Shown in pieces: positions 1 to 55,864 of a stretch of 55,864 nucleotides of DNA. The DNA lies in the IMG/VR virus record IMGVR_UViG_3300018063_000005, positions 1 to 55,864 of that record. One strand, given 5' to 3'. The translations under genes were made by a program, and so were the position numbers. Under the pieces are notes generated by a model. The model was not told where the DNA came from, did not search any database, and worked only from the letters and a program-made list of their open reading frames with translations. Each line of letters starts with the position of its first letter. Position 1 is the first letter of the stretch. The DNA is from a virus.

Positions 1-123
1 CAGTCCTGCCCCGGGAAGGCATGGCAGCTCGGGCACTCGATCTGCCCGGTCCGGCCGAACGCGCCGGCCTCCATCGCGTTGCGGCGCGCGAGATCCTTGC
101 GCCGGGCGTGGGTGCCTGCGACG
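1..123. repeat. Direct terminal repeat, left copy
   Basis: These 123 bases are identical to 55742-55864. A gene reads in frame across the join, so the repeat is best read as the overlap left when an assembler linearises a circular or circularly permuted genome. A true short terminal redundancy is possible but less likely. Confidence 0.95.
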
Positions 124-230
124 ACGCCGGGGCCGCGGCACAGGACCCCCGCGAACACCTCGCAGTGGGGGCACCGGACCCCGAGCGGCGACGTCGGGTC
201 GAGCTTGGGTGCGGCCGCGCTACGAGCCAT
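1..230 (-). CDS. Tandem zinc-binding domain protein, 5' part (gene crosses the window ends)
   Basis: Read leftward from the ATG at 228-230, this frame runs off the left edge. Through the terminal repeat it continues from 55864 and stops at 55567, giving one 134-residue protein on the closed circle (107 + 298 bases = 135 codons). This part carries the first of two related metal-site motifs, CPHCEVFAGVLCRG near residues 20-33, followed by HARR. C-x2-C...C...H-x2-R units of this kind are known as small phage zinc-binding domains, mostly from high-GC phages (family assigned from memory). The start lies 11 bases inside the end of the preceding gene, so translation is probably coupled. Nucleic-acid binding is an inference; the role is unknown. 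Confidence 0.75.
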   Translation of the reverse strand, partial: MARSAAAPKLDPTSPLGVRCPHCEVFAGVLCRGPGVVAGTHARRKDLARRNAMEAGAFGRTGQIECPSCHAFPGQD

Positions 231-720
231 GGGGCACCTCCGCCGTTCGGCCCGGGTGGCACGTCGGGCAGAACCCCTTGCGCGACGGGTCCAGCTTCGC
301 GCCGCAGTCGGTGCAGACCTCCTCCATCGCGAACATATCGCCGCTGTAGAACCGCACCGCCTTCTCGCCGAGCCACCGCTCGAGCTGCTTCATCGTCGCG
401 GGCGTCGTCTCGAGACACAGCGCGATGACGTTGAGGAGGTGCAGCACGTGGAACTGCTCGGCGATCGTGAGGCTCCGGCACTCGCCTTCCGCGTCGATGC
501 CGGTGACGACGAACGGCCCGGCGACGTAGGTCCTCGGCCCGAGCTGCCGGTTCCACGGGAGGCCGATGAGGAGACCCTCGTCGTGGACGAACGCCACGAT
601 GCCGGGGGCGAGCTTCAGCTCCTCGATGAAGCCGCCGACCGCGGCCTGGAGCGAGGGCAGGTCGCCGGCGATCTCGACCGTCCGGGCGGCCTCGCCCGGC
701 TTGCAGAGGACGGCGATCAT
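220..720 (-). CDS. DUF3846-like protein with C-terminal zinc ribbon
   Basis: This 166-residue protein begins MIAVLCKPGEAARTVEI and continues LPSLQAAVGGFIEEL. That is the opening pattern of the DUF3846 family found in phages and plasmids, whose function is not established. The C-terminus carries CTDCGAKLDPSRKGFCPTC (about residues 136-154), a four-cysteine zinc ribbon. The ATG overlaps the stop of the upstream ATPase gene by ATGA (717-720), and its own end overlaps the next start by 11 bases. It sits just downstream of the recombination genes in the early-left operon. A role in phage DNA metabolism or host takeover is an inference from position only. Confidence 0.7.
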   Translation of the reverse strand: MIAVLCKPGEAARTVEIAGDLPSLQAAVGGFIEELKLAPGIVAFVHDEGLLIGLPWNRQLGPRTYVAGPFVVTGIDAEGECRSLTIAEQFHVLHLLNVIALCLETTPATMKQLERWLGEKAVRFYSGDMFAMEEVCTDCGAKLDPSRKGFCPTCHPGRTAEVPHGS

Positions 721-2027
721 CGGACGGCCTCCGGCGCCGGCGCCGCCGCGCCCACCACCTCGCCCTCCTCGATCACGAACCCGTCGCCCTCGGTCGAGAC
801 CGTCTCGAGCCAGACCTGGAGGTCCGCCCGCTCCGCCTCCGCCCGGAGCAGCTCGAGCGAGCCCGCGTCGAGCAGCGAGCCGTCACGGACCAGCGTCGCC
901 CGCAGCTTCGGGTTCAGCGCCGCGCCCATCGCGACGCTCACGCGGATCTGCTCGGCCTGCGACGCCTGCTCGAGCAGGCACCCGCCGAACCGCACGCCGG
1001 CCTCGTCGAAGGCGAGCCCCTCGATCGGCAGCTTCGCCCCCTGCAGCGCCTCCGCCTTCTGCTCGTCGATGCCGGCGATCGCGTCGTCGAGCTTCTTCGC
1101 CTCCGCCTCGGCCGCCGCGAGCTCGCCGGCGAGGCCGGCCCGCATCTGCCGTACGCGGACGCGGTCGTTCACCGCCTCCAGCTCGCGCAGCTTCCGCGGG
1201 AGCTCCTCCAGGTCCGGGTCGACGAGCTGCTCGACCGAGGCCTTCAGCGCCACGCCGGCGGCGCGGGCGTCTTCGAGCTGCTGCTCCGCGACCTGATGGG
1301 CCTCCACCGCGGCGTCGAGAGCCAGGCGCGCGCGCGTCATCGCGGCCGCGGCTGCTTCCATCTCGCCCTTCCGCCGCGCGAACACGTCCTTCGCGCGCTG
1401 CAGGTCGGAGCGCTTCAGGTTGTTGGCCGTGAGCTGCTCGGACCGCCGCTGGTGCTCGGCGAGCAGGTCCGCCGAGCTCTGCAGCGCGTCAGGCGCCTCG
1501 ACCGCCGGCGCCGCCGCGAGCCGGGCCCGGAGCTGCGCCACCTGCCGGTGCACGACGGTCCGCGCGTCGTAGGCCTCCTGCCGCTTCGAGTCGAGCAGGG
1601 AGAAGTCGACGCCCGCGAGCTTCCGCAGGGTCTCCGCCTGCTCCTTCGGCGCGAGCCGGAGGAAGGCGAGGGGGTCGAAGGAGAGCCGGCCGATCAGGTC
1701 GTCCAGGCGGCCCTGGGGCTTCTTGTAGATGAGCCCCTCCTTGTTTGTGAGCTTCAGGCTCGAGCCGCCGGCGGCCGTCCACCGGCGCTCCACGATCGTT
1801 CCGTCGTCGAGCTCGACCCGGACGACCGCGCCGTCCGTGCCGCGCCGCACCGGCTCCTTCGGGGCGAGCTTCTCGCCGCCGAGCGCCGCGGCGATCGCGT
1901 CCAGACAACTGGACTTCCCCTGCCCGTTGCGGCCGCGGACCTGGATGACGGGCCGGCCGTCCGGCTCGATCGAGACGGCCTTCACCCGCTTGAAGTTGCT
2001 GATCTCGAGCTTCGTGATCCGGCTCAT
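717..2027 (-). CDS. RecF/SMC-like AAA ATPase
   Basis: This 436-residue protein starts MSRITKLEISNFKRVKAVSI and then has the Walker A loop GRNGQGKSS at residues 32-40. That is the N-terminal signature of RecF/RecN/SMC-type ABC ATPases. The middle (about 150-330) is charged and alanine-rich and predicted coiled coil. The C-terminal part should hold the second half of the ATPase (ASQAEQIRVSVAMGAAL resembles a signature region; DGSLLDAG lies near the Walker B position). It follows the RecT and YqaJ genes by 16 bases and probably works with them in DNA end processing or annealing. Phage AAA ATPases in this place are common, but their exact step is not settled. At 436 residues it is compact for the family. 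Confidence 0.85.
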   Translation of the reverse strand: MSRITKLEISNFKRVKAVSIEPDGRPVIQVRGRNGQGKSSCLDAIAAALGGEKLAPKEPVRRGTDGAVVRVELDDGTIVERRWTAAGGSSLKLTNKEGLIYKKPQGRLDDLIGRLSFDPLAFLRLAPKEQAETLRKLAGVDFSLLDSKRQEAYDARTVVHRQVAQLRARLAAAPAVEAPDALQSSADLLAEHQRRSEQLTANNLKRSDLQRAKDVFARRKGEMEAAAAAMTRARLALDAAVEAHQVAEQQLEDARAAGVALKASVEQLVDPDLEELPRKLRELEAVNDRVRVRQMRAGLAGELAAAEAEAKKLDDAIAGIDEQKAEALQGAKLPIEGLAFDEAGVRFGGCLLEQASQAEQIRVSVAMGAALNPKLRATLVRDGSLLDAGSLELLRAEAERADLQVWLETVSTEGDGFVIEEGEVVGAAAPAPEAVR

Positions 2028-2043
2028 GGTGGTCCTCGGGCCC

Positions 2044-3105
2044 CTACTTGAAGTCTTCGTTGGCCGGCGGGGGCGGGGGCGTCGCGCCCTTCGCCTTCGT
2101 GTCGCGGGCGGTCTGCTTCTCGCGCGCGATCCGGAGCTGCTCCTCCTCGGCCGTCTCGAAGTTGACGTCGTCGGCGGGCTCCTGCTTCTCGCCGGCGGGG
2201 CTCGGCGCCGGCGGGCCGCCCTTCGTCTCGCCGCCGGTCAGCGCGCGCTCCACCTCGTCAGCCGTGTCGGCGCCGGCGTCGGTGGGCACGCCCAGGTCGA
2301 GCTCGATCGGCGCGGTGCTCTGGACGGAGCGGCCGGCCTCGTGGATGTCGGTTTCCTCCTGCAGCCGCTCCTGCAGGCGGCGAGCGGCCTCGCTCTTCCC
2401 GGCGGGGAGCAGGTTCCAGAGCTTCCGGAGGCAGCTTTTCACCGCCATCGCGTCGAAGTCGCTGACCCAGGGCCCGATGATCTTCTCCTGGCGGGTCCTC
2501 GGGGCGCGCTTGTCGCGGAAGGCCTCGGCATCCCGCTTCGACATCGCGGCGATCTGGACCTCGCCGCCCTCGAGCCGCGCGGCCGCGAAGTAGCCGATCA
2601 CCTCGCCGCGGTCCGCGAACACGCCGCCGTCGCCGCCGGGCTCGAACTCGAACTTGGTGATCGACCCACCGCTCGCGTCGAAGCGGAGCTCGAAGCGATC
2701 GTTCTTCCGGACCTCCGTCGCGACGATCGACGACACGAGGCCCGTCTCGCGCGCCTTCTGGATCTGGGCTCGGTAGTCCATGAGGTAGGTGCACTCGAGC
2801 GCGGAGAGCTTGCTGTTCCACCGGGGGACGAGCCACATCCGGCGCTGCGGGAGGGCGCTATCCGGCTCGAGCTCGAGCTCCGCGCACCGCATGAGCGCGA
2901 CGAGCATCGACGCCGGCGTGCACTTCACGAGCTCGGGCTGCCGCGCGAGCGCGCCCTGGGCGAGCTTCACGAGCCGCTCGGGCGAGAAGTGCTTGCCGGC
3001 GACGAGCGCGAACGCCTCCTTGCGCGACTCGATGAGCTTCGCGAGCTGCTTGGTCTTCTCGGTGCCCTCGCGCTTCGCGAGCCCCGTTTCGTTCTCGTTG
3101 GCCAT
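2044..3105 (-). CDS. recT: RecT-type single-strand annealing recombinase
   Basis: This 353-residue protein from ATG 3105 has the RecT family core: KCTPASMLVALMRCAELELEPD (given here in part), YLMDYRAQIQKARETGLVSSI and AVKSCLRKLWNLLPAG. RecT binds single-stranded DNA and anneals complementary strands, working with an exonuclease that resects ends. Here that partner is the YqaJ-type gene directly upstream, with only two bases between them. The C-terminal 90 residues are acidic and proline-rich (ending in PPPPPANEDFK) and look like a flexible tail. The start was chosen because ATG GCC AAC follows the GAGGAA of the upstream gene end at the right distance. The longer open frame upstream of it is a shadow of the nuclease gene. 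Confidence 0.93.
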   Translation of the reverse strand: MANENETGLAKREGTEKTKQLAKLIESRKEAFALVAGKHFSPERLVKLAQGALARQPELVKCTPASMLVALMRCAELELEPDSALPQRRMWLVPRWNSKLSALECTYLMDYRAQIQKARETGLVSSIVATEVRKNDRFELRFDASGGSITKFEFEPGGDGGVFADRGEVIGYFAAARLEGGEVQIAAMSKRDAEAFRDKRAPRTRQEKIIGPWVSDFDAMAVKSCLRKLWNLLPAGKSEAARRLQERLQEETDIHEAGRSVQSTAPIELDLGVPTDAGADTADEVERALTGGETKGGPPAPSPAGEKQEPADDVNFETAEEEQLRIAREKQTARDTKAKGATPPPPPANEDFK

Positions 3106-3107
3106 GG

Positions 3108-4208
3108 CTATTCCTCGCGGGCGAGCAGCTTGCGCGCGCCCTTCCTGGTGGTGACCTGACGGCTGAACTGGGTGATGTCCGCCGCGTCGACCTCGAACCC
3201 GTGCCGCTCCGCGTACAGCCGGAAGAGGCCCTCCCAGTCCGTCACGAACGCGATGCTGTCCTTGTCCTTCTTCCACGTGATCTTGGTGGCGCCGGCGAGG
3301 ATCCCCGTCGCGTCGCCGATGGCGAGCTGCACATGGATCTTCCACTTCTCCTCTTCGGCGAGCCACGCCTCGCGGCTCTTCTTCGACTCGAGCCACTTCG
3401 CGATCGCCTCGGCCTGCTCCTCGTTCGCGAGGACGAACGTCTCGTTCTTCGGCTCGGGATGCTGCAGCTTCAGCCACGCGCGCGCGCGGTCGGAAGGCTC
3501 GATCGGCGGGAGCTCGTTGCCCACCACGTAGCGGTGCCAGACCTCCTCGGAGCGCTCGCGCAGCGCGGCGATGACCTTCTCGTTCGCCTCGAGCTCGTAC
3601 CAGCGCAGCTTCGAGAGCCCGAACTGCGCCACGAGGTCCCACGCCGGGTAGCGTAGGACGCCCATGTAGTGCTGACACTGAACGTAGTAGTCCCTCGGCA
3701 CGCGCAGCGGCGCGCCGGGCTCGCTCCACTGCTCGCGCTTCCACTCGACCGTCTTGACCTCGACGCCCTTGCGGCGGCCCACGACCAGGCGGTCGGGGTG
3801 GCCGGCGAGGAACGGCCGGTCGGCGTCTCGCGCGAACGCGCCGAGCTCGAGCTTCTGCCCGGTGCGCCTCGAGTACTCCTGCGCGATCGGGTCCTCGAAG
3901 AGGTTCCCGAACCGCATGCGCTCGGTCGCGCGGAAGACGGGGAGCATGCCCTTCTTCTCGGCCACCACGTCCCAGAGGTTGCGGTAGGTCGAGAAGCCGG
4001 CGATCGCGGCCGCGTCGGTGCCGCCGATCGACGTGCGCCGCTCCTCGTCGAACTTGGCCTCCTCCGGCGTGAGCTCCACCTCCGCCTCGACGGGCGCGCC
4101 GCGGAACGCCGCGGGGAGCGCCAGGAGCTCGAGCAGCTCCTCGTCGGAGTGGGCCTCGGGGGTCGCCGCGCCGGCGCCGAGGACCTCGGTGGTGGTCGTC
4201 TGCTCCAT
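3108..4208 (-). CDS. YqaJ-type viral exonuclease (RecT partner)
   Basis: This 366-residue protein shows the YqaJ/lambda-exonuclease nuclease motifs in order. They are IGGTDAAAIAG (61-71), FGNLFEDPIAQEY with its conserved Glu (about 100-112), GHPD (136-139), GVEVK as the D/E-x-K metal site (148-152), and the Q..HY helix YYVQCQHYMGVL (174-185). The enzyme degrades one strand of duplex ends to expose substrate for RecT. The first 50 residues are a low-complexity acidic leader. The C-terminal half carries a predicted helical segment, then DATGILAGATKITWKKDKDS. It lies eight bases after the small XRE gene and directly before recT, the usual order of a phage recombination pair. Confidence 0.92.
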   Translation of the reverse strand: MEQTTTTEVLGAGAATPEAHSDEELLELLALPAAFRGAPVEAEVELTPEEAKFDEERRTSIGGTDAAAIAGFSTYRNLWDVVAEKKGMLPVFRATERMRFGNLFEDPIAQEYSRRTGQKLELGAFARDADRPFLAGHPDRLVVGRRKGVEVKTVEWKREQWSEPGAPLRVPRDYYVQCQHYMGVLRYPAWDLVAQFGLSKLRWYELEANEKVIAALRERSEEVWHRYVVGNELPPIEPSDRARAWLKLQHPEPKNETFVLANEEQAEAIAKWLESKKSREAWLAEEEKWKIHVQLAIGDATGILAGATKITWKKDKDSIAFVTDWEGLFRLYAERHGFEVDAADITQFSRQVTTRKGARKLLAREE

Positions 4209-4216
4209 CGCAGGCC

Positions 4217-4423
4217 TCAGGCGAGCAGCGCGACGGGGGCGACGCCGAGCGCCTTGCCGAGCAGCTCGAGCGTGTCGAGCGGCGGCGAGCGCTGCGCGCG
4301 CTCGAGCATCGAGATGTACGAGACGGAGAGGCCCGCCTTCGCGGCGAGCGCCTCCTGCGTCAGCTTCTTCGCGCCGCGGGTGCGGAGCAGGTTCTCGGAG
4401 AACTTCTCGGACAGCGTCGCCAT
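4217..4423 (-). CDS. Small XRE-family HTH regulator
   Basis: This 68-residue protein is almost entirely one XRE/Cro helix-turn-helix: KLTQEALAAKAGLSVSYISML is helix 2-turn-helix 3, followed by LDTLELLGKALGV. It has no dimerisation or protease-sensing domain, so it is likely a small autorepressor or a modulator of the early-left operon. It sits immediately before the exonuclease and recT genes and after a lipoprotein-encoding ORF. No operator for it was recognised nearby. The ATG at 4423 has a GGAGCCAACCCT leader upstream. Family certain, target unknown. Confidence 0.88.
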   Translation of the reverse strand: MATLSEKFSENLLRTRGAKKLTQEALAAKAGLSVSYISMLERAQRSPPLDTLELLGKALGVAPVALLA

Positions 4424-4456
4424 AGGGTTGGCTCCTGTTTGAACTGCGGGGTGGTG

Positions 4457-4909
4457 CTACGAGGGCAGCCGCTCTCGCCGGAGCAGCTCCATGTAGGCGG
4501 TGCTGATCCAGCGCCAGAAGGCCGCCGGGTGATCGGAATGGGGAAGACCGCACTCGCCAAAGGCGACGTGTCCGAGCTCGTGGAGGAGCGCGGTGTCGAG
4601 CGCGTCCTCGCCCTCGAGAACGACCACCCAGACGTGCGCGCCATCGTCCTCGAGCCACGTGCAGCCGTTCGCCGGCAGGTCGGGGTACGACCCGCAGATG
4701 GCCGGCTGCTCGACGAACGAGAGCCAGCCGCCCCAGCGTTCGACGGGGCACGGGGCCATGTCGCGGCCGACGTCGAGGGCGAGGTCGGTGTGCGGCGGCG
4801 GCGTCCCCTGGATCGTCCACTCCGTCGGCGCGTCCGGGCCGCACCCGGAGAGCGCCGCCGCGAGCAGGATCGGGAGGAGGAGAGAGCTGGCGGCCCGGGG
4901 CTGGGACAC
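4457..4909 (-). CDS. Nested candidate: lipoprotein with HExxH metallopeptidase motif
   Basis: This is an internal start within the larger frame. GTG 4909 gives a 150-residue protein MSQPRAASSLLLPILLAAALSGC..., a lipoprotein signal with Cys23 in the lipobox LSGC. The mature part has four further cysteines and HELGH at residues 110-114, with histidines at 124 and 127 as possible third ligands. The strong SD GAGGAGG seven bases upstream supports real initiation here. If exported, it would be anchored in the outer or inner membrane and could cut or bind an envelope protein. Family not recognised beyond a minimal zincin; activity is an inference. Confidence 0.6.
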   Translation of the reverse strand: MSQPRAASSLLLPILLAAALSGCGPDAPTEWTIQGTPPPHTDLALDVGRDMAPCPVERWGGWLSFVEQPAICGSYPDLPANGCTWLEDDGAHVWVVVLEGEDALDTALLHELGHVAFGECGLPHSDHPAAFWRWISTAYMELLRRERLPS

Positions 4910-5497
4910 CCGAGCCGCCTCCTCGTGCGCCGGCCCACCCGGCGCAGAGGACGAAGGGGAGGAGGGCGCGCCGCGCGCGGCGCAGGCGTTCCCGATCACC
5001 GCGCCCGCGGCGACCGGCTCGGAGCCGCACTCGGGGCAGGGGAGCTTCGCGAGCGCCTCCTGGAGGACGTCGCCGAGGCGGCGTGGCCCGGGCGCGGGAG
5101 CGGCGAGCATCGCGGCGATCCTGCGGTGGTGGTCGCGCTCGTACCGCCACAGCCGCCGCGCGCTGTCCTGGCCGCGGATGGCGAACTCGACGAGGGCCTC
5201 GCGGCGGGCCGCGCGGGCGAGGGCCTCGCTCGCCGCGATGATCGTGCGCTTGCCGCGGGACTGGCGGATGTTCTGGCGCTGGCCGAGTTGCCACTCGATG
5301 AACATCCACCGGCAGACGGCGGCCGTGAGCGCGACGGACGCCGTTCGGCGCGTGCCACGCGCCTTCTGGAGGCGGCGCTCCTGCTCGCGCTCGCGGCGGT
5401 CCGCGCGGATCGCGGCGCGCCCGGCGGCGCCGGCGGAGCAGCCGCAGGGGTGGTCAGCGAGGCGGCCGGTGTCGCCGCAGCGGGGGCACGAGGCCAT
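4457..5497 (-). CDS. Zinc-cluster protein fused in frame to a lipoprotein with HELGH zinc-protease motif
   Basis: One 346-residue open frame from ATG 5497 has two unlike halves. Residues 1-190 are soluble and basic, with MASCPRCGDTG..CGC near the start and LPCPECGSEPV near residue 155; they look like a zinc-binding phage protein. The last 150 residues look like a separate lipoprotein: a hydrophobic stretch SSLLLPILLAAALSGC (lipobox) and later HELGHVAFGECGLPHSDH, a zincin-type site. No stop codon separates them. A good internal start exists: GTG at 4909 behind a GAGGAGG seven bases upstream. Expression as one fusion, as two products from nested starts, or loss of a stop are all possible. It lies in the early-left operon. 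Confidence 0.65.
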   Translation of the reverse strand: MASCPRCGDTGRLADHPCGCSAGAAGRAAIRADRREREQERRLQKARGTRRTASVALTAAVCRWMFIEWQLGQRQNIRQSRGKRTIIAASEALARAARREALVEFAIRGQDSARRLWRYERDHHRRIAAMLAAPAPGPRRLGDVLQEALAKLPCPECGSEPVAAGAVIGNACAARGAPSSPSSSAPGGPAHEEAARVSQPRAASSLLLPILLAAALSGCGPDAPTEWTIQGTPPPHTDLALDVGRDMAPCPVERWGGWLSFVEQPAICGSYPDLPANGCTWLEDDGAHVWVVVLEGEDALDTALLHELGHVAFGECGLPHSDHPAAFWRWISTAYMELLRRERLPS

Positions 5498-5499
5498 AA

Positions 5500-5775
5500 T
5501 CAGCGGCCCTCCGCCTTCGCGAGGATGAGATGCGCGGCGCGGGTCGTCACGCACCGTGCGCAGTCGCAGGTCAGCGCGCCGTCGTGCGCGCCCTCGGCCC
5601 AAGGGATGAGCTCGCGCACGATCTCGGCGAGCTCCGGCGCCGTGACGATGAGGTGGACCACCGCGAGCGGCTTGCTGGTGACGTGGACGATGACCTGGTC
5701 ATCCTGGTCCATGACCGTGAAGCTGCTCGGGTCGGTGCGGAACGGCTCGGCGCGCCACTTCGTCGCGGCGGTCAC
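5500..5775 (-). CDS. Hypothetical early protein
   Basis: This 91-residue protein starts at a GTG that overlaps the upstream stop as GTGA. The sequence WRAEPFRTDPSSFTVMDQDDQVIVHVTS looks like a short beta-rich fold, followed by VTAPELAEIVRELIPW (an amphipathic helix). Near the end is CDCARC, a possible metal knuckle or redox cysteine cluster. It is followed after two bases by the zinc-cluster ORF. No family recognised. It belongs to the leftward operon that starts at 6292. Confidence 0.65.
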   Translation of the reverse strand: MTAATKWRAEPFRTDPSSFTVMDQDDQVIVHVTSKPLAVVHLIVTAPELAEIVRELIPWAEGAHDGALTCDCARCVTTRAAHLILAKAEGR

Positions 5776-6080
5776 GACCGCACCTCGTCCGCGTCGTCGC
5801 GGTCATAGTCGGGCTCGTCGTCCTCGAGTTCGGTGACCGCCGCGTCCTCGAGCCGCGCGATGTCGCGCTCCGCCGCCTCGACCAGGTCCGGCCGCTCGGC
5901 GCCGCCCGGCGCGTCCTCGCGCACCGAGACGACCTCGAGCTCCGGGCCCTCGGCCGGCTCGCCCGGACCCGCCATGCTCGGCGGCACGCCCTTGCTGCCC
6001 GGGGTCACGTCGAGAGCGACGCGGAAGTCCTCGTCGTTGTGCTGCCAGCCGACCGTCACCCGCTTCCCGAGCGCGCTCAC
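5772..6080 (-). CDS. Hypothetical acidic early protein
   Basis: This is a 102-residue protein with a GTG start overlapping the upstream stop (GTGA) and its own stop overlapping the next start. The N-terminus KRVTVGWQHNDEDFRVALDVTPGS could be a small beta domain. The C-terminal half is strongly acidic (ERDIARLEDAAVTELEDDEPDYDRDD), which is common in DNA-mimic or partner-binding phage proteins. That reading is an inference; no family was recognised. Confidence 0.6.
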   Translation of the reverse strand: MSALGKRVTVGWQHNDEDFRVALDVTPGSKGVPPSMAGPGEPAEGPELEVVSVREDAPGGAERPDLVEAAERDIARLEDAAVTELEDDEPDYDRDDADEVRS

Positions 6081-6292
6081 GGGAGCCTCGCAACGGTGGC
6101 GCGCATCGCATCGACCGCCCGCTTCATCCGCTCGTAGACTTCGACCGCGCGCCGGGCGTCGCGCATCGCGGGGAGGTGCTCGGCGAGGAGGTTCCCTCCG
6201 CCGTCGCGCCGCCGGATCTCGACGAGGAGCGACAGGAGCGCCATCGCCAGCCCGTCGTGCAGCCCGTCCACCTTCTTCGTGACCATCGCCAT
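6077..6292 (-). CDS. Hypothetical small helical protein, first gene of the early-left operon
   Basis: This 71-residue protein is the first gene after the leftward promoter at 6326-6354. The ATG at 6292 follows GGGGGACGCG, an acceptable SD. The protein is predicted largely helical (GLAMALLSLLVEIRRR and AVEVYERMKRAVDAMRATVARL), with a mildly hydrophobic first helix but no clear membrane span. As first gene of an operator-controlled early operon it would appear at once after induction. Function unknown. Confidence 0.6.
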   Translation of the reverse strand: MAMVTKKVDGLHDGLAMALLSLLVEIRRRDGGGNLLAEHLPAMRDARRAVEVYERMKRAVDAMRATVARLP

Positions 6293-6325
6293 CGCGTCCC
6301 CCGTGCTCGCTTGCTCGACGGGCGC

Positions 6326-6354
6326 AACGTAGCTAACTGGCTACGCGTAGTCAA
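6326..6354 (-). promoter_or_regulatory. Early leftward promoter P_L
   Basis: On the minus strand a -35 TTGACT (6354-6349) and a -10 TACGTT (6331-6326) are separated by exactly 17 bases. The predicted start, near 6319, is about 27 bases before the ATG at 6292. Two operator copies cover the -35, spacer and -10, so a bound repressor would block polymerase. Confidence 0.75.
6329..6344. promoter_or_regulatory. Operator OL1
   Basis: GTAGCTAACTGGCTAC is an inverted repeat with GTAGC and GCTAC arms around six bases. It is nearly identical to the site at 7398-7413 (one base differs). It overlaps the -10 of the leftward promoter. Confidence 0.8.
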
Positions 6355-6362
6355 GCAGCTAC
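6347..6362. promoter_or_regulatory. Operator OL2
   Basis: GTAGTCAAGCAGCTAC is a weaker match to the same 16-bp site and begins two bases after OL1 ends. It covers the -35 of the leftward promoter. The 18-base centre-to-centre spacing would allow cooperative binding of two repressor dimers. Confidence 0.7.
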
Positions 6363-6490
6363 CTGCGAGATACACGAAGGCTCTGACGGGCCCTCTCGGG
6401 CGCGCCCGCGTTTCGCTTGTGGAGCTAGGGGGTTACTCCGCGTCCGGTGACCCGGAGCGGCTCGGCCTCGTCTCTAGGCGCGGCGGTTCG
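6363..6490. other. Intergenic stretch, no gene seen
   Basis: This is the space between the operator pair and the end of the lipoprotein gene. It is GC-rich, with no open frame that looks coding and no clear hairpin plus T-run. It may hold the end of the lysogeny transcript. Confidence 0.4.
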
Positions 6491-6796
6491 TCAGCAGATG
6501 CCGCCGGAGACGTACTCGCTCTCGAGCACCCAGGTGCTCCCGGTCCACCGGAACCCGAGCGACACGTACGAGCTCGGCTCGCCCTTGTACGTGGCGCAGA
6601 GCCAGACGCAGTCGAACGTCTGGTAGCCACCATAGGTGAACGAGGTCGTGTCATCTGCGTTCGGGCACCGGATCGTGTCCCCGTCTACGCTCCAGGTCAC
6701 GACCTCCTGCGGCGGATCCTCGGCCTCCCGGGCCCCACCGCAGGAGACGCCTGTGCCAGCGAGGACGCCGACGAGCAGCAATGCGAGCCGGTTCAT
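6491..6796 (-). CDS. Lipoprotein of the lysogeny region (superinfection-exclusion candidate)
   Basis: This 101-residue protein starts MNRLALLLVGVLAGTGVSCGG, a clean lipoprotein signal with the lipobox GVSC and lipidated Cys19. The mature part is about 80 residues with three further cysteines, rich in aromatic residues (FTYGGYQTF, WVLESEYVSG), and looks like a small beta fold. The ATG has a strong SD, GGAGGGGGAG. It is transcribed in the same direction as the repressor and lies between it and the operators, so it is probably expressed in the lysogen. Phage lipoproteins in such positions often block receptors for incoming phage (for example Llp of T5 or Cor-type proteins). That role is an inference here. 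Confidence 0.7.
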   Translation of the reverse strand: MNRLALLLVGVLAGTGVSCGGAREAEDPPQEVVTWSVDGDTIRCPNADDTTSFTYGGYQTFDCVWLCATYKGEPSSYVSLGFRWTGSTWVLESEYVSGGIC

Positions 6797-6941
6797 GGTC
6801 TCCCCCTCCGTCGTTGAGCTCCGTCATCGACGGCACATCGGTGCGGCGGCGGGATAAGACAGCGCTCGTTACAGATGAAGCACCGCACCCGGATCACCGA
6901 GCCCGCCCCCGGCGGCTCCTCACTTCGCGTGGATGAGGTGG
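6797..6941. other. Intergenic stretch upstream of the lipoprotein gene
   Basis: It holds the SD of the lipoprotein gene. On the minus strand CTTATCC near 6855 is a possible -10, but no convincing -35 was found. The gene may be read from the repressor transcript instead. Confidence 0.35.
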
Positions 6942-7385
6942 TTAGGCTCCGCCCCCCCCTGCCCCGTGCTTCCGGCGCTGGGCGGGCGAACCGGAAGCCG
7001 TACCAGGGACAACAGGGCTCCCACCGCCTCCACCACCAGGGCCGGGGAGATCGTTGGGCAGCTCCCCGTCGCGCGACGCCACGTAGGTGTACCAGCGGTC
7101 ATCGGTCCGCTCGTCGACGAGCGTGTCGAGGCTCACCCCGAAGACGCGGTGCATCCGGATCGCGAGGTCGAGCCCGATGTCCCGGAGGCCCTTGAGGTAC
7201 TTCGGCATCGTGTTCGGGGAGACGCCGAGCTTCTCGGCGAGCGCCTTGGCGGACCGGATCCCGCGCTGACGCTTTATGCGTCGCAAGTGGGCGGCAAGAT
7301 TCAGCCTTGCCCCTTTGTCGATGGCTTCGCGCGCCGACACTGCGAGCGAAGCTACCCGCTGCTGGAGAGCCAGTGGGCTACTCAC
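6942..7385 (-). CDS. XRE-family lysogeny repressor (CI-like)
   Basis: This 147-residue protein from GTG 7385 has a helix-turn-helix at about residues 35-90: IRSAKALAEKLGVSPNTMPKY, then GLDLAIRMHRVFGVSLDTLVDE. It lies between the leftward promoter at 6340 and the rightward promoter at 7400, both of which carry the same 16-bp operator, so it is the best candidate for the prophage repressor. There is no LexA-like protease domain. The C-terminus is an odd glycine- and proline-rich tail over a long G-run (6951-6958 on the plus strand is eight Cs), so a frameshift or sequencing slip there cannot be excluded. Its SD is GAGG ten bases before the GTG, overlapping the operator region. Confidence 0.75.
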   Translation of the reverse strand: MSSPLALQQRVASLAVSAREAIDKGARLNLAAHLRRIKRQRGIRSAKALAEKLGVSPNTMPKYLKGLRDIGLDLAIRMHRVFGVSLDTLVDERTDDRWYTYVASRDGELPNDLPGPGGGGGGSPVVPGTASGSPAQRRKHGAGGGGA

Positions 7386-7389
7386 CGGC

Positions 7390-7418
7390 TTGACCTCGTA
7401 GCTAAGTGGCTACATAGT
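7390..7418 (+). promoter_or_regulatory. Early rightward promoter P_R, nearly leaderless
   Basis: A -35 TTGACC (7390-7395) and a -10 CATAGT (7413-7418) are 17 bases apart. The operator fills the spacer. The expected start site, 7424-7426, is at or just before the ATG at 7427, and no SD fits in between. The first gene is therefore probably read from a leaderless message. Confidence 0.72.
7398..7413. promoter_or_regulatory. Operator OR
   Basis: GTAGCTAAGTGGCTAC is the third copy of the 16-bp inverted repeat and differs from OL1 at one position. It lies between the -35 and -10 of the rightward promoter and in the 5' leader of the repressor gene, so one site could control both directions. Confidence 0.8.
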
Positions 7419-7426
7419 GCCCGCGC

Positions 7427-7675
7427 ATGGCTCTCCCGACGAAGCTGGCGCAGTACCTGACTGCCCACGACGAGACGAACGCAGCTTTCTCGCGCCGTTG
7501 CGGCATCCGGCGAGAGGTGCTCGGACACTACGTGAACGGTGACCGGCGGCCCGGCCTCGAAAACGCGGTCAGGATCGAGAAGGCGACCGGTGGCGAAGTG
7601 CCGCACACCTACTGGGTGACGTTCGTGCCGCGGAAGCCGCGGCGCCGGGCCGCATCCCTCCGCCGCTCCGCCTGA
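7427..7675 (+). CDS. Cro-like HTH regulator
   Basis: This is an 82-residue basic protein whose helix-turn-helix covers about residues 17-45 (NAAFSRRCGIRREVLGHYVNG, here in part, then DRRPGLENAVRIEKATGG). The pattern resembles Cro/YdaS-type phage regulators. It is the first gene after the operator-controlled rightward promoter, the position of Cro in lambdoid phages. It should compete with the repressor for the 16-bp operator and favour lytic growth. The tail PRKPRRRAASLRRSA is very basic. Function by position and fold, not by close similarity. Confidence 0.75.
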   Translation: MALPTKLAQYLTAHDETNAAFSRRCGIRREVLGHYVNGDRRPGLENAVRIEKATGGEVPHTYWVTFVPRKPRRRAASLRRSA

Positions 7676-7687
7676 CCGGGTTTCCTC

Positions 7688-7915
7688 ATGGCTCGTAACG
7701 GAGCGGTGGATTACCCGGCGCGGTTCGCTCGCCGGCTGCGGTTGATGCGAGAGGCTCGCGGCCTGACGCTCGAGGTGGTCGCCTCGAGGGCCGACATGGG
7801 CCTCGGCGCCCTCTCGGAGATCGAGAACGGCAAGCGGTGGCGGCACCGCTTCATCGCGCTGGAGCGGCTGGCGAAGGCTCTCGGTGTGACCGTCAACGAA
7901 CTGCTGGACGCATGA
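7688..7915 (+). CDS. XRE-family HTH protein
   Basis: This 75-residue single-domain XRE protein carries LTLEVVASRADMGLGALSEIE as its helix-turn-helix (about 26-46), followed by ALERLAKALGVTVNELL. It is 12 bases after the Cro-like gene in the rightward operon. A 6-bp inverted repeat at 7923-7936, directly downstream and before the next gene, could be its operator. Its likely role is fine control of the early-right genes; the real target is unknown. Confidence 0.82.
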   Translation: MARNGAVDYPARFARRLRLMREARGLTLEVVASRADMGLGALSEIENGKRWRHRFIALERLAKALGVTVNELLDA

Positions 7916-7922
7916 GGCTGGG

Positions 7923-7936
7923 ATGCGATCTCGCAT
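7923..7936. promoter_or_regulatory. Small inverted repeat, possible operator
   Basis: ATGCGA-TC-TCGCAT is a perfect 6-bp inverted repeat with a two-base centre. It lies in the 95-base gap between two regulator genes. It is too short for a terminator; an operator is the likelier reading. Confidence 0.4.
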
Positions 7937-8010
7937 ACGGACGAGCCTGCACGTAGACCGACCGTCAACGACACTCAACCGTCCGTGCTGCACGTTGCGG
8001 GGGGCGCTCC

Positions 8011-8475
8011 GTGGCTGACCAGACTGGGCTTTTCGACCCGCGGCAGCAGCCTCTCCGAGCGCGCGTGCGCACCGAGACCGAGCGCGAGGGGAGCGCGCTC
8101 GTCGACGCGCTGCTCGAGGACCTCGACTCGTCCGGCCTCATGGACGCCGAGATCTGCGAGCGCACGGGAACCGACCGCGGCCACCTTTCCCGGATCCGCG
8201 CGAAGCAGGCTCACCCCTCGGGCGCGCTCGTCGCGTTCGCGATCGACCACAGCCGCATCCGCCCGCCGCGCTACCTGACCGTCGCTTGCGGGATCGGGGA
8301 CCACGAGCCGAAGCCTCGCCCGCCGCCGTCCGTTGGCGCGGTGCTCGAGGCATACCGCGACGAGCTCGCAGCGTCCGGGCTCGACGAGCACTACCGCGAG
8401 CGCGTGGAGCGCCGGCTCGGCGTCGTCCTCGCGCCCGTGCCCGGCGAACCGGGGAAGGCGGGGGGCCTGCCGTGA
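8011..8475 (+). CDS. Putative HTH regulator, CII-like position
   Basis: This is a 154-residue protein from GTG 8011. Residues 36-65 (DLDSSGLMDAEICERTGTDRGHLSRIRAKQ, here named by its ends) read as a helix-turn-helix preceded by a short acidic helix. The C-terminal half holds AVLEAYRDELAASGLDEHY, a probable dimerisation helix, and a proline-rich end. It is the third regulator of the rightward operon, just before the replication genes, where lambdoid phages keep cII. The similarity is positional and structural only. An alternative is a replication accessory protein. Confidence 0.6.
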   Translation: MADQTGLFDPRQQPLRARVRTETEREGSALVDALLEDLDSSGLMDAEICERTGTDRGHLSRIRAKQAHPSGALVAFAIDHSRIRPPRYLTVACGIGDHEPKPRPPPSVGAVLEAYRDELAASGLDEHYRERVERRLGVVLAPVPGEPGKAGGLP

Positions 8476-8627
8476 ACGGCCACCGCGTCCCCGATCACGC
8501 ACCGTCATCACCACCAGCTTCCCCGTCGTTCCAGGCGATGGGGGCGGAGCACCACGTCGGTCCGGTCCACCCCCCTCCCGGATCGGCGTGGGCTCCGCGT
8601 TGTCTCGACGGACGGAGGGCGCCGTGA
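8472..8627 (+). CDS. Hypothetical 51-residue protein
   Basis: A GTG start overlaps the upstream stop as GTGA, and its own stop overlaps the next GTG in the same way. The protein is proline-rich (PDHAPSSPPASPSF, VHPPPGSAW) and of unknown function. The only support is the unbroken overlap chain in this operon and GC-rich third positions. Confidence 0.35.
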   Translation: MNGHRVPDHAPSSPPASPSFQAMGAEHHVGPVHPPPGSAWAPRCLDGRRAP

Positions 8628-9238
8628 AGCCGCGCGCAGCCCCCGCCGACAGCAGGTACCCGAGCCGCGGGAGAGGCGCCCCTCCCCGCGGGCGCAACGA
8701 TGGAGCGCGGTCGAGGGCCCGGGACGAAGTGGTGCCCGGGACGTCCATCCAGGCCGGGGAGGCGCCGGCCACCTATCCCAACAGGACCCCGAGCCTAGGG
8801 CAACGGGTGGCAGGCGTTGAAGGGTCCGCCCACGCGAGCAGCACGGTCAGCAACACGGCCGGTAGGACGGCGGGCACCCGCCGGCAACACAGGACCGGAG
8901 ACCAGGGTGCCTCGGTCATCGGGCGGCGCGGTTCCGGGGAGGGTGGGCCACCGACCCCCTCGGCCGCCGCGAAACGCAGGAGCTCGTCGCTCGAGGTCCC
9001 CGGCGACGCCGCGTCTGTCGAGGGCGACGTCGCCCTGGTGCACCTCGCGGCCGCCGCGCGCGAGCTCTGGCGCGCGCAGCGGGCGCGGGGGGCGATGGAC
9101 CGCGCGAAGGCCTTCGAGCGCGCCGCGAGGCAGTTCCGGAAGGCGCAGCTCGCGGCGGGACGCGCGGAGCTCGTGACGCTCGAGCGGGCGCGTGGGGAAG
9201 CGGCCGCGGCGTCACCGCGGCGGGAGACGAGGACGTAA
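8624..9238 (+). CDS. Hypothetical basic protein with C-terminal helical domain
   Basis: This is a 204-residue frame from GTG 8624, coupled by GTGA to the upstream ORF and by TAATG to the downstream replication gene. The first 125 residues are low-complexity, basic and glycine/arginine-rich and may be disordered. Residues 135-195 (LVHLAAAARELWRAQRARG, DRAKAFERAARQFRKAQLAAGRAEL) form a convincing helical domain. The real start could be closer to that domain. No family recognised; its place next to the replication gene suggests a helper of replication. Confidence 0.5.
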   Translation: MKPRAAPADSRYPSRGRGAPPRGRNDGARSRARDEVVPGTSIQAGEAPATYPNRTPSLGQRVAGVEGSAHASSTVSNTAGRTAGTRRQHRTGDQGASVIGRRGSGEGGPPTPSAAAKRRSSSLEVPGDAASVEGDVALVHLAAAARELWRAQRARGAMDRAKAFERAARQFRKAQLAAGRAELVTLERARGEAAAASPRRETRT

Positions 9239-10281
9239 TGCGCTGGGAAGATGAACGATACGTCCGAGTCTACACGCGGGACACGGCGGACTGGCTCGCG
9301 CTCTCGTTCGACGCGCAGTCGCTGATGGCCCTACTGCTCCGGAAGATCGACCGGGCCGGGCTCCTGGCGCTCGGGAAGCAAGGGAAGAAGGCCGTCGCGA
9401 TCGTCCTCAGCCAGGTGGCGCTGTGGGAGACGCGGATCGCCCCAGCGCTCGAGGAGCTGCTCGTCGATGGGTGCGTACAGATCCGCGGCGAGCACCTCAT
9501 CGTTCCGAACTTCATTGAGGCTCAGGAAGCGACCCAGTCGGAGGCCCAGCGAAAGCGTGAGTCCAGGGCCCGAGCGCGCGACCAAGCGGCAGCAGCCGCG
9601 CTCCTTGAGGACCCCGCCAAGGTCCCTTCGTCACGAAACGTGACCGCCGCGGAACGGAACGTGACCCCAGAGTCACACTCGGTCACAACTGGTCACTCCG
9701 TGCCTAGCCGTGCCGTGCCTAGCCGTGCCGATCCAGATCGATCTCGCGGCGAGAATGGAGCGATGACGCCTGGCGGGGCCAGCCCGGCTCCTCGCCCGGC
9801 TCCGCTCCACCTGCAGGGGACCTGTCCCCGCCTCGGCGAGCTGCTGACCCGGCTCAACTTCGTGGTCGAGGTCGGCAGGAAAGCGACGGACTGGTCCGAG
9901 GCGGACGGCCTCGTGGAGGAGCTCGGGCTCGACGACGCGTTCGAGCTCGCGACGGAGGCAGCTCCTCGCAGCAGGACCCCGGACCGCGTTCCCCTGAGAT
10001 TCCTCATGGCGGTCTGGCGCGAGGCCGCTGAGAACGAGGACCGGCAGCCGACTCCGCCGAAGCGGAAGCCCGGCGAGCTGCCGAAGGTCGGTGATCCGGA
10101 CTTCAACGACTACCGGGCGTGGGGCGCGGACGTGGGCGCGTTCCAGAGGCGCACCGACGGTAAAACGTGGGAGGAGGCGACGGGGCTAAAGAAGCCCGTC
10201 TACGTGCCCCCGAAGAGCTTCGTCGAGGAAGAGGCAGCGAAGCGTGCTGCCGCAGCCGGCGCCGGGAAGGCGGACTCGTGA
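9238..10281 (+). CDS. Phage replication initiation (replisome organiser) protein
   Basis: This 347-residue protein has an N-terminal winged-helix-like part (about 1-100: DAQSLMALLLRKIDRAGLLAL, ALEELLVDGCVQIRGEHLIVPNF) typical of phage replisome organisers. A basic and serine/threonine-rich linker (about 105-185) is followed by a C-terminal domain of about 140 residues that should contact the helicase. It is followed at once, with GTGA overlap, by a DnaB-family helicase gene, the normal O/P-like arrangement. The linker DNA carries six GTCAC/GTGAC elements and a 15-bp tandem repeat, a likely origin inside the gene, as in lambda O. Exact family not certain. Confidence 0.7.
   Translation: MRWEDERYVRVYTRDTADWLALSFDAQSLMALLLRKIDRAGLLALGKQGKKAVAIVLSQVALWETRIAPALEELLVDGCVQIRGEHLIVPNFIEAQEATQSEAQRKRESRARARDQAAAAALLEDPAKVPSSRNVTAAERNVTPESHSVTTGHSVPSRAVPSRADPDRSRGENGAMTPGGASPAPRPAPLHLQGTCPRLGELLTRLNFVVEVGRKATDWSEADGLVEELGLDDAFELATEAAPRSRTPDRVPLRFLMAVWREAAENEDRQPTPPKRKPGELPKVGDPDFNDYRAWGADVGAFQRRTDGKTWEEATGLKKPVYVPPKSFVEEEAAKRAAAAGAGKADS
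9630..9728. repeat. Iteron-like cluster, candidate replication origin
   Basis: Six GTCAC or GTGAC elements occur at 9630, 9640, 9661, 9672, 9682 and 9692. The last three are exactly 10 bases apart, and the others form inverted pairs (GTCAC-N5-GTGAC and GTGAC-N6-GTCAC). They are followed by two tandem copies of a 15-bp unit, CGTGCCTAGCCGTGC (9699-9713 and 9714-9728). The cluster lies in the linker part of the replication gene. An origin role is inferred by analogy with lambda. Confidence 0.5.
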
Positions 10282-11762
10282 AGACGGCCGGGACCGAGCT
10301 GAGCGCGTACGAGCTCGAGCAGCGGATCGTCGGCGCGATCCTGAACCGCGGCGACGCCGTCTACGACCTGCCGGCAGGCTTCTCCGCGACGGTCCTCCAG
10401 GACCACGTGATGCGCCGGGCGTTCGATGGCATCGAGCGGCTCGCACGCGCGAAGAAGCTCCCGTCCGGCCCCGTCGACCGGACGCTCCTCGCAGCGGAAT
10501 CGGGCCTGACCGACGGCGAGCGCGAGCTCCTCGTCGTCGCCGAGCTCAACGCCGACTCCGTGTCGTTCCGCTTCCAGGGCTTCACGATCCGCGACGACGC
10601 CCGGGCGCTGCTCGATCGCCATCGCCGGGTGAAGACGAAGGCGATGCTGGTCGGCGCGATCGAAGCGCTCGAGTCCGGCGCCGCCGTCGAGGACATCGCC
10701 GCCGGCGTCACCGCGAACCTCCTGGACGTCGAGCAGCACGAGCGGCCAGAGGTGATCTCGTACCGCGACGCGGCGACCGAGACGCTCGAGGTGATGGAGG
10801 GCGTCAAGAGGGGGAAGTCCCCCGTGCTACGCACCGGCTTCACGCGCATCGACAAGGTGCTCCGGATCAGGCCCGGGAACCTGATTGTCGTCGGCGCGCG
10901 CTCGAAGGTCGGGAAGACAACGTGGGCGCGCCAGGTCGCCGACACCGTTGCGCTGCGGGGCGAGCACGTCCTCTTCCACTCGCTCGAGATGAGCGTGCCC
11001 GAGGTCCTCACGCTCGACGCGTCGCGCGAGCTCTCGATCGACTCGACCGAGTTCTTCGACGAGCGGCCGTGGTCGAACGACCAGTGGGGCGAGGTGATGG
11101 GAGCGTTCGCGAAGCGCTCGCCGGAGGGGACCAACGGCTTCCTGCACGCGAACCACTACCACCACTCGCTCGGCGCGATCCTGCGCATCACCGAGAAGAC
11201 GCACCGGAAGCTCCTCGCGCAGAACGGGCGCGGCCTGGTGCTCGTCGTGGTGGACTACCTGCAGCTGGTCGAGCTGCAGCTCGGGAAGAACGCGAACCGG
11301 GAACAGGTCGTCGCGACGATCGCGCGCTCACTGAAGAACCTCGCGATGCGGCTGCAGGTGCCGATCATCGCGCTCGCTCAGCTCAACCGCGACGCGGCGA
11401 AGCGCGGTGAGATGATCCGCCGGCCGCACCGGAAGCCGAAAGCGAAGCCGAAGCGGATCGACCCGATGGCTCCGCTCCCCGGCGTGGAGCCGCCGCCCCA
11501 GGAGCCCGAGCAGCCGGAGACGCCGCCCGAGGACGAGCCCTCGCCGCCGCCTCAGCTGCACGACCTGCGCGAGTCGGGCGCGCTCGAGCAGGACGCAAAC
11601 GCAGTGTGCTTCATCCACCACCCGTTCGACCTGTCGACGAACGAGATCAAGCGCGAGCACGGGCCGTTCTCGTTCATCATCGCGGCGCAGCGGCTCGGGC
11701 CCAAAGGGACGATCAAGCTCTACGCGGAGCGGAACTACTCGCGGTTCAACGAGGTGGACTGA
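10278..11762 (+). CDS. DnaB-family replicative helicase
   Basis: This 494-residue protein from GTG 10278 overlaps the upstream stop by GTGA. The DnaB N-terminal helical domain covers about 1-150 (AYELEQRIVGAILN). The RecA-like ATPase follows, with Walker A GARSKVGKTT (206-215), Walker B VVVDYLQL (323-330) and the DnaB motif LKNLAMRLQVPIIALAQLNR (352-371). DLRESGALEQDANAVCFIH (429-447) is also typical. Between these last two motifs lies an unusual insertion of about 45 residues (381-426), rich in Pro, Lys and Glu (PHRKPKAKPKR...PPEDEPSPPP). It should form a hexamer that unwinds the phage fork. Confidence 0.93.
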   Translation: MKTAGTELSAYELEQRIVGAILNRGDAVYDLPAGFSATVLQDHVMRRAFDGIERLARAKKLPSGPVDRTLLAAESGLTDGERELLVVAELNADSVSFRFQGFTIRDDARALLDRHRRVKTKAMLVGAIEALESGAAVEDIAAGVTANLLDVEQHERPEVISYRDAATETLEVMEGVKRGKSPVLRTGFTRIDKVLRIRPGNLIVVGARSKVGKTTWARQVADTVALRGEHVLFHSLEMSVPEVLTLDASRELSIDSTEFFDERPWSNDQWGEVMGAFAKRSPEGTNGFLHANHYHHSLGAILRITEKTHRKLLAQNGRGLVLVVVDYLQLVELQLGKNANREQVVATIARSLKNLAMRLQVPIIALAQLNRDAAKRGEMIRRPHRKPKAKPKRIDPMAPLPGVEPPPQEPEQPETPPEDEPSPPPQLHDLRESGALEQDANAVCFIHHPFDLSTNEIKREHGPFSFIIAAQRLGPKGTIKLYAERNYSRFNEVD

Positions 11763-11764
11763 CC

Positions 11765-11965
11765 ATGCCCCTGCTCGTGCTGGTGATCCTCGTCCCGTCG
11801 ATCCTTCTCGCCGTCGCGATCGCCGCCGACCTGGTGCTCGAGCACCGGCGCCGGCGACGGCTCTACCTGCGCCCTCCGGAGCGGACCATCACGCTCGCCG
11901 GGCCGACGCGGCGCGAGGTGCTCGACCAGCTCGAGCGCTCGCAGCGGACCGGGAGGCTCTCGTGA
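11765..11965 (+). CDS. Small single-span membrane protein with TITLAGPTRR motif
   Basis: This is a 66-residue protein. Residues 1-24 (MPLLVLVILVPSILLAVAIAA) form a membrane helix, followed by a basic stretch EHRRRRRLY. The C-terminal half, ERTITLAGPTRREVLDQLER, repeats a segment of the soluble protein encoded at 51523-51900 on the other strand, including 29 identical bases. The ATG is two bases after the helicase stop. The basic motif after the span suggests a cytoplasmic C-terminus. Function unknown. Confidence 0.6.
   Translation: MPLLVLVILVPSILLAVAIAADLVLEHRRRRRLYLRPPERTITLAGPTRREVLDQLERSQRTGRLS
11880..11908 (+). repeat. 29-bp dispersed repeat, copy A
   Basis: It is identical to the reverse complement of 51820-51848, and the similarity continues imperfectly for about 35 more bases. 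Both copies encode the peptide TITLAGPTRR. Confidence 0.85.
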
Positions 11966-12240
11966 TTCCGAACCTCGAGCCCACGCCGCGGCGGCTCGGA
12001 CCACGGCTCGTCCCGATGCTTCTCCGCCTCGATGCCGGTCAGGTCGAGAAGCTGCAGGCGCTCGCCAAGCGCACACGCGTCCCGCAGTCGGTCTACCTGC
12101 GCGAAGCGGTGGCGGACCTGCTCGCGAAGTACTCCGCGCTCGACAGCGAGCTCTGCCCGAGCTGCAGGTCGATCGTGTTGGTCGATCCGAAGGGCCTGCC
12201 CGTGGAGTGCGCCGAACACTGTGGGTGGAGGGCGCCGTGA
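11962..12240 (+). CDS. Ribbon-helix-helix protein with zinc knuckle
   Basis: This 92-residue protein from GTG 11962 overlaps the upstream stop as GTGA. Residues 18-55 (MLLRLDAGQVEKLQALAKR, PQSVYLREAVADLLAKY) have the RHH/CopG pattern of a beta strand and two helices. The tail CPSCRSIVLVDPKGLPVEC..HCGW offers four cysteines and a histidine for zinc. RHH proteins bind operators as dimers. Its place in the replication operon suggests a late-early regulator or a plasmid-like control function, which is inference. Confidence 0.7.
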   Translation: MIPNLEPTPRRLGPRLVPMLLRLDAGQVEKLQALAKRTRVPQSVYLREAVADLLAKYSALDSELCPSCRSIVLVDPKGLPVECAEHCGWRAP

Positions 12241-12749
12241 GCGAGCCGGCGAAGCGGAAGAAGCCAGCGGCGCTGACGCCGAGGTCGCTCAAGGTGCTGC
12301 GCGAGGATGGCTGGTACGCCGAGGTGGTCGAGCGGTTCATCCGGCTGCCGAACCACCCAGCTGGAGGCTTCCGGCGCGACCTGTTCGGCTTCGGTGACGT
12401 GCTCGCGCTGAAGGGCGACGTCGCGCTGATCGTGCAGGTGTGCCGCGCGGCCGACGTCGCGACGCGGCTCGATAAGATCCGCGAGACGACGGTCGAGCTG
12501 CAGCGGGGCGACCAGAAGATCGAGGTCCTCGCGCTCTCGCTCGCGCTCGCGGCGCACTTCCGCGTCGAGATCCACGGGTGGGCTTCGCCGACGACGACGA
12601 GGCGCAGGTGGCGGCAGAGGATCGTGGTCGTCGGAGCCGACGACGTTTCCGAGCAGCGCGTGTGGCGGCAGGCAGCGAGGACGCCGGTCACCAGCGAGCA
12701 GCCGGCGCTCTTCGACGACGACCTCGCCGCGGCGGCCGAGGAGGGCTGA
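12237..12749 (+). CDS. PD-(D/E)xK-like nuclease-fold protein
   Basis: This 170-residue protein from GTG 12237 is coupled by GTGA. RRDLFGFGDVLALKGDVALIVQVC (about 45-68) has the layout of a restriction-endonuclease fold: Asp in FGD, then a strand ending in a Q-x-C/Q-x-T type site. Next come TRLDKIRE and a strand ending in RVEIHGW. Phage proteins with this RRDLFGF...VQ...KI...GW pattern are frequent (recalled from memory) and are usually labelled hypothetical or Holliday-junction-resolvase-like. The usual acidic residue of the second motif is replaced by Gln here, so catalysis is uncertain. Confidence 0.55.
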   Translation: MSEPAKRKKPAALTPRSLKVLREDGWYAEVVERFIRLPNHPAGGFRRDLFGFGDVLALKGDVALIVQVCRAADVATRLDKIRETTVELQRGDQKIEVLALSLALAAHFRVEIHGWASPTTTRRRWRQRIVVVGADDVSEQRVWRQAARTPVTSEQPALFDDDLAAAAEEG

Positions 12750-13417
12750 TGCCGGCGGATCTTCAGCGGGCGTTCCACTGCGAACGGTTCGTCGGGATGT
12801 TCGGGCCGAACGGGATGCCGATCCGCGCGTGCCTCCGCCGTCAGCTCGAGCGGAAGCGGGTAGGGGAGGGCGCGAAGGCGCGGTGGGAGCCGCGCGAGGC
12901 CTTCTGCGCGACGAGCTGCGAGCTCGGCCGCGCGAACCTCGCGAGCGTGCCCGAGGGCACAGCGACGACCTGCTCGAGCTGCGGCGCGGCGCTGGTCGGG
13001 GTCGAGGCCTGCGAGGTCTGCCACCCCGAGCCGGCGCTCCCGCGCGAGAAGCCGGCGGCGTCCGCGCGGATCTGGGAACCGGGCCGGCCGGACGTCGCGA
13101 TCGGCCCGCCGCCGGCGACGTCGCCGTTCACGGGGTACCGGTCGAGGTTGCCGGCGAGTCACGTCACGGATCCGGAGCTCGCGGCGAAGCACGCGCGGAA
13201 GCAGCGCGAGAAAGCCGCCGCGGCCGCCGCTTCCGAGCTCGAGGTGGAGCAGCTCGAGGACGACGCGGACGAGGACCTCGAGGAGGACGAGTTCGAGGCC
13301 GAGGAGGAGGAGCAGCACCCGACACCTGTCGAGGCGGAGCTCGCGCTGCGGCACGCGGCCGAGGACGCCCGCGAGGACAAGGGGTGGACGAGCGCGCCGA
13401 TGCCCGGGAGCGCGTGA
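12749..13417 (+). CDS. Hypothetical zinc-cluster protein with acidic tail
   Basis: This is the last gene of the rightward operon (222 residues), starting at an ATG that overlaps the upstream stop (TGATG). Cysteines CLRRQL..FCATSCEL and CSSCGAALVGVEACEVCH (about 73-90) suggest one or two zinc ribbons. Residues 165-195 are a run of Glu and Asp (ELEVEQLEDDADEDLEEDEF). The mix resembles phage proteins that bind nucleic acid or polymerase, but no family was recognised. It ends just before the convergent intergenic region. Confidence 0.6.
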   Translation: MPADLQRAFHCERFVGMFGPNGMPIRACLRRQLERKRVGEGAKARWEPREAFCATSCELGRANLASVPEGTATTCSSCGAALVGVEACEVCHPEPALPREKPAASARIWEPGRPDVAIGPPPATSPFTGYRSRLPASHVTDPELAAKHARKQREKAAAAAASELEVEQLEDDADEDLEEDEFEAEEEEQHPTPVEAELALRHAAEDAREDKGWTSAPMPGSA

Positions 13418-13671
13418 GCGCTACGACGCGCCGCAGCATCCAGGGTGGGGCGTGGTGGGAGACCCGGGCGAGGTAATCAGCAGCCGGGAGGTGGGGCGGG
13501 AGGCGCCCGGGCGCTGCGTGGCGCTGGCGCTGTGCGGCGATCGGAGGGCCGCGAGGGGTCCAGTGGCGGGTAGGGGGGGCCGACGCGCCAGGCGGGCGCC
13601 TAGGAGGTCGGCCGGTCGGCCCTCAACCGGCCTCAGGACCCCGCTCACTCCCCCGTTAGGGTCGCGGCGGG
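13418..13671. terminator. Convergent intergenic region with hairpins, probable bidirectional terminator
   Basis: The rightward early operon and the leftward late operon both end here. A 7-bp stem GGCCGGT (13610-13616) / ACCGGCC (13626-13632) closes a nine-base loop, and GCGCCCGGGCGC (13503-13514) is a perfect palindrome. There is no T-run, so Rho-dependent or structure-assisted termination is likelier than a classic intrinsic terminator. No gene was seen. Confidence 0.4.
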
Positions 13672-14013
13672 CTACGCGCGGTCGAGCACGTTGATGGCGC
13701 CGATGATCGCCGTCCGTTCCATCGGCACGCCCGCGGCGCTCCACGCCACCCGAACCGAGAAGTCGCGCTCGCCGACCACCGCTGTGTCCTTCGCGGTCAG
13801 GTGGAACGACCCCTCGCCCTGCCCCGGATCCGTGAACGCCACCTCGTCCGCGACGGAGCTCCGCTTCAGCGTGCGCGCGCCGTTCGCCCGCTCGAGCGCG
13901 ACGGTCACGGTCTTGCCGGTGAGGTCCTCGCGCTGGATGCCGTCCGCGCGGTGGATGACGAACGGCACGTCGATGGCGTCGCCCCGGTAGACGGCGCGCG
14001 CGTTCTCGCTCAT
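13672..14013 (-). CDS. Tail-tip protein with BppU-like N-terminal domain
   Basis: This is a 113-residue protein whose ATG overlaps the upstream stop (ATGA). The pattern YRGDAIDVPFVIHRADGIQRED followed by GKTVTVALER, GEGSFHLTAKDT and DFSVRVAW is a small beta sandwich. It resembles the N-terminal domain of baseplate upper proteins (BppU/DUF2479), which attach receptor-binding proteins. It is the last gene of the late operon and may be a fibre-attachment or chaperone protein. Similarity is recalled, not computed. Confidence 0.6.
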   Translation of the reverse strand: MSENARAVYRGDAIDVPFVIHRADGIQREDLTGKTVTVALERANGARTLKRSSVADEVAFTDPGQGEGSFHLTAKDTAVVGERDFSVRVAWSAAGVPMERTAIIGAINVLDRA

Positions 14014-14849
14014 TCGAGGCTCCCTGTGACCGCGGCGAGCTCGTACATCGTGCCCTCCACCGCGGTCGGGGTGGACGGCATGCTGCCGGTGACCGGCGCG
14101 AGCTCGTAGACGTTCCCGGTCACGGGCTCGAGCTGCACCAGGTCGCCGAGGGGACCGGCCTGGAGAGGCGCGACGGCCGTCCCCAGCCCGACGGCAGCGC
14201 CGCCGGCGACGCCCAGCGCCTGCGCGGTGGGGGTCGCGGCCGCCGGATCGAGCGAGGCGGCGGGAACGCCGAGGTCGTGCGCGATCGCGGGAGCCGATGC
14301 GGTCGGCAGCCCGGCGGCGACGCTGTCCGTGGTCCCGAGGGGGCGCGCTTGCGCGGGCGCGGTGGCAGGCCCGATCCCGACCCACGCCGAGGTCTGCACG
14401 CCGATCGCGGAGGCGCCGACGGGCGCTGCGGCCGGCTCGAGGCCGGGCCCGAGCTCGCGCGCGGCGAGGCCGGCGATCGAGTGGGGACCAGCGAGCCACG
14501 AGAGCCCCGACATCGGCAGCCGCGTGAGGAGCGAGGTGACCGCGATGATCTCGCCGACGTCCGCGCTCGCGGCGGGCGAGAGCGCTGCGCCGGAGAGGCC
14601 CGCGGTCGCACCGCCCGCGCCGCTCGCGCCACCCGCGGCAGCCGGCATCGCGACGCCCACCCCGATGCGCGCGCCGCCGGCGCCGCCCAGCGCTCCCGGG
14701 ACGACCGGCGCGGCCGCGACCGGGAGCTCGACGGCGTCGAGAAGCAGCTCCACACCGGTCAGCCGAACCGCTCCGCCGGAGACGGGCCCGATCGTCAGGA
14801 CCCCCGTCCCCGCGGGCAGCGTCAGCGGCTGATCGATGCGGGTGCTCAT
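14010..14849 (-). CDS. Ala/Gly/Pro-repeat tail fibre-like protein
   Basis: This is a 279-residue protein from ATG 14849. After a short beta start (TRIDQPLTLPAGTGVLTIGP) nearly all of it is repeats of about 20-23 residues: LG-x2-GGA-x-G-x-G-x-A-x2-P, for example LGGAGGARIGVGVAMPAAA and LGVAGGAAVGLGTAVAPLQA. Two short C-terminal repeats (YELAPVTGSM and YELAAVTGSL) close it. The same repeat type occurs in the gene at 18777-20078. It is probably a fibrous virion protein that extends from the tail tip. GC-rich repeats of this kind are prone to recombination. It overlaps the beta-helix gene by ATGA. Confidence 0.6.
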   Translation of the reverse strand: MSTRIDQPLTLPAGTGVLTIGPVSGGAVRLTGVELLLDAVELPVAAAPVVPGALGGAGGARIGVGVAMPAAAGGASGAGGATAGLSGAALSPAASADVGEIIAVTSLLTRLPMSGLSWLAGPHSIAGLAARELGPGLEPAAAPVGASAIGVQTSAWVGIGPATAPAQARPLGTTDSVAAGLPTASAPAIAHDLGVPAASLDPAAATPTAQALGVAGGAAVGLGTAVAPLQAGPLGDLVQLEPVTGNVYELAPVTGSMPSTPTAVEGTMYELAAVTGSLE

Positions 14850-16642
14850 CGGTCGTAGGCTCCCACGTCTGGGCCGCCGATGCGGGCCACCCCGGCATCG
14901 ATGGGCGACCAGGTGACGCTTCCGATCGCGGTCGGCGCGTAGCAGGGCGAGGCGGCCGTGCCGAGGACGGTGCAGGTGCTCGAGCTGGTGCCCGCGTTCA
15001 CGAGCGGCGAGCCCAGCGCGGGGGTGAAGTCGGTCGGCGCGCTCACGAAGGGCGACGAGGAGAGGACCACCCGGTTCGTGTCGTAGGTCGTTCCCCACGT
15101 GCTGTTGCAGGCGTTGTGCGACAGCACGGAGTAGGACCCGGCCGACTGCTGGTAGACGAAGCACAGGTCGCCCGTGCCAGCGTAGAAGACGGCGTTGTTC
15201 GTGGCGTTGTGGCCGGTCCCGGCGTGGTCGATCCCGAACGCGACCCCCCAGTTCGGCGGGCCGGGGAAGAAGATCGTGTTGTTCCGCACCGTCACGCCCG
15301 CGCCGTCCTCGTCGCCGCCGCCTCCGCCACCGTCGCGGTTGACGGAGATCCCTTCCTGGATAGAGCCGGTCGAGGTCTGCACGACCAGGTTGCCCTCGAC
15401 CAGGGAGTTCGGGGCGCTGTCCAGCGCGATGCCGCGGGAGTGCCCGAGGACCCGGTTCCTGCGAACGATCGAGCGGCGGAAATGCTCGGCCGTCGAGTAC
15501 CCGCCGCCCACCTGGATGCCCCACTGGTTGGGGAAGTCGCCCGGGTTGTCGCACTGGATCAGGTTGTTCGTGATCTCGAGGTCCTCATGCTCGCCATGAA
15601 CGACGATGGAGACCGTGCCGGTGCTCATGCCGACCGGGCACCCGTGGATCTCGTTGTTGCGCACCTTCATCCGCAGCGACGCGCCGCCCAGGTAGACCGG
15701 GTGGTCGAACACGCCGGTGCCGCCGCCAGCGGATGACGCGAAGAAGTTGTCCTCGACCAAGCAGTCATCGCAGCCGCCGAGCACACCCATACTCAGGTTT
15801 GCGAATTGCGATTGACGAACCGTGACGCGCGCGCCGGAGGGCTCGGAGAAATAGATCCCCATGTCGCTGTCGCGGAAATAGACGTTGCAAATGTCGATGT
15901 CCGCGGAGCCGATCTCCACGTACGCCGCGCCCTGACCGGTGAAGCTATCGGCCATCTGGAGGTTCAGGTAGCGGAACCCCGAGGAAGGGTGATTGTTCGG
16001 GAGGTACACCAGGCGCCCGCCGCTGATGATCGGGCGCTTGGTCTGGTCGGTGGCCCACTCCGGGTGAGCCGCCGGCGTGTAGTCGCGGACGTCGCACGTG
16101 CTGCTCGCCGAGCATGAGGTGTTCTCGGTGTTGTTCCCGTCCCCGGCGTGCGACCCGCCGCGGCAGAGCGCGACCGTCGAGCCCGCGACCATCGTCGTCG
16201 CTCGGCTCTTCCACCCCGTGCGTCGTGGCGCGCTCGAGTTCGTGCCCGGGTTCGCGTCGTTGCCGACGACGCACGCCGGGTCGGCTCCGGTGCCGCAGTC
16301 GCAGTAGTAGTACGTCGTCCCCGTCGCGCGCATCGACTCGCTCGCGCAGAGCCCTGCGGCCGCCTGGATCGTGTACGTCGCGCAGACGACAGAGCTCGGC
16401 TGGAAACCGGTGCGGAACGCTCTGACGCAGACGGTGCTCGTCGAGCTCACCGGGATCGCCCCCGCGTAGCGCTGCGCGCCGACGCGCCGCGGGGTCGCTC
16501 CGGTCGTCGTGACGTAGAGCGTCGACCCCGGGAAGCGGCTCGAGGCGGTCACGCTCTGCGCGGAGGAGTAGGTCCCGGCGGCGGGCAACAGCGCCGGGGC
16601 GGCAACGCGCGCGGCGAGCAGGAGGGCGACGAGCAAGGTCAT
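14846..16642 (-). CDS. Beta-helix tail spike-like protein with signal peptide
   Basis: This is a 598-residue protein. Residues 1-23 (MTLLVALLLAARVAAPALLP) look like a Sec signal. Residues 23-95 match the chitobiase C-terminal-like fold (GTYSSAQSVTASSR, STLYVTTTGATPRRVGAQRYAG, VCVRAFRTGFQPSSVV). From about 210 to 540 there are repeated short strands with Asn/Asp turns (VRNNEIHG, ITNNLIQCDN, VRRNRVLGHSRGIAL, VEGNLVVQ, VRNNTIFFPG), a right-handed parallel beta-helix of the pectate-lyase type. Such proteins bind or cut surface polysaccharide. The signal peptide is unusual for a virion protein. It overlaps the protease gene by ATGA. Confidence 0.75.
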   Translation of the reverse strand: MTLLVALLLAARVAAPALLPAAGTYSSAQSVTASSRFPGSTLYVTTTGATPRRVGAQRYAGAIPVSSTSTVCVRAFRTGFQPSSVVCATYTIQAAAGLCASESMRATGTTYYYCDCGTGADPACVVGNDANPGTNSSAPRRTGWKSRATTMVAGSTVALCRGGSHAGDGNNTENTSCSASSTCDVRDYTPAAHPEWATDQTKRPIISGGRLVYLPNNHPSSGFRYLNLQMADSFTGQGAAYVEIGSADIDICNVYFRDSDMGIYFSEPSGARVTVRQSQFANLSMGVLGGCDDCLVEDNFFASSAGGGTGVFDHPVYLGGASLRMKVRNNEIHGCPVGMSTGTVSIVVHGEHEDLEITNNLIQCDNPGDFPNQWGIQVGGGYSTAEHFRRSIVRRNRVLGHSRGIALDSAPNSLVEGNLVVQTSTGSIQEGISVNRDGGGGGGDEDGAGVTVRNNTIFFPGPPNWGVAFGIDHAGTGHNATNNAVFYAGTGDLCFVYQQSAGSYSVLSHNACNSTWGTTYDTNRVVLSSSPFVSAPTDFTPALGSPLVNAGTSSSTCTVLGTAASPCYAPTAIGSVTWSPIDAGVARIGGPDVGAYDR

Positions 16643-18780
16643 GGGACGACCGGGAGCCCGAACTGCCCGACGCCCGGGGAGGTGTCAGCGTCGATCGCCT
16701 TGGCGTACACGCGGATCGCCTCGGTGATGGCGCCGAGCCCCGGAGGCAGCGCGTCCGCGTCCGCGGCGAGGACGTGCTGTGGAACGGTCCCAACCACGGG
16801 AGGGACGTCGCTGGTTGAGAACACGACGCCGAGACGGCCGGCGCCGCCGTCAGGCGTGCACACGGTCACCCGCGTTCGGTTCTCGAGCGGGGCCGGATCC
16901 AGGCGGCGGTACTCCGTCGTGACGCAGGCCACCGTGGTCGGTGCGCTCGCGGTGCTAGCAGGCATCGGGTCCTCCTCCTCCTCGTCGAGATCGCCCCACC
17001 ACTGGATCGTCCCCACCTGCACGCCCTCGAACAGCAGCGGCGCGCTGCCGCCGTTCCGGGAAGCCGCATCGGCGATGAGGCGGAACGAGCCGCCGGCGGC
17101 ATCCAGGGCCCAAGCGGCAGGCAGGTCCGCGTCAACCAGCGGACCGGGAGCGGGGACTCCGACCACGGCCATGGATGCGACGACGACGTCGGAGTACGTC
17201 TCCTCGGCCGAGACGGCGCCGGCGTGAACGACGACCTTCACTTGCTGTGGCGGGCCGCCTGACGAGGCGGTCGTAGCGATCCTCGCGGGCGGGCCGCGGT
17301 AGATGAGCGACTCCCCGACCCAGAGCTCGACCGCATCCACCTCGTCCCCGCTTGCGTAGCCCGTGAGGTCGATCGAGATCGGGCCGTCGAGCGTGGTCGT
17401 CGCGACGCCACCGGAGACAGAGATCAGCGACCACGGCCCCTCGGTGATCGGGAGCCACGCGCTCGTCGGCTCGTCCCAGACGCTCGGCAACGATGCGTAG
17501 GGGGGCGCCTTCCAGAACCCCGCGCACGGGAACACGGTCTGCCCGGCTCTCGCCGGGAAGCGACTCGCCAGGACCGCCGGGGAGAGTGTCGCCAGTGCTT
17601 TCGTGACGGCCTTTGCCGCGTTCACCATCCCGGCGTTTGGGAACCGCGCCGCGAACGTCGGATCGAACGATTCGTCCGCGGTGTCGAGAAGGAGCGCTCG
17701 CACCTGCGCGTTGGTCAGGGCCGGATTGACGGAGAGCACCAGCGACGCCACCGCCGCGGTGATAGGGGACGAGAACGACGTGCCCGTGGCGTAGTGGTAG
17801 ACCGGCTCGTTGAGGGGCCCGAGCGAGGGCGCGAGGCAGTAGGTCCCCGGGGCGCAGAGTTCGACCAAGGGACCGTAGTTAGAGGCGGGGCGCGGGGAGT
17901 CGTTGTGCTGTGTGTTGCCCACCGTGACCTGGGTCGCCTCACCGCTCTCCTGCAGGAAGAACCTGGGGTTGGTCGCGGTGTCCAGGACCACCCCGTTGTT
18001 TCCGGCAGCCAGGAAGACGAGTGCCCCGTGGTCCCATGCGTACTGGAGGGCGGCCTCCGTGTCGGTGTGGGGCCCGGGGTTGTTGTCCGCGAACGCGAGG
18101 CTGGCGTTGATCACCCGTGCGCCCGCGTCGGTCGCCCAGACGAACGCTTCGAGGGCGTCGACGAGGTTATCGCCGACCTCACCGCCGGTCCCGTCGTCCG
18201 GCGCGTACTCGGACACCATCACCACCGGGCAACCAGGCGCGACGCCCGCGACGCCGATGCCGTTGTTCCGCCGGCCCGCCATGTACGACTGAACCCACAG
18301 TCCGTGGGAGTATTTGAGGTTCGTCCCAGGGAACACGTACTGGTCGGGGTTCTGCGGGTCGGGGAGATCCTGGCCCGTGCTGTAGCCATTCCCCGCGGCG
18401 ATCGGGTCGACGTCCGGGTGCGCGTCGTACCCGCAGTCGATGACCGCCTGTTTGATCTCGGGCGATCCCGTAGTGATCTTGTGGGCCTGGAACGCGCCGA
18501 CGCGCTTGAGATGCCAGCACTCGTCGAGAAGCGCGTCGTTCGACGCAACGAGGTGCTCCGCCGACCTCTCCAGTCGCACGTTCCGATAGGCGTGCTCGAT
18601 CTCGGGGTGAGCGTTCGCGGCGGCCAGGACGGCGTCCGCCCGATCGTCGGACGAAAGCGCCACGGCGATCCGGAGCTGCGGGATCACCTTGTCGGGGAGG
18701 CGCTCCGCCCCGCACGCCAAGAGGATCTCGGGCAGGCGCCCGGGCTCCCACGCCCGCAGCCTGACGACGATCCGCGTCAC
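16639..18780 (-). CDS. Subtilisin-like serine protease (S8) in the tail module
   Basis: This is a 713-residue protein. Residues 1-75 resemble an I9-type propeptide (RIAVALSSDD, AHPEIEHAYRNVRLER). The S8 domain follows with all catalytic residues: Asp115 in AVIDCGYDAHPDVD, His159 in YSHGLWVQS, the oxyanion Asn261 in LAAGNNG and Ser335 in ATGTSFSSP. The His motif is HGLWV rather than the common HGTHV. Residues 430-713 are beta-rich and probably structural. There is no signal peptide. The gene overlaps both neighbours by ATGA within the tail-tip cluster, so the protein is probably a virion enzyme that cuts a surface protein or matures a tail protein. Confidence 0.88.
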   Translation of the reverse strand: MTRIVVRLRAWEPGRLPEILLACGAERLPDKVIPQLRIAVALSSDDRADAVLAAANAHPEIEHAYRNVRLERSAEHLVASNDALLDECWHLKRVGAFQAHKITTGSPEIKQAVIDCGYDAHPDVDPIAAGNGYSTGQDLPDPQNPDQYVFPGTNLKYSHGLWVQSYMAGRRNNGIGVAGVAPGCPVVMVSEYAPDDGTGGEVGDNLVDALEAFVWATDAGARVINASLAFADNNPGPHTDTEAALQYAWDHGALVFLAAGNNGVVLDTATNPRFFLQESGEATQVTVGNTQHNDSPRPASNYGPLVELCAPGTYCLAPSLGPLNEPVYHYATGTSFSSPITAAVASLVLSVNPALTNAQVRALLLDTADESFDPTFAARFPNAGMVNAAKAVTKALATLSPAVLASRFPARAGQTVFPCAGFWKAPPYASLPSVWDEPTSAWLPITEGPWSLISVSGGVATTTLDGPISIDLTGYASGDEVDAVELWVGESLIYRGPPARIATTASSGGPPQQVKVVVHAGAVSAEETYSDVVVASMAVVGVPAPGPLVDADLPAAWALDAAGGSFRLIADAASRNGGSAPLLFEGVQVGTIQWWGDLDEEEEDPMPASTASAPTTVACVTTEYRRLDPAPLENRTRVTVCTPDGGAGRLGVVFSTSDVPPVVGTVPQHVLAADADALPPGLGAITEAIRVYAKAIDADTSPGVGQFGLPVVP

Positions 18781-20078
18781 GCCGAGACCCCGTTGATCGT
18801 GACGTCATCGATCGTGACGACGTACTCGAGCAAGAGATCCTCTCCATCGACACCGTCCACCACAAAGATCGAGATCGCAACGGGACCCGCCGAGGCGCCG
18901 CCGGGCGGGTTTAGCGTGAGCGTGTGCTCGGCGCCGTCCACGATCAGATTCGCGCCGACGCCGGAGACCCCAGCGTTCGCGATAACCGAGATTCCGTCGC
19001 CGTAGGCGCCGCCGCCCGGCGTCGACGTGCCCGGGAAAACTTGTGTCGCCTTGTACTTGAAGGCGACCGAGGTGATCCCGGAGCGCAGCGAGGTGACCGT
19101 CTTCGACGCGCTGAGGCCCGAGGACGTGCCCGCCCCGGCCACTCGCAGGGAGTAAGCCCCTGCGATGGGCCCGACGGCAGAGCGCGCCAGCGCACCGCCC
19201 AGCGTCCAACCATCGAGCCCGGCCTCGAAGTCGGAGACGATCGAGGCTCCGCCGCCACCGCCCACCGCGCCGAGGCCTTGCGCCGCGACGGGCGAGCTCG
19301 CCGGACCCGCGCCAGACGCTGCCGCGCCGACCGCGCCCAGCACCCCGGGCACCACCGGCGCCGAGATCGGGCCCGCCTCTCCGCTCGCGCCCCCGGGAGG
19401 CGCGCCGATCGTGACCGCCGGCGCCTGCGCGGTCACCGGAGCTGCCGCAGGGCCGACCCCGCCCGCTGCCCCGCCGCTGCCGGTGAGGCCCGGGAGGATG
19501 ACCGGCGACGCCGCGGGGCCGACGCCCGCGCTCGCGCCGACCGGCGAGCCGCCCGAGAGGAGCTGCCACGCCGCGCCGTCCGAGTAGTAGAGCGCGCCCG
19601 CCACGATCGCGAGGTCCGCGGGGCCACCGCGCGTCCACGCGTCCGCGGTCGCCGGGTGCGACCCCTGCAGCGCGGCGAGCGAGCCGTACATGAGCGGGCG
19701 TGCGTACTCCCGCAGCCGCTCCATCCACAGCCGGTGATAGACCGAGCCGCCGCGGTAGTAGTCCACCGAGGGGTTCTGCCCGGCGTCGCTCGAGTGGAAC
19801 TCCAGCACCGGCAGCCACTCCGTCGCCCCGCCGATGATCGCGGTCCACACCCGGAACTGGCCCGCTGCGGGTGCGCCATCCACGCGCGTGCGCGGGGCTC
19901 CGCCGATCGTCACGACCATCGGCGTCGCCGGCTGCGTAGGGTCGGCTGGCGCCTCGGTCAGCGACGCGACGAACGCACCCGAGATCGCGTCCCCCTCGAT
20001 GCTGTCGAGCAGCTCGGGGACCTGCGTGCGGACGTAGACGGCCCGGTAGTCCACCGGGCGCGGGAGGCGTCGGGCCAT
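18777..20078 (-). CDS. Tail fibre-like protein with repeats and C-terminal carbohydrate-binding-like domain
   Basis: This is a 433-residue protein. Residues 1-170 form an N-terminal domain (DYRAVYVRTQVPELLDSIEGD ... YYRGGSVYHRLWMERLREY). Residues 175-280 carry the Ala/Gly/Pro repeat (VGASAGVGPAASPVI, GSGGAAGGVGPAAAPVTAQ). Residues 285-430 are a jelly-roll-like domain that begins DFEAGLDGWTLGGALARS and ends with VVTIDDVTING, the usual layout of a carbohydrate-binding module. This is the best candidate for a receptor-binding fibre. Assignment rests on layout rather than a named family. Confidence 0.65.
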   Translation of the reverse strand: MARRLPRPVDYRAVYVRTQVPELLDSIEGDAISGAFVASLTEAPADPTQPATPMVVTIGGAPRTRVDGAPAAGQFRVWTAIIGGATEWLPVLEFHSSDAGQNPSVDYYRGGSVYHRLWMERLREYARPLMYGSLAALQGSHPATADAWTRGGPADLAIVAGALYYSDGAAWQLLSGGSPVGASAGVGPAASPVILPGLTGSGGAAGGVGPAAAPVTAQAPAVTIGAPPGGASGEAGPISAPVVPGVLGAVGAAASGAGPASSPVAAQGLGAVGGGGGASIVSDFEAGLDGWTLGGALARSAVGPIAGAYSLRVAGAGTSSGLSASKTVTSLRSGITSVAFKYKATQVFPGTSTPGGGAYGDGISVIANAGVSGVGANLIVDGAEHTLTLNPPGGASAGPVAISIFVVDGVDGEDLLLEYVVTIDDVTINGVSA

Positions 20079-20146
20079 GGAGGGTCACCCCGCGGGCGAG
20101 AGGAAAAAGATGGCGCGCCCAGGGGGAGCCCCCGCGCGCGCCCCGG

Positions 20147-20785
20147 TCAGACCTCGCGCTGCAGGTTCATGCGCACCACGGCGTAGACGAGCGCGAGCGC
20201 GACACCGAGGAGCAGCACCGAGGCCAGCATCGGCGCGCTCACAGGCAGCGGCCCGGCGGTGGTCATCGTCACGAGCCCCAGGCCGCTCGCGGGGATCGTC
20301 ACGTCGAACGAACCGCCGCTCGCCGTCTTCGTCGAGCCGAACGAGAACGAGGCCGCGACCACGTCAGTCCCCTCGAGCGTGCCGTTCGCGCCGAGGTCGA
20401 CCAGCGCCGCGCCGTCGGAGCTGAACGTCGCCGCCGGCCAGGAGACGTTGTCGAAGTCGCAGTAGGCGGTGCCCGAGCTCACCCCGGTCGTGCGGTTCGT
20501 GAGCGACGCGCCGCCGGTCGTGTAGCCGTTGCCGTTCGCGACCTCGTCCGACCCGATCGCCGAGTAGGTCGTGGTGCTCGCGCCGTACGTGCCCGTGTGG
20601 CCGCCGCGGATCAGCACCAGGCGGTACGTCCGGCCGGCGATGCAGATGGCGTCGATCGCCGCCTGCTTCGCGGTGTTGCTCACCGCGGTGGTGATGGCCG
20701 CCTGCGAGGCGACCGGGACGAGGAAGACCAGCGCCGCCACGAGGGCGAGGCAGGCCGAGAAGCTGCGGAGGATGCGGGGGGTCAT
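20147..20785 (-). CDS. Secreted and membrane-anchored structural-type protein
   Basis: This is a 212-residue protein. Residues 1-29 (MTPRILRSFSACLALVAALV ... SQAA) are a Sec signal. The middle (YRLVLIRGGHTGTYGASTTTY, NGNGYTTGGASL, WPAATFSSDGAALVD) matches a widespread phage beta domain found in tail and decoration proteins. The C-terminus (LPVSAPMLASVLLLGVALAL, then YAVVRMNLQREV) is a membrane span followed by basic residues, similar in layout to sorting tails. A normal virion protein would not have both. Display on the envelope or a lysis-related role is possible. It is in the late operon, downstream of a small membrane protein gene. Confidence 0.65.
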   Translation of the reverse strand: MTPRILRSFSACLALVAALVFLVPVASQAAITTAVSNTAKQAAIDAICIAGRTYRLVLIRGGHTGTYGASTTTYSAIGSDEVANGNGYTTGGASLTNRTTGVSSGTAYCDFDNVSWPAATFSSDGAALVDLGANGTLEGTDVVAASFSFGSTKTASGGSFDVTIPASGLGLVTMTTAGPLPVSAPMLASVLLLGVALALVYAVVRMNLQREV

Positions 20786-20796
20786 GCGGGGCTCCT

Positions 20797-20979
20797 TCAC
20801 TTCGTGCGGGCGCCGAGCTGGCCGGCGACGGGGGTGGTGTGGATGCGCTCGATCTCGACGCTGACCGAGTCGCGGATGCCGCAGATCGACACGGCACCGA
20901 GCGCGACCGCCGCGATGATGCCGGCGGCGGAGAGCGCGAGCTTGCGCGGCTTCGTGATCGTGACCTTCACCTTCTCCAT
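20797..20979 (-). CDS. Small single-span membrane protein
   Basis: This is a 60-residue protein. A basic N-terminus MEKVKVTITKPRK precedes a helix LALSAAGIIAAVALGAVSI, followed by a short polar tail. The ATG has GGAGGAGCAC upstream. It lies between the L,D-transpeptidase-like gene and a signal-peptide protein, so it may belong to a lysis group (pinholin or arrest type), but nothing specific was recognised. Confidence 0.55.
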   Translation of the reverse strand: MEKVKVTITKPRKLALSAAGIIAAVALGAVSICGIRDSVSVEIERIHTTPVAGQLGARTK

Positions 20980-21014
20980 GTGCTCCTCCTCGGGGTTCAA
21001 GACTGCGAGTGCTG

Positions 21015-21473
21015 CTACATCGAGGTCCGTCCGACGGGAGTGGCGGGCGGCACGGGGGCCGGCGGGAGCGGCTCCGACGGTGCGTCGCGCACCACTTCGA
21101 GATCGTGGTCCTCGCTCTCCGCGACCAGGAGGCGGACGTCGTAGAGCTGGACGATGCAGCCCTCGCTTCCGGCACCAGGCCTGCGCCGCGAGTCCCCGTG
21201 CAGGAGGAAGCCGCTGCGCTCGAAGGTGTTGGTCCCCGGCTTCGGGATGAGCCGCATCACGAGCTCGCCCTTCGTCGGGTGGGTGAAGGCCGGGCCGATC
21301 ACGTAGAGCCCCACCGGGATCGGGCCGACGTGGCGGCGCTCCTGCTCGTCGGGATCGTTCTTTCCCTCGCCCGGCTCCGGCACGCCGTCGCCGTCGTCCC
21401 ACCCCGAGTAGCCGCGGCCGACGAGGACGCTGTCGCGGAGCAGCTCGCCGGTGCGCTGCCGGTACGTCCACAT
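21015..21473 (-). CDS. L,D-transpeptidase-like (DUF2778/Tlde1-type) peptidoglycan enzyme candidate
   Basis: This is a 152-residue protein. GPIPVGLYVIGP (50-61), FLLHGDSRRRPGAGSEGCIV (89-108) and a flanking strand give the H-G-D...S-E-G-C active-site pattern, with His92, Ser103 and Cys106. This is the signature of the L,D-transpeptidase-like fold of the DUF2778/Tlde1 group, some of which act on the peptide part of murein. No other endolysin was found in the window, so this is the best candidate for the lysin or for a tail-tip murein enzyme. No signal peptide is visible. The proline-rich C-terminus (PLPPAPVPPATPVG) may be flexible. Confidence 0.75.
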   Translation of the reverse strand: MWTYRQRTGELLRDSVLVGRGYSGWDDGDGVPEPGEGKNDPDEQERRHVGPIPVGLYVIGPAFTHPTKGELVMRLIPKPGTNTFERSGFLLHGDSRRRPGAGSEGCIVQLYDVRLLVAESEDHDLEVVRDAPSEPLPPAPVPPATPVGRTSM

Positions 21474-21492
21474 GGCCTGTCCTCCGGGTGAC

Positions 21493-22863
21493 CTACGGGG
21501 CGGCCGGGAACCGCTCCTCGACGAGGTTGCCCGCGGGCAGCTCGCTGCCGGAGAGCTCGGTGTCGGTCGTCGAGATGCTGCTCCGCGTCCACAGCGGCAC
21601 ACCGCCGGACACGTCCGGTCGGTGGACGAGGACTTCGCGCGCGACGCTCGCCGGAGCCGACGAGAGCAGGTAAGGCTGCCCGACGAAGCTGTAGCCGTAC
21701 CCCGCCGTGCGCGCGACGAGCCAGCGCCGCCGGTTCGCCCAGAGCCAGATCATCCCCTTCACCAGGTCGGCGCGCTGCGACGCATAGACGATGGACTCGC
21801 GGGCGTCGAGCTGCGCGTCGGCCGCGGCGAAGGAGGGGAATGTCGCGGGCACCGTCTGACCACCCGGCAGGGCGGGAACGAGGCCGTCCTCAAGGATGTG
21901 GAGGGTGTCGAACCCGAGGATGGTCGGCGCGGCGTCCGCCACGGTCCTCACCAGGCGCACCTCGAGCTCGTGCTCGACGCCGAGCGTGCTCCCGGCCAGC
22001 GCGTGGTCCCCCCACCCCGCACCCTTGTCCCACCGGAACCACAGGGCGCCGTCGAGGTAGAGGTCGAGCTGGTCGCCGGCGAGCGGGAGCGTCCCGCCGA
22101 TGCGGACCTTCGTTCGCGGCCCGCCCCAGCCCGAGGAGAGGAACTTGAACCGCCCGACCGACTTCGTGCCCGTGTTGCCGGCTCCGGGCACGTAGTTGCT
22201 CGGCAGCCACCAGGCGGAGAGGAACTGCCGCGGCCGCCGCGCCGCAAACGCGTTCATGTGGTCGATCAGCCAGCGGTACAGGTACGTGGCGTCGGGCCGC
22301 CCGTCGGCCGCCCACGTCTGCGAGATCCAGAAGGGCGTCGCGCCGGCCTGGATCGTCACGTCGTCCCGCACGCCCTCCGCCGGCCTCCACCAGCCCGCGG
22401 CGCCGTCGAGGTTGCACGTGCCGCCTGTCGCGGTCCCTCGGATCTGCAGCACCGCGGGCCCCGTCGTCCGCACCGTGAGGGAGACCCAGCCGGTGAAGGC
22501 GGTGCTCGAGACGGTGGCGAGCCCTCCGCCGCCGGCGATCGCCGCGACCTTCAGGGTGAGCGTGCAGCCCGCGGGCGCGCGCACGTAGAACCGGAGCTCG
22601 ACGGTCTGCGAGAGGCCGAGCGACTCGGGCACGTAGATGGTGCCCATCACCTGCTCGCCGTCCGCGGGCGCGACCCAGTTTTCCACCTGCTCGGCGGTGC
22701 CGCCCGTGTAGAGCCCGTCGTCGGGCTGGCCGGGGACGAACGCGCAGTCGCGCGCGTAGGTGAACTGCTCCCACGCGATGAGGCGCCGGATCGTGTCGCG
22801 CAGGTCGGCGCCGCCGCTGTAGGCGTCGCGGTCGGTGAGGAGCGGGCGGGCGGCGGGGATCAC
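21493..22863 (-). CDS. Tail-tip structural protein
   Basis: This is a 456-residue protein from GTG 22863, coupled by GTGA to the large hub gene. The body is beta-rich: FYVRAPAGCTLTLKVAAIAG, WVSLTVRTTGPAVLQIRGTA, FRWDKGAGWGDHALAGS. It contains a tryptophan-rich middle and ends in DTELSGSELPAGN. It is downstream of the hub and upstream of the murein enzyme, the place of a tail-tip or fibre-network protein. No named family was recognised. The frame stays open for 1,389 codons upstream, but that extension is only a GC-rich shadow of the hub and next gene. Confidence 0.65.
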   Translation of the reverse strand: MIPAARPLLTDRDAYSGGADLRDTIRRLIAWEQFTYARDCAFVPGQPDDGLYTGGTAEQVENWVAPADGEQVMGTIYVPESLGLSQTVELRFYVRAPAGCTLTLKVAAIAGGGGLATVSSTAFTGWVSLTVRTTGPAVLQIRGTATGGTCNLDGAAGWWRPAEGVRDDVTIQAGATPFWISQTWAADGRPDATYLYRWLIDHMNAFAARRPRQFLSAWWLPSNYVPGAGNTGTKSVGRFKFLSSGWGGPRTKVRIGGTLPLAGDQLDLYLDGALWFRWDKGAGWGDHALAGSTLGVEHELEVRLVRTVADAAPTILGFDTLHILEDGLVPALPGGQTVPATFPSFAAADAQLDARESIVYASQRADLVKGMIWLWANRRRWLVARTAGYGYSFVGQPYLLSSAPASVAREVLVHRPDVSGGVPLWTRSSISTTDTELSGSELPAGNLVEERFPAAP

Positions 22864-25151
22864 GAGACGTGCTCCGAGGGCTCGCCGCCGGCGACGGTGC
22901 CGCCGGCCCCGGCCAGGAAGGCGTGGAGCTCGCGCTGCCGCTCGATGACGTCGGCCGCGTCGCCGGGCATCACCACGTCGCCGGCGACCACGCCCGTGCC
23001 TCCCGAACTCGCGACCAGGTCCAGCCGGTTCGCGGGCACGTTCGGGGTGGCGGTGAACGTGCCGCGCTTCGTCAGCAGGTCCGCGGTCCAGATCGCGACC
23101 ACGTCGCCGGCGAGGAAGTGGTCCACGTCGTGCCCGCTGCCGGAGAACATCGACGGGTGCACCAGCGTGACCGACGTCGCCGGCGAGCCCGTGACCGTCG
23201 CCACGATCCCGCTCGGCGCCTTGAAGCGCCCGCGCGTCGTGTACGGGGTCTGCGCGACGGAGAGCGTCACCGTGCACCGGTCGTCGTCGATCGTCTTCCG
23301 GAGCACCTCGAAGATCTCGCCTGTGAGACCGCGCGCGCCGGTCGCGACGTTCGGGAGGTGGGGCAGCTCGAGCCGCACAAGCTCGCCCTCCTGGACGTCC
23401 AGGTCGTCGTAGAGGCACTCGACCCCGAACACCGGGAGCTGCTGCCCGACGCGCTCGCGGAGGACCTCGCCGAGCCGGCGCGCGACCATGTCGGCGTCGG
23501 TGGAGAGGCCGGCCCCGTAGGATCCCCCGCTCGCGCTCCCGCTCCACTGCCCGCTGGTCTCGAACGCCTGGTCGCGCCACGCACCCGCGTAGAGCTCCTG
23601 CGTCTCGGTGAACTCGAAGCGGTACCGCTGGCGGTAAGGCCCGCGTTCGCCGCTGTCGAGCCCGGGGTCGTAGTCGCAATCGAAGAGCACCCGGCCGACG
23701 ATGTCGTCGACGTAGCTCTCCCACGTGGCGACGGCGGCGATCCGCTGGACGTCGAGCGTCCGGACCACGAGGCCCGGGATCGGGGCCGACATGCGGCGGA
23801 TCGTGAGCCGGCCGTCGAGCAGGTGGACGGGGTAGCAGGCGAAGAGGCGGAGCGTCCGCGCGACCCACTCGATGAACGACGCGGGCTCCTCGAGCAGCTC
23901 CTGGTGCCGGACGGAGGGGAGCCAGAGGTCGCGCAGCGCCTCGATCCCCGCCACGTCGACCCGTTCCTGCCCGGCGCCCAGGCCGAACCCCTCCGGCAGC
24001 GTGTCGTAGACGCTGTTCGAGGCGTCGCCCGTCCTCGAGAGCAGGAGCTGCAGGAAGAGGTCGAGCGGGTGATCCCCCTTCGAGAAGTGCGACCCGACGG
24101 CCACGGGGAAGCCCGATGCGCTCTTCCCGATCAGCGCGAGGACCTCGACCACGTCGTCGCCGGCGTGATGCTGGTCCTGCAGCGTGTTCATCTGCCCCCG
24201 GCCGTCCACCGTAGACGATCCGTCGAAGACGATCGTGTCGGCCGCCGTCGCGTGTCCGGACACGAGCTCGTCGCCGATGCGCACGAGGATCGCCTCGCCC
24301 ACCACGAGCGGCGCCGTCAGGCTCGCGGCCTCGATGACGAGGCGGTCGGTGCTGGCGGCGGGCTCGCCCTCGTTCCCGTCGAAGCCGCCGGCGGAGTCGA
24401 CGAGGCCCACGGCGAGGCGGCCCTTCCTCTGGGTGCCGAAGACGCGCCGCTTCAGCTCCGACCCGATCGACTCCATCGTGAGGCGGACGGCGAGGGCATC
24501 GTCGGTGGGGTCGATCCCGACGATGGTCCCAGCCCAACGGATGAAGCCTCCCGCGTCGGTGCCGTCGAAGGTGACGCGGAGCTCGGCGCGGCGCGTCTTT
24601 ACGGCGCGCGGGTAGGGCGTCACGGCATCGCCGGCGGTGTGGGGCAGCGCGGCGGGCGTGCCGAGCATCGCATACGCGCCGCGGGTGAGCCCCGAGAACG
24701 TGCCGCCGGCGAGCGCGGTGTAGCTCGCGGTCTCGCGGCCGACGAAGAGGTCCCCCCCGCCCGCCTCGAAGCCGGCGGCCGAGCCGGTGACACCCAGGGA
24801 CGCCGGGGCGGCGGTGATGTCGGCGGCGAGCCGCGCGGTGCCCGGGCGCGTGGTCCCGAGCAGGAGGAGGGCGCTCCCGTCGTCGTCGTCGAGGACCTCC
24901 GCGGTGAGCTGCCCGATCGAGGAGGTCCCGTCGAGAGGCCGGGCCTCCTGCTCGACGCCGGCGGGGATGGCCATGAGGAGCGGCAGGATCCCGCGGCGCC
25001 GCTCGGCCGCGGGACGGGCCGCGAAGAACGATGCGTCGGCGGCGAACGTCCCGTAGGCGTAGGGCATCCCCTCCACCTCGAGCCAGAACAGTGGGCGCAC
25101 CTCGGCCCGGGCCAGCGCGATCGCGGCGCTGGCGGGGAGGCTCGCGGGCAT
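22860..25151 (-). CDS. Large tail hub/baseplate protein (Tal-like)
   Basis: This 763-residue protein is the largest of the tail module. The order tape measure, distal-tail protein, then this gene is that of siphophage tails, where the third is the central hub or tail-associated protein. It is beta-rich with long acidic turns (TAEVLDDDDGSALLLLG, FIRWAGTIVGIDPTDD). A central segment LPSVRHQELLEEPASFIEWV leads into LDVQEGELVRLELPHLP, a pattern seen in hub domains that set element orientation. No lysin domain is visible within it. Function is by position and size. Confidence 0.7.
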   Translation of the reverse strand: MPASLPASAAIALARAEVRPLFWLEVEGMPYAYGTFAADASFFAARPAAERRRGILPLLMAIPAGVEQEARPLDGTSSIGQLTAEVLDDDDGSALLLLGTTRPGTARLAADITAAPASLGVTGSAAGFEAGGGDLFVGRETASYTALAGGTFSGLTRGAYAMLGTPAALPHTAGDAVTPYPRAVKTRRAELRVTFDGTDAGGFIRWAGTIVGIDPTDDALAVRLTMESIGSELKRRVFGTQRKGRLAVGLVDSAGGFDGNEGEPAASTDRLVIEAASLTAPLVVGEAILVRIGDELVSGHATAADTIVFDGSSTVDGRGQMNTLQDQHHAGDDVVEVLALIGKSASGFPVAVGSHFSKGDHPLDLFLQLLLSRTGDASNSVYDTLPEGFGLGAGQERVDVAGIEALRDLWLPSVRHQELLEEPASFIEWVARTLRLFACYPVHLLDGRLTIRRMSAPIPGLVVRTLDVQRIAAVATWESYVDDIVGRVLFDCDYDPGLDSGERGPYRQRYRFEFTETQELYAGAWRDQAFETSGQWSGSASGGSYGAGLSTDADMVARRLGEVLRERVGQQLPVFGVECLYDDLDVQEGELVRLELPHLPNVATGARGLTGEIFEVLRKTIDDDRCTVTLSVAQTPYTTRGRFKAPSGIVATVTGSPATSVTLVHPSMFSGSGHDVDHFLAGDVVAIWTADLLTKRGTFTATPNVPANRLDLVASSGGTGVVAGDVVMPGDAADVIERQRELHAFLAGAGGTVAGGEPSEHVS

Positions 25152-25157
25152 CTCGGG

Positions 25158-25892
25158 TCACCCCACCTTCAGCAGCTTCAGGTCGACGCTGTAGAGCGCG
25201 AGCCCGCGCGAGACGCGCCGGCGCGGGAGCTCCTTGGCCGTCTCGAGGTCGAACGTGTAGACCCCCGCCGACGTGACGCCGTCCGGGTAGTAGCGGAACG
25301 TGCCCCACTCGTCGAAGAGCCGCTCGAGCGACTCGCCGGAGATGACCTCGTCCGCCTTGAAGACGAAGCGCCCGGGGAGGAGCTCGAAGCTGATCCGCCG
25401 CTCGTACCGCGTCGCGAACGTGAGGCCCTTCACGTTGCCGGCGAGCGAGCGTCGCTGCCGGCGCTCGTAGACGGGCAGGTCGCGCGTGTCGTCCGCGACG
25501 GGCTCCGGGGGGTACCACCCGCTGTCGTGCAGGTTCGGCGCCGTGGTGGGCGTCTGGCCGAAGACCGCCTCGTCCGTCAAGCCGTTGCCGGCTACGAAGC
25601 CCAGGCGCACCCAGTGCGAACCGGCGCGCGGGCGGATGTACATCGTCCGCCCGACGGCGCACGTGAACACGAAGCGCCCGTCCTCAGCGATCACCACCGT
25701 GATGCCCGCCAGCCCCTCCATCGCGCTGAGCGCGTCGTCGACAGCCGTGCACCACGCCTCGGGCGTGTCGTACGTTCCTGGCGCGATCGTCGCCGTCCGA
25801 TCCGGCTCCTGGTCGAACGTGAAGAGCATCTCGTCACGGTCGCCCGGGACTACGGTGACGGGGCGGAAGATCTTCGGGATCGGGAGAGCCAT
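25158..25892 (-). CDS. Distal tail-like protein
   Basis: This is a 244-residue protein between the tape measure and the large hub, the usual place of the distal tail protein (Dit). The N-terminal half (MLFTFDQEPDRTATIAPGTY, WCTAVDDALSAMEGLAGITV) suggests a domain for particle sampling of small strands. The C-terminal half has YERRISFELLPGRFVFKADEV and FDEWGTFRYYPDG. No strong family motif was recognised. It is separated by one base from the tape measure stop and by six from the hub start. Confidence 0.65.
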   Translation of the reverse strand: MALPIPKIFRPVTVVPGDRDEMLFTFDQEPDRTATIAPGTYDTPEAWCTAVDDALSAMEGLAGITVVIAEDGRFVFTCAVGRTMYIRPRAGSHWVRLGFVAGNGLTDEAVFGQTPTTAPNLHDSGWYPPEPVADDTRDLPVYERRQRRSLAGNVKGLTFATRYERRISFELLPGRFVFKADEVISGESLERLFDEWGTFRYYPDGVTSAGVYTFDLETAKELPRRRVSRGLALYSVDLKLLKVG

Positions 25893-25893
25893 C

Positions 25894-27729
25894 CTACGAG
25901 GCCTCCGTCTTCATGCCGAGCCTGTCGGCGAGCTGCATGCGCCTTCCGGCTCGCCGTGCGGTCTCGGCCGGCGTTTCAAATGGATCTCCGATCACTACGT
26001 AGACGATCTCGCGCGTGACCGTCGCGGCGGCCTGGCCCGTGAAGCCCGGCTGCTCGTAGCGGCCGCCTGACACATCGCTCCCCGAGCTCGTCCCGGCGCC
26101 CTCGTTGCTCTTGCGCGCTGCCTCGACGTCGGCTCGCTCCGCCGCGGTCATCCCGCGGTTCGCCCCGATGAACGCGGCCGCGGTCCCTGCAGCCGCGGCG
26201 ACGAGGCCCCAGGTGCCCGCCGAGGCGAAGTGCTTCGCGGCCGCGTCGGGGTTGTAGATGGCGAGCGAGGCGAGCCCGAGGGCGGTCTCCTTCAGCGCCT
26301 CGACGACGGCCTGCTGCCCGACGCCCGCGAGGGAATCCTGGACCATCGCGGCGATCGAGGCAGCCGAGAGGTCCGCGGTCTCCGCCGTGGTCTGCCCCTG
26401 CGCCCGCATCGCGGCCTCGTAGGCCCGCGAGCCGCGCAGCAGCTTGCCGTACTCCGCCCCCATGCTCGTGCTGAAGGATGACCACGCGCTCTTCGCGGCG
26501 TCCCGGGCGATCCGCTCTGCGGTGGCTTCCTGCGGCACGATGGCGAGGCGCTTGCGGGAGTACTCCTGCTGGATCCTGAGCTTCAGGTCCTCCTGGTCCT
26601 GGACGATCTTCAGCTGCGCGACGTACCACTCGTCCAGCTCCTGCAGCTCGCGCCCCTTCGCTTCGTTGCCGCCCGCCTCATCGAGGTACCGGTAGTGCTG
26701 TCGGAGCGCGGCGAGGTCCTTCTCGCGCTGCAGCATGCGGGCGCCGCGCTCCGACGCAAAGGCGGCCTCGGCGGCGAGCTGCTCGTCGATCTCCTCGTGC
26801 TGCGCTTTCGCCCGCAGCGTCGCCATCTCAGCGAGGCGCTGCTTCTCGCGCTCGGCCTCGGCCTTGGCGCGCTCGAGGCGCTTCTCGGCCTCGCGCTTCT
26901 CCTTCTCCTCGCGCTCCTTCCGCGCCTTCTCCGTTGCCTCCGCGGCAGCCTTGGCTGCCTCCTCCTCCGCGTAGACCTGGATCCGCTTCTTGGCGTCGGC
27001 GAGGCGCTGCTCCGCGGGCCCCATCGCCCGCTCGACGGCCGCGATCTGCGCCATCAGCGCGGCGGCCGCCGAATCCTCCCCGGCCCCGCCACCGATCGAG
27101 AGGACGTCCCGGCGGCCCTTGTGGATCGCGAGCTCGCGGTTGAGCTTCTCGAGCTCCTCGCGCTCCTTCTTCGTCGAGTCGGTGAACTGGCGCTGCGCGT
27201 CGATCATCTCGCGCTGCGACTGCGGGATGCCGGCGAGCGAGAGGTGCAGGTCCTCGAAGTGCCGGGCCTGCTTCGCCATCTCCTCGGTGTGCTTGGCGGT
27301 CGCCTCGGCCGCGGCCTTCGCGGCCTTCTCCTCCGCCTCGAGGTACTCGGTGAACCACTTCACGCCGATCGTGGCGGCCTCGATCGCCAGGCCGAGGCCG
27401 AGGCCGCCGGCGAGCCCGGCGGTGAGCCCCATCACGACGTCGTGCGCCTTCGTACCGATCGGGATGAAGCTCGCGAACTCGGAGACGAAGTACTTCGCCG
27501 TCGCGCCTTCCTGCTTCTGCTCCCGGCGGAAGTCGCGCATCCCGCCAGTGAGCTTCTCGAGGAAGCCGACCGGGTCCTGCGGCGTGCCCGGCTTCGGCAC
27601 CGGCGGCGTGAGCGGCGGGTCGTTCTCGTGCTTCTTGCGGAACCCCTTGAGCGCGGCGTCGGCCTCCTCGGTCGAGAGGCGGAATGGGAGGACGAACTCG
27701 CCGATGGTGATGGAGGCGCCGACGGTCAT
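25894..27729 (-). CDS. Tape measure protein
   Basis: This is a 611-residue protein. Hydrophobic helices at about 95-130 (AHDVVMGLTAGLAGGLGLGL) and 495-525 (GTWGLVAAAAGTAAAFIGAN) flank long charged coiled coils (about 135-400: AAKAAAEATAKHTEEM, REEKEKREAEKRLERAKAEAE). That is the composition of a tape measure, which sets tail length and passes DNA at injection. By the rule of about 0.15 nm per residue the tail would be near 90 nm, which is only an estimate. It follows the frameshifted chaperone genes, as expected. Confidence 0.88.
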   Translation of the reverse strand: MTVGASITIGEFVLPFRLSTEEADAALKGFRKKHENDPPLTPPVPKPGTPQDPVGFLEKLTGGMRDFRREQKQEGATAKYFVSEFASFIPIGTKAHDVVMGLTAGLAGGLGLGLAIEAATIGVKWFTEYLEAEEKAAKAAAEATAKHTEEMAKQARHFEDLHLSLAGIPQSQREMIDAQRQFTDSTKKEREELEKLNRELAIHKGRRDVLSIGGGAGEDSAAAALMAQIAAVERAMGPAEQRLADAKKRIQVYAEEEAAKAAAEATEKARKEREEKEKREAEKRLERAKAEAEREKQRLAEMATLRAKAQHEEIDEQLAAEAAFASERGARMLQREKDLAALRQHYRYLDEAGGNEAKGRELQELDEWYVAQLKIVQDQEDLKLRIQQEYSRKRLAIVPQEATAERIARDAAKSAWSSFSTSMGAEYGKLLRGSRAYEAAMRAQGQTTAETADLSAASIAAMVQDSLAGVGQQAVVEALKETALGLASLAIYNPDAAAKHFASAGTWGLVAAAAGTAAAFIGANRGMTAAERADVEAARKSNEGAGTSSGSDVSGGRYEQPGFTGQAAATVTREIVYVVIGDPFETPAETARRAGRRMQLADRLGMKTEAS

Positions 27730-27740
27730 CGCTGGTCACC

Positions 27741-28109
27741 TCAGAGGGGAGCGTCGGGGAGAACGACCGGGCGGCGTGGTGCGACCTGCCGGATCCGCTC
27801 CGCCTCGCGGAGGTCGGCGGCGACGTCCAGACACCGGAGCACCTCGAGCAGGAGGGCCGGCGCGCGGACGTACGCGCGCGCGTCGAGCTTCCCGCCCGTG
27901 CGCGCGTGGAAGTCGATCCAGGCATCGAAGGTCGGGTGGAGAGCTGTGCGCGGGCAGCCGCGCCATGTAAACCGCTGGTGGAACGCCCACTCGCGCGGCC
28001 CCTCGCAGGAATCTCGCTTGCCGCTGTTGCTGGCCTGCAGGTCGCCGCTCTTGTCCTTCGCGCAGGCCGCGCAGGAGAACATGCCCCGGTCCATCAGGGC
28101 GGCGACCAT
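27741..28109 (-). CDS. Tail assembly chaperone T part (also read by -1 frameshift)
   Basis: This is a 122-residue frame from ATG 28109, whose ATG overlaps the stop of the upstream gene (TGATG). It has a possible metal site (FSCAACAKDK ... DSCEGP) and then a mostly helical region. The same frame is entered from the upstream gene at the A AAA AAC slippery site, giving a G-T fusion of 320 residues. In lambda-like tails the T part of such a fusion binds tail tube protein during assembly. Independent translation from the ATG is possible as well. Confidence 0.75.
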   Translation of the reverse strand: MVAALMDRGMFSCAACAKDKSGDLQASNSGKRDSCEGPREWAFHQRFTWRGCPRTALHPTFDAWIDFHARTGGKLDARAYVRAPALLLEVLRCLDVAADLREAERIRQVAPRRPVVLPDAPL

Positions 28110-28702
28110 CAGCCGTTTTTTCGCACCTCCTCGAGCTGCTGCCCGAGCACGATGAAGAGCGCGAGCTCGGCGAGGATGCGGGAGGCGGCGTAGACCTCGA
28201 TCGTCGCCTTCGCGACGACGTCGAAGGGCTCGCCGTCGAAGCGCTCGGCGGTGGTGGCGAAGGCGACCTCCGTCCCGTCGCGCCGACGCAGGCCGGCGTG
28301 CCCGCGCACGCTCCACCGGACGACCTCGCGCGCCCAGCGGAAGTCGGCGAGGGCGCGCTCCTCCAGGTCGGCGATCCCGCGGACCGAGCGGCCGAGGGCG
28401 TCGATCGCCGCCTTCTTCGCGCCAGGGATGTGCCCGACGAGGAACACCGGGCCCGAGCCGGGGAGGTAGCCAGCGAGCTCGCGCTCGGCCTCCTCGCGCA
28501 CGGCGCGCACGCGGAGCAGCTCCCGGGCAGCTGCGGCATCCGGGGCAGGGTGCTCGGGGGGCGCGGTGGCGCGGACCGCCTCCAGCTTCTCCTCCGCCTC
28601 CTTCTCGATGTGCTTCCGGATCTCGAGCCGCTGCTCGAGCACGGCCTTGCTGAAGTCGAGCTGCCACGTCTCGCTCGGATCGAGCGCGATCACGTTGTCC
28701 AT
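28109..28702 (-). CDS. Tail assembly chaperone G
   Basis: This is a 197-residue protein in the classic place of the tail chaperone, between the tail tube gene and the tape measure gene. It is helical and charged (IRKHIEKEAEEKLEAVRA, AVREEAERELAGYL, ALADFRWAREVVRW). Its last codons are GTG CGA AAA AAC GGC TGA, so the slippery heptamer lies just before the stop. Most product should be this 197-residue form, with a minority extended into the next frame. Homologues guide the tape measure during tail assembly and are absent from the virion. Confidence 0.82.
   Translation of the reverse strand: MDNVIALDPSETWQLDFSKAVLEQRLEIRKHIEKEAEEKLEAVRATAPPEHPAPDAAAARELLRVRAVREEAERELAGYLPGSGPVFLVGHIPGAKKAAIDALGRSVRGIADLEERALADFRWAREVVRWSVRGHAGLRRRDGTEVAFATTAERFDGEPFDVVAKATIEVYAASRILAELALFIVLGQQLEEVRKNG
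28115..28121 (-). promoter_or_regulatory. -1 programmed frameshift site A AAA AAC
   Basis: On the minus strand the zero frame reads CGA AAA AAC GGC TGA, so the heptamer A AAA AAC has the correct X XXY YYZ phase. A -1 slip continues CGG CTG ATG GTC into the open T frame to 27741. This is the standard G/GT arrangement of siphophages. Confidence 0.85.
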
Positions 28703-28737
28703 GGTGGAGGCGCCCTCCGGAGGCGCCGGGGGGAGGA

Positions 28738-29925
28738 TCAGCAGAGCGCGAACGTGAACGACGGCACGCCCGCCAGGGGAGTGCGCAGGATCCGGCAGGT
28801 GAACTCGCGCGCGTCGAGCCCGTTGACCGACGTCGGCTTGACGTCCGCGATCTCGACCGTCGGCGCGACGATGACGATCGAGTTGCCCGGGCCGCCCTGC
28901 GTCATCTCAAGGAGCAGGTCGAAGGAGGTGCGAGCCCGGTACTTCGCCTCCAGCGCTGCGCACCCGTCGTTCCAGAAAGCGGTGAAAGTGAAGCCGAGCT
29001 TCACGCCACGGACGAAGAAGCCGTTCAGCCCGCCGGGACCGCCCGTGTACGGGCGCGGCTGCACGTCGTTCTGGTACGAGAGGGCGAACGAAGCGACCTT
29101 CTGCTCGGCGGCGTCGACCCAGAAACGCGACGACCTGGCGAAGACCGACGCGACGGGCAGATCGACCGCGAGCGCGGGGGGCGTCAGCACCACGCCGTCC
29201 GAGTCCGCGAAGTCGGCGAACTGGAGATCGAACTTGAACCTCATCTGCTCGTTGGCGCTGCCGCCTGCCAGCTCGAACGTCCCGAGGCCGCCGCGCAGGA
29301 ACTTGTGCCAGTTGCCCGCCGCGCCGCTCGGGTCGACGCCCTCGACGTCGGCCCAGACGTGCTGGTGCCCGTACAGCGCGCGGGTGTACCGCGCGGCCCC
29401 GTAGAGGGACGCTCCAGACCCGCCCGTCAGGAACGGGAACGCCCGGCAGACCGTGGCGTCGAGGCCCGCGACCGAACGGACCTGGCGCACGCTGTAGCGA
29501 CCCGTGCCGGGATCGACGTAGCCGATGAGCTTGCCGGGTGCGTCCAGGCGCCCGGCCGTGGCGAGCTTCGGCACGGTCACCGTTCCGCCGGCCGCGCCCG
29601 TGTCGCCCGTGTCGAGGGCCTGGGCGCCGAAGATCGACTTCAGGAGCAGGCCCGCCTCACCGTCCTTCGCCGCGACGGCCGGGCCCGCGGGCGTCCCGAA
29701 GCCGCGCGCGTCCATCTCGAGCGCGAGCGACGCAACGGGCTCTCCGAGGATGGAGGCGCTCTGCTCACCGTCCGAGGAGAGGAAGTTGCGCTCGTAGGAC
29801 TTGCGGCCGTACGCGATCTCCGCCGCGAGGACCTGGGGCTGGACGAAGCCCGTGATCGCGTCCGTGAGGATGTCGGCGGGGGAGGGCGCGATGCGGATGC
29901 GGCGGAGGTCGGTGAGGACGGGCAT
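28738..29925 (-). CDS. Major tail tube protein
   Basis: This is a 395-residue beta-rich protein immediately upstream of the chaperone pair and downstream of the tail terminator, the standard place of the major tail protein. It reads LTDAITGFVQPQVLAAEIAYG at the start and has long strand segments such as FARSSRFWVDAAEQKVASFAL and GVKLGFTFTAFWNDG. The length fits the larger tube proteins that carry an extra surface domain. No sheath gene follows, consistent with a non-contractile tail. Confidence 0.75.
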   Translation of the reverse strand: MPVLTDLRRIRIAPSPADILTDAITGFVQPQVLAAEIAYGRKSYERNFLSSDGEQSASILGEPVASLALEMDARGFGTPAGPAVAAKDGEAGLLLKSIFGAQALDTGDTGAAGGTVTVPKLATAGRLDAPGKLIGYVDPGTGRYSVRQVRSVAGLDATVCRAFPFLTGGSGASLYGAARYTRALYGHQHVWADVEGVDPSGAAGNWHKFLRGGLGTFELAGGSANEQMRFKFDLQFADFADSDGVVLTPPALAVDLPVASVFARSSRFWVDAAEQKVASFALSYQNDVQPRPYTGGPGGLNGFFVRGVKLGFTFTAFWNDGCAALEAKYRARTSFDLLLEMTQGGPGNSIVIVAPTVEIADVKPTSVNGLDAREFTCRILRTPLAGVPSFTFALC

Positions 29926-29943
29926 GACGGGACCTTTCTCGAG

Positions 29944-30396
29944 CTACATCGTGTCGCGGTAGAGGACGACCAGGTCGACGAGCAGGAGCTTCGCGGCCTC
30001 GTCGTCGCCGACGGTGATCGAGGCCTTCGCGCGGCGGACGGTCGTCCCAGCCCAGGCGCCGCGGTTGAGCGCGCGGAGGAGGTGCGCCGTGTCGCTCGCG
30101 AGCTGGCGCTCGAGGGCGCGCTCGCCGCCCCCGACGAACGGGTAGCCGATCTCGATCGCGAGCCGCGTCTCGTGGTCCGCGACGCCGACGTTCAGCACGC
30201 CCTCGCCATCGGACGAGAGGTCCCGCGTTCCGCGGAACTCGATGTCGAAGCTCCGTCGCCGGCGAGCGGCATCGGCCTCGGTGGTCTCCGAGCTCCGACG
30301 GAAGCGCGTCGCGGGATCGACCGTTGGCACGATCGCCGCGAGCTTCTTCACGAGCTCGTCCATGACCTGCTCGATCGCGGGGGGCGCGGAGGGCAT
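29944..30396 (-). CDS. Tail terminator-like protein
   Basis: This is a 150-residue protein between the connector-type gene and the tail tube gene. An N-terminal helix IEQVMDELVKKLAAI is followed by strands (SFDIEFRGTRDLSSDGEG, LAIEIGYPFVGGG) and a last strand LLLVDLVVLYRDTM, the alpha/beta layout of tail terminators. Those proteins cap the finished tail and join it to the head. Position is the main support. Confidence 0.65.
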   Translation of the reverse strand: MPSAPPAIEQVMDELVKKLAAIVPTVDPATRFRRSSETTEADAARRRRSFDIEFRGTRDLSSDGEGVLNVGVADHETRLAIEIGYPFVGGGERALERQLASDTAHLLRALNRGAWAGTTVRRAKASITVGDDEAAKLLLVDLVVLYRDTM

Positions 30397-30399
30397 CGG

Positions 30400-31320
30400 C
30401 TACCTCACGATCCGCGCGAAGTGGACGTGCTGCTCGCCCTGCGCCTGCTTCGCGTCCTCGGCCGTGTCGTACCAGTCGGCGGCCTCGAGGGCTTCCTCGA
30501 GGGCGGCCTGGGCCTGCTCGCGCTTCTTCTCGGCCCACTCGACCCAGGTCGGCCCCCAGGTGTCCGCCGCGGTGGCGAGCGTCCGGAGGAGGTGCGCGAG
30601 CCGGAGGCGGTCGGGGTTCATCACCCGGTCCGCGTCCACGCCCGCGGCCGCGAGCCCGTCGAGAACGTCGTCCCAGGCCTCGGCGACGTCGTCGGTGACG
30701 ATCTCGACGTCGCCGGCGGTGCCGGGGACGCGCCCCTGGACGTCGCCCGCAGTGACCACCGGGCGGAGCACCCGGCGGCGGACCTCGTAGAGCTGATCGG
30801 CCGGAGGGTACGCCACACCCCCGAGCGAGTAGGACCACTCCGCCCGGAAGAGATACGCCGCGCCCGGGGAGCCCTGCTTCGCCGCCGTGGTCGCCGGCGC
30901 CGGCGTGTTGCCCGGCGTGAGGACGAAGGAGAGCGCCCAGCCGAGGACCTCGGAGGTCGGGGGGAGGTCGCGCCTCACGCCGCTCCGCAGCCGCACCGCT
31001 CCGTCGGCCGAGACGCCCACCACCTGGACATCCACGAGCTCGCCGTCGTCGGCCGCGCGGACGAGGTACTTCCGCCCGGGCTCCATGCCCGAGGTGTCCG
31101 CGATGATGAGCACCCTCGAACCGGCTTCGGCCTGGACGTCGAGCACCTTGTCGACGGGGTCGATGGTCGCCTCGGCGGCCTGGACCGGCGTGGGGAGCGC
31201 CTCGCCGCTCGAACGCACGCACGTCACCGTCGCCGCGGTCGGCTCGCCGCCGATGGTGGCCTCGGGCGGGTAGAAGACGAGGGTGCCGCCCTTGCCGGCG
31301 ACGAAGCGAGTTCGAGGCAT
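30400..31320 (-). CDS. Head-tail connector or adaptor protein
   Basis: This is a 306-residue protein. The N-terminal half is beta-rich (ATIDPVDKVLDVQAEAGSR, YLVRAADDGELVDVQVVGVS). The C-terminal half is helical (YEVRRRVLRPVV, EAWDDVLDGLAAAG, WVEWAEKKREQAQAALEEA). It lies three bases before the tail terminator gene and after the spanin-like genes, where head completion or adaptor proteins are found. Family not recognised; either a neck protein or a minor virion protein fits. Confidence 0.55.
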   Translation of the reverse strand: MPRTRFVAGKGGTLVFYPPEATIGGEPTAATVTCVRSSGEALPTPVQAAEATIDPVDKVLDVQAEAGSRVLIIADTSGMEPGRKYLVRAADDGELVDVQVVGVSADGAVRLRSGVRRDLPPTSEVLGWALSFVLTPGNTPAPATTAAKQGSPGAAYLFRAEWSYSLGGVAYPPADQLYEVRRRVLRPVVTAGDVQGRVPGTAGDVEIVTDDVAEAWDDVLDGLAAAGVDADRVMNPDRLRLAHLLRTLATAADTWGPTWVEWAEKKREQAQAALEEALEAADWYDTAEDAKQAQGEQHVHFARIVR

Positions 31321-31339
31321 CGGGGTGTCCCTCCGTGAG

Positions 31340-31663
31340 CTACGGGCGCGGCAGGCGGCGCGGAGCCCGCTTGTGGCCGGGCACGAGCTCGAGGATCTCG
31401 GCGTGGTCGTTCACTGCGTCGCGGAGCTGCTCGACGGTCCGCTCGAGCTCGGCGCGGCCATCGATGGCTCGGAGCGTGAGCTTCCGGATGTCCTCGAGCT
31501 TCCGGTTCGTCTCGCCCTGACGGAGCGCGCTGGCGTTGTCCTCGCGCTTCTCGTGACGGTGCACGATGAGGGCGACGCCGATCGTCCCGAGGGCCACGAT
31601 GGTCAACGCGATCAGCGCGCCCACCGCCACGAGGAGAGCTGCGGGTACGACGGCTGCGTTCAT
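31340..31663 (-). CDS. Membrane-anchored coiled-coil protein (i-spanin candidate)
   Basis: This is a 107-residue protein. Residues 5-36 (VVPAALLVAVGALIALTIVA, then LGTIGVALIV) span the membrane. Residues 37-95 (RHEKREDNASALRQGETNRK, LEDIRKLTLRAIDGRAELER, TVEQLRDAVNDHAEIL) are a coiled coil. An N-terminal span with a periplasmic coiled coil is the layout of an inner-membrane spanin. A lipoprotein gene of o-spanin type lies 400 bases upstream in the same operon. It overlaps the gene before it by ATGA. Confidence 0.6.
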   Translation of the reverse strand: MNAAVVPAALLVAVGALIALTIVALGTIGVALIVHRHEKREDNASALRQGETNRKLEDIRKLTLRAIDGRAELERTVEQLRDAVNDHAEILELVPGHKRAPRRLPRP

Positions 31664-32058
31664 GGAGCCCTCGGTCGGATGATGCGGGCCTGCGGCACCG
31701 GGCGCGCGGGGAGCGGCCCCGAGATCCGGTCGAGGAGGATGGCGAAGACGCCCGCCTGCTCGTCGGCGACGCGCTCGAGCGCCTGCGTCTGGCGGCCGAT
31801 CGCCTCGGTCTGCTTGTCCATCGCCTGGACGATGGTCGCAACCTGCGCTCGATGTTGGTCCCGCTCGTCGTAGATGCTGGCTTTCGTGACGCCCCACATC
31901 TCGACGACGAGCCAGAGGACGAGGCTCGCTGCCGAGCCCGACGCCACGAGCCGGCGGGCCTTCTTGCGCGCGCCCTCATCCTGTGGGCGTTGCCCGTAGA
32001 GGATCGCCCCGAGGAGGCGCGCCAGCGACGCCCAGCCGCCAGTCGTCCGGGTCGTCAC
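31660..32058 (-). CDS. Membrane protein with C-terminal coiled coil
   Basis: This is a 132-residue protein from GTG 32058, overlapping the lipoprotein stop by GTGA. A basic N-terminus (GARKKARRLVASG) precedes a span near 43-62 (ASLVLWLVVEMWGV). A coiled coil follows (YDERDQHRAQVATIVQAMDK, QTEAIGRQTQALERVADEQA) and then a proline-rich end. Like the next gene it could be an inner-membrane spanin partner. Two such proteins in a row is unusual. Confidence 0.6.
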   Translation of the reverse strand: MTTRTTGGWASLARLLGAILYGQRPQDEGARKKARRLVASGSAASLVLWLVVEMWGVTKASIYDERDQHRAQVATIVQAMDKQTEAIGRQTQALERVADEQAGVFAILLDRISGPLPARPVPQARIIRPRAP

Positions 32059-32288
32059 CGCTCGGGCTCCACCTCGACGACCGGCGGGCCCGCGATCCAC
32101 CAGCCCTTGAGAAGCCGGACCTTGACTCGCGTGAGCCGCCCGTCAGGAAGCCGGACCCACACCTCCACCTCAGCCTCCTTCGCCACCCGGTGCGGGATCG
32201 TGGGGTCCGGGATCGCCGCCCGCCTGAAGCAGCCGCTCGCGGGCGACAGCATCACCGAAGCGATGACCACGAGCACGATCTTCCGCAT
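32055..32288 (-). CDS. Small lipoprotein (o-spanin candidate)
   Basis: This 77-residue protein from ATG 32288 reads MRKIVLVVIASVMLSPASGC, a lipoprotein signal with the lipobox ASGC. It was chosen over the ATG at 32309 because GGAGAAG precedes it and because the signal then begins correctly. The mature part is short and beta-like (VEVWVRLPDGRLTRVKVRLL). Its gene overlaps the preceding ORF over 119 bases in another frame. Overlapping genes, lipidation and neighbours with spans and coiled coils fit an outer-membrane spanin. Confidence 0.65.
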   Translation of the reverse strand: MRKIVLVVIASVMLSPASGCFRRAAIPDPTIPHRVAKEAEVEVWVRLPDGRLTRVKVRLLKGWWIAGPPVVEVEPER

Positions 32289-32388
32289 TGGGCTTCTCCT
32301 CCTCGGCAATCCTGCGCTCGGCGAGGACGTCGAGATACGCCCGCGTGCACCCGCGGGCGATAGCGTAGGCGAGGTTCTCGAGGGTCAC
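32170..32388 (-). CDS. Small protein overlapping the lipoprotein gene
   Basis: This is a 72-residue protein from GTG 32388. The N-terminus TLENLAYAIARGCTRAYLDVL is a well-formed helix, followed by an acidic-basic, probably disordered tail. There is no membrane span, so it is not an i-spanin. It starts six bases after the holin-like stop and overlaps the lipoprotein gene for 119 bases. Function unknown. Confidence 0.55.
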   Translation of the reverse strand: MTLENLAYAIARGCTRAYLDVLAERRIAEEEKPNAEDRARGHRFGDAVARERLLQAGGDPGPHDPAPGGEGG

Positions 32389-32394
32389 GGCCAG

Positions 32395-32643
32395 TCAGCC
32401 CTGCGTCGGGGGAGCCTGAACGCGCGCGGCCGCCTCGGGCGTCTCGGGCACGGTGCCGCCGGTCGACTGCGCGCCCTTCGCGAAGATCATGCCCACGCCG
32501 GCCATGACGGAGGTGATGAGGACGCCGAAGTCCACGGTGGTGCTCGGGGTGCCGTCGAAGAACGCGCCGGCCGCGAGAGCGAGAGCCTGGACGATCATCA
32601 CGATGCCCAGGACGGTGAGGTTCTTCGAGGTTGCGAGCGTCAT
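32395..32643 (-). CDS. Holin candidate (two membrane spans)
   Basis: This is an 82-residue protein. Two hydrophobic segments, LTVLGIVMIVQALALAAGAF (about 9-28) and FGVLITSVMAGVGMIFA (about 38-55), are joined by a short polar loop. The tail is a proline/alanine-rich soluble stretch. Size and topology are those of a class II-type holin, which makes lesions in the cytoplasmic membrane. It opens the cluster that continues with the lipoprotein and coiled-coil membrane proteins. The alternative is a minor membrane protein of unknown role. Confidence 0.65.
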   Translation of the reverse strand: MTLATSKNLTVLGIVMIVQALALAAGAFFDGTPSTTVDFGVLITSVMAGVGMIFAKGAQSTGGTVPETPEAAARVQAPPTQG

Positions 32644-32678
32644 TGCGGGGGCTCCTTGCGTGGGGAAGGTGAGACGCA

Positions 32679-33269
32679 TCACTCCTCGACGAGCTCGATG
32701 AAGGCGGCGAAGCTCGCGCCGCCCGTGGCGCCGGGGTCGCGGAGCGCGATCCCGTTCGCCGTTCCCGGCGGGACGCGGGGCGGCCGCGCGAAGCGGTGCG
32801 TGAAGTCGATGCAGATCGGCACGAAGGCCGCGAGCGCCGTGGGCACGTAGACGGGGAGGGCGGCGATCGTCGCCCCCTGCGTCCCGAGCGCAGTGGGCTT
32901 CGCCCGGATCACGCCCGAGAACGCGGCGCCGAGCCCCGCGTCCTCCCTCCCGGCCGCGGCGGTGGGCGCGCCCGCGGCCTCCGGCGTCACCGCGCCGGCC
33001 GTGCCCGCGGCGGTGGTCCGCTCGAGCAGGAGGACGCGCAGGCCGGCCGTGGTCTGGATCCCGGGCTGCGTCACGCACACGCGCAGGATGCGGACCCCCT
33101 TCTGCGCGCCGGCCTCGATGGCGATCGCGTGCGAGGCGGCCGTGTTCGCCTGCCCGGACACGGCCACGATGTAGGGCGTGCCGAGCTTGAGCGTGTCCAG
33201 GGGCTCGGCGAGGGCGGGCTGGGCGAGCGTGCACACCGCGGCGATCGCGGCGAGGAGGAAGCGGCGCAT
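32679..33269 (-). CDS. Secreted late protein with structural-type domain
   Basis: This is a 196-residue protein. Residues 1-21 (MRRFLLAAIAAVCTLAQPAL, then A) are a Sec signal with the cleavage site ALA-E. The mature protein (LGTPYIVAVSGQANTAASHA, GVRILRVCVTQPGIQTTAGL, FVPICIDFTHRF) is a beta domain like those of phage head decoration or fibre proteins. It lies between the lysis cluster and the head genes. Why it should be exported is unclear. It is one of three late proteins in this genome with such a signal. Confidence 0.6.
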   Translation of the reverse strand: MRRFLLAAIAAVCTLAQPALAEPLDTLKLGTPYIVAVSGQANTAASHAIAIEAGAQKGVRILRVCVTQPGIQTTAGLRVLLLERTTAAGTAGAVTPEAAGAPTAAAGREDAGLGAAFSGVIRAKPTALGTQGATIAALPVYVPTALAAFVPICIDFTHRFARPPRVPPGTANGIALRDPGATGGASFAAFIELVEE

Positions 33270-33307
33270 GGGGACCTCTCGGGCTGCAGACGGGGTGCGG
33301 CGGTGGG

Positions 33308-33688
33308 CTACCGCTTGGCGACGGCGTCCTGCAGCGCCTTGCGCCGCTCGAGCGCCGCCTTGTTCCGCGCGACCTGGCGGGTCTCCCACTCGGCGCGGTC
33401 GTCGTCGTGGAAGAAGTGGCCGCTCTCCTCCATGTACGCCGCGAGCTCCTCCGGCTCCGCCTCGCGGTACCAGTCCTTCGGCTTCATCTTCGGCGGGCGC
33501 TGGGTGACGAGGAGGTCCTCGAACCGCTCGGTGCTCGCCGGGTCGAGGTTGAAGGGGATCATCCCGCCCTGGGGGTTCACGAGCAGGCGGAACTTCGGCT
33601 CGCGCTGGTGCGGGAGGACCTTCGCCGGCGTCTTCGCCTCGACGTCCTCCGCCTTCGCGCCATGCGTCGTCTTCGTCGGGTCTGCCAT
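33308..33688 (-). CDS. Hypothetical head-region protein
   Basis: This is a 126-residue protein between the major capsid gene and the secreted protein gene. The middle (FRLLVNPQGGMIPFNLDPAS) looks like a small beta unit. The C-terminus is helical and charged (EPEELAAYMEESGHFF, ETRQVARNKAALERRKALQD). It is a plausible head-associated or decoration protein; no family recognised. A long hairpin separates it from the capsid gene, so it is likely made at a lower level. Confidence 0.55.
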   Translation of the reverse strand: MADPTKTTHGAKAEDVEAKTPAKVLPHQREPKFRLLVNPQGGMIPFNLDPASTERFEDLLVTQRPPKMKPKDWYREAEPEELAAYMEESGHFFHDDDRAEWETRQVARNKAALERRKALQDAVAKR

Positions 33689-33773
33689 CGTCGTTCTCTC
33701 CGTTCTCAGGTCAAGCATCGGCAGCCGTCCTCCAGGAAGGTCTGCCGACGCGGGGGGTGCAGGTGAAGCAGTT

Positions 33774-33845
33774 CCAGGACGATCGCGGCCGGGGCCGGGC
33801 GGAGGTGAACCGCCGGAGACCGGAGGGGTCGCGCGATCGTCCTGG
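33774..33845. terminator. Large hairpin downstream of the capsid gene
   Basis: A perfect 14-bp inverted repeat, CCAGGACGATCGCG (33774-33787) and its complement (33832-33845), encloses 44 bases that can form inner hairpins such as GGCGG/CCGCC. It starts just after the capsid gene in the direction of transcription. It has no T-run. An attenuator, an RNase-stable 3' end or a processing site would all fit. Confidence 0.6.
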
Positions 33846-33870
33846 AGCCTGGGGGGAAGCGCGGGGCGGG

Positions 33871-34794
33871 TTAGCCGCGGAGCAGCTGCACCCACTCCGG
33901 CCGCGTCACCTTGATGCCGTAGAGCACGTCGCAGTTGCAGGCGAGCGCCATGGCGTCGATGTCGTACTGCATGACCACGCGGACCGCGAGGCCGCTCTCC
34001 TCGTCGAACGTCACGGAGCCCTTCGCGCCCACGCCCTCGGGCGGCGACTCCATCGGGCGCACCGCGACCTGCACGGCCTCGGGGACGAGGCCGACGTTCT
34101 GCACCGTGGCCGGCGCGCCGGCGACCACGTTGATGAGCTGCGACTCGAAGTGCTCGATGCCGTAGAGCCGGCCGACGTGGCCCTCACGGAGCGCCGAGCC
34201 CGCGTCACCGCGGGTGTTGGCGTTCGTGAACTTCGACGAGCTCGTGGTGAGCAGGGCGTTGTTGTCCTTCGTGCCCCAGATCGCCGCCTTCATGGCGGCC
34301 TGCGGGACCTTGTTGTCCGCGAAGGCCTTGCGGCTGCCGAGGACGAGCGCCTCGTCGGCCGCGGCGCCGGCGGCGCCCATGATGTTGCCGCCCGCCGCCG
34401 CGGCGACGATCGCCGCGAGCACGTCCGACTCGTACTGCTCGGCGAGCGCCCGGCCCGCCTCGAGCATCTGCTCGTCCATCGCCTTCGGGTTCGCCTGGCC
34501 GCGCGCCACGTCCTCGATCGAGAAGGGGACGACCTTGTGCTTGTTGAGCACCAGGTCCTGCCCGGTCGCGGTCGTGGTCTGGCGGGTGACGCTGGTCCCG
34601 GCGACCTTGTCGGCCGCGGTGAGCGCGCCGACCTTGTTGATCTTCACGGTGTCGCCGAGCTTCTTCACCTCGTTCTCGAAGTCGTGCTTCACGAGGCGCG
34701 CCACGATGATGTTGGCGCGGAGCTGCCGGAGGATCGAGTCGGCCCACATCGACGGGATGAGGGTCGCCCAGTCCACCTTGGTGGTGACGGCCAT
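33871..34794 (-). CDS. Major capsid protein
   Basis: This is a 307-residue protein directly after the scaffold-like gene. It reads AVTTKVDWATLIPSMWADSI, then RQLRANIIVARLVKHDFEN and GDTVKINKVGALT. That is the N-terminal pattern of HK97-fold capsid proteins of the P22 gp5 type, with long segments QTTTATGQDLVLNKHKVVPF and PKAMDEQMLEAGRALAEQYE. The protein forms the icosahedral shell. Length is typical. A strong hairpin follows the gene. Confidence 0.88.
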   Translation of the reverse strand: MAVTTKVDWATLIPSMWADSILRQLRANIIVARLVKHDFENEVKKLGDTVKINKVGALTAADKVAGTSVTRQTTTATGQDLVLNKHKVVPFSIEDVARGQANPKAMDEQMLEAGRALAEQYESDVLAAIVAAAAGGNIMGAAGAAADEALVLGSRKAFADNKVPQAAMKAAIWGTKDNNALLTTSSSKFTNANTRGDAGSALREGHVGRLYGIEHFESQLINVVAGAPATVQNVGLVPEAVQVAVRPMESPPEGVGAKGSVTFDEESGLAVRVVMQYDIDAMALACNCDVLYGIKVTRPEWVQLLRG

Positions 34795-34834
34795 TCAGAC
34801 ACTCCTTCTGCTGGTAGCTGCGGGGTGACCCCGG

Positions 34835-35485
34835 CTACGCCTTGATCCGGCCCTCCTTCATCGCCGCGCGGATCTCGTCGCCCGCCTTCTCCCGCTCGGA
34901 GAAGGTCATGGCCTCGATCTCGGCGACGGTGAAGGTGCGCTTCCCGCCCGGCGGCGCCGGGGTGGTCGGAGGGCGGGGCGCCGGCGCGCCGGGGTTCTGC
35001 GCGCGCAGGCCTGCGAGGAACAGCTCCTTGGACTCCAACGCCACGTCGGACGGGACGAGCTTGCGCACGTCCTCGGGCAGGGCAGCCAGATCGGCGGCGA
35101 GCTTGTCCTCGCGGGCCTTGCGGTCCGCGGCGACCTCGTCGTCGATCTCCTTCTTCAGCGTGCGCAGCTCCGTGAGCTCCTTCAGCTCGGCCGCGCGGTC
35201 GCTGGTCTGCTTCTCGTACAGCTCCTTGAACTTGCCCTGCTCGGCGAGCAGCGCGGCCGCGTCCTGCTTCTGCTTCTCCTCGATGTCGTGGAGTCGCTTG
35301 CGCAGGTTCTGGGCCTCGCGGTTCGCCTCCTGGCGATCCTTCTGCTCCCGGTCGAGCCGCGCCTTCAGCTGCTCGACGGTCTCGGCCACCGGGGCCGGGG
35401 GTGGAACCGGCTCGGGAACCACCGGCGCCGGGGCCGGAGGAGGAGTCGGGGGGGGGACGGGCGGGATCGGATCGGCTGGCGGCAT
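34835..35485 (-). CDS. Scaffolding protein
   Basis: This is a 216-residue protein. A proline-rich start (PPADPIPPVPPPTPPPAPAP) is followed by a long coiled coil (about 38-130: LKARLDREQKDRQEANREAQ, DIEEKQKQDAAALLAEQGKF). The C-terminal domain reads TFTVAEIEAMTFSEREKAGD. Position before the capsid gene and this layout are those of a phage scaffold, which shapes the procapsid and leaves before maturation. Confidence 0.82.
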   Translation of the reverse strand: MPPADPIPPVPPPTPPPAPAPVVPEPVPPPAPVAETVEQLKARLDREQKDRQEANREAQNLRKRLHDIEEKQKQDAAALLAEQGKFKELYEKQTSDRAAELKELTELRTLKKEIDDEVAADRKAREDKLAADLAALPEDVRKLVPSDVALESKELFLAGLRAQNPGAPAPRPPTTPAPPGGKRTFTVAEIEAMTFSEREKAGDEIRAAMKEGRIKA

Positions 35486-35527
35486 GGTGCTTGTCTCCCT
35501 CCAGGGGCGACGGGTGGGGTGGGACGG

Positions 35528-36085
35528 CTACTGCCGCGGCTTCTCCCGCAGCAGTTTCGACGCGAACTTCCCGAGCTCGCGGTGCAGCTCGGCCTGCTCA
35601 TCTGGCGTCAGGCCGAAGAACGGACGTCGGTCGTGGTTCGCCGCGGCCTTCACCGCGTTCGCGACCACCTTGCTCGAGCTCTTCGAGACGGAGCGGGTGA
35701 GCCGGCGTCGGCGCGTGATGCCGCCGACCCGCCTCTCCACCCACCTCGAGGACTTCTTGAACCTCGTCGCCGGCGCCGCGCCGACGAACCCCACGATCGC
35801 GAAGCTCGGCCCGCTCCGGACGACCTGCAGGCCGTTCAGCATCGCGCCCGACAGCGTGAGGTTCGGCGGGTCCACGCGCCGGCCGGCTGCCTTCCGCAGC
35901 GCGGCGTAGCCCTTCGTGTACGGCTTGAACCGGCCTTCGAGGCCGCGCCCCTGCTCCGTGCGCCGCTGGATGATGCCGATCGCCAGCAGCGCCGCGTGCC
36001 GTGCGAGCTGCTCGAGCTGCTCGCTCGCGAAGAGCGTCGTGTCCATCCGGAGCAGCGCTCCGGCGCCTGGTGCTCGTCGGGCCAT
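35528..36085 (-). CDS. Head-tail joining or virion morphogenesis protein
   Basis: This is a 185-residue basic protein after the minor head protein gene. RFKPYTKGYAALRKAAGRRV, PNLTLSGAMLNGLQV and SFAIVGFVGAAPATRFKKSS recall the Mu gpG/phage virion morphogenesis group, which finishes the head-tail joint. The C-terminus is basic (NHDRRPFFGLTPDEQAELHR). Assigned by partial motifs and position between minor capsid and scaffold genes. Confidence 0.65.
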   Translation of the reverse strand: MARRAPGAGALLRMDTTLFASEQLEQLARHAALLAIGIIQRRTEQGRGLEGRFKPYTKGYAALRKAAGRRVDPPNLTLSGAMLNGLQVVRSGPSFAIVGFVGAAPATRFKKSSRWVERRVGGITRRRRLTRSVSKSSSKVVANAVKAAANHDRRPFFGLTPDEQAELHRELGKFASKLLREKPRQ

Positions 36086-36113
36086 CGAGAGGAGCCTCCC
36101 GCGCGAGGGGCTG

Positions 36114-36995
36114 CTACCCCGCCGCGCGAGCTCGCGCGCGGACGATCTTGCCGCCGACGACCTTGCCGCGGTTCCTCGCCACCCATACCGCCTCGTTCCG
36201 GCCGAGCCGGATGCCCTTTACGATCGCGCGCGCCTCTCGGCCGCCGATGCGGTGCGCCGGCAGCGCGCGCGCGGCCGTCACGGAGATCGGCTCGAGCCGG
36301 TGCCTGCAGCCGTACCCGCCCAAGAACCTCGAGGTGGGCGCCAGGTCCTGGCCGTTGTCCTCCTCGTCGAGGTCGCTCGACGTGTAGACCTTGTGGACGT
36401 GGTCGGCGCAGAACGGCCTGGTCACCTCGTCGTCCGGCCCGCCGTATGTGAAGAGGTCGATGCCGCTCGCCTCGGCCTGCGAGACGAGCCCCTCCCGGAG
36501 GAAGGCGTGGAAGGAGGTAGCGACCTCCGTCACGATCCTGCCGAGCTTCGCCCGCGCGGCCTCCGCCACCGCCTGCAGCGCGTCCTCGCGCGGCCGGCCC
36601 GCCGCCACCATCGCGAAGAGGACCTCGCGCGCCCGCGCGCCGGCGAGCCCCTGCTGCACGATGAGCCCCCGGGCGACGCGGCTGACGAGCGGCCGCAGCC
36701 CGTCCAGCGAGACGCTCGTGAACGACGCCCCGAGCTCGGAGCGGAGGTCGCGCCGGACCTGCGCGGCGATCCACTCGAAGGACGTCAGCACGCGCTGGGA
36801 CGCGTCCTGGAAGCCGAGCCGCCCGAGCTGCTCGCCGAGCTCCTGCCCGATGGCGAGCGCGTGGGCCCGGTCGAGCGTGTCGTAGCGGTCGCCGACCTTC
36901 TCCCTCAGCCACCGCAGGAGGTTCGCGGCGGTGCGCTCGATGTCGCGCCGGAGCTGGTCAGCCGCGGCGTCGGCGAGGTCCTCGGCGCGGCTCAT
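36114..36995 (-). CDS. Minor head protein (Mu gpF/SPP1 gp7-like)
   Basis: This is a 293-residue protein. The C-terminal half has the head morphogenesis signature: LFTYGGPDDEVTRPFCADHV, KVYTSSDLDEEDNG, GGYGCRHRLEPIS. Cys and His residues in this region may bind metal. The N-terminal half is helical. It overlaps the upstream gene by ATGA and follows portal-proximal genes, as is usual. These proteins are injected or packaged in low copy and are needed for head assembly. Confidence 0.85.
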   Translation of the reverse strand: MSRAEDLADAAADQLRRDIERTAANLLRWLREKVGDRYDTLDRAHALAIGQELGEQLGRLGFQDASQRVLTSFEWIAAQVRRDLRSELGASFTSVSLDGLRPLVSRVARGLIVQQGLAGARAREVLFAMVAAGRPREDALQAVAEAARAKLGRIVTEVATSFHAFLREGLVSQAEASGIDLFTYGGPDDEVTRPFCADHVHKVYTSSDLDEEDNGQDLAPTSRFLGGYGCRHRLEPISVTAARALPAHRIGGREARAIVKGIRLGRNEAVWVARNRGKVVGGKIVRARARAAG

Positions 36996-37426
36996 CGGAT
37001 CCCGCGCCGCTTCTTGTAGGCGGCCACCAGGTGCTTGCCGTCGTCGAGCTGGAAGTCGCTCGGCACGTACGACTTGCCGGTCACCCGGGTCGCGTGGTCG
37101 TACATCGCGGTGGCGACGCCCATCCGCCGCATGTCGTCGGCGACACGGACGGTGCCGCCCTTGATCTTGTCCTTCGCGACGCCCTCGGTGACGAACTCCG
37201 CGCGCGCCACCAGGCGGTCGCCTAAGTGCGCCTCCACGGTCGGGGTCCGGCCGACCATCTTGTACGTGAGAACGACCTTCCCCTTCGCCGTGACGTGCTC
37301 AGCGGTCGTGGGCGCGGTGGGCGTGCGCGGCAGCTTCTTCGCGAGCTTCTTCACCGCGCGCTTTCGGGCGCCGGCCTCCGTCCACTGCCCCTCCTCGTCG
37401 CGGGTCTGGCTGGGGTCGTAGGACAC
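36992..37426 (-). CDS. Head-region protein with GNAT-like C-terminus
   Basis: This is a 144-residue protein. The start YDPSQTRDEEGQWTEAGARK matches the phage motif DP-x2-PRD-x-x-G-x-W found at the start of many head proteins and proteases. The C-terminal half (VADDMRRMGVATAMYDHATR, YVPSDFQLDDGKHLVAAYKK) has the R-x2-G-x-A loop of N-acetyltransferase folds. An acetyltransferase role is only suggested; a structural reuse of the fold is equally likely. Overlaps the minor head gene by ATGA. Confidence 0.6.
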   Translation of the reverse strand: MSYDPSQTRDEEGQWTEAGARKRAVKKLAKKLPRTPTAPTTAEHVTAKGKVVLTYKMVGRTPTVEAHLGDRLVARAEFVTEGVAKDKIKGGTVRVADDMRRMGVATAMYDHATRVTGKSYVPSDFQLDDGKHLVAAYKKRRGIR

Positions 37427-37436
37427 GGGAGCTCCT

Positions 37437-37703
37437 TCACCTGGTCCGCGTCGCCGTCTCTTCCGTGAAGCGCGAGAGGAACGTGTGGCGGAGGACCTCG
37501 AGCCGGCCGATGAGCCGGACCTCGTCGAGGTTCGTGGTCGCGCCCGACATGCCCCACGTCATCCGGACGCTCGTGGCGTCGTCGGCGAACCACAGGAGCG
37601 ACTCGAGCTCGCCGGCCCGCGCGCGCTCGAGCAGCATCTCGAGGTCCCGGAGGATGGTCTGCTGGACCTCGGACTTGACCGTCTTCAGCTCGATGAGGGC
37701 CAT
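37437..37703 (-). CDS. Hypothetical small head-region protein
   Basis: This is an 88-residue protein between the portal and the GNAT-like gene. It reads ELKTVKSEVQQTILRDLEML, then LLWFADDATSVRMTWGMSG and IGRLEVLRHTFLSRF. The alpha/beta pattern is compact, but no family was recognised. Its constant place among head genes suggests a portal-associated or adaptor role. Confidence 0.55.
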   Translation of the reverse strand: MALIELKTVKSEVQQTILRDLEMLLERARAGELESLLWFADDATSVRMTWGMSGATTNLDEVRLIGRLEVLRHTFLSRFTEETATRTR

Positions 37704-37709
37704 GGGCTG

Positions 37710-39314
37710 CTACTCCTCCCCCGCGGGCTTCGGCGGCTCGGGCGGCTCCGGAGGCTCGACGGGCGGCTTCTCGCCGGGGTCGAGCTGGTCGTCCTCGCCG
37801 CCGGGCGCGCCGGGCACCGCCGGGGCCTTCGGCTTCGTCCGCTCGTTCGTCTCCCGGTGCCGCTCGAGCAGCTTCTCGGCCTCGTCCTCGGTGATGCCCC
37901 GCCGCTTCGCCAGGATCGCGGGAAGGGTCGTGAGGTCCTTCTCCAGGTCCGCGAAATCGATGTCCTGCTCGACCTGCGGGGAGAACGGGATCCGAAGGTC
38001 CCCGGGCTCCCACGTGATGCGCGCGGCCTTGGGCAGCTGCTTCAGCGTAGGCGCGTGGTGGTTCACCACGATCCGGAGGAGCTCGAAGAGCCGTTCCACC
38101 GGCGCGCGGTAGCGTTCCACCTGGTCCTCGCGGGCCTCGAGTTGCGGCTCCCGCTCCACCACCAGCGCCTCGGCCGAGGCCACCGTCCTCGAGTCCGCGA
38201 GCACCGTGCCGGCGGGCACGTCCCAGAGCGTCGTCACGCGGCGCGCGTCCGCCGTCACGATCGCCTCGAGCGCGTCCAACTGCGGGTTCGTCGACAGGAC
38301 GCCCGCCTCCTCGCCGCGGTTCAGGTAGACGGCCTTGTCCGGGCCGAAGTGGAGCTCGGCCTTCGGCGCCGCCTCTCCCCCCGCCGAGGTCGTCCGGCTG
38401 ATGTACGTCTGCCCGAACCCCTGTAACCGGGCGATGTGGTGCTCGTCGGTCAGCGTGACGTTGATCGAGCGGTTCGAGCGGACGAGGTCGCCGTTCGCCG
38501 CCGTGAAGAAGCCGAGCTCGAGCTCCTCCGAGTGAAAGGCGACGAGCGGCACGACGGGCTTCCCGTCCGCGGCGCGGTAGGGGTTCTCGCCGTTCATGCT
38601 CGCGACGGTGACGAGCTCGCCCGAGCCGTCGATCACGTAGTGCTCGGGGCGCGCCTCGGCCGCGCTCCAGTACTCGAAGCGCTTCTCCTCGAGCTTCCGC
38701 GACGAGCTCGCCACGCCGGCCGGGCCCGCCACCTCGAGGAGGATCCCCTTCGCCTTGTCGAGGTCGGTCGGGTGGTCCGGGTCGAAGTCCACGTGCACGA
38801 ACTGCGGAGGGAAGATCGTGAGCGTCGCTGCCTGCGCGCGCTCGTCGTAGCCGACCGCGACGACCACCGTGTTGAGCGCCTCGGTCCAGCGGTTCACCGT
38901 GCGCAGCCGCCGCTTGAAGTCGGCCACCTTCTGCAGCTCGGCCCAGCGCCGCGCCTCGGCCGAGTCGGCGGGGTAGGGATCCCCGATCTCGCCCGTCGTT
39001 TCCTGCGCGCGCCGGATGGTGAACCTGGAATCCTTCCCGAAGAGCTTCGATCGCGCGTCCACGACTTTCCGCATGATGCGGACGGTGTGCGGGACCATCT
39101 GCCCGTACGACAGCGGGAACGCGATCCGCAGGTGCGCGACGAGGTCCTGCTCCTGGTCGCCCAGGTAGTAGGCGAGCCGGACGTTCATCTCCTCGTCGAA
39201 GCCGGCCGGCTTCCACTTCGCCGCGCGAGCCAGGAACTCTTTCAGCTCGACATCGTGCTTCCCGCGCATCGCCTGGGCGAGCAGCTCGGAGACGCGGCGG
39301 AGCGGGTTCAGCAT
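37710..39314 (-). CDS. Portal protein
   Basis: This is a 534-residue protein. The order terminase large subunit, then this gene, then minor head proteins is that of a portal. NVRLAYYLGDQEQDLVAHLR, VPHTVRIMRKVVDARSKLFG, NRWTEALNTVVVAVGYDERA and FPPQFVHVDFDPDHP fit the portal fold. The C-terminus is proline-rich (EPPEPPEPPKPAGEE). The protein forms the dodecameric ring for DNA entry. The start at ATG 39314 was preferred to GTG 39323 because AGAGG lies about nine bases before it, while the GTG has no room for an SD. Confidence 0.88.
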   Translation of the reverse strand: MLNPLRRVSELLAQAMRGKHDVELKEFLARAAKWKPAGFDEEMNVRLAYYLGDQEQDLVAHLRIAFPLSYGQMVPHTVRIMRKVVDARSKLFGKDSRFTIRRAQETTGEIGDPYPADSAEARRWAELQKVADFKRRLRTVNRWTEALNTVVVAVGYDERAQAATLTIFPPQFVHVDFDPDHPTDLDKAKGILLEVAGPAGVASSSRKLEEKRFEYWSAAEARPEHYVIDGSGELVTVASMNGENPYRAADGKPVVPLVAFHSEELELGFFTAANGDLVRSNRSINVTLTDEHHIARLQGFGQTYISRTTSAGGEAAPKAELHFGPDKAVYLNRGEEAGVLSTNPQLDALEAIVTADARRVTTLWDVPAGTVLADSRTVASAEALVVEREPQLEAREDQVERYRAPVERLFELLRIVVNHHAPTLKQLPKAARITWEPGDLRIPFSPQVEQDIDFADLEKDLTTLPAILAKRRGITEDEAEKLLERHRETNERTKPKAPAVPGAPGGEDDQLDPGEKPPVEPPEPPEPPKPAGEE

Positions 39315-39326
39315 CGGTGGCACCTC

Positions 39327-40694
39327 TCAGCGGATCCGCACGTACCGCGGGCCGGACAGACCGCGCTGCTCGACGAGGTTGATCACCAGGTAGCGCACGC
39401 AGTCACATGCATGATCCGTCGTGCCGTCTTTGATCGGAACATCCGAGACCGGCCGGCCCTGCCTCGCCTCGGGATACGCGTACGACTCCATCGATCGCAC
39501 GATGCCGCGCGGGCCCCACTCGTCCTCGGCGAGGTCCTTCGCGACGAAGAGCCGGGTCTCGTCGAGCGTGTTGAGCAGCATCCCGTCGACCAGGTCGACG
39601 CCGTTCGGGATGTGCGTGAGCTCGTCGTCCGTCGTGAAGTTGACGGGGCGGAGCCCGTGGTTCTCGAGCACGTGGACGTCGGAGATCCCGGCCGACGTCG
39701 TCGCGTTGCCGGCCGGGTCGCAGAACCACTGCGCGACCTTGATCTTCTTCTGCTCGAGGTCCTCGCGGACGTGGTCGGCGAGCTGCGCCGTCGAGACCTG
39801 CGAGAGGTGGTACTGGCGGAAGCACACCCACGAGTTGTCCAGCGCCCTCTTCCCGTTCGAGAGCTTCCAGCCGAAGGGGATCTCCTGCCACAGCGTGACG
39901 GCCGGGCGCCGGCGGCCGAAGTCGATCACGCCCACCGTCTGGAAGCGCGCCTCGTACTTCCACGCGATCCCGTGCACCGTGTCCATGTCGAACGTCGGGT
40001 AGACCGCGTTCTCCGAGGAGCCCCACTGCCCCTCGATCAGGCTCTTCGCGAGCCTCTTCGAGTAGGTGCGCTCGAGCGAGGCGATGTACCCGGGCGCGAG
40101 GTGCGGCGCGTTCTCCCGCGTCGACATGTGGAACGCGCGCCGGCTGCCCTCGGCCTTCTTCCCCGCGAACTCGTCGTGGAGCCAACCCCAGCTCGGCGTC
40201 GTCGTCAGGACGCCCTGCAGCCGCTTCGCGGCGGAGAAACGGAGGCGGCCGACGATGATCTGCCAGGCCTCCTTCGAGTAGAGGCGCGCCTCGTCGCCCC
40301 AGATCCACGAGAGGTTCGCGCCCTCGAGTGAGCCCGGGTTGCCGGCCGAGCCGAGGAAGACCCTCGACCCGTTCACGAGCAAGATGTTCGGCGCCTTCGC
40401 GCCTCGCCGGTCTTCTGCGACGAGCTGCCCCGGGCACGCGCCTACCCAAGGCCTGTCCTTATCCACGAACGCGGGCAGCGTCACGCGGTAGAGCAGGCCC
40501 CACGTCGGGGCGACGATCATCCCGTCCTGGCCCGCGTTCGCGGCCGCGAGGTCGAGGGCGATCTCGGCCCCGGTCGACGTCTTCCCCGAGCCGTACCCGC
40601 CAAGGAGCGCCACCCATTCGTCGCGCGCGTCCATTGCGCGCTGCTGGCTCGGCGTCGGGACGCGGTCGCTCGCCCTGACGATGACCCGGGCCAT
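39327..40694 (-). CDS. terL: Terminase large subunit
   Basis: This is a 455-residue packaging motor. The ATPase has Walker A GGYGSGKT (32-39) and Walker B LSWIWGDEA with Asp134 and Glu135. The nuclease domain has IDFGRRRPA with Asp258, then a CDPAGN site and a last acidic motif in TTDHACDCVRYLV. It cuts concatemers and drives DNA into the prohead with ATP. It follows the small subunit gene by three bases. Whether the phage uses cos or headful packaging cannot be told from the sequence. Confidence 0.95.
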   Translation of the reverse strand: MARVIVRASDRVPTPSQQRAMDARDEWVALLGGYGSGKTSTGAEIALDLAAANAGQDGMIVAPTWGLLYRVTLPAFVDKDRPWVGACPGQLVAEDRRGAKAPNILLVNGSRVFLGSAGNPGSLEGANLSWIWGDEARLYSKEAWQIIVGRLRFSAAKRLQGVLTTTPSWGWLHDEFAGKKAEGSRRAFHMSTRENAPHLAPGYIASLERTYSKRLAKSLIEGQWGSSENAVYPTFDMDTVHGIAWKYEARFQTVGVIDFGRRRPAVTLWQEIPFGWKLSNGKRALDNSWVCFRQYHLSQVSTAQLADHVREDLEQKKIKVAQWFCDPAGNATTSAGISDVHVLENHGLRPVNFTTDDELTHIPNGVDLVDGMLLNTLDETRLFVAKDLAEDEWGPRGIVRSMESYAYPEARQGRPVSDVPIKDGTTDHACDCVRYLVINLVEQRGLSGPRYVRIR

Positions 40695-40697
40695 CCG

Positions 40698-41186
40698 CTA
40701 CGCCTCCTTCTGCGGCGGCGCCGGCTGGGCGGGCATGGCGGTGAGCGCCGCGGGCGGCGGCACGTCGGGGTTGCGGTTCCGCTCGATGACGATGTCGACC
40801 GCGCCCGCGCCGGCGAGGTCGTCGGTGGGCATGTAGCCCGTGCCCTCGATGCGGTGGAGGAGCTCCTCGACGCGGAGCATGGCGCGGAAGTGCGGGCCGC
40901 CCTTCTGCACGTCCGCCCTGGTGTAGAGCCTCATCAACCGCCGGATCTGCCGCTCACGCGCGGCGGGCCGGTCGCGGTGTCGCTCCGCCTTCCACCGCTC
41001 GTAGACCTTGGCGATGTACTCCGCGGCCTGCGAGGGCGAGATGCCCCAGCGCTTGCCGCACGTCCGCTGGATCGAGCTCGACGGCTCACCCGACGCGATC
41101 CACTTCTCGACCTGGTCAAGCCGCTGCTCGAGCTTCACGCCGCGGGTCTTCGGCCTCTTGGCCCCGCCCTTGTTGCCGCCTGCCAC
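40698..41186 (-). CDS. terS: Terminase small subunit
   Basis: This is a 162-residue protein directly upstream of the large subunit. The N-terminal half has a helix-turn-helix-like stretch (RQLDQVEKWIASGE type, then SIQRTCGKRWGISPSQAAEY). A helical region (RQIRRLMRLYTRADVQKGGP, MLRVEELLHRIEG) should oligomerise. The proline-rich end PPPAALTAMPAQPAPPQ may contact the motor. It recognises the packaging site, which probably lies in or upstream of this gene. Confidence 0.85.
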   Translation of the reverse strand: MAGGNKGGAKRPKTRGVKLEQRLDQVEKWIASGEPSSSIQRTCGKRWGISPSQAAEYIAKVYERWKAERHRDRPAARERQIRRLMRLYTRADVQKGGPHFRAMLRVEELLHRIEGTGYMPTDDLAGAGAVDIVIERNRNPDVPPPAALTAMPAQPAPPQKEA

Positions 41187-41478
41187 GATGCGCGCCTCTC
41201 CCGCACCGCGGCGCGCCGCCCAGGGCGCGGCCTACCGCGGAGCCTCCGGGGCCCGCGAGACGGCGCAGCGTGATGAGGGAGCCCCGAGGGCCGGAACGAG
41301 GAGCGGCCCGCCAACCCCAGGGAGCAGGTCAGCGGGCCGCGAGGAGGACGACGACCAGCGTGCCGGCTTCTTCGCACGAGCCGGTGCGCGGTGGCAACCG
41401 CATTGAGTTCGATTGTCGCCGAAACCTTCTGGAAACAACCGTGCATTGCCCTGCGCAATGCAGGTAGGGAATGATGCG
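41187..41478. other. Intergenic region upstream of the terminase genes (packaging-site or promoter candidate)
   Basis: Almost 300 bases without a credible gene separate the regulators from terS. An AT-richer patch at 41400-41465 contains the inverted repeat TGCATTG / CAATGCA. A weak leftward promoter (TTGTTT, 17 bases, CAATCG) can be drawn there. A pac or cos site is possible because packaging sites often flank terS. Confidence 0.4.
41442..41462. repeat. Inverted repeat upstream of terS
   Basis: TGCATTG (41442-41448) and CAATGCA (41456-41462) are a perfect 7-bp inverted repeat around CCCTGCG. It lies in the least GC-rich patch of the late region. It may be a binding site for the late regulator or small terminase, or a hairpin in the leader. 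Confidence 0.55.
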
Positions 41479-41793
41479 CTACGGCGCGCGGATCCGGTCT
41501 CGGCCGGTCTCGCCGCTCAGGAAGATCCTCGATCCGTTCGCGAGCGGGAAGACCCGTGCCGGCGCGCGCGGGACGGGCGGCAGCAGGTCCACGAGCTCGA
41601 ACGAACGGCGTCGCTCGAGGGAGACGCGGATCGCCTCGACGGTGAGCGCGAGCGCATTGTCGGGCTCGGCGACGAGCAGGCAGGGCGGTCGGCCGGCGTG
41701 CAGGAAGAGGAGCTCCACGACCTCGCCTCGCGGGCGGCGCGCCAGCACGGAGGAGGGCTCACCGCAGACGCGGCAGCAGAAAGGCGTGCTCAC
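41479..41793 (-). CDS. Hypothetical protein with zinc knuckle
   Basis: This is a 104-residue protein from GTG 41793, overlapping the upstream stop as GTGA. The start CCRVCGEPSSVLARR gives three cysteines for a zinc knuckle. The rest is a mixed alpha/beta stretch (EVVELLFLHAGRPPCLLVAE, LTVEAIRVSLERRRSF). It is the last of four regulators before the terminase region. No family recognised. Confidence 0.55.
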   Translation of the reverse strand: MSTPFCCRVCGEPSSVLARRPRGEVVELLFLHAGRPPCLLVAEPDNALALTVEAIRVSLERRRSFELVDLLPPVPRAPARVFPLANGSRIFLSGETGRDRIRAP

Positions 41794-42032
41794 GTCGCGG
41801 ACCTCTTGCTCTCCGACGAGAAGAGCTGGAACTGCTGCTGGGTCTGCTCGCGCATCCGCTCGATGTACGCGAGCACGGAGCTCTCCGGGATCCGCCACCC
41901 CTGGTCTCGATACGCGCCCGCGAACGTCCCGTCCCGACACCTCTGGAGGACCCAGTCCCTGTGATGGGCGAGCCGCCGCGCGACGGTGCGCGCGCTCAGC
42001 ATCTGCGGGACCGCGATCGGTGCGCTGCTCAT
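41790..42032 (-). CDS. Excisionase-type winged-helix protein
   Basis: This is an 80-residue protein. LSARTVARRLAHHRDWVLQR, then CRDGTFAGAYRDQGWRIPES, matches the HTH_17/excisionase family (MerR-like winged helix). Here it is in the late region, 5 kb from the integrase, so it is more likely a regulator than the excisionase. A second protein of the same family lies next to the integrase. GTGA and ATGA overlaps tie it to its neighbours. Confidence 0.7.
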   Translation of the reverse strand: MSSAPIAVPQMLSARTVARRLAHHRDWVLQRCRDGTFAGAYRDQGWRIPESSVLAYIERMREQTQQQFQLFSSESKRSAT

Positions 42033-42553
42033 TCGAGGAAGCCTCCTTCGGCGAGCCGCTCCCGGATGACCCGGTGCGCTCGCGACATGCGCCGCTTCAT
42101 CTGGTCCAGCGAGTACCGACCGCCGGCCCCTTCCTGGATCCACGCGTACGCGCGGCCGCGGCCGTGGTGCTCGAACAGCCAGCGGGCCACGAGCTCGCCG
42201 GCGCCGGCGTCGCGCGCCTCTGCGTCCTGGGCCGCGAGCTTCATCGCCCACGCGATCGCCGCGAACGCCCTGCGCTTCGGATCGTCGGCGCCGCGGTTCG
42301 GCGTCCCGTCGCCGCCCTCGAGGCCGCGCGCGAGCGGCAGCGCTTTCGGGCTCGCCCACGCCTCACGCGTCTGGAAGTACCAGGCGAGCGCGTGGCTCTC
42401 GTGGCGGAAGATGCGGACGCCGCTCGCGCGCCGCTTCATCCTCTCGAGCACGGCGGCGAGCAGCTCCTCCGCGTCGGCCTTCCGCTCCACCTCGAGCTCG
42501 CACCATCCCGCGTGCGGGGTCTCGCCGCACGTGCAGGGCTTCGGGAGCGTCAT
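42029..42553 (-). CDS. Putative late-gene regulator
   Basis: This is a 174-residue protein. The start LPKPCTCGETPHAGWCELEV has four cysteines and a histidine for zinc. The C-terminal third GGRYSLDQMKRRMSRAHRVI, then RERLAEGGFLE, is a helix-turn-helix-like end similar in layout to phage late transcription activators (RinA/ArpU type, sigma region 4-like). It sits just upstream of the terminase genes, where such activators are encoded. The function is inferred from position and shape. Confidence 0.55.
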   Translation of the reverse strand: MTLPKPCTCGETPHAGWCELEVERKADAEELLAAVLERMKRRASGVRIFRHESHALAWYFQTREAWASPKALPLARGLEGGDGTPNRGADDPKRRAFAAIAWAMKLAAQDAEARDAGAGELVARWLFEHHGRGRAYAWIQEGAGGRYSLDQMKRRMSRAHRVIRERLAEGGFLE

Positions 42554-43044
42554 GGTGCGGGGAGCGCCTCCCCGCGCTCGAGGGCCCCGTGGATCCGGAT
42601 GGCGAGCTCCACCGCCCTGCACACCCGGGCGTCCGTCGGGACGTCGCCGAGGAAGAACCGCGCGAACGCGGCCGCGATGCCGCTCTCCTCGAGCCGCCAG
42701 AGCGCGCGGTCGATGGGCAGGTAGAGCACCACCCCGTCCCCGGCCGCGTAGGCGGCGGCGTGCCCCTCCTCGATGGAGACCACCGGGCGGCGCCAGGCGG
42801 CCCAGGCCGCGACGTCGAGGCGGGTCCAGAGCTCGAACCGCTCGCCGGCGAGCGCGAGCGCCCAGAGGCCGTCCTCGATGCGGACGACGAGCCCGGGCGG
42901 CACTGGGCGGTCGGAGTAGACCCGGAGCTCGTAGGTGCTCGAGACGGCGGCGGGGGGCGGCTCCGGCGGGGTCAACGCGGCGCGCGCGCGGGTGCCCGCG
43001 ACGGCGAGGGCGCCCAGGACGAGCGCCAGGAGAACGGCAACCAC
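42550..43044 (-). CDS. Hypothetical protein with N-terminal membrane segment
   Basis: This is a 164-residue protein and the first gene of the late operon. Residues 1-23 (VAVLLALVLGALAVAGTRAR) form a signal anchor or signal peptide. The rest is an alpha/beta domain (YELRVYSDRPVPPGLVVRIE, FELWTRLDVAAWAAW, VVLYLPIDRALWRLEESGIA). No family recognised. ATGA overlap with the next gene. Confidence 0.55.
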   Translation of the reverse strand: MVAVLLALVLGALAVAGTRARAALTPPEPPPAAVSSTYELRVYSDRPVPPGLVVRIEDGLWALALAGERFELWTRLDVAAWAAWRRPVVSIEEGHAAAYAAGDGVVLYLPIDRALWRLEESGIAAAFARFFLGDVPTDARVCRAVELAIRIHGALERGEALPAP

Positions 43045-43156
43045 GGGTGCTCCCGGCCCGGAGCGGCGCGCGCGCGGCCCCTCACGGCGCGCCCGACCAG
43101 AACCGAGTCGGGCCGGATGCTATCACCAGGAACCGGCCGGAACCGAATGGAAGTCC
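43045..43156 (-). promoter_or_regulatory. Candidate late promoter region with direct repeats
   Basis: Three copies of CCNG(G)AACCG occur at 43097-43105, 43126-43135 and 43137-43145. A -10-like TAGCAT can be read on the minus strand between them, without a -35. That is the layout of an activator-dependent promoter. A 6-bp stem CCCGAC/GTCGGG (43093-43113) may also end the cargo transcript coming from the right. Confidence 0.4.
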
Positions 43157-44788
43157 TCAGAGACCGACGCTGACGACGTACCGGGCAAGCCCGGCGGCGA
43201 GCTCCGGGGCGTCCGCAGAGAGCGCCTCGGCTTCCCGCATAGCGCAGTCGCGCTGGCCGGTCGCGACGTAGGCGACGCCCAGGTTAAACCGGCCCTCGGG
43301 TAGAAGCGCGCTCGCGCGGAGCACCGCGATGGTCTCGTGGAACCGGCCGAGCTGGTTGAGCGCGCCGCCCAGGTCGCCGCGGGCCGCCGCGTGCATCGGG
43401 TCCGCCATGAGCGCTCGGGAGAAGTGCCCGACGGCCTCTTCATGACGGCTCGAGCGGAAGCACCACCGCCCGAGCTCGTTGTGCGCCCCCGCGTGCCCGG
43501 GCGCCAGCCCGACCGCCTCGAGGAGGTACGCCTCGCCCCGGCCGTCGCCGGCGTCGAGCAGCCCCTTGCCGAGCCCGAAGCAGATCGAGGGGTCCGCGCC
43601 CTGCGTCTCGCGCGCTCGCGCGAACAGCGTGACCGTGTCGCGCCACGTCTCGACCTGGAGCGTCGTGAGGACGGCGCACGCGGCGACGGCGGCCGCGCCG
43701 ACGACGAGCTGCAGGCGCGCGGGAACCCGGCGCGCGAGCTCGGCGCCGCCCCAGACCACCGCGACGAGGAGCCCCAGGACGGCGACGTAGGCGTGCCGGT
43801 CCGCCACGGCCGCCCACTGGCCGGCCTGCGTGATCCCGAGCGTCGGGACGAGGGCCGCGAGGAACCACATCCACCCGGCCAGCGCGTAGGGCGCCCGCGC
43901 GCGTAAGCGGACGACCGCGACCGTCACGCCGGCGAGCCCTACAGCCGCGGCGATGGGCAACCAGAGGGGCAGGGCGAGGGGGTACGGGTAGAAGACGGCA
44001 AGCTCGAGCGGCCACGCGACGTGCAGGATCTGCCGCCAGGGCACGAGCGCGGCGTTGCCGAGCCGCAGCGCAAGGGCCGGCAGCTCGCCTCGCGGCAGCC
44101 CGCGCAGCGCCGCCATGATGACCGCGGCCACCCCGACGCTGAGCAGCGCGACCGGGATCTTCTCGAGGAGGAGCGCCCACGTCCACCGGCGCTGCAGCGG
44201 CCACACGTCGAGCGCGAGCAGCAACGCGGGGAGGGGGAGAAGGATCGGCTTCGCCGCGAGGGACACCGCGGCCGCGGCGAGCATGGCCGCGTACGCCCAG
44301 CGCGAGCGGGTCCGCGCGAACCGCAGGTACAGCCCGACCGCGAGCAACCCGAAGAACGCCGCGAGCACGTTCTTTCGCTCCACCGCCCAGGCGACCGACT
44401 CGACGTTGAGCGGATGGACGGCGAAGAGGAGCGCCACGAGCGCCGAGCGGCCGCGCGCGCCCGTCGCCGCCCGGAGCCCGAGGAACACGAGGAGCGCCGA
44501 CGCGACGTGCCACGCCAGGTTCTCGAGGTGGAACGCCACCGGGTCGAAGCCGAAGACCGCGTGCGTGACGGCGAGCGAGACGACGGTGATGGGCTGCCAG
44601 TAGACGCCGTCGCGCGAGAGCTCGAGCGCGCCCTCGAGCGTGCTGAGGCCGAGCGGCGCGCCGACGACGGCGTCCGCGACGACGTGCGCCTGGTCGTCGA
44701 AGTCGACGAACGCGTTGTGGCGCAGGGGAGCATAGGCCCCGAGCGCGAGCCCGGCGATGAGCAGGTAGATCCAGAGGTCCCTATGCAT
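43157..44788 (-). CDS. TMTC-like GT-C membrane glycosyltransferase with TPR repeats (cargo)
   Basis: This is a 543-residue protein. The N-terminal 380 residues have about ten membrane spans and the GT-C features FVDFDDQAHVV (about 28-38, with the acidic pair expected to bind the lipid sugar donor), YWQPITVVSLAVTHAVFG, and LFAVHPLNVESVAWAVERKN. This is the pattern of TMTC and related protein or lipid glycosyltransferases. The C-terminal 150 residues are TPR repeats (YLLEAVGLAPGHAGAHNELG, HFSRALMADPMHAAARGDLG, FNLGVAYVATGQRDCAMREA). It is in an operon with its own promoter and is unrelated to virion genes. Surface modification of the lysogen is likely. Confidence 0.8.
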   Translation of the reverse strand: MHRDLWIYLLIAGLALGAYAPLRHNAFVDFDDQAHVVADAVVGAPLGLSTLEGALELSRDGVYWQPITVVSLAVTHAVFGFDPVAFHLENLAWHVASALLVFLGLRAATGARGRSALVALLFAVHPLNVESVAWAVERKNVLAAFFGLLAVGLYLRFARTRSRWAYAAMLAAAAVSLAAKPILLPLPALLLALDVWPLQRRWTWALLLEKIPVALLSVGVAAVIMAALRGLPRGELPALALRLGNAALVPWRQILHVAWPLELAVFYPYPLALPLWLPIAAAVGLAGVTVAVVRLRARAPYALAGWMWFLAALVPTLGITQAGQWAAVADRHAYVAVLGLLVAVVWGGAELARRVPARLQLVVGAAAVAACAVLTTLQVETWRDTVTLFARARETQGADPSICFGLGKGLLDAGDGRGEAYLLEAVGLAPGHAGAHNELGRWCFRSSRHEEAVGHFSRALMADPMHAAARGDLGGALNQLGRFHETIAVLRASALLPEGRFNLGVAYVATGQRDCAMREAEALSADAPELAAGLARYVVSVGL

Positions 44789-44793
44789 CCGGT

Positions 44794-45048
44794 TCAGCGC
44801 CGCGCCGGCAGGGAGTAGAAGGCCTCGCGCCCGCGCTCCTCGCGCTCGAGCGGGAGACCCGCGTCGGCGATGGCGCCGAGGATCCGCTGCGCGGTGCGGA
44901 GCGAGACCCCGAGATCGTCTGCGAGCTCGCCGCGACGGCGGGGCGCCTCTCCGAGCAGCCGGATCGCAACGAGCCCCTGGCGGAGGATGTCGCCGCGCGG
45001 GCGCGGGCCGGGAGGCGTCGCGCGCGCGGGCGTGGTGCGGCGAGGCAC
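44794..45048 (-). CDS. Winged-helix DNA-binding protein of the cargo operon
   Basis: This is an 84-residue protein from GTG 45048 with SD GAGGAGGAG. VAIRLLGEAPRRRGELADDL, then GVSLRTAQRILGAIADAGLP, is a winged helix of the HTH_11/DeoR-like type with a short wing REERGREAFYSLP. It lies between the first cargo gene and the glycosyltransferase gene. Two 10-bp palindromes around the -35 of the cargo promoter could be its operator, giving autoregulation. Confidence 0.7.
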   Translation of the reverse strand: MPRRTTPARATPPGPRPRGDILRQGLVAIRLLGEAPRRRGELADDLGVSLRTAQRILGAIADAGLPLEREERGREAFYSLPARR

Positions 45049-45321
45049 CTACTCCTCCTCGTCGGCCAGCGTCACACCGGAGCGCGAGACGGAGAGGAGC
45101 CGTGAGGGCGCGCCGCCGATGGAGCCGATCATCTCGGCCGCGGCGGCGGAGCAGGGGACTGTCGCGAGGCCCTGGCGCTCGTCCGCGGGGACGCCGGCGC
45201 GCTCGAACTCGCGGGCGGCGTCGGCTTCCGCCTCGGCCGGCGTGGTGCCGATGCCGTAGACGGTGGCGGTCTCGAGCTGGACGGCGGCGTAATGGGTCGT
45301 GGTCGTCATGGCGGCGGTCAT
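45049..45321 (-). CDS. Hypothetical small protein, first gene of the cargo operon
   Basis: This is a 90-residue protein. HYAAVQLETATVYGIGTTPA, then EAEADAAREFERAGV, matches a small phage and plasmid protein type (Y/H-YAV-x-T-ATV-x-GIG-x-T...A-x-A-x-A) of unknown role. The ATG at 45321 has AGGAG eight bases upstream; ATG 45309 is a second choice. Its stop abuts the next GTG. Confidence 0.65.
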   Translation of the reverse strand: MTAAMTTTTHYAAVQLETATVYGIGTTPAEAEADAAREFERAGVPADERQGLATVPCSAAAAEMIGSIGGAPSRLLSVSRSGVTLADEEE

Positions 45322-45372
45322 CGATTCGCTCCTGGCTGGCGTCCGGCTCCAATGCCGTCCGTCGATGGAGAG

Positions 45373-45401
45373 AAAATAGGACGACCACGGACCCGGGTCA
45401 A
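45373..45401 (-). promoter_or_regulatory. Strong promoter of the cargo operon
   Basis: On the minus strand TTGACC (45401-45396), a 17-base spacer and TATTTT (45378-45373) form one of the best promoters in the window. The expected start near 45366 gives a 45-base leader to the ATG at 45321. The 16-bp phage operator is absent, so this operon should be active in the lysogen. Confidence 0.82.
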
Positions 45402-45413
45402 GTACGGGCCCGT
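45390..45413. promoter_or_regulatory. Twin 10-bp palindromes at the cargo promoter
   Basis: GACCCGGGTC (45390-45399) overlaps the -35, and ACGGGCCCGT (45404-45413) lies just upstream. The centres are 14 bases apart. They could be operators for the winged-helix protein encoded in the operon. Confidence 0.5.
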
Positions 45414-45515
45414 GTGTCTGATGGGGCTGCGCGGGCGAGCGCGTGCCCTGCGCCTGCCCTGCAGCCGGGTCCCTCGGACATCCCAGCGGGCCACCGGTGC
45501 ACGCCGCGCGGTTGC

Positions 45516-46907
45516 TCAGGTGCCGTGCTTTCGCAGGGATGCGCTGGGGGGCGACCGCTGCACACCCCGGGCACCGAGTTCACACGGCTGGGGTCGCAGG
45601 TTCGAAACCTGCAGCGCCCACTCGGAAGGGCCGGACGTCTCAGGGGTTTTCTGAGGCTCCGGCCCTTCCGCTTTCCCGACCCCCATCACCTGCCCTACGC
45701 CTGCCCCACGACGGCGGCGCCCGCCCTCGGTCGGCTGCACCAGCTCGAGCGCGTCGCGCAGGTCCTCGACGACCATGTGGCCGTAGAGGTCGACGGTGGT
45801 CGAGACCTGAGCGTGCCGGAGGATCCGCTGGACGTGCTGCGGCGGGACGCCCTTGCGCAGGAGGATCGTCGCCGTCGAGTGCCGCAGGTCGTGGAACCGC
45901 ATCGGCCGGGGCAGCGCGCGCGCCCAGAGCCGCATCCCGCACGTCGAGCAGATCGAGTCCGCCGCGGGCTTCGCCGAGCTCCACGCGGTGTGCCCCGGGC
46001 GGCCCGCCCCCTTGCAGCGACGACAGACGAGCTCGTACCCGACCACCATGCCGGCCCGCGCGAGCGCCCGCCGAAGGACCTTCTGCGGGTCCGCCTCCTT
46101 CGTCCGCATCTGGCCCTTGCGTCCGGGGAAGACGAGCTCGCCGGGCGCGTGCTCGAGCGCCCACGCGAAGTAGGGCACCAGGTCCTGCGGGATGGGGAGG
46201 ATCGCGTCGTGCCGCGCCTTCGTGAGGTCGACGTTGAACGACCACCGTACGCGCACCAGGCGCGACTCGAGGTCGACGTCCGCCTTGCGCAGCCCGAGGA
46301 TCTCGCCCTTGCGGAGAGCGAGGAAGGCGGCTGTCGCGTGCTCGCCGCGCCACGCGCGCGGGACGAACGGGAGCAGCCGCTCCACCTCCTCGGCCGAGAG
46401 GACCTCGTAGGTGCGCTTCGGCACGCGCCGCGGCTCGACGAGCTCCACCGGGTTCGGGCCGATCCAGATCTTCGCCTGCGTCGCGCGGTGGATGACGGTC
46501 GAGAGGACGCTGCGGACCTTGTTCACCGACGCCGGCGACGCGCCCTCCTTGCGCTCGAGCTCGTAGAGGCGGGCGTCGATCGCGGCCGAGTCGACGTGCG
46601 CGAGGCGCAGCTCGCCGAGCTTCGTCCGGAGCACGTGCTTCCCGAGGCGCTTGGTCTCGTCGTAGCGGGTCGCCGGCGGGCAGCGGTTGTCGAGCCACCA
46701 GGTGCAGAGCTCGCCGAACGTCATGGAGGCGTCGGCGGGGAGCGGCTCGAGGCCCAGGCGCTGGCGTTCGACCTTCCGCTCGAGCTCGCGGCAGAGGCGG
46801 TCGGCCTCGCGCTTCGTCGTCGCGGTGCTGGCGGTCTCCTGCCACGCGCCGAGGGCGTCCTTCCAGCGGACCGACCAGGTCTTGCCGCGGAGCCGCGCGT
46901 AGGCCAT
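45516..46907 (-). CDS. int: Tyrosine integrase
   Basis: This is a 463-residue tyrosine recombinase. The arm-binding N-terminus (ARLRGKTWSVRWKDALGAWQ) and core-binding domain are followed by the catalytic residues Arg199 (LALRKGEILGL), Lys230, His339/Arg342 (MRFHDLRHST), His365 and Tyr375 (LYGH). An insertion of about 40 residues before the HxxR motif carries CRRC (295-298) and CSTC (320-323), a zinc ribbon that is unusual here. The C-terminal 35 residues (EWALQVSNLRPQP...) are translated from the tRNA-like attP core, so integration would replace them. It is the last gene of the early-left operon, after the excisionase. Confidence 0.95.
   Translation of the reverse strand: MAYARLRGKTWSVRWKDALGAWQETASTATTKREADRLCRELERKVERQRLGLEPLPADASMTFGELCTWWLDNRCPPATRYDETKRLGKHVLRTKLGELRLAHVDSAAIDARLYELERKEGASPASVNKVRSVLSTVIHRATQAKIWIGPNPVELVEPRRVPKRTYEVLSAEEVERLLPFVPRAWRGEHATAAFLALRKGEILGLRKADVDLESRLVRVRWSFNVDLTKARHDAILPIPQDLVPYFAWALEHAPGELVFPGRKGQMRTKEADPQKVLRRALARAGMVVGYELVCRRCKGAGRPGHTAWSSAKPAADSICSTCGMRLWARALPRPMRFHDLRHSTATILLRKGVPPQHVQRILRHAQVSTTVDLYGHMVVEDLRDALELVQPTEGGRRRRGAGVGQVMGVGKAEGPEPQKTPETSGPSEWALQVSNLRPQPCELGARGVQRSPPSASLRKHGT
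45587..45623 (+). other. attP core with tRNA 3' end
   Basis: The plus strand reads GGGGTC, then a T-stem GCAGG (45596-45600), T-loop TTCGAAA (45601-45607), T-stem CCTGC (45608-45612), acceptor AGCGCCC and A (45613-45620). This is the last third of a tRNA without encoded CCA. It lies in the 3' end of the integrase gene. The host tRNA should start GGGCGCT. Confidence 0.8.
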
Positions 46908-46942
46908 GAGGAGCGGAGCCTTCCTTCACCCGGAAGCAAACG

Positions 46943-47179
46943 TCAAGGCTTGACGGAGACGAGGACGCGCCCGGGCTTCCGCTTCAGCTTCTCCTTCAGC
47001 GCGCGGATGTCGGCGGGGTCGTAGCGGCGCATGCCGAAGAGGTCGACCGTCGGGATGAGGCCGGCGCTCGTCTTCGTGTAGACCCAACGCCGCGAGGCCT
47101 TCAGGTAGCGGGCCACGTCGGCCGCGGTCCAGAGCTCCTCGTCGGGCGAGGGCGCCATCACGTTGGTCGAGTCGTTCAT
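46943..47179 (-). CDS. xis: Excisionase (HTH_17/MerR-like)
   Basis: This is a 78-residue protein. LWTAADVARYLKASRRWVYT, then KTSAGLIPTVDLFGMRRYDP, is the winged helix of the excisionase/DNA-binding HTH_17 family, with a basic tail (LKEKLKRKPGRVLVSVKP). It lies directly before the integrase in the operon, so it is the likely directionality factor. ATGA overlap with the upstream gene. Confidence 0.85.
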   Translation of the reverse strand: MNDSTNVMAPSPDEELWTAADVARYLKASRRWVYTKTSAGLIPTVDLFGMRRYDPADIRALKEKLKRKPGRVLVSVKP

Positions 47180-47436
47180 ACGGCGCTCTCCTCCATCCGC
47201 CGGAACGACGCGGCGCGCTCGTCGCCCGGCTTCGCGCGGCAGCGTTTGCACCAGGGGCAGTTGCGGATCTGGCCGTTGCCCATGCGCCGCAGGCCGAACT
47301 GCGCGAGCGGCGCCGACCTCCCGCACGCCGGGCAGGTCAGCGTGATGAAGACCTCGCGCCCCTCGGTGTCGAAGACGCGGGCCGGCCGGGGCGCGCGCGG
47401 CCGGCGCTCCTTCGGGAAGAGGGCGAGGTCCGTCAC
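47176..47436 (-). CDS. Zinc-ribbon protein
   Basis: This is an 86-residue protein from GTG 47436, coupled by GTGA. CPACGRSAPLAQFGLRRMG, then RNCPWCKRCR, gives five or six cysteines in a zinc ribbon, within a basic context. It resembles the small recombination-region zinc proteins of many phages. Overlaps the excisionase start, so it may help in its expression or in DNA bending; that is inference. Confidence 0.65.
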   Translation of the reverse strand: MTDLALFPKERRPRAPRPARVFDTEGREVFITLTCPACGRSAPLAQFGLRRMGNGQIRNCPWCKRCRAKPGDERAASFRRMEESAV

Positions 47437-47813
47437 GCGGACGCTTCCTTTCGGACGCCGACCAGGGCGGCGAGATGCTCGAGCCGCGCGAGCGCCTCGG
47501 CGTCCGGCTGGCCCGGCGCGAGGACCTGGCGGACGGCGCGCTCGAGCGAGTGGAGCCGCTCGACGATGGTCGGAGCCATCGGCCCGCCCGCGCGCTCCGC
47601 CTTCAGGTTGGCGACGAGCTCCTCGAGGGCCTCGATCATCGAGTCGCGCTCGGCGGTCGACAGGTACGCGATGCCGCCGCGCTCGCCGTACCCGAAGACG
47701 AGCAGGGTCATGCCGGTTCCGGGCGGGAGGTGCTCGGCGAGGAGCGGCTTCAGCGCGCCGGCGACGCGCTGGGCGGCGGCCTCGAGCGCGGGGTGGTCGC
47801 TGCGGGTTGTCAC
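47433..47813 (-). CDS. Hypothetical helical early protein
   Basis: This is a 126-residue protein from GTG 47813, whose GTGA overlap with the upstream stop supports this start. LPPGTGMTLLVFGYGERGGI, then AYLSTAERDSMIEALEELVA, is a pattern seen in small phage proteins with an alpha/beta start (a G-x-G-E-R-G-G turn) and long helices after. The C-terminal half is a coiled coil. Unknown function. Confidence 0.6.
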   Translation of the reverse strand: MTTRSDHPALEAAAQRVAGALKPLLAEHLPPGTGMTLLVFGYGERGGIAYLSTAERDSMIEALEELVANLKAERAGGPMAPTIVERLHSLERAVRQVLAPGQPDAEALARLEHLAALVGVRKEASA

Positions 47814-48089
47814 CTCCGAGCCTCCCGCGTCCACGCGCGGTACTCCGCGAGCACGCCCAGGACGTAGCCGCGCTCGAACGGCGTGAGCGGCGCCAGGGCG
47901 GCGTCGGTGGTCTTCGGCGGCGGGGAGTACTCGGCGACCTTCTCGAGAGCGGAGAGGACGCGCCGGGGGTCGCACTGCTCCGGCATCGGGTCCTTCGTGA
48001 CGAAGCCCGGTGTGGCGGAACCGCTCCGCCGAGGGCGCCGCGGTAGGCGCGAGGTCGTCGTACATGTGAATGCGGCCGGTCGAGTCCAT
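47810..48089 (-). pseudogene. Small gene with an internal +1 frame change
   Basis: The ATG at 48089 has a good SD and starts MDSTGRIHMYDDLAPTAAPS, AERFRHTG. At about 48005-48010 the coding frame jumps by +1 and continues FVTKDPMPEQCDPRRVLSAL, EKVAEYSPPP ... REARR to a stop at 47810 that overlaps the next GTG. Corrected length is 92 residues. Without the jump the first frame turns into an arginine/proline-rich shadow. A one-base insertion in GGGC (real or an error) or a +1 frameshift would explain it. If the downstream part is used alone, ATG 47986 gives 58 residues. Confidence 0.6.
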
Positions 48090-48104
48090 GGTGGTGCCCT
48101 TTCC

Positions 48105-48440
48105 TCAGTGCTTCGTGGTGTCGCGGCGGATCGGGATGACCGTGGCGACGCTCTCGAGGACGCGGCGGAGGTCCTCGGGCGAGTGGAGCGTGGCGATGTG
48201 GAGCGCGCGCGGCGAGAGGACCGCGGACGCGAGCGGCGCGGGGAGGAGCGCTCGCACGCGCATCTCGAGCGTGTGGCGGGCGGTCATCGCCTCCGCGGCC
48301 TTCTGCGCGAGCTCGGCGCCGTGTACGCGTTCGCGGGCGAGCAGCTCCTCCGCGTCGGCGAGGCGGCGCCAGAGGACGGCGGCGGTCCAGATCGCGGAGA
48401 GGAGGAGGCAGGCGGCGAGCCAGCCGACGATCCAGAGCAT
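48105..48440 (-). CDS. Single-span membrane protein
   Basis: This is a 111-residue protein. Residues 1-24 (LWIVGWLAACLLLSAIWTAA) span the membrane. The rest (DAEELLARERVHGAELAQKA, ALHIATLHSPEDLRRVLESV) is soluble and helical. ATG 48440 and GTG 48443 are both possible; ATG was chosen. It overlaps the upstream stop. Function unknown. Confidence 0.6.
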   Translation of the reverse strand: MLWIVGWLAACLLLSAIWTAAVLWRRLADAEELLARERVHGAELAQKAAEAMTARHTLEMRVRALLPAPLASAVLSPRALHIATLHSPEDLRRVLESVATVIPIRRDTTKH

Positions 48441-49363
48441 CACGGGGACGCCTCACGGGTCGGCGCGCGGGCCGTGTCCGGTCCGACCATGTCGGCCGGC
48501 GCTGGCGCGGGCGTGCAGATCGCCTCCGTGTGCAGCACGCCGTCCTGCCAGCACCAGCAGCCCGGGTTCATCTTCGCCAGCAGGCCGCAGCGGCAACGGG
48601 GCGCGTCCTGGTGGTCCCTCGCGTCCGAGGGGGCGTGGTCGGCGCAGGCGTCCTCCTCGTAGCGACAGGCGCAGCATCGACCGTCGGCGCCCACGAAGTC
48701 CCCGGGCTCCCCCGGCCTCGCGTCCGAGGGGGCGGCGAGGGCGCGGCGCAGGGCCTTGTGCTCGGGGCTCTCCCGCTGCTCGCGCGGCAGGAGGCGCTGC
48801 CCCGGGGACGACGGCGCGTTGTCGAGCGCGTCCTGTAGCCGGTCGAGCTTCGTGAGCATCGCCCGCGCGGACTCCTCGATCGCCCTCGCCCTCTCGTCCC
48901 CCGTCCCCGTCGCGGGAGCGGCGCGCTGGTAGCGGTTGCCGTGGCTCCACGCCTCCACCAGCCACCGGCGCACCGCCGGGTCGGCCTTCATGTCGAGGCC
49001 GAGTTCTTCCATGAGGGCGTCCGCGAACGCATAGACGGCCTCTCTCGGCTGCTTTTCGGGCGTCGCGGGGGCCGCTCCCGCGAGGCGGCGCACCGCGGAG
49101 AGGAGGGCGGCGCGGGCGGTCTTCCTTTCCTGCCACGTTCCGCGCCCTGAGTGCGTCACACACCGTTCTAGCCGCAGTAGCTCGTCGATCAGCTCCTCCA
49201 CCTCCGCGAGGTCGGGCGGGGGAGCGGCCCGGGAGGCGCGGACGGCTGTGACGACCTCTCCCGCGCAGGCGAGGATGTCGGCCCCACGGTCCTCGCTGGG
49301 CAGTCGCGCACGGGTGAAGGCGTTCTCCAAGTGGGCCAGCGCGTCGTTGAGTCGGGTCGTCAT
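48440..49363 (-). CDS. Hypothetical protein with C-terminal cysteine clusters
   Basis: This is a 307-residue protein. The N-terminal part is helical (RLNDALAHLENAFTRARLPS, DLAEVEELIDELLRLERCVT). The middle has VYAFADALMEELGLDMKADP. The C-terminus is rich in cysteines: CCACRYEEDACADH and RCRCGLLAKMNPGCWCW, two likely zinc sites. It is one of the larger genes of the accessory part of the early-left operon. No family recognised. Confidence 0.6.
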   Translation of the reverse strand: MTTRLNDALAHLENAFTRARLPSEDRGADILACAGEVVTAVRASRAAPPPDLAEVEELIDELLRLERCVTHSGRGTWQERKTARAALLSAVRRLAGAAPATPEKQPREAVYAFADALMEELGLDMKADPAVRRWLVEAWSHGNRYQRAAPATGTGDERARAIEESARAMLTKLDRLQDALDNAPSSPGQRLLPREQRESPEHKALRRALAAPSDARPGEPGDFVGADGRCCACRYEEDACADHAPSDARDHQDAPRCRCGLLAKMNPGCWCWQDGVLHTEAICTPAPAPADMVGPDTARAPTREASP

Positions 49364-49393
49364 CGGGTCGGCTCCTTCTCCGAGGTCATCGTG

Positions 49394-49594
49394 TCAGCCA
49401 CGCGCGGGGGTGCGAACGGTGTCGAGCCATCGCCGGATCTGGAAATTGAAGAAGCGGTGCGCCTTCTCGTGGGCTTCGCGCTCCTCGGCAGTCAGGATGG
49501 TGCTTCCGCCACCCCCGTCGCCGTGTTCAGGGGCCCGATCCACGAATGCCAGCAGCCGATCGAAATCGTCGTCTTGCAGCAGGTAGACCTTCAC
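49394..49594 (-). CDS. Hypothetical 66-residue protein
   Basis: From GTG 49594, overlapping the upstream stop (GTGA) and with AGGAGG before it. VKVYLLQDDDFDRLLAFVDR and AHEKAHRFFNFQIRRWLDTV form two helices, with a Gly-rich loop between. The start resembles a short phage protein often labelled hypothetical. Role unknown. Confidence 0.55.
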   Translation of the reverse strand: MKVYLLQDDDFDRLLAFVDRAPEHGDGGGGSTILTAEEREAHEKAHRFFNFQIRRWLDTVRTPARG

Positions 49595-49839
49595 ATCTCC
49601 TCCTTCGTTGCGTTGGCGGCCGTCTCGCTCTCCGGCGCGGGGGCGCGGGCGAGCGCTGAGACGAAACTCTGGCACTCGCACCCCAGGTAACCGCACGTCG
49701 AGCCCCCGGCCTCCCCGTGACGGTGCATGGCATGGCCGCAGCAGCACGGGTGCCGGACGCCTCTCACCCAGGCCGTGATCCCGGGGCCGTTCGCTCCGCT
49801 GAGTGTCGCCAGTTCCTCTTCGGTCGGAATCTCGCTCAC
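49591..49839 (-). CDS. Hypothetical cysteine-rich protein
   Basis: This is an 82-residue protein from GTG 49839 with GTGA overlaps on both sides. VRHPCCCGHAMHRHGEAG, then GSTCGYLGCECQSF, gives six cysteines and three histidines, likely two zinc sites. The ends are acidic and disordered. No family recognised. Confidence 0.55.
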   Translation of the reverse strand: MSEIPTEEELATLSGANGPGITAWVRGVRHPCCCGHAMHRHGEAGGSTCGYLGCECQSFVSALARAPAPESETAANATKEEM

Positions 49840-50489
49840 GACTTCGCTCCCGTCTCGCTCTCGGGCGCGGACGAGGGGGCAGGGGAGGGAGAGCGGCGGT
49901 CGGACTTCGCGCAGAACGCCGGGGTACACCGCTGGTAGTGGCCAGGGCGCAGCGACCACCCGGCGAAGCCACACACCGGGCACAGCCACGTGTGCGTCCC
50001 GTCCTCGGGTCGCGTCTCGGGGGCGGGGGCGGGCGGGACGACCTCGACCCGAGAGAGCAGCAGCGCCGCGGTGTTCTCGAAGGCCCGCTGGAGAACGGCC
50101 GGATCGAGCGTGAGCGGGCGGACAGAACCGGACCGCGCCATCCCGGCCATGGTGCAGTCGGTGATGAAGTCGAGCACGTCGATCAGGTTCACGTCGGCGG
50201 GGATGCCGTCCGCTTCGGTGAGGTGGTGGCGGTTCACCTTCCGGTGGTTGTCCCACCAGCCGGTCTGCTTGAAGCCCGTTCGGAAGTCCGCGTGGAAGGC
50301 GTCGATCGCGGTGACCTTGTCGTGGTCGTGGCGAAGCCCCGCCTCGCCCAACATCTCGGCGAAGAAGGCGAGGCCCGCGCGGATGTCGCGGATGTGCTGC
50401 TCGCTGCTGGCGAGGAGCGTCTCCCTGGTCACCTTCGACCAGTCGCAGGTGCGGGTGTCGGCGGTGGGGCTCGGGTGGATCTTGATCAT
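49836..50489 (-). CDS. HD-like metal-site protein (DUF5662-type)
   Basis: This is a 217-residue protein. LRHDHDKVTAIDAFHADF, GWWDNHRKVNRHHL and VNLIDVLDFITDCTMAGMAR carry the His/Asp residues of an HD-like helical fold, seen in a conserved phage group of unknown role (DUF5662 or close). Some HD phage enzymes are nucleotide hydrolases. The C-terminus has a zinc ribbon CPVCGF ... CTPAFC and an acidic tail. An enzyme role in nucleotide metabolism is an inference. Confidence 0.6.
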   Translation of the reverse strand: MIKIHPSPTADTRTCDWSKVTRETLLASSEQHIRDIRAGLAFFAEMLGEAGLRHDHDKVTAIDAFHADFRTGFKQTGWWDNHRKVNRHHLTEADGIPADVNLIDVLDFITDCTMAGMARSGSVRPLTLDPAVLQRAFENTAALLLSRVEVVPPAPAPETRPEDGTHTWLCPVCGFAGWSLRPGHYQRCTPAFCAKSDRRSPSPAPSSAPESETGAKS

Positions 50490-51319
50490 CGGTCGTTCTC
50501 CTTGGGGTCGGGGCGCGGGGACGCGAGGGCGGCGCGGCGCTTGCGGGCGAGGGCCGGCTCAAGGCACTCCGTCGGCGAGTGGTACTCAAGCCTCGGGTCG
50601 GGCGTCCCCCCGTTCAGCCACGCGCAGGGGCACGGGTCATACGCGCGACCGATGAACGTCGTCCCCGACTCACGGGCCGCCTTGTCGATGCTGGCTTGGG
50701 AGGCATCGAGCATCTCGCGCACCTCGGCCGCCGCCGCCCGGAGCGCCTCCTCTCGCGGCGCGACGGGGGACGGGGAGGGCGCGGCGCTCGCGGCCAGGGC
50801 GCGGTCGCGTTCGGTGAATGCGTCGTCACAGAGAACGTCGGCCTCGGCGTCTGCCTGCCGCGCTCGCTCCTCCGCGGCCCGCCGCTGCTCGACGAGCTCG
50901 GTGTTCCTGCCCTGGAGGTCGTCCCGCTGCCAGCGCAGGTGCGCGACCTCCTGCTCCGCCGCGAGCCGCGCCTCCCGCTCCTCGCGGGCTGCCTTCTCGG
51001 CGACGGCGAGGCGGTCCCCGGACGCCGACACGCGGACCGCCTCCTCGCGCTGCAGCTCGCGGTAGCGCGCCAGCCCGGCGTTGATCGCGTTGAGGTTCTC
51101 CTCCGGTGCGGGCACCGCGCGCAGCGTCGCCGGCGCGCCCTCGCGCTCGCCCTCGGTTACCTCGATCCGGAGCGTCGCGGCCCGGTGCTCCGACACCACC
51201 ACGACGAGCGCGTTGCCGCGCAGGTGCCAGCGGAACCCGGCCGCGCGCGCGACGTCGCGCAGGATCGCGTCGAGCGCACGATCCGCCGTCTCGATGTAGA
51301 CCTCGCGTTCAGCGGCCAT
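50486..51319 (-). CDS. Coiled-coil protein
   Basis: This is a 277-residue protein. Residues 1-55 form a small alpha/beta start (VYIETADRALDAILRDVARA, NALVVVVSEHRAATLRI). From about 80 to 180 there is a coiled coil (VAEKAAREEREARLAAEQEV, NTELVEQRRAAEERARQADA). The end contains CPCAWLNGG. It may be a partner of the ATPase or a host-takeover protein; nothing specific was recognised. Overlaps the upstream gene by 11 bases. Confidence 0.55.
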   Translation of the reverse strand: MAAEREVYIETADRALDAILRDVARAAGFRWHLRGNALVVVVSEHRAATLRIEVTEGEREGAPATLRAVPAPEENLNAINAGLARYRELQREEAVRVSASGDRLAVAEKAAREEREARLAAEQEVAHLRWQRDDLQGRNTELVEQRRAAEERARQADAEADVLCDDAFTERDRALAASAAPSPSPVAPREEALRAAAAEVREMLDASQASIDKAARESGTTFIGRAYDPCPCAWLNGGTPDPRLEYHSPTECLEPALARKRRAALASPRPDPKENDR

Positions 51320-51533
51320 GGCGGAGGTCCTCGTCGGTCGGGGTGGTGAGGTTGACGCCGGCGGCGCGCTCCGCCTCATCGAGCTCGTACAGCGCGCAGG
51401 TCAGCGCGGTCGTGCCGGCGTGGCACCGCGCTTCGAGGTGCGCGCGCGCCATCTGGGCGACCTTCAGCAGCGCGCCCATCAGACGGCCGTCGCGGTACGC
51501 GCGCTCGGCCGGGGAGAGAGGCTCAGCGGGCAT
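51309..51533 (-). CDS. Hypothetical 74-residue helical protein
   Basis: It reads LSPAERAYRDGRLMGALLKV, AQMARAHLEARCHAGTTALT, CALYELDEAERAAG: two long helices and a short acidic end. The ATG at 51533 lies inside the end of the upstream gene (11-base overlap). Unknown role. Confidence 0.5.
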   Translation of the reverse strand: MPAEPLSPAERAYRDGRLMGALLKVAQMARAHLEARCHAGTTALTCALYELDEAERAAGVNLTTPTDEDLRHGR

Positions 51534-51900
51534 CGGGGTTCCCCTTCCGCTCCCGCGGCTCGACGAGCTTCCAGACGGCCTCGCAGAGGGCGCAGGAGCA
51601 CGGCCGGGTGAGGTGGTGCCCGTCCGCCTGGAGGTACGCCACGCGCGAGACCTCGAGCAGCCGCCGGAGCTCCTCGGCGGCGATCCGGAGCACCTGGGCA
51701 TCGCCGGCCTGGGTCTGCGCCGGTCGCGCGCGGTTCTTCGCGCGGAGGTCGGCGACCAGCGCGACGAGCACGGGCGCGAACCGCTGCGCGCGCTTGAGCT
51801 GGTCGATCACGTTGCGCCTCGTCGGCCCGGCGAGCGTGATGGTCCGCTTCCGCTTCGGGGCGGCCTTCCCCTCGGCCATGATCGTGTCGATCGATCTCAC
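51523..51900 (-). CDS. Protein sharing the TITLAGPTRR motif with a membrane protein
   Basis: This is a 125-residue protein from GTG 51900, chosen for the GTGA overlap; ATG 51879 is the alternative. KRKRTITLAGPTRRNVIDQL near residue 16 is nearly the same as a segment of the membrane protein at 11765-11965. Then come helices (LVALVADLRAKNRARPAQTQ, AEELRRLLEVSRVAYLQAD) and a knuckle CSCALCEAVW. It could pair with the membrane protein through the shared motif. Confidence 0.6.
   Translation of the reverse strand: MRSIDTIMAEGKAAPKRKRTITLAGPTRRNVIDQLKRAQRFAPVLVALVADLRAKNRARPAQTQAGDAQVLRIAAEELRRLLEVSRVAYLQADGHHLTRPCSCALCEAVWKLVEPRERKGNPDAR
51820..51848 (-). repeat. 29-bp dispersed repeat, copy B
   Basis: It is the exact reverse complement of 11880-11908. 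It encodes the same TITLAGPTRR peptide and so lies in the same reading phase in both genes. Confidence 0.85.
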
Positions 51901-52109
51901 CAGTTGCCTCCCATCGTTTCCGCCTCGCCGAACGTGCACGGGCCGCAGAGCCCGGTGATCGGCATCACGGGCGTCGCGCCGCACGTGATGCACTTCATCG
52001 ACCAGTTGGGCTCGACGTCGGCCGAGCATGTCGGGTGGTCCTTCGCCGCCGGCCGCGCGAGCTCGCGCGCGACGTCCTCCCGCGTCGGCGAGCGCACCGT
52101 CTTACCCAC
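51897..52109 (-). CDS. Zinc-ribbon protein
   Basis: This is a 70-residue protein from GTG 52109. SMKCITCGATPVMPITGLC, then GPC, is a four-cysteine zinc ribbon. The N-terminal part is basic-acidic and helical (TREDVARELARPAAKDHP). It overlaps the end of the DUF5131 gene by eight bases. Function unknown. Confidence 0.6.
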   Translation of the reverse strand: MGKTVRSPTREDVARELARPAAKDHPTCSADVEPNWSMKCITCGATPVMPITGLCGPCTFGEAETMGGNW

Positions 52110-52971
52110 GGGTCACCTCCGGAAACTGCTGCATGCGCAGGTCGGCCGGCCACTCCGCCGGTTCGCCGCCCTTCGGATCGGTCTGCGCGAGCACCTCGAG
52201 GCCCGCGGGCGTACGGCCGCGCTTCCCCACGCTGGCGCTGAGGAGCGGCGTGGGGCGCGCCGCGCGCCAGGCTGCCTCGGTCATCACCGGCACTGCGCCG
52301 AGCTGCTTCACGAACACCGCTACGTCGGCGTGGCAGCACTGGTCGACGAGCTCGCGGATCCACGCGACGTCGCACGGCCGCGCTCGGTCCCCGCTCTCGC
52401 CGCCGACGATCACCCAGTGGAGGAGTCCGATCCGCGCCCGACCGCGCGCGCCGAGATCCGCGATGAGCCAGGGTGAGAGGTCCACCGGCCCGAGCAGCGG
52501 CTCGGCCGAGACGAACCGAGCTGTCGCCGGGGCCTCGATGAGGGGCGGGAGACGCTTGAACGCGGCCTCCTGGTTTTCCACGCTCACGCCGAGCCACACG
52601 TTCGGCCAGCCCGCGCCCCAGTCCGCCGGCAGCGCGGCCGCGATCCGCTCCGGGCGCTTCGTGAGGATCTGGTACGTGAGGTGCGGCGTCCGCCGGATGA
52701 TGTCCCACGCGTCCGCGCGCCAGGCGTCGGCCTCCTCGATGAAGAAGTCCGACCAGGAGCACGTGAAGACGCGCGCGGGCTCGGCCCACTTCTTCGACAG
52801 AGGCGCGTTGAAGGTCGGCGGCTTCGAGCGGACCACCTCGTTCGGTCGCTGCCCGTAGCGGATCTTCTCTGAGTACATGTAGCAATTGGCGCAGCCGGCG
52901 GAGACCTTGTGGCAGCCCTGCCACGGGTTCCAGCTATGGTCACACCAAGAGATTGCGGTCTTCTCACCCAT
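52102..52971 (-). CDS. DUF5131/phage Gp37-Gp68 family protein
   Basis: This is a 289-residue protein. The start KTAISWCDHSWNPWQGCHKV, then SAGCANCYMYSEKIRYGQRP, and later TYQILTKRPERIAAALP, NVWLGVSVENQEAAFKRLPP, RFVSAEPLLGPVDL and WVIVGGESGDRARPCDVAWI are the motifs of the Gp37/Gp68 (DUF5131) family. Its three N-terminal cysteines recall radical-SAM-like iron-sulfur sites. The role in phages is unknown. The first codons use rarer AT-ending third bases than the rest. A 13-codon copy of this start (MGETTGIAWTD) lies upstream of the homing endonuclease gene, so the 5' end seems to have been duplicated. Confidence 0.85.
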   Translation of the reverse strand: MGEKTAISWCDHSWNPWQGCHKVSAGCANCYMYSEKIRYGQRPNEVVRSKPPTFNAPLSKKWAEPARVFTCSWSDFFIEEADAWRADAWDIIRRTPHLTYQILTKRPERIAAALPADWGAGWPNVWLGVSVENQEAAFKRLPPLIEAPATARFVSAEPLLGPVDLSPWLIADLGARGRARIGLLHWVIVGGESGDRARPCDVAWIRELVDQCCHADVAVFVKQLGAVPVMTEAAWRAARPTPLLSASVGKRGRTPAGLEVLAQTDPKGGEPAEWPADLRMQQFPEVTRG

Positions 52972-53458
52972 GGAGCTTCGCCTCGCCGTACTTCGCCGTG
53001 AGGGTCGCGACCGCGCACGCCGCGTCGAACTTCTTCGCGATCAGAAGCGGGCATAGCGCACGGCAGAGAGCGAAGACGTCCCTCGCCCCGGAGACTCGCC
53101 ACGCCCAGCACGGACGGCGACCCCGTTTGTCGTGGGCCGCCGCGTGCCCGCCGACGTTACCGATCAGCCACCGGATGATCCCCGCGTCCGTGTTGTAGAC
53201 CGCGACGAATGGCCGGCCGCGCCGAGCGCGGATGCTCCCCTCGCCGTCTACGAGGCCCGCCAGGTAGCCGAGATCGACGCCGTCCGGGATCCTGACGGAG
53301 ACGCGCGAGATGTCGTACTCGCGGGTCTCGTTCGCGACGCGCAGTATCCCGGCGAGCTTCGCCTTGGTCTCGAGCGTATGCTTCCGCCCGAACATCGGGT
53401 TGAGAGCGCCGCTCCGCATTGTGGAAAGTTTTCGCTTCGTCGCTTCGGTGTGCCTCAC
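52964..53458 (-). CDS. LAGLIDADG homing endonuclease with NUMOD3 repeat
   Basis: This is a 164-residue protein from GTG 53458. Residues 7-37 (TKRKLSTMRSGALNPMFGRK, HTLETKAKLAG) match the NUMOD3 DNA-binding motif of intron endonucleases. LGYLAGLVDGEGSIRARRG (63-81) is the LAGLIDADG helix with its catalytic acidic residue. One motif means it should act as a dimer. Its start overlaps by GTGA the stop of a 13-codon ORF that copies the start of the DUF5131 gene; its stop is two bases before the real DUF5131 start. It therefore looks inserted into that gene. Confidence 0.9.
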   Translation of the reverse strand: MRHTEATKRKLSTMRSGALNPMFGRKHTLETKAKLAGILRVANETREYDISRVSVRIPDGVDLGYLAGLVDGEGSIRARRGRPFVAVYNTDAGIIRWLIGNVGGHAAAHDKRGRRPCWAWRVSGARDVFALCRALCPLLIAKKFDAACAVATLTAKYGEAKLHG

Positions 53459-53496
53459 GTCCTGTCCGTCCACGCGATGCCCGTCGTCTCGCCCAT
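53455..53496 (-). pseudogene. 13-codon remnant of a DUF5131 5' end
   Basis: ATG 53496 with a GAGG behind it encodes MGETTGIAWTDRT and then stops. Seven of the first 11 residues match the start of the intact DUF5131 protein (MGEKTAISWCD). The stop TGA overlaps the GTG start of the homing endonuclease. It appears to be the displaced original start of the DUF5131 gene, now used to bring ribosomes to the endonuclease gene. Confidence 0.6.
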
Positions 53497-53504
53497 CGTG
53501 CGCC

Positions 53505-53735
53505 TCAGAGGACCTGGCGGAGGTCGATGATCCGGGAGCCGTTGCGCAGCTCCGTCGGCGGCGCCGTCTCGCGCAGCTCGCGCTCGAAGGCGGACGCGTC
53601 GGCGGTGAGCGGCACCGCGAGGCCCGTGACAAAGACGTGCACCTCAATCCCGCCGTCGGTCGTGCCCTTCCAGAGACGCGCGGGCGCGCCGTTGTAGGTC
53701 GTGAGCTTCTCCGTCGGCTCGATGGTGATCCGCAT
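53505..53735 (-). CDS. Hypothetical 76-residue protein
   Basis: RITIEPTEKLTTYNGAPARL, then WKGTTDGGIEVHVFVTGLAV, is a strand-rich start, followed by FERELRETAP and RIIDLRQVL. The pattern (T-x-Y-x-G-x-P-x-R-x-W-x-G-T-T-x2-G) matches a common small phage protein of unknown role. Its stop is eight bases before the DUF5131 remnant. Confidence 0.6.
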   Translation of the reverse strand: MRITIEPTEKLTTYNGAPARLWKGTTDGGIEVHVFVTGLAVPLTADASAFERELRETAPPTELRNGSRIIDLRQVL

Positions 53736-53820
53736 CTCTCTCTCCCGTGTGAAGACGGCCGCGCCCCGGCCCGTTCGCCGCCGCAGGTTCCCGCCCGCGG
53801 ACCGAGGCGCGACCGAGCTG

Positions 53821-54066
53821 CTAGGCCGCCTTGGACGCTGCCGGCAGGCGCTTCCGCCCAGGCTTCTGCGGCTTGACCGGGGTCGCGTCGCGGAGGAGCA
53901 GCCGCTCCAACCGGATCCCGCTGTAGACCATCCCGATGGCCCTGCAGGCCGCGTTGCCGCGCGAGGGCGTCATCTTGTCGTTCGACAGCAAGCGACGCGT
54001 CTCGCGAGCAGCCTCGATCTCCTCGTTGACCTGCGACATGCGGTTCACCACGGTCATGCCCTTCAT
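53821..54066 (-). CDS. Hypothetical 81-residue protein
   Basis: It reads MSQVNEEIEAARETRRLLSN, then SRGNAACRAIGMVYSGIRLE, RLLLRD: two or three helices and a basic, proline-rich end (KPQKPGRKRLPAAS). It may bind nucleic acid. Overlaps the upstream gene by ATGA. No family recognised. Confidence 0.55.
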   Translation of the reverse strand: MKGMTVVNRMSQVNEEIEAARETRRLLSNDKMTPSRGNAACRAIGMVYSGIRLERLLLRDATPVKPQKPGRKRLPAASKAA

Positions 54067-54431
54067 GCGCCGTTCCTTTCCTCGGCCGCCTTCACGGCCC
54101 GCCTGAGCTGCGACACCTCTTCGCGGAGCGGAAAGAGGAACTCCATCCCGCGCCAGTAGCGCGCCCCGTTGACGCGCACGACGTATCCGCTGTGACGCGC
54201 GTAGGACTTCCGCGCCTGCTCCCGGAGCTTCTCCGGCTCGCGCTCGCGCGCGGCGTGCTTGCGCCCTAGGACCGCGGCCCGATGCGCCTCGTACTGGTCG
54301 CGGTCCTGCGCCCTGAGCTGGTCCACCCGCTCGCTCGACACCGCGCCACGCCGCCGCCGCGAGCGGATCCTCTCCGCGTTCCGCTCGTAGTAGGCGCGGT
54401 CCTTCGCGCGGCGCTTGTCGAGGTCCCTCAC
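54063..54431 (-). CDS. Very basic helical protein
   Basis: This is a 122-residue protein from GTG 54431 (GTGA overlap). DKRRAKDRAYYERNAERIRS and QARKSYARHSGYVVRVNGAR are Arg/Lys-rich helices with heptad-like spacing. A role in DNA or RNA binding, like small HNH-associated or histone-like phage proteins, is plausible but unproven. Confidence 0.55.
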   Translation of the reverse strand: MRDLDKRRAKDRAYYERNAERIRSRRRRGAVSSERVDQLRAQDRDQYEAHRAAVLGRKHAAREREPEKLREQARKSYARHSGYVVRVNGARYWRGMEFLFPLREEVSQLRRAVKAAEERNGA

Positions 54432-54643
54432 CCGTCGAGCCCTCTCGACTTCGCCCACCACGCGGTGACGAGGATGTCGCCCTCCGCGCCCTCCTCCGCG
54501 TCCGCGTCGAGCGTGCCTCCCGCCATGATCTGCGAGAGAGGCAACCAGTGGTCCACGCCGTCGATCACGACGAGCAGCGCCTTCCCGGCGACGCGCTTCA
54601 CGAGCTCGACCTCGAGCGCGACGGTCAGGTCCGCTGCCTTCAC
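54428..54643 (-). CDS. Hypothetical 71-residue protein
   Basis: From GTG 54643 with GTGA overlaps at both ends. LTVALEVELVKRVAGKALLV, then VIDGVDHWLPLSQIMAG, is a short beta-alpha unit. Its C-terminus is acidic, then ILVTAWWAKSRGL. The VDHWLPLSQI type end is common in small phage proteins of unknown role. Confidence 0.6.
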   Translation of the reverse strand: MKAADLTVALEVELVKRVAGKALLVVIDGVDHWLPLSQIMAGGTLDADAEEGAEGDILVTAWWAKSRGLDG

Positions 54644-54837
54644 ATCGCTCTCCCCAGGCACGCCGCCGCCATCGCGTCGTGCCACGTCTTCGCGCCGATC
54701 CCCCGGAACCCCGTGAACCGGACGCCGTCGTGCTGCAGCTCGTCGATCCGCCCGTCAGAGTCGCGGTAGAGGACGCGGTGCCCCGCGGCGCCGCCCTCCA
54801 CCGCGGTCGAGTAGCGGGCGCGCCGCCCAGCGCTCAC
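54640..54837 (-). CDS. Hypothetical 65-residue protein
   Basis: From GTG 54837. GHRVLYRDSDGRIDELQHDG, then VRFTGFRGIGAKTWHDAMAA, reads as a small beta hairpin followed by a helix. The tryptophan and glycine-rich turn could be a ligand site. Coupled by GTGA on both sides. Unknown role. Confidence 0.55.
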   Translation of the reverse strand: MSAGRRARYSTAVEGGAAGHRVLYRDSDGRIDELQHDGVRFTGFRGIGAKTWHDAMAAACLGRAM

Positions 54838-55265
54838 GGCCGGTCCTCGCCGCGGTGCTTCCGCGCGGGAGGGAGCGCCTTCTGCCCCGGGCGCGGCGTC
54901 ACGTCGATCGCCTCGTCCCCGGCCTTCCCCTTCGCCTTGCCCTTGCGGCGGAGCTCCTCCTTCGCGGCCGCGACCTCGCCCGGCGGGACTCCGACGCCGT
55001 TGTCCGCCATCGCGATCGAGAGCCCCGGGCCCCGCGCTCGGGGGCGCCCGGCGTGGTCCGGCTCGTCGAAGGGCAACTCGTCCTCCTCGTGCTCGCGCCC
55101 GGCGAGCAGGTCGCGGTTGCGCTTCACCTCCGCCTTCGCGTCCTTGATCTCCTCGCGCTTGTCCTTGCCAAGCTCCTTCAGCTCGAGCTCGAGCCTCTCC
55201 TGCTTGTCGAGCGCCTTCAGCAGCGCCGCCTCGTGCTTTTCCTTCATGGCTCCGGTGGGCTTCAC
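54834..55265 (-). CDS. Coiled-coil early protein
   Basis: This is a 143-residue protein from GTG 55265. Residues 8-60 (KHEAALLKALDKQERLELEL, KELGKDKREEIKDAKAEVKR) are a coiled coil. The rest is acidic then basic and disordered (DELPFDEPDHAGRP, RKGKAKGKAGDE). It may be a scaffold for other early proteins. Coupled by GTGA to its neighbours. Confidence 0.55.
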   Translation of the reverse strand: MKPTGAMKEKHEAALLKALDKQERLELELKELGKDKREEIKDAKAEVKRNRDLLAGREHEEDELPFDEPDHAGRPRARGPGLSIAMADNGVGVPPGEVAAAKEELRRKGKAKGKAGDEAIDVTPRPGQKALPPARKHRGEDRP

Positions 55266-55570
55266 GACTTGTCGTCCTCCTTCGCGGGCGCGTCGGCGCC
55301 CGGGTCCTGGGTGGTGATGGGGGTGGGGGAGGCGAGGGGGATGAACGGGCACTCGGCCTGGATCGCGACGACCGGGTGGCCGCGCCCGAAGACGCTGAGC
55401 CAGATCGGCGCGCCGCCGGCGATGGCCACGCGCTCCTCCTCGGTCGGCTGCCAGCACGAGATCAGGACCGACCCGCTGTCGTGGACGGGGAGCCCGCCGA
55501 CCTCTTCCTCGGTCATGCCATCGGGCGCCACGAACAGGCGGTTCGCCTGCGGGAAGGGGACGGGGTTCAC
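55262..55570 (-). CDS. Hypothetical 102-residue protein
   Basis: From GTG 55570, coupled to the junction-spanning gene by GTGA. ISCWQPTEEERVAIAGGAPI, then WLSVFGRGHPVVAIQ, is a pattern common in many phage early regions (CW-x-P-x2-EE-x2-I-x2-GGP-x-WL). Role unknown. The C-terminus is disordered (PITTQDPGADAPAKEDD). Confidence 0.65.
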   Translation of the reverse strand: MNPVPFPQANRLFVAPDGMTEEEVGGLPVHDSGSVLISCWQPTEEERVAIAGGAPIWLSVFGRGHPVVAIQAECPFIPLASPTPITTQDPGADAPAKEDDKS

Positions 55571-55864
55571 GGCTGGTCCCTCCTGCGTTCCGGGTTCGTG
55601 ACGAGTTCCTCCACGAGCCGCCGGCCGCCCTCGCCTGCGGGCCGGGTCAGCTTGCGCGTCGTCGTGCGGGCCTCAGCGATCCGCTCGTTGTGGAAGAGCG
55701 GCTGCAGTCCGGCGCGGCGGTCGCGCCCCGAGGGCGAGCGGCAGTCCTGCCCCGGGAAGGCATGGCAGCTCGGGCACTCGATCTGCCCGGTCCGGCCGAA
55801 CGCGCCGGCCTCCATCGCGTTGCGGCGCGCGAGATCCTTGCGCCGGGCGTGGGTGCCTGCGACG
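55567..55864 (-). CDS. Tandem zinc-binding domain protein, 3' part
   Basis: This is the rest of the 134-residue protein that begins at 230 and crosses the ends of the window. It contains the second metal-site motif, IECPSCHAFPGQDCRSPSGR, followed by HNERIAEAR. Both motifs are spaced alike, so the gene arose by duplication of one domain. The C-terminal 35 residues are basic-acidic. Read alone, the part inside the window would start at ATG 55815 and miss the first domain. Confidence 0.75.
   Translation of the reverse strand, partial: VAGTHARRKDLARRNAMEAGAFGRTGQIECPSCHAFPGQDCRSPSGRDRRAGLQPLFHNERIAEARTTTRKLTRPAGEGGRRLVEELVTNPERRRDQP
55742..55864. repeat. Direct terminal repeat, right copy
   Basis: Identical to 1-123. 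See the left copy: circle closure by an assembler is the likeliest reason. Confidence 0.95.

Follow-up and report, generated by a model that had tools for sequence, protein, structure and literature searches.

How did the start of a DUF5131 gene come to stand twice in one phage operon, with an endonuclease gene in between? The question was raised by the window, meaning here the whole stretch of 55,864 nucleotides that was analysed, which is a complete IMG/VR virus record (IMGVR_UViG_3300018063_000005). Homing endonucleases normally spare the host gene, as they lie inside introns or inteins or between genes. In the window, a minus-strand run of small phage genes holds in order a 13-codon open reading frame (ORF), an endonuclease ORF, and an intact DUF5131 gene. 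A preliminary description of this DNA proposed that a mobile endonuclease had entered the 5' end of DUF5131 and had brought along a replacement for it. The proposal was followed up by profile searches, comparison with relatives, and a survey for further cases.

Anatomy of the locus

The features are listed in Table 1. The 13-codon ORF that was said to copy the start of DUF5131 is present and fits the start consensus of about 80 viral relatives, M(G/A)xxTxIxWTDxT-WNPWxGCxKVSxGC; it corresponds to codons 1-13 and ends right before W14 (TGG). The stop of the 76-aa upstream gene lies 8 nt ahead of the start of this putative remnant. The stop of the small ORF and the start of the endonuclease gene have GTGA in common (53455-53458), as was noticed earlier. 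Two other details were misread in the preliminary description. The break was placed past codon 11; since ...WTDxT|WNP... is found in closely related DUF5131 genes, and D-R-T stands ahead of the stop in the remnant, it is placed here after codon 13 (T13|W14). The intact gene (52971-52102, minus strand, 289 aa) was thought to restart two bases past the endonuclease stop, and its start in fact overlaps that stop by 8 nt. The putative element of 525 nt sits between codon T13 (ACG) and codon W14 (TGG) with TG shared, which leaves a 2-nt ambiguity in its position. The GTG start of the endonuclease is formed by ACG|TG of the target, and its TGA stop lies within the new DUF5131 start. An alternative in-frame GTG start is found at 53473.

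Table 1. Features of the DUF5131 locus, with positions counted from the first nucleotide of the window.
Feature	Position	Strand	Evidence
Upstream gene in the same operon, 76 aa, unknown	53505..53735	-	No Pfam match, no phage relative
Putative remnant of the native DUF5131 5' end, 13 codons MGETTGIAWTDRT plus TGA stop	53455..53496	-	Sequence, DUF5131 start consensus
Inferred inserted element, 525 nt, made up of the endonuclease gene and the replacement 5' coding end	52933..53457	-	Sequence; boundaries analogous to the L361/L460 empty site
Endonuclease ORF, 164 aa, GTG start	52964..53458	-	ORF, profile matches
NUMOD3 DNA-binding motif, endonuclease residues 2-36	53351..53455	-	PF07460, E=7.6e-11
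LAGLIDADG region, endonuclease residues 62-96, motif YLAGLVDGEGSI	53171..53275	-	PF14528, 19 bits (below cut-off); phrog_5046, E=3e-14
Candidate replacement DUF5131 5' end, codons 1-13 MGEKTAISWCDHS	52933..52971	-	Sequence comparison, GC3
8-nt overlap ATGGGTGA of DUF5131 start and endonuclease stop	52964..52971	-	Sequence
Rest of the DUF5131 gene from codon W14 (TGGAACCCG...)	52102..52932	-	PF07505, E=3.9e-67 (whole protein)

Family assignments

The endonuclease had been described as a NUMOD3-LAGLIDADG protein, and the profiles agree. Pfam profiles matched NUMOD3 (E=8e-11) and LAGLIDADG_3 (PF14528, E=0.0017), the latter at 19 bits and thus below the gathering cut-off of 22.5 bits; phrog_5046 matched residues 61-147 (E=3e-14), and a LAGLIDADG motif with an acidic catalytic residue (YLAGLVDGEGSI) is present. 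An AlphaFold2 run without alignment gave a pLDDT of 33. No relatives of the nuclease were found in phages or plasmids, and viral contigs matched it by the NUMOD3 motif only. The product of the intact gene matched PF07505 at 226.7 bits (cut-off 28.9 bits, E=4e-67). Sequence searches of the PDB with the nuclease and with DUF5131 returned nothing significant. A sub-threshold match of the window DUF5131 (52102-52971) to the radical SAM family TIGR04471 was also seen (E=1e-11), and DUF5131 relatives are labelled 'radical SAM' or 'spore photoproduct lyase' in phage records. The insertion site is just ahead of the conserved GCxxVSxGCxxC motif of DUF5131.

A native-looking remnant and a foreign-looking start in the window

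The remnant and the start of the intact gene are identical at 24 of 39 nt. Downstream DNA identity is at least 60% in 32 relatives, and for 28 of these the remnant is the nearer of the two starts; this comparison covers 39 nt only, in relatives that are non-independent by shared ancestry, and with GC bias possible. The preliminary description also remarked that the 5' codons of the intact gene are less GC-rich, which is borne out by GC3 over codons 2-13: 7/12 in the intact gene vs 12/12 in the remnant, with a lowest 5' value of 0.75 among 25 other high-GC3 DUF5131 genes. Because of the nearness of most relatives to the remnant and the odd GC3 of the intact start, it is the remnant that looks native, and the intact gene seems to have a foreign start, as far as sequence comparison goes. 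The likeness of the remnant to a DUF5131 start is not put down to chance, since it fits the consensus of about 80 relatives and since in a second, independent example, described below, the remnant is 37/41 nt identical to an uninterrupted gene. An arrangement of two unrelated genes, named earlier as the contrary outcome, was not seen; by the consensus, the remnant is a genuine DUF5131 start.

A relative of the window gene with an empty site was searched for and no close one was found, the best viral relatives being at most about 63% identical in a segment; more distant relatives of the window DUF5131 have no insert. Among GenBank phages, no close DNA relative of the last 11 kb of the window was found. 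Entry of the endonuclease together with a replacement 5' end is thus inferred for the window from the anatomy that it has in common with the second example.

A second case with an empty site

A scan of 2.9 million viral contigs for I-x-W-T-(D/E)-x-T followed by TGA gave 115 matches, one of which (L109, extended as L361) lies directly upstream of a DUF5131 gene, and the known cases are thus two, the window and L109/L361. L361 holds the remnant MSDGTKIEWTDAT with its stop, an HNH endonuclease, and an intact DUF5131 gene (ATGGCTGA...) with the same 8-nt overlap as in the window. As the left junction was part of the scan pattern, its recurrence at this site does not count as independent evidence; the pattern put no constraint on the other parts of the L361 layout. 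The L361 nuclease (PF01844, E=1e-9) belongs to another family than the window nuclease.

A related virus, L460, carries an uninterrupted DUF5131 gene (MSDGTTIEWTDATWNPITGC). With blastn, the 41-nt remnant of L361 (1884-1924) matched L460 at 4001-4041 with 90% identity (37/41 nt), and L361 2600-2954 matched L460 4033-4387 with 92.7% identity over 355 nt, from the TGG site (W14) on. The 684 nt between the T13 and W14 codons of L361 are absent in L460. The new start of L361 is identical to L460 at just 19/30 positions, and its nearest counterparts are alleles of the mycobacteriophages Sbash (45/60 nt) and Phayonce (44/60 nt). The new L361 end and these two alleles have a 21-nt insertion between WT and TWNP that is absent in L460 and in Nostoc and Microcystis phages and that, in the new L361 end, would split the target. 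Phages of Microcystis, Nostoc, Rhizobium, Sinorhizobium, Mesorhizobium, and Aurantimonas are similar in DNA to L361 from about position 2600 onwards, which is the TGG site. GC3 of the new L361 end is 7/19, the lowest of its class, as is the 7/12 of the window. The end of the L361 remnant and the switch from foreign to native sequence fall within about 15 nt of the same homologous position.

By these comparisons, the L361 DUF5131 gene is a hybrid of a foreign 5' end and a native rest, because the remnant and the part from W14 on match L460 while the new 5' end is mycobacteriophage-like and has the 21-nt insertion. As to the proposed alignment with endonuclease-free DUF5131 phages, L361 has its empty-site relative in L460, and no such relative was found for the window itself. 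Entry of an endonuclease into the DUF5131 5' end with a replacement end is demonstrated comparatively by L361 vs L460, and the window, from its like anatomy, is read in the same way.

Preferred reading and its alternatives

The best explanation as a whole, to which a probability of about 0.8 is given, is that a mobile endonuclease and a foreign DUF5131 5' end were inserted together at T13|W14 and that a hybrid gene was rebuilt. An insertion of a nuclease plus a foreign 5' end predicts that the joint of the hybrid coincides with the end of the remnant, as is seen in L361; a separate duplication and insertion do not predict this.

The alternative that survives best, though improbable, is that ordinary phage recombination moved a pre-existing endonuclease-DUF5131 pair, so that the remnant would be a ragged left edge made without an endonuclease cut. 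Upstream ORFs often overlap the DUF5131 start by ATGGSTGA, and in Microcystis phage yong2 an HNH gene overlaps DUF5131 by the same 8 nt and has no remnant. However, the yong2 HNH protein has no detectable relation to the L361 HNH protein, and recombination leaves unexplained both the left edge at T13|W14 in the window and in L361 and the resumption of native sequence at that point in L361.

Somewhat less probable still is a tandem duplication, or a recombination of two DUF5131 genes, that left a truncated first copy, with the endonuclease landing between the copies later as a bystander. Phage genomes are mosaic, and two DUF5131 genes can occur in one phage, as in the viral contig L051 and Gordonia phage Bosnia. 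Two independent steps would not, however, predict that the remnant end and the switch in L361 fall within about 15 nt, and in the window an unrelated nuclease is found at the same position. The two genes of L051 are different from each other and lie about 3.9 kb apart (3744 and 7631).

Very improbable is that DUF5131 is interrupted by an intron (group I or II) or an intein, with the remnant as first exon. In favour of this, the reading frame would run on from remnant to gene once the insert was taken out, as 525 and 684 nt are both divisible by three; NUMOD3 is often found in endonucleases of introns; and the window has a sub-threshold TIGR01453 match. Against it, no Rfam intron match was found at E<=1 at the window or L361 locus, in line with the earlier expectation that no splicing joins remnant and gene. 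The nuclease ORF takes up the insert, so that a ribozyme core would not fit, and a whole alternative DUF5131 start stands at the end of the insert. An intein is ruled out by the stop codon between remnant and nuclease and by the separate DUF5131 start.

Proposed mechanism

Under the preferred reading of joint insertion, the mobile endonuclease gene would cut the conserved 5' region of DUF5131 at ...WTDxT|WNP... (ACN|TGG), or make use of a break there, and would enter together with the opening codons of another DUF5131 allele. Codons 1-13 of the native gene would be left upstream as a short ORF whose stop overlaps the endonuclease GTG, and the new 5' end would supply a fresh start codon and so a full-length hybrid DUF5131 protein. 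With the left half of the target changed by the new end and the right half (TGGAACCC) kept, in the window and L361 alike, the occupied gene should resist recutting. The donor would be a phage in which a resistant DUF5131 allele directly follows the endonuclease gene. Repair of the cut recipient would use homology in the conserved TGGAACCC... on the right side, and the left side would be joined without homology, leaving the remnant.

Both nucleases are in the -1 frame of DUF5131, with the GTG start taken from the target ACG|TGG and the stop from the new ATGGSTGA start, so the element would be read from the existing operon and would pass ribosomes on to the rebuilt gene. Ribosomes would move from the remnant to the endonuclease via GTGA and then to DUF5131 via ATGGSTGA; from the GTGA overlap, it is plausible that ribosomes for the endonuclease are loaded at the old start, as was suggested earlier. 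The 8-nt ATGGSTGA overlap with upstream ORFs is widespread in DUF5131 genes (e.g., L223, L246, L261, and L273), so it is not diagnostic of the element, which would instead keep an existing coupling. An upstream ORF can have its stop within the conserved start ATGGSTGA (M-G/A-D/E), in a manner that resembles translational coupling.

A more general proposal is put forward tentatively, at slightly less than even odds: that phage mobile units composed of an endonuclease and a cleavage-resistant 5' gene end home into a conserved gene and rebuild it by a new start codon rather than by an intron or intein, and that unrelated LAGLIDADG and HNH nucleases adopted this design independently at the same codon boundary. 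Rebuilding the front of the gene with a foreign end that also hides the target would be another phage solution to the sparing of the host gene. It predicts chimeric phage genes whose first codons are of other ancestry than the rest, and its signature in gene calling would be a tiny ORF that copies the start of the next-but-one gene. The origin of cleavage immunity would become directly testable on short DNA substrates.

Comparison with known systems

Mobile ORFs with a foreign C-terminal gene end have been described in fungal mitochondria, in atp6 of Allomyces and in atp6, atp9, cox2, and nad3 of Glomus; in Glomus, identity to a relative is 91-98% for the native ends and 64-81% for the inserted ones, and the hybrid genes are transcribed (PMC3630166). 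As in those elements, an endonuclease and a foreign gene end are inserted at the DUF5131 locus on the reading preferred here, the native end is left as a remnant, a hybrid gene results, and different nuclease families are in use (PMC3630166). The fungal ORFs replace the 3' end, in mitochondria, and have the nuclease downstream of the rebuilt gene (PMC3630166). In the phages studied here it is the 5' end that is concerned, and the gene is restored by means of a new start codon and an operon-style overlap. The fungal parallel drawn in the preliminary description is thus apt as to replacement gene ends, which are real, but of opposite polarity. The features of gene-end-replacing ORFs (a nuclease with a foreign end, a remnant, and a hybrid gene) are found in L361 and, more weakly, in the window.

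The 'introns with N-terminal duplication' of Tremella fuciformis are also mobile and also involve a host gene copy and partial foreign replacement, but their duplicated piece resembles the exon after the element, so that the downstream gene part is replaced, despite the name (PMC7315562). The free-standing endonucleases SegF and MobE of phage T4 likewise lie beside a conserved phage gene without intron or intein and transfer flanking sequence by co-conversion; they are located between genes and usually far from the cut site, whereas here the nuclease is inside its presumed target gene, with a remnant and a replacement end (PMC2988022). In Aeh1 nrdA with mobE and T4 gene 60 with mobA, a nuclease is also found inside a coding sequence, but those genes are left in pieces, while DUF5131 is rebuilt here as one full-length gene (PMC2988022). 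In the open-licence literature searched, no report was found of a phage endonuclease replacing a 5' gene end or of gene-end replacement in phages, and DUF5131 was not named. Homing of this intron-less, 5'-end-replacing kind in phages would be the 5' mirror image of the known fungal 3'-end replacement, with mobility and cleavage as predictions.

Occurrence at the DUF5131 locus

The arrangement is rare at the DUF5131 locus. When the regions upstream of 243 distinct viral DUF5131 starts were surveyed for remnants or motifs of nucleases, no case was found besides L109. The exact pattern of remnant plus TGA had 17 matches in about 85,000 prokaryote genomes, none of them shown with an endonuclease before a restarted DUF5131 gene, and a wider junction (TGH) in 385 genomes of one class had one match. 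Four of the 17 were rejected, being DUF5131 genes in which TGA replaces the W14 codon, and the single match to the wider junction is among the same four. When other NUMOD3 genes were put to a general test for duplicated gene starts around them, the outcome was noise only. Microcystis phage yong2 was rejected as a third case, as it lacks a remnant and its target is intact.

In yong2 (vB_MweS-yong2, OM681334.1; L492:1849-2508), the HNH gene is directly upstream of an intact DUF5131 gene with an 8-nt overlap and an intact WTEATWNP, a donor-like layout. The bacterial DUF5131 genes with TGA for the W14 TGG, in which the frame continues (L343:3491; L345:3978, minus strand; L349:5960, minus strand; and L357:12), have either nonsense mutations or TGA reassignment. 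A further viral contig (L021:3563-4834, IMGVR_UViG_3300033148_003082; G002:C1:55411-56619) has an HNH_3 ORF inside a DUF5131 gene in another reading frame. The DUF5131 frame of L021 is open for all 423 codons and was kept in 0 of 20,000 synonymous-position shuffles of the nuclease; the L021 nuclease may be tolerated as an expressed loop without an intron or intein.
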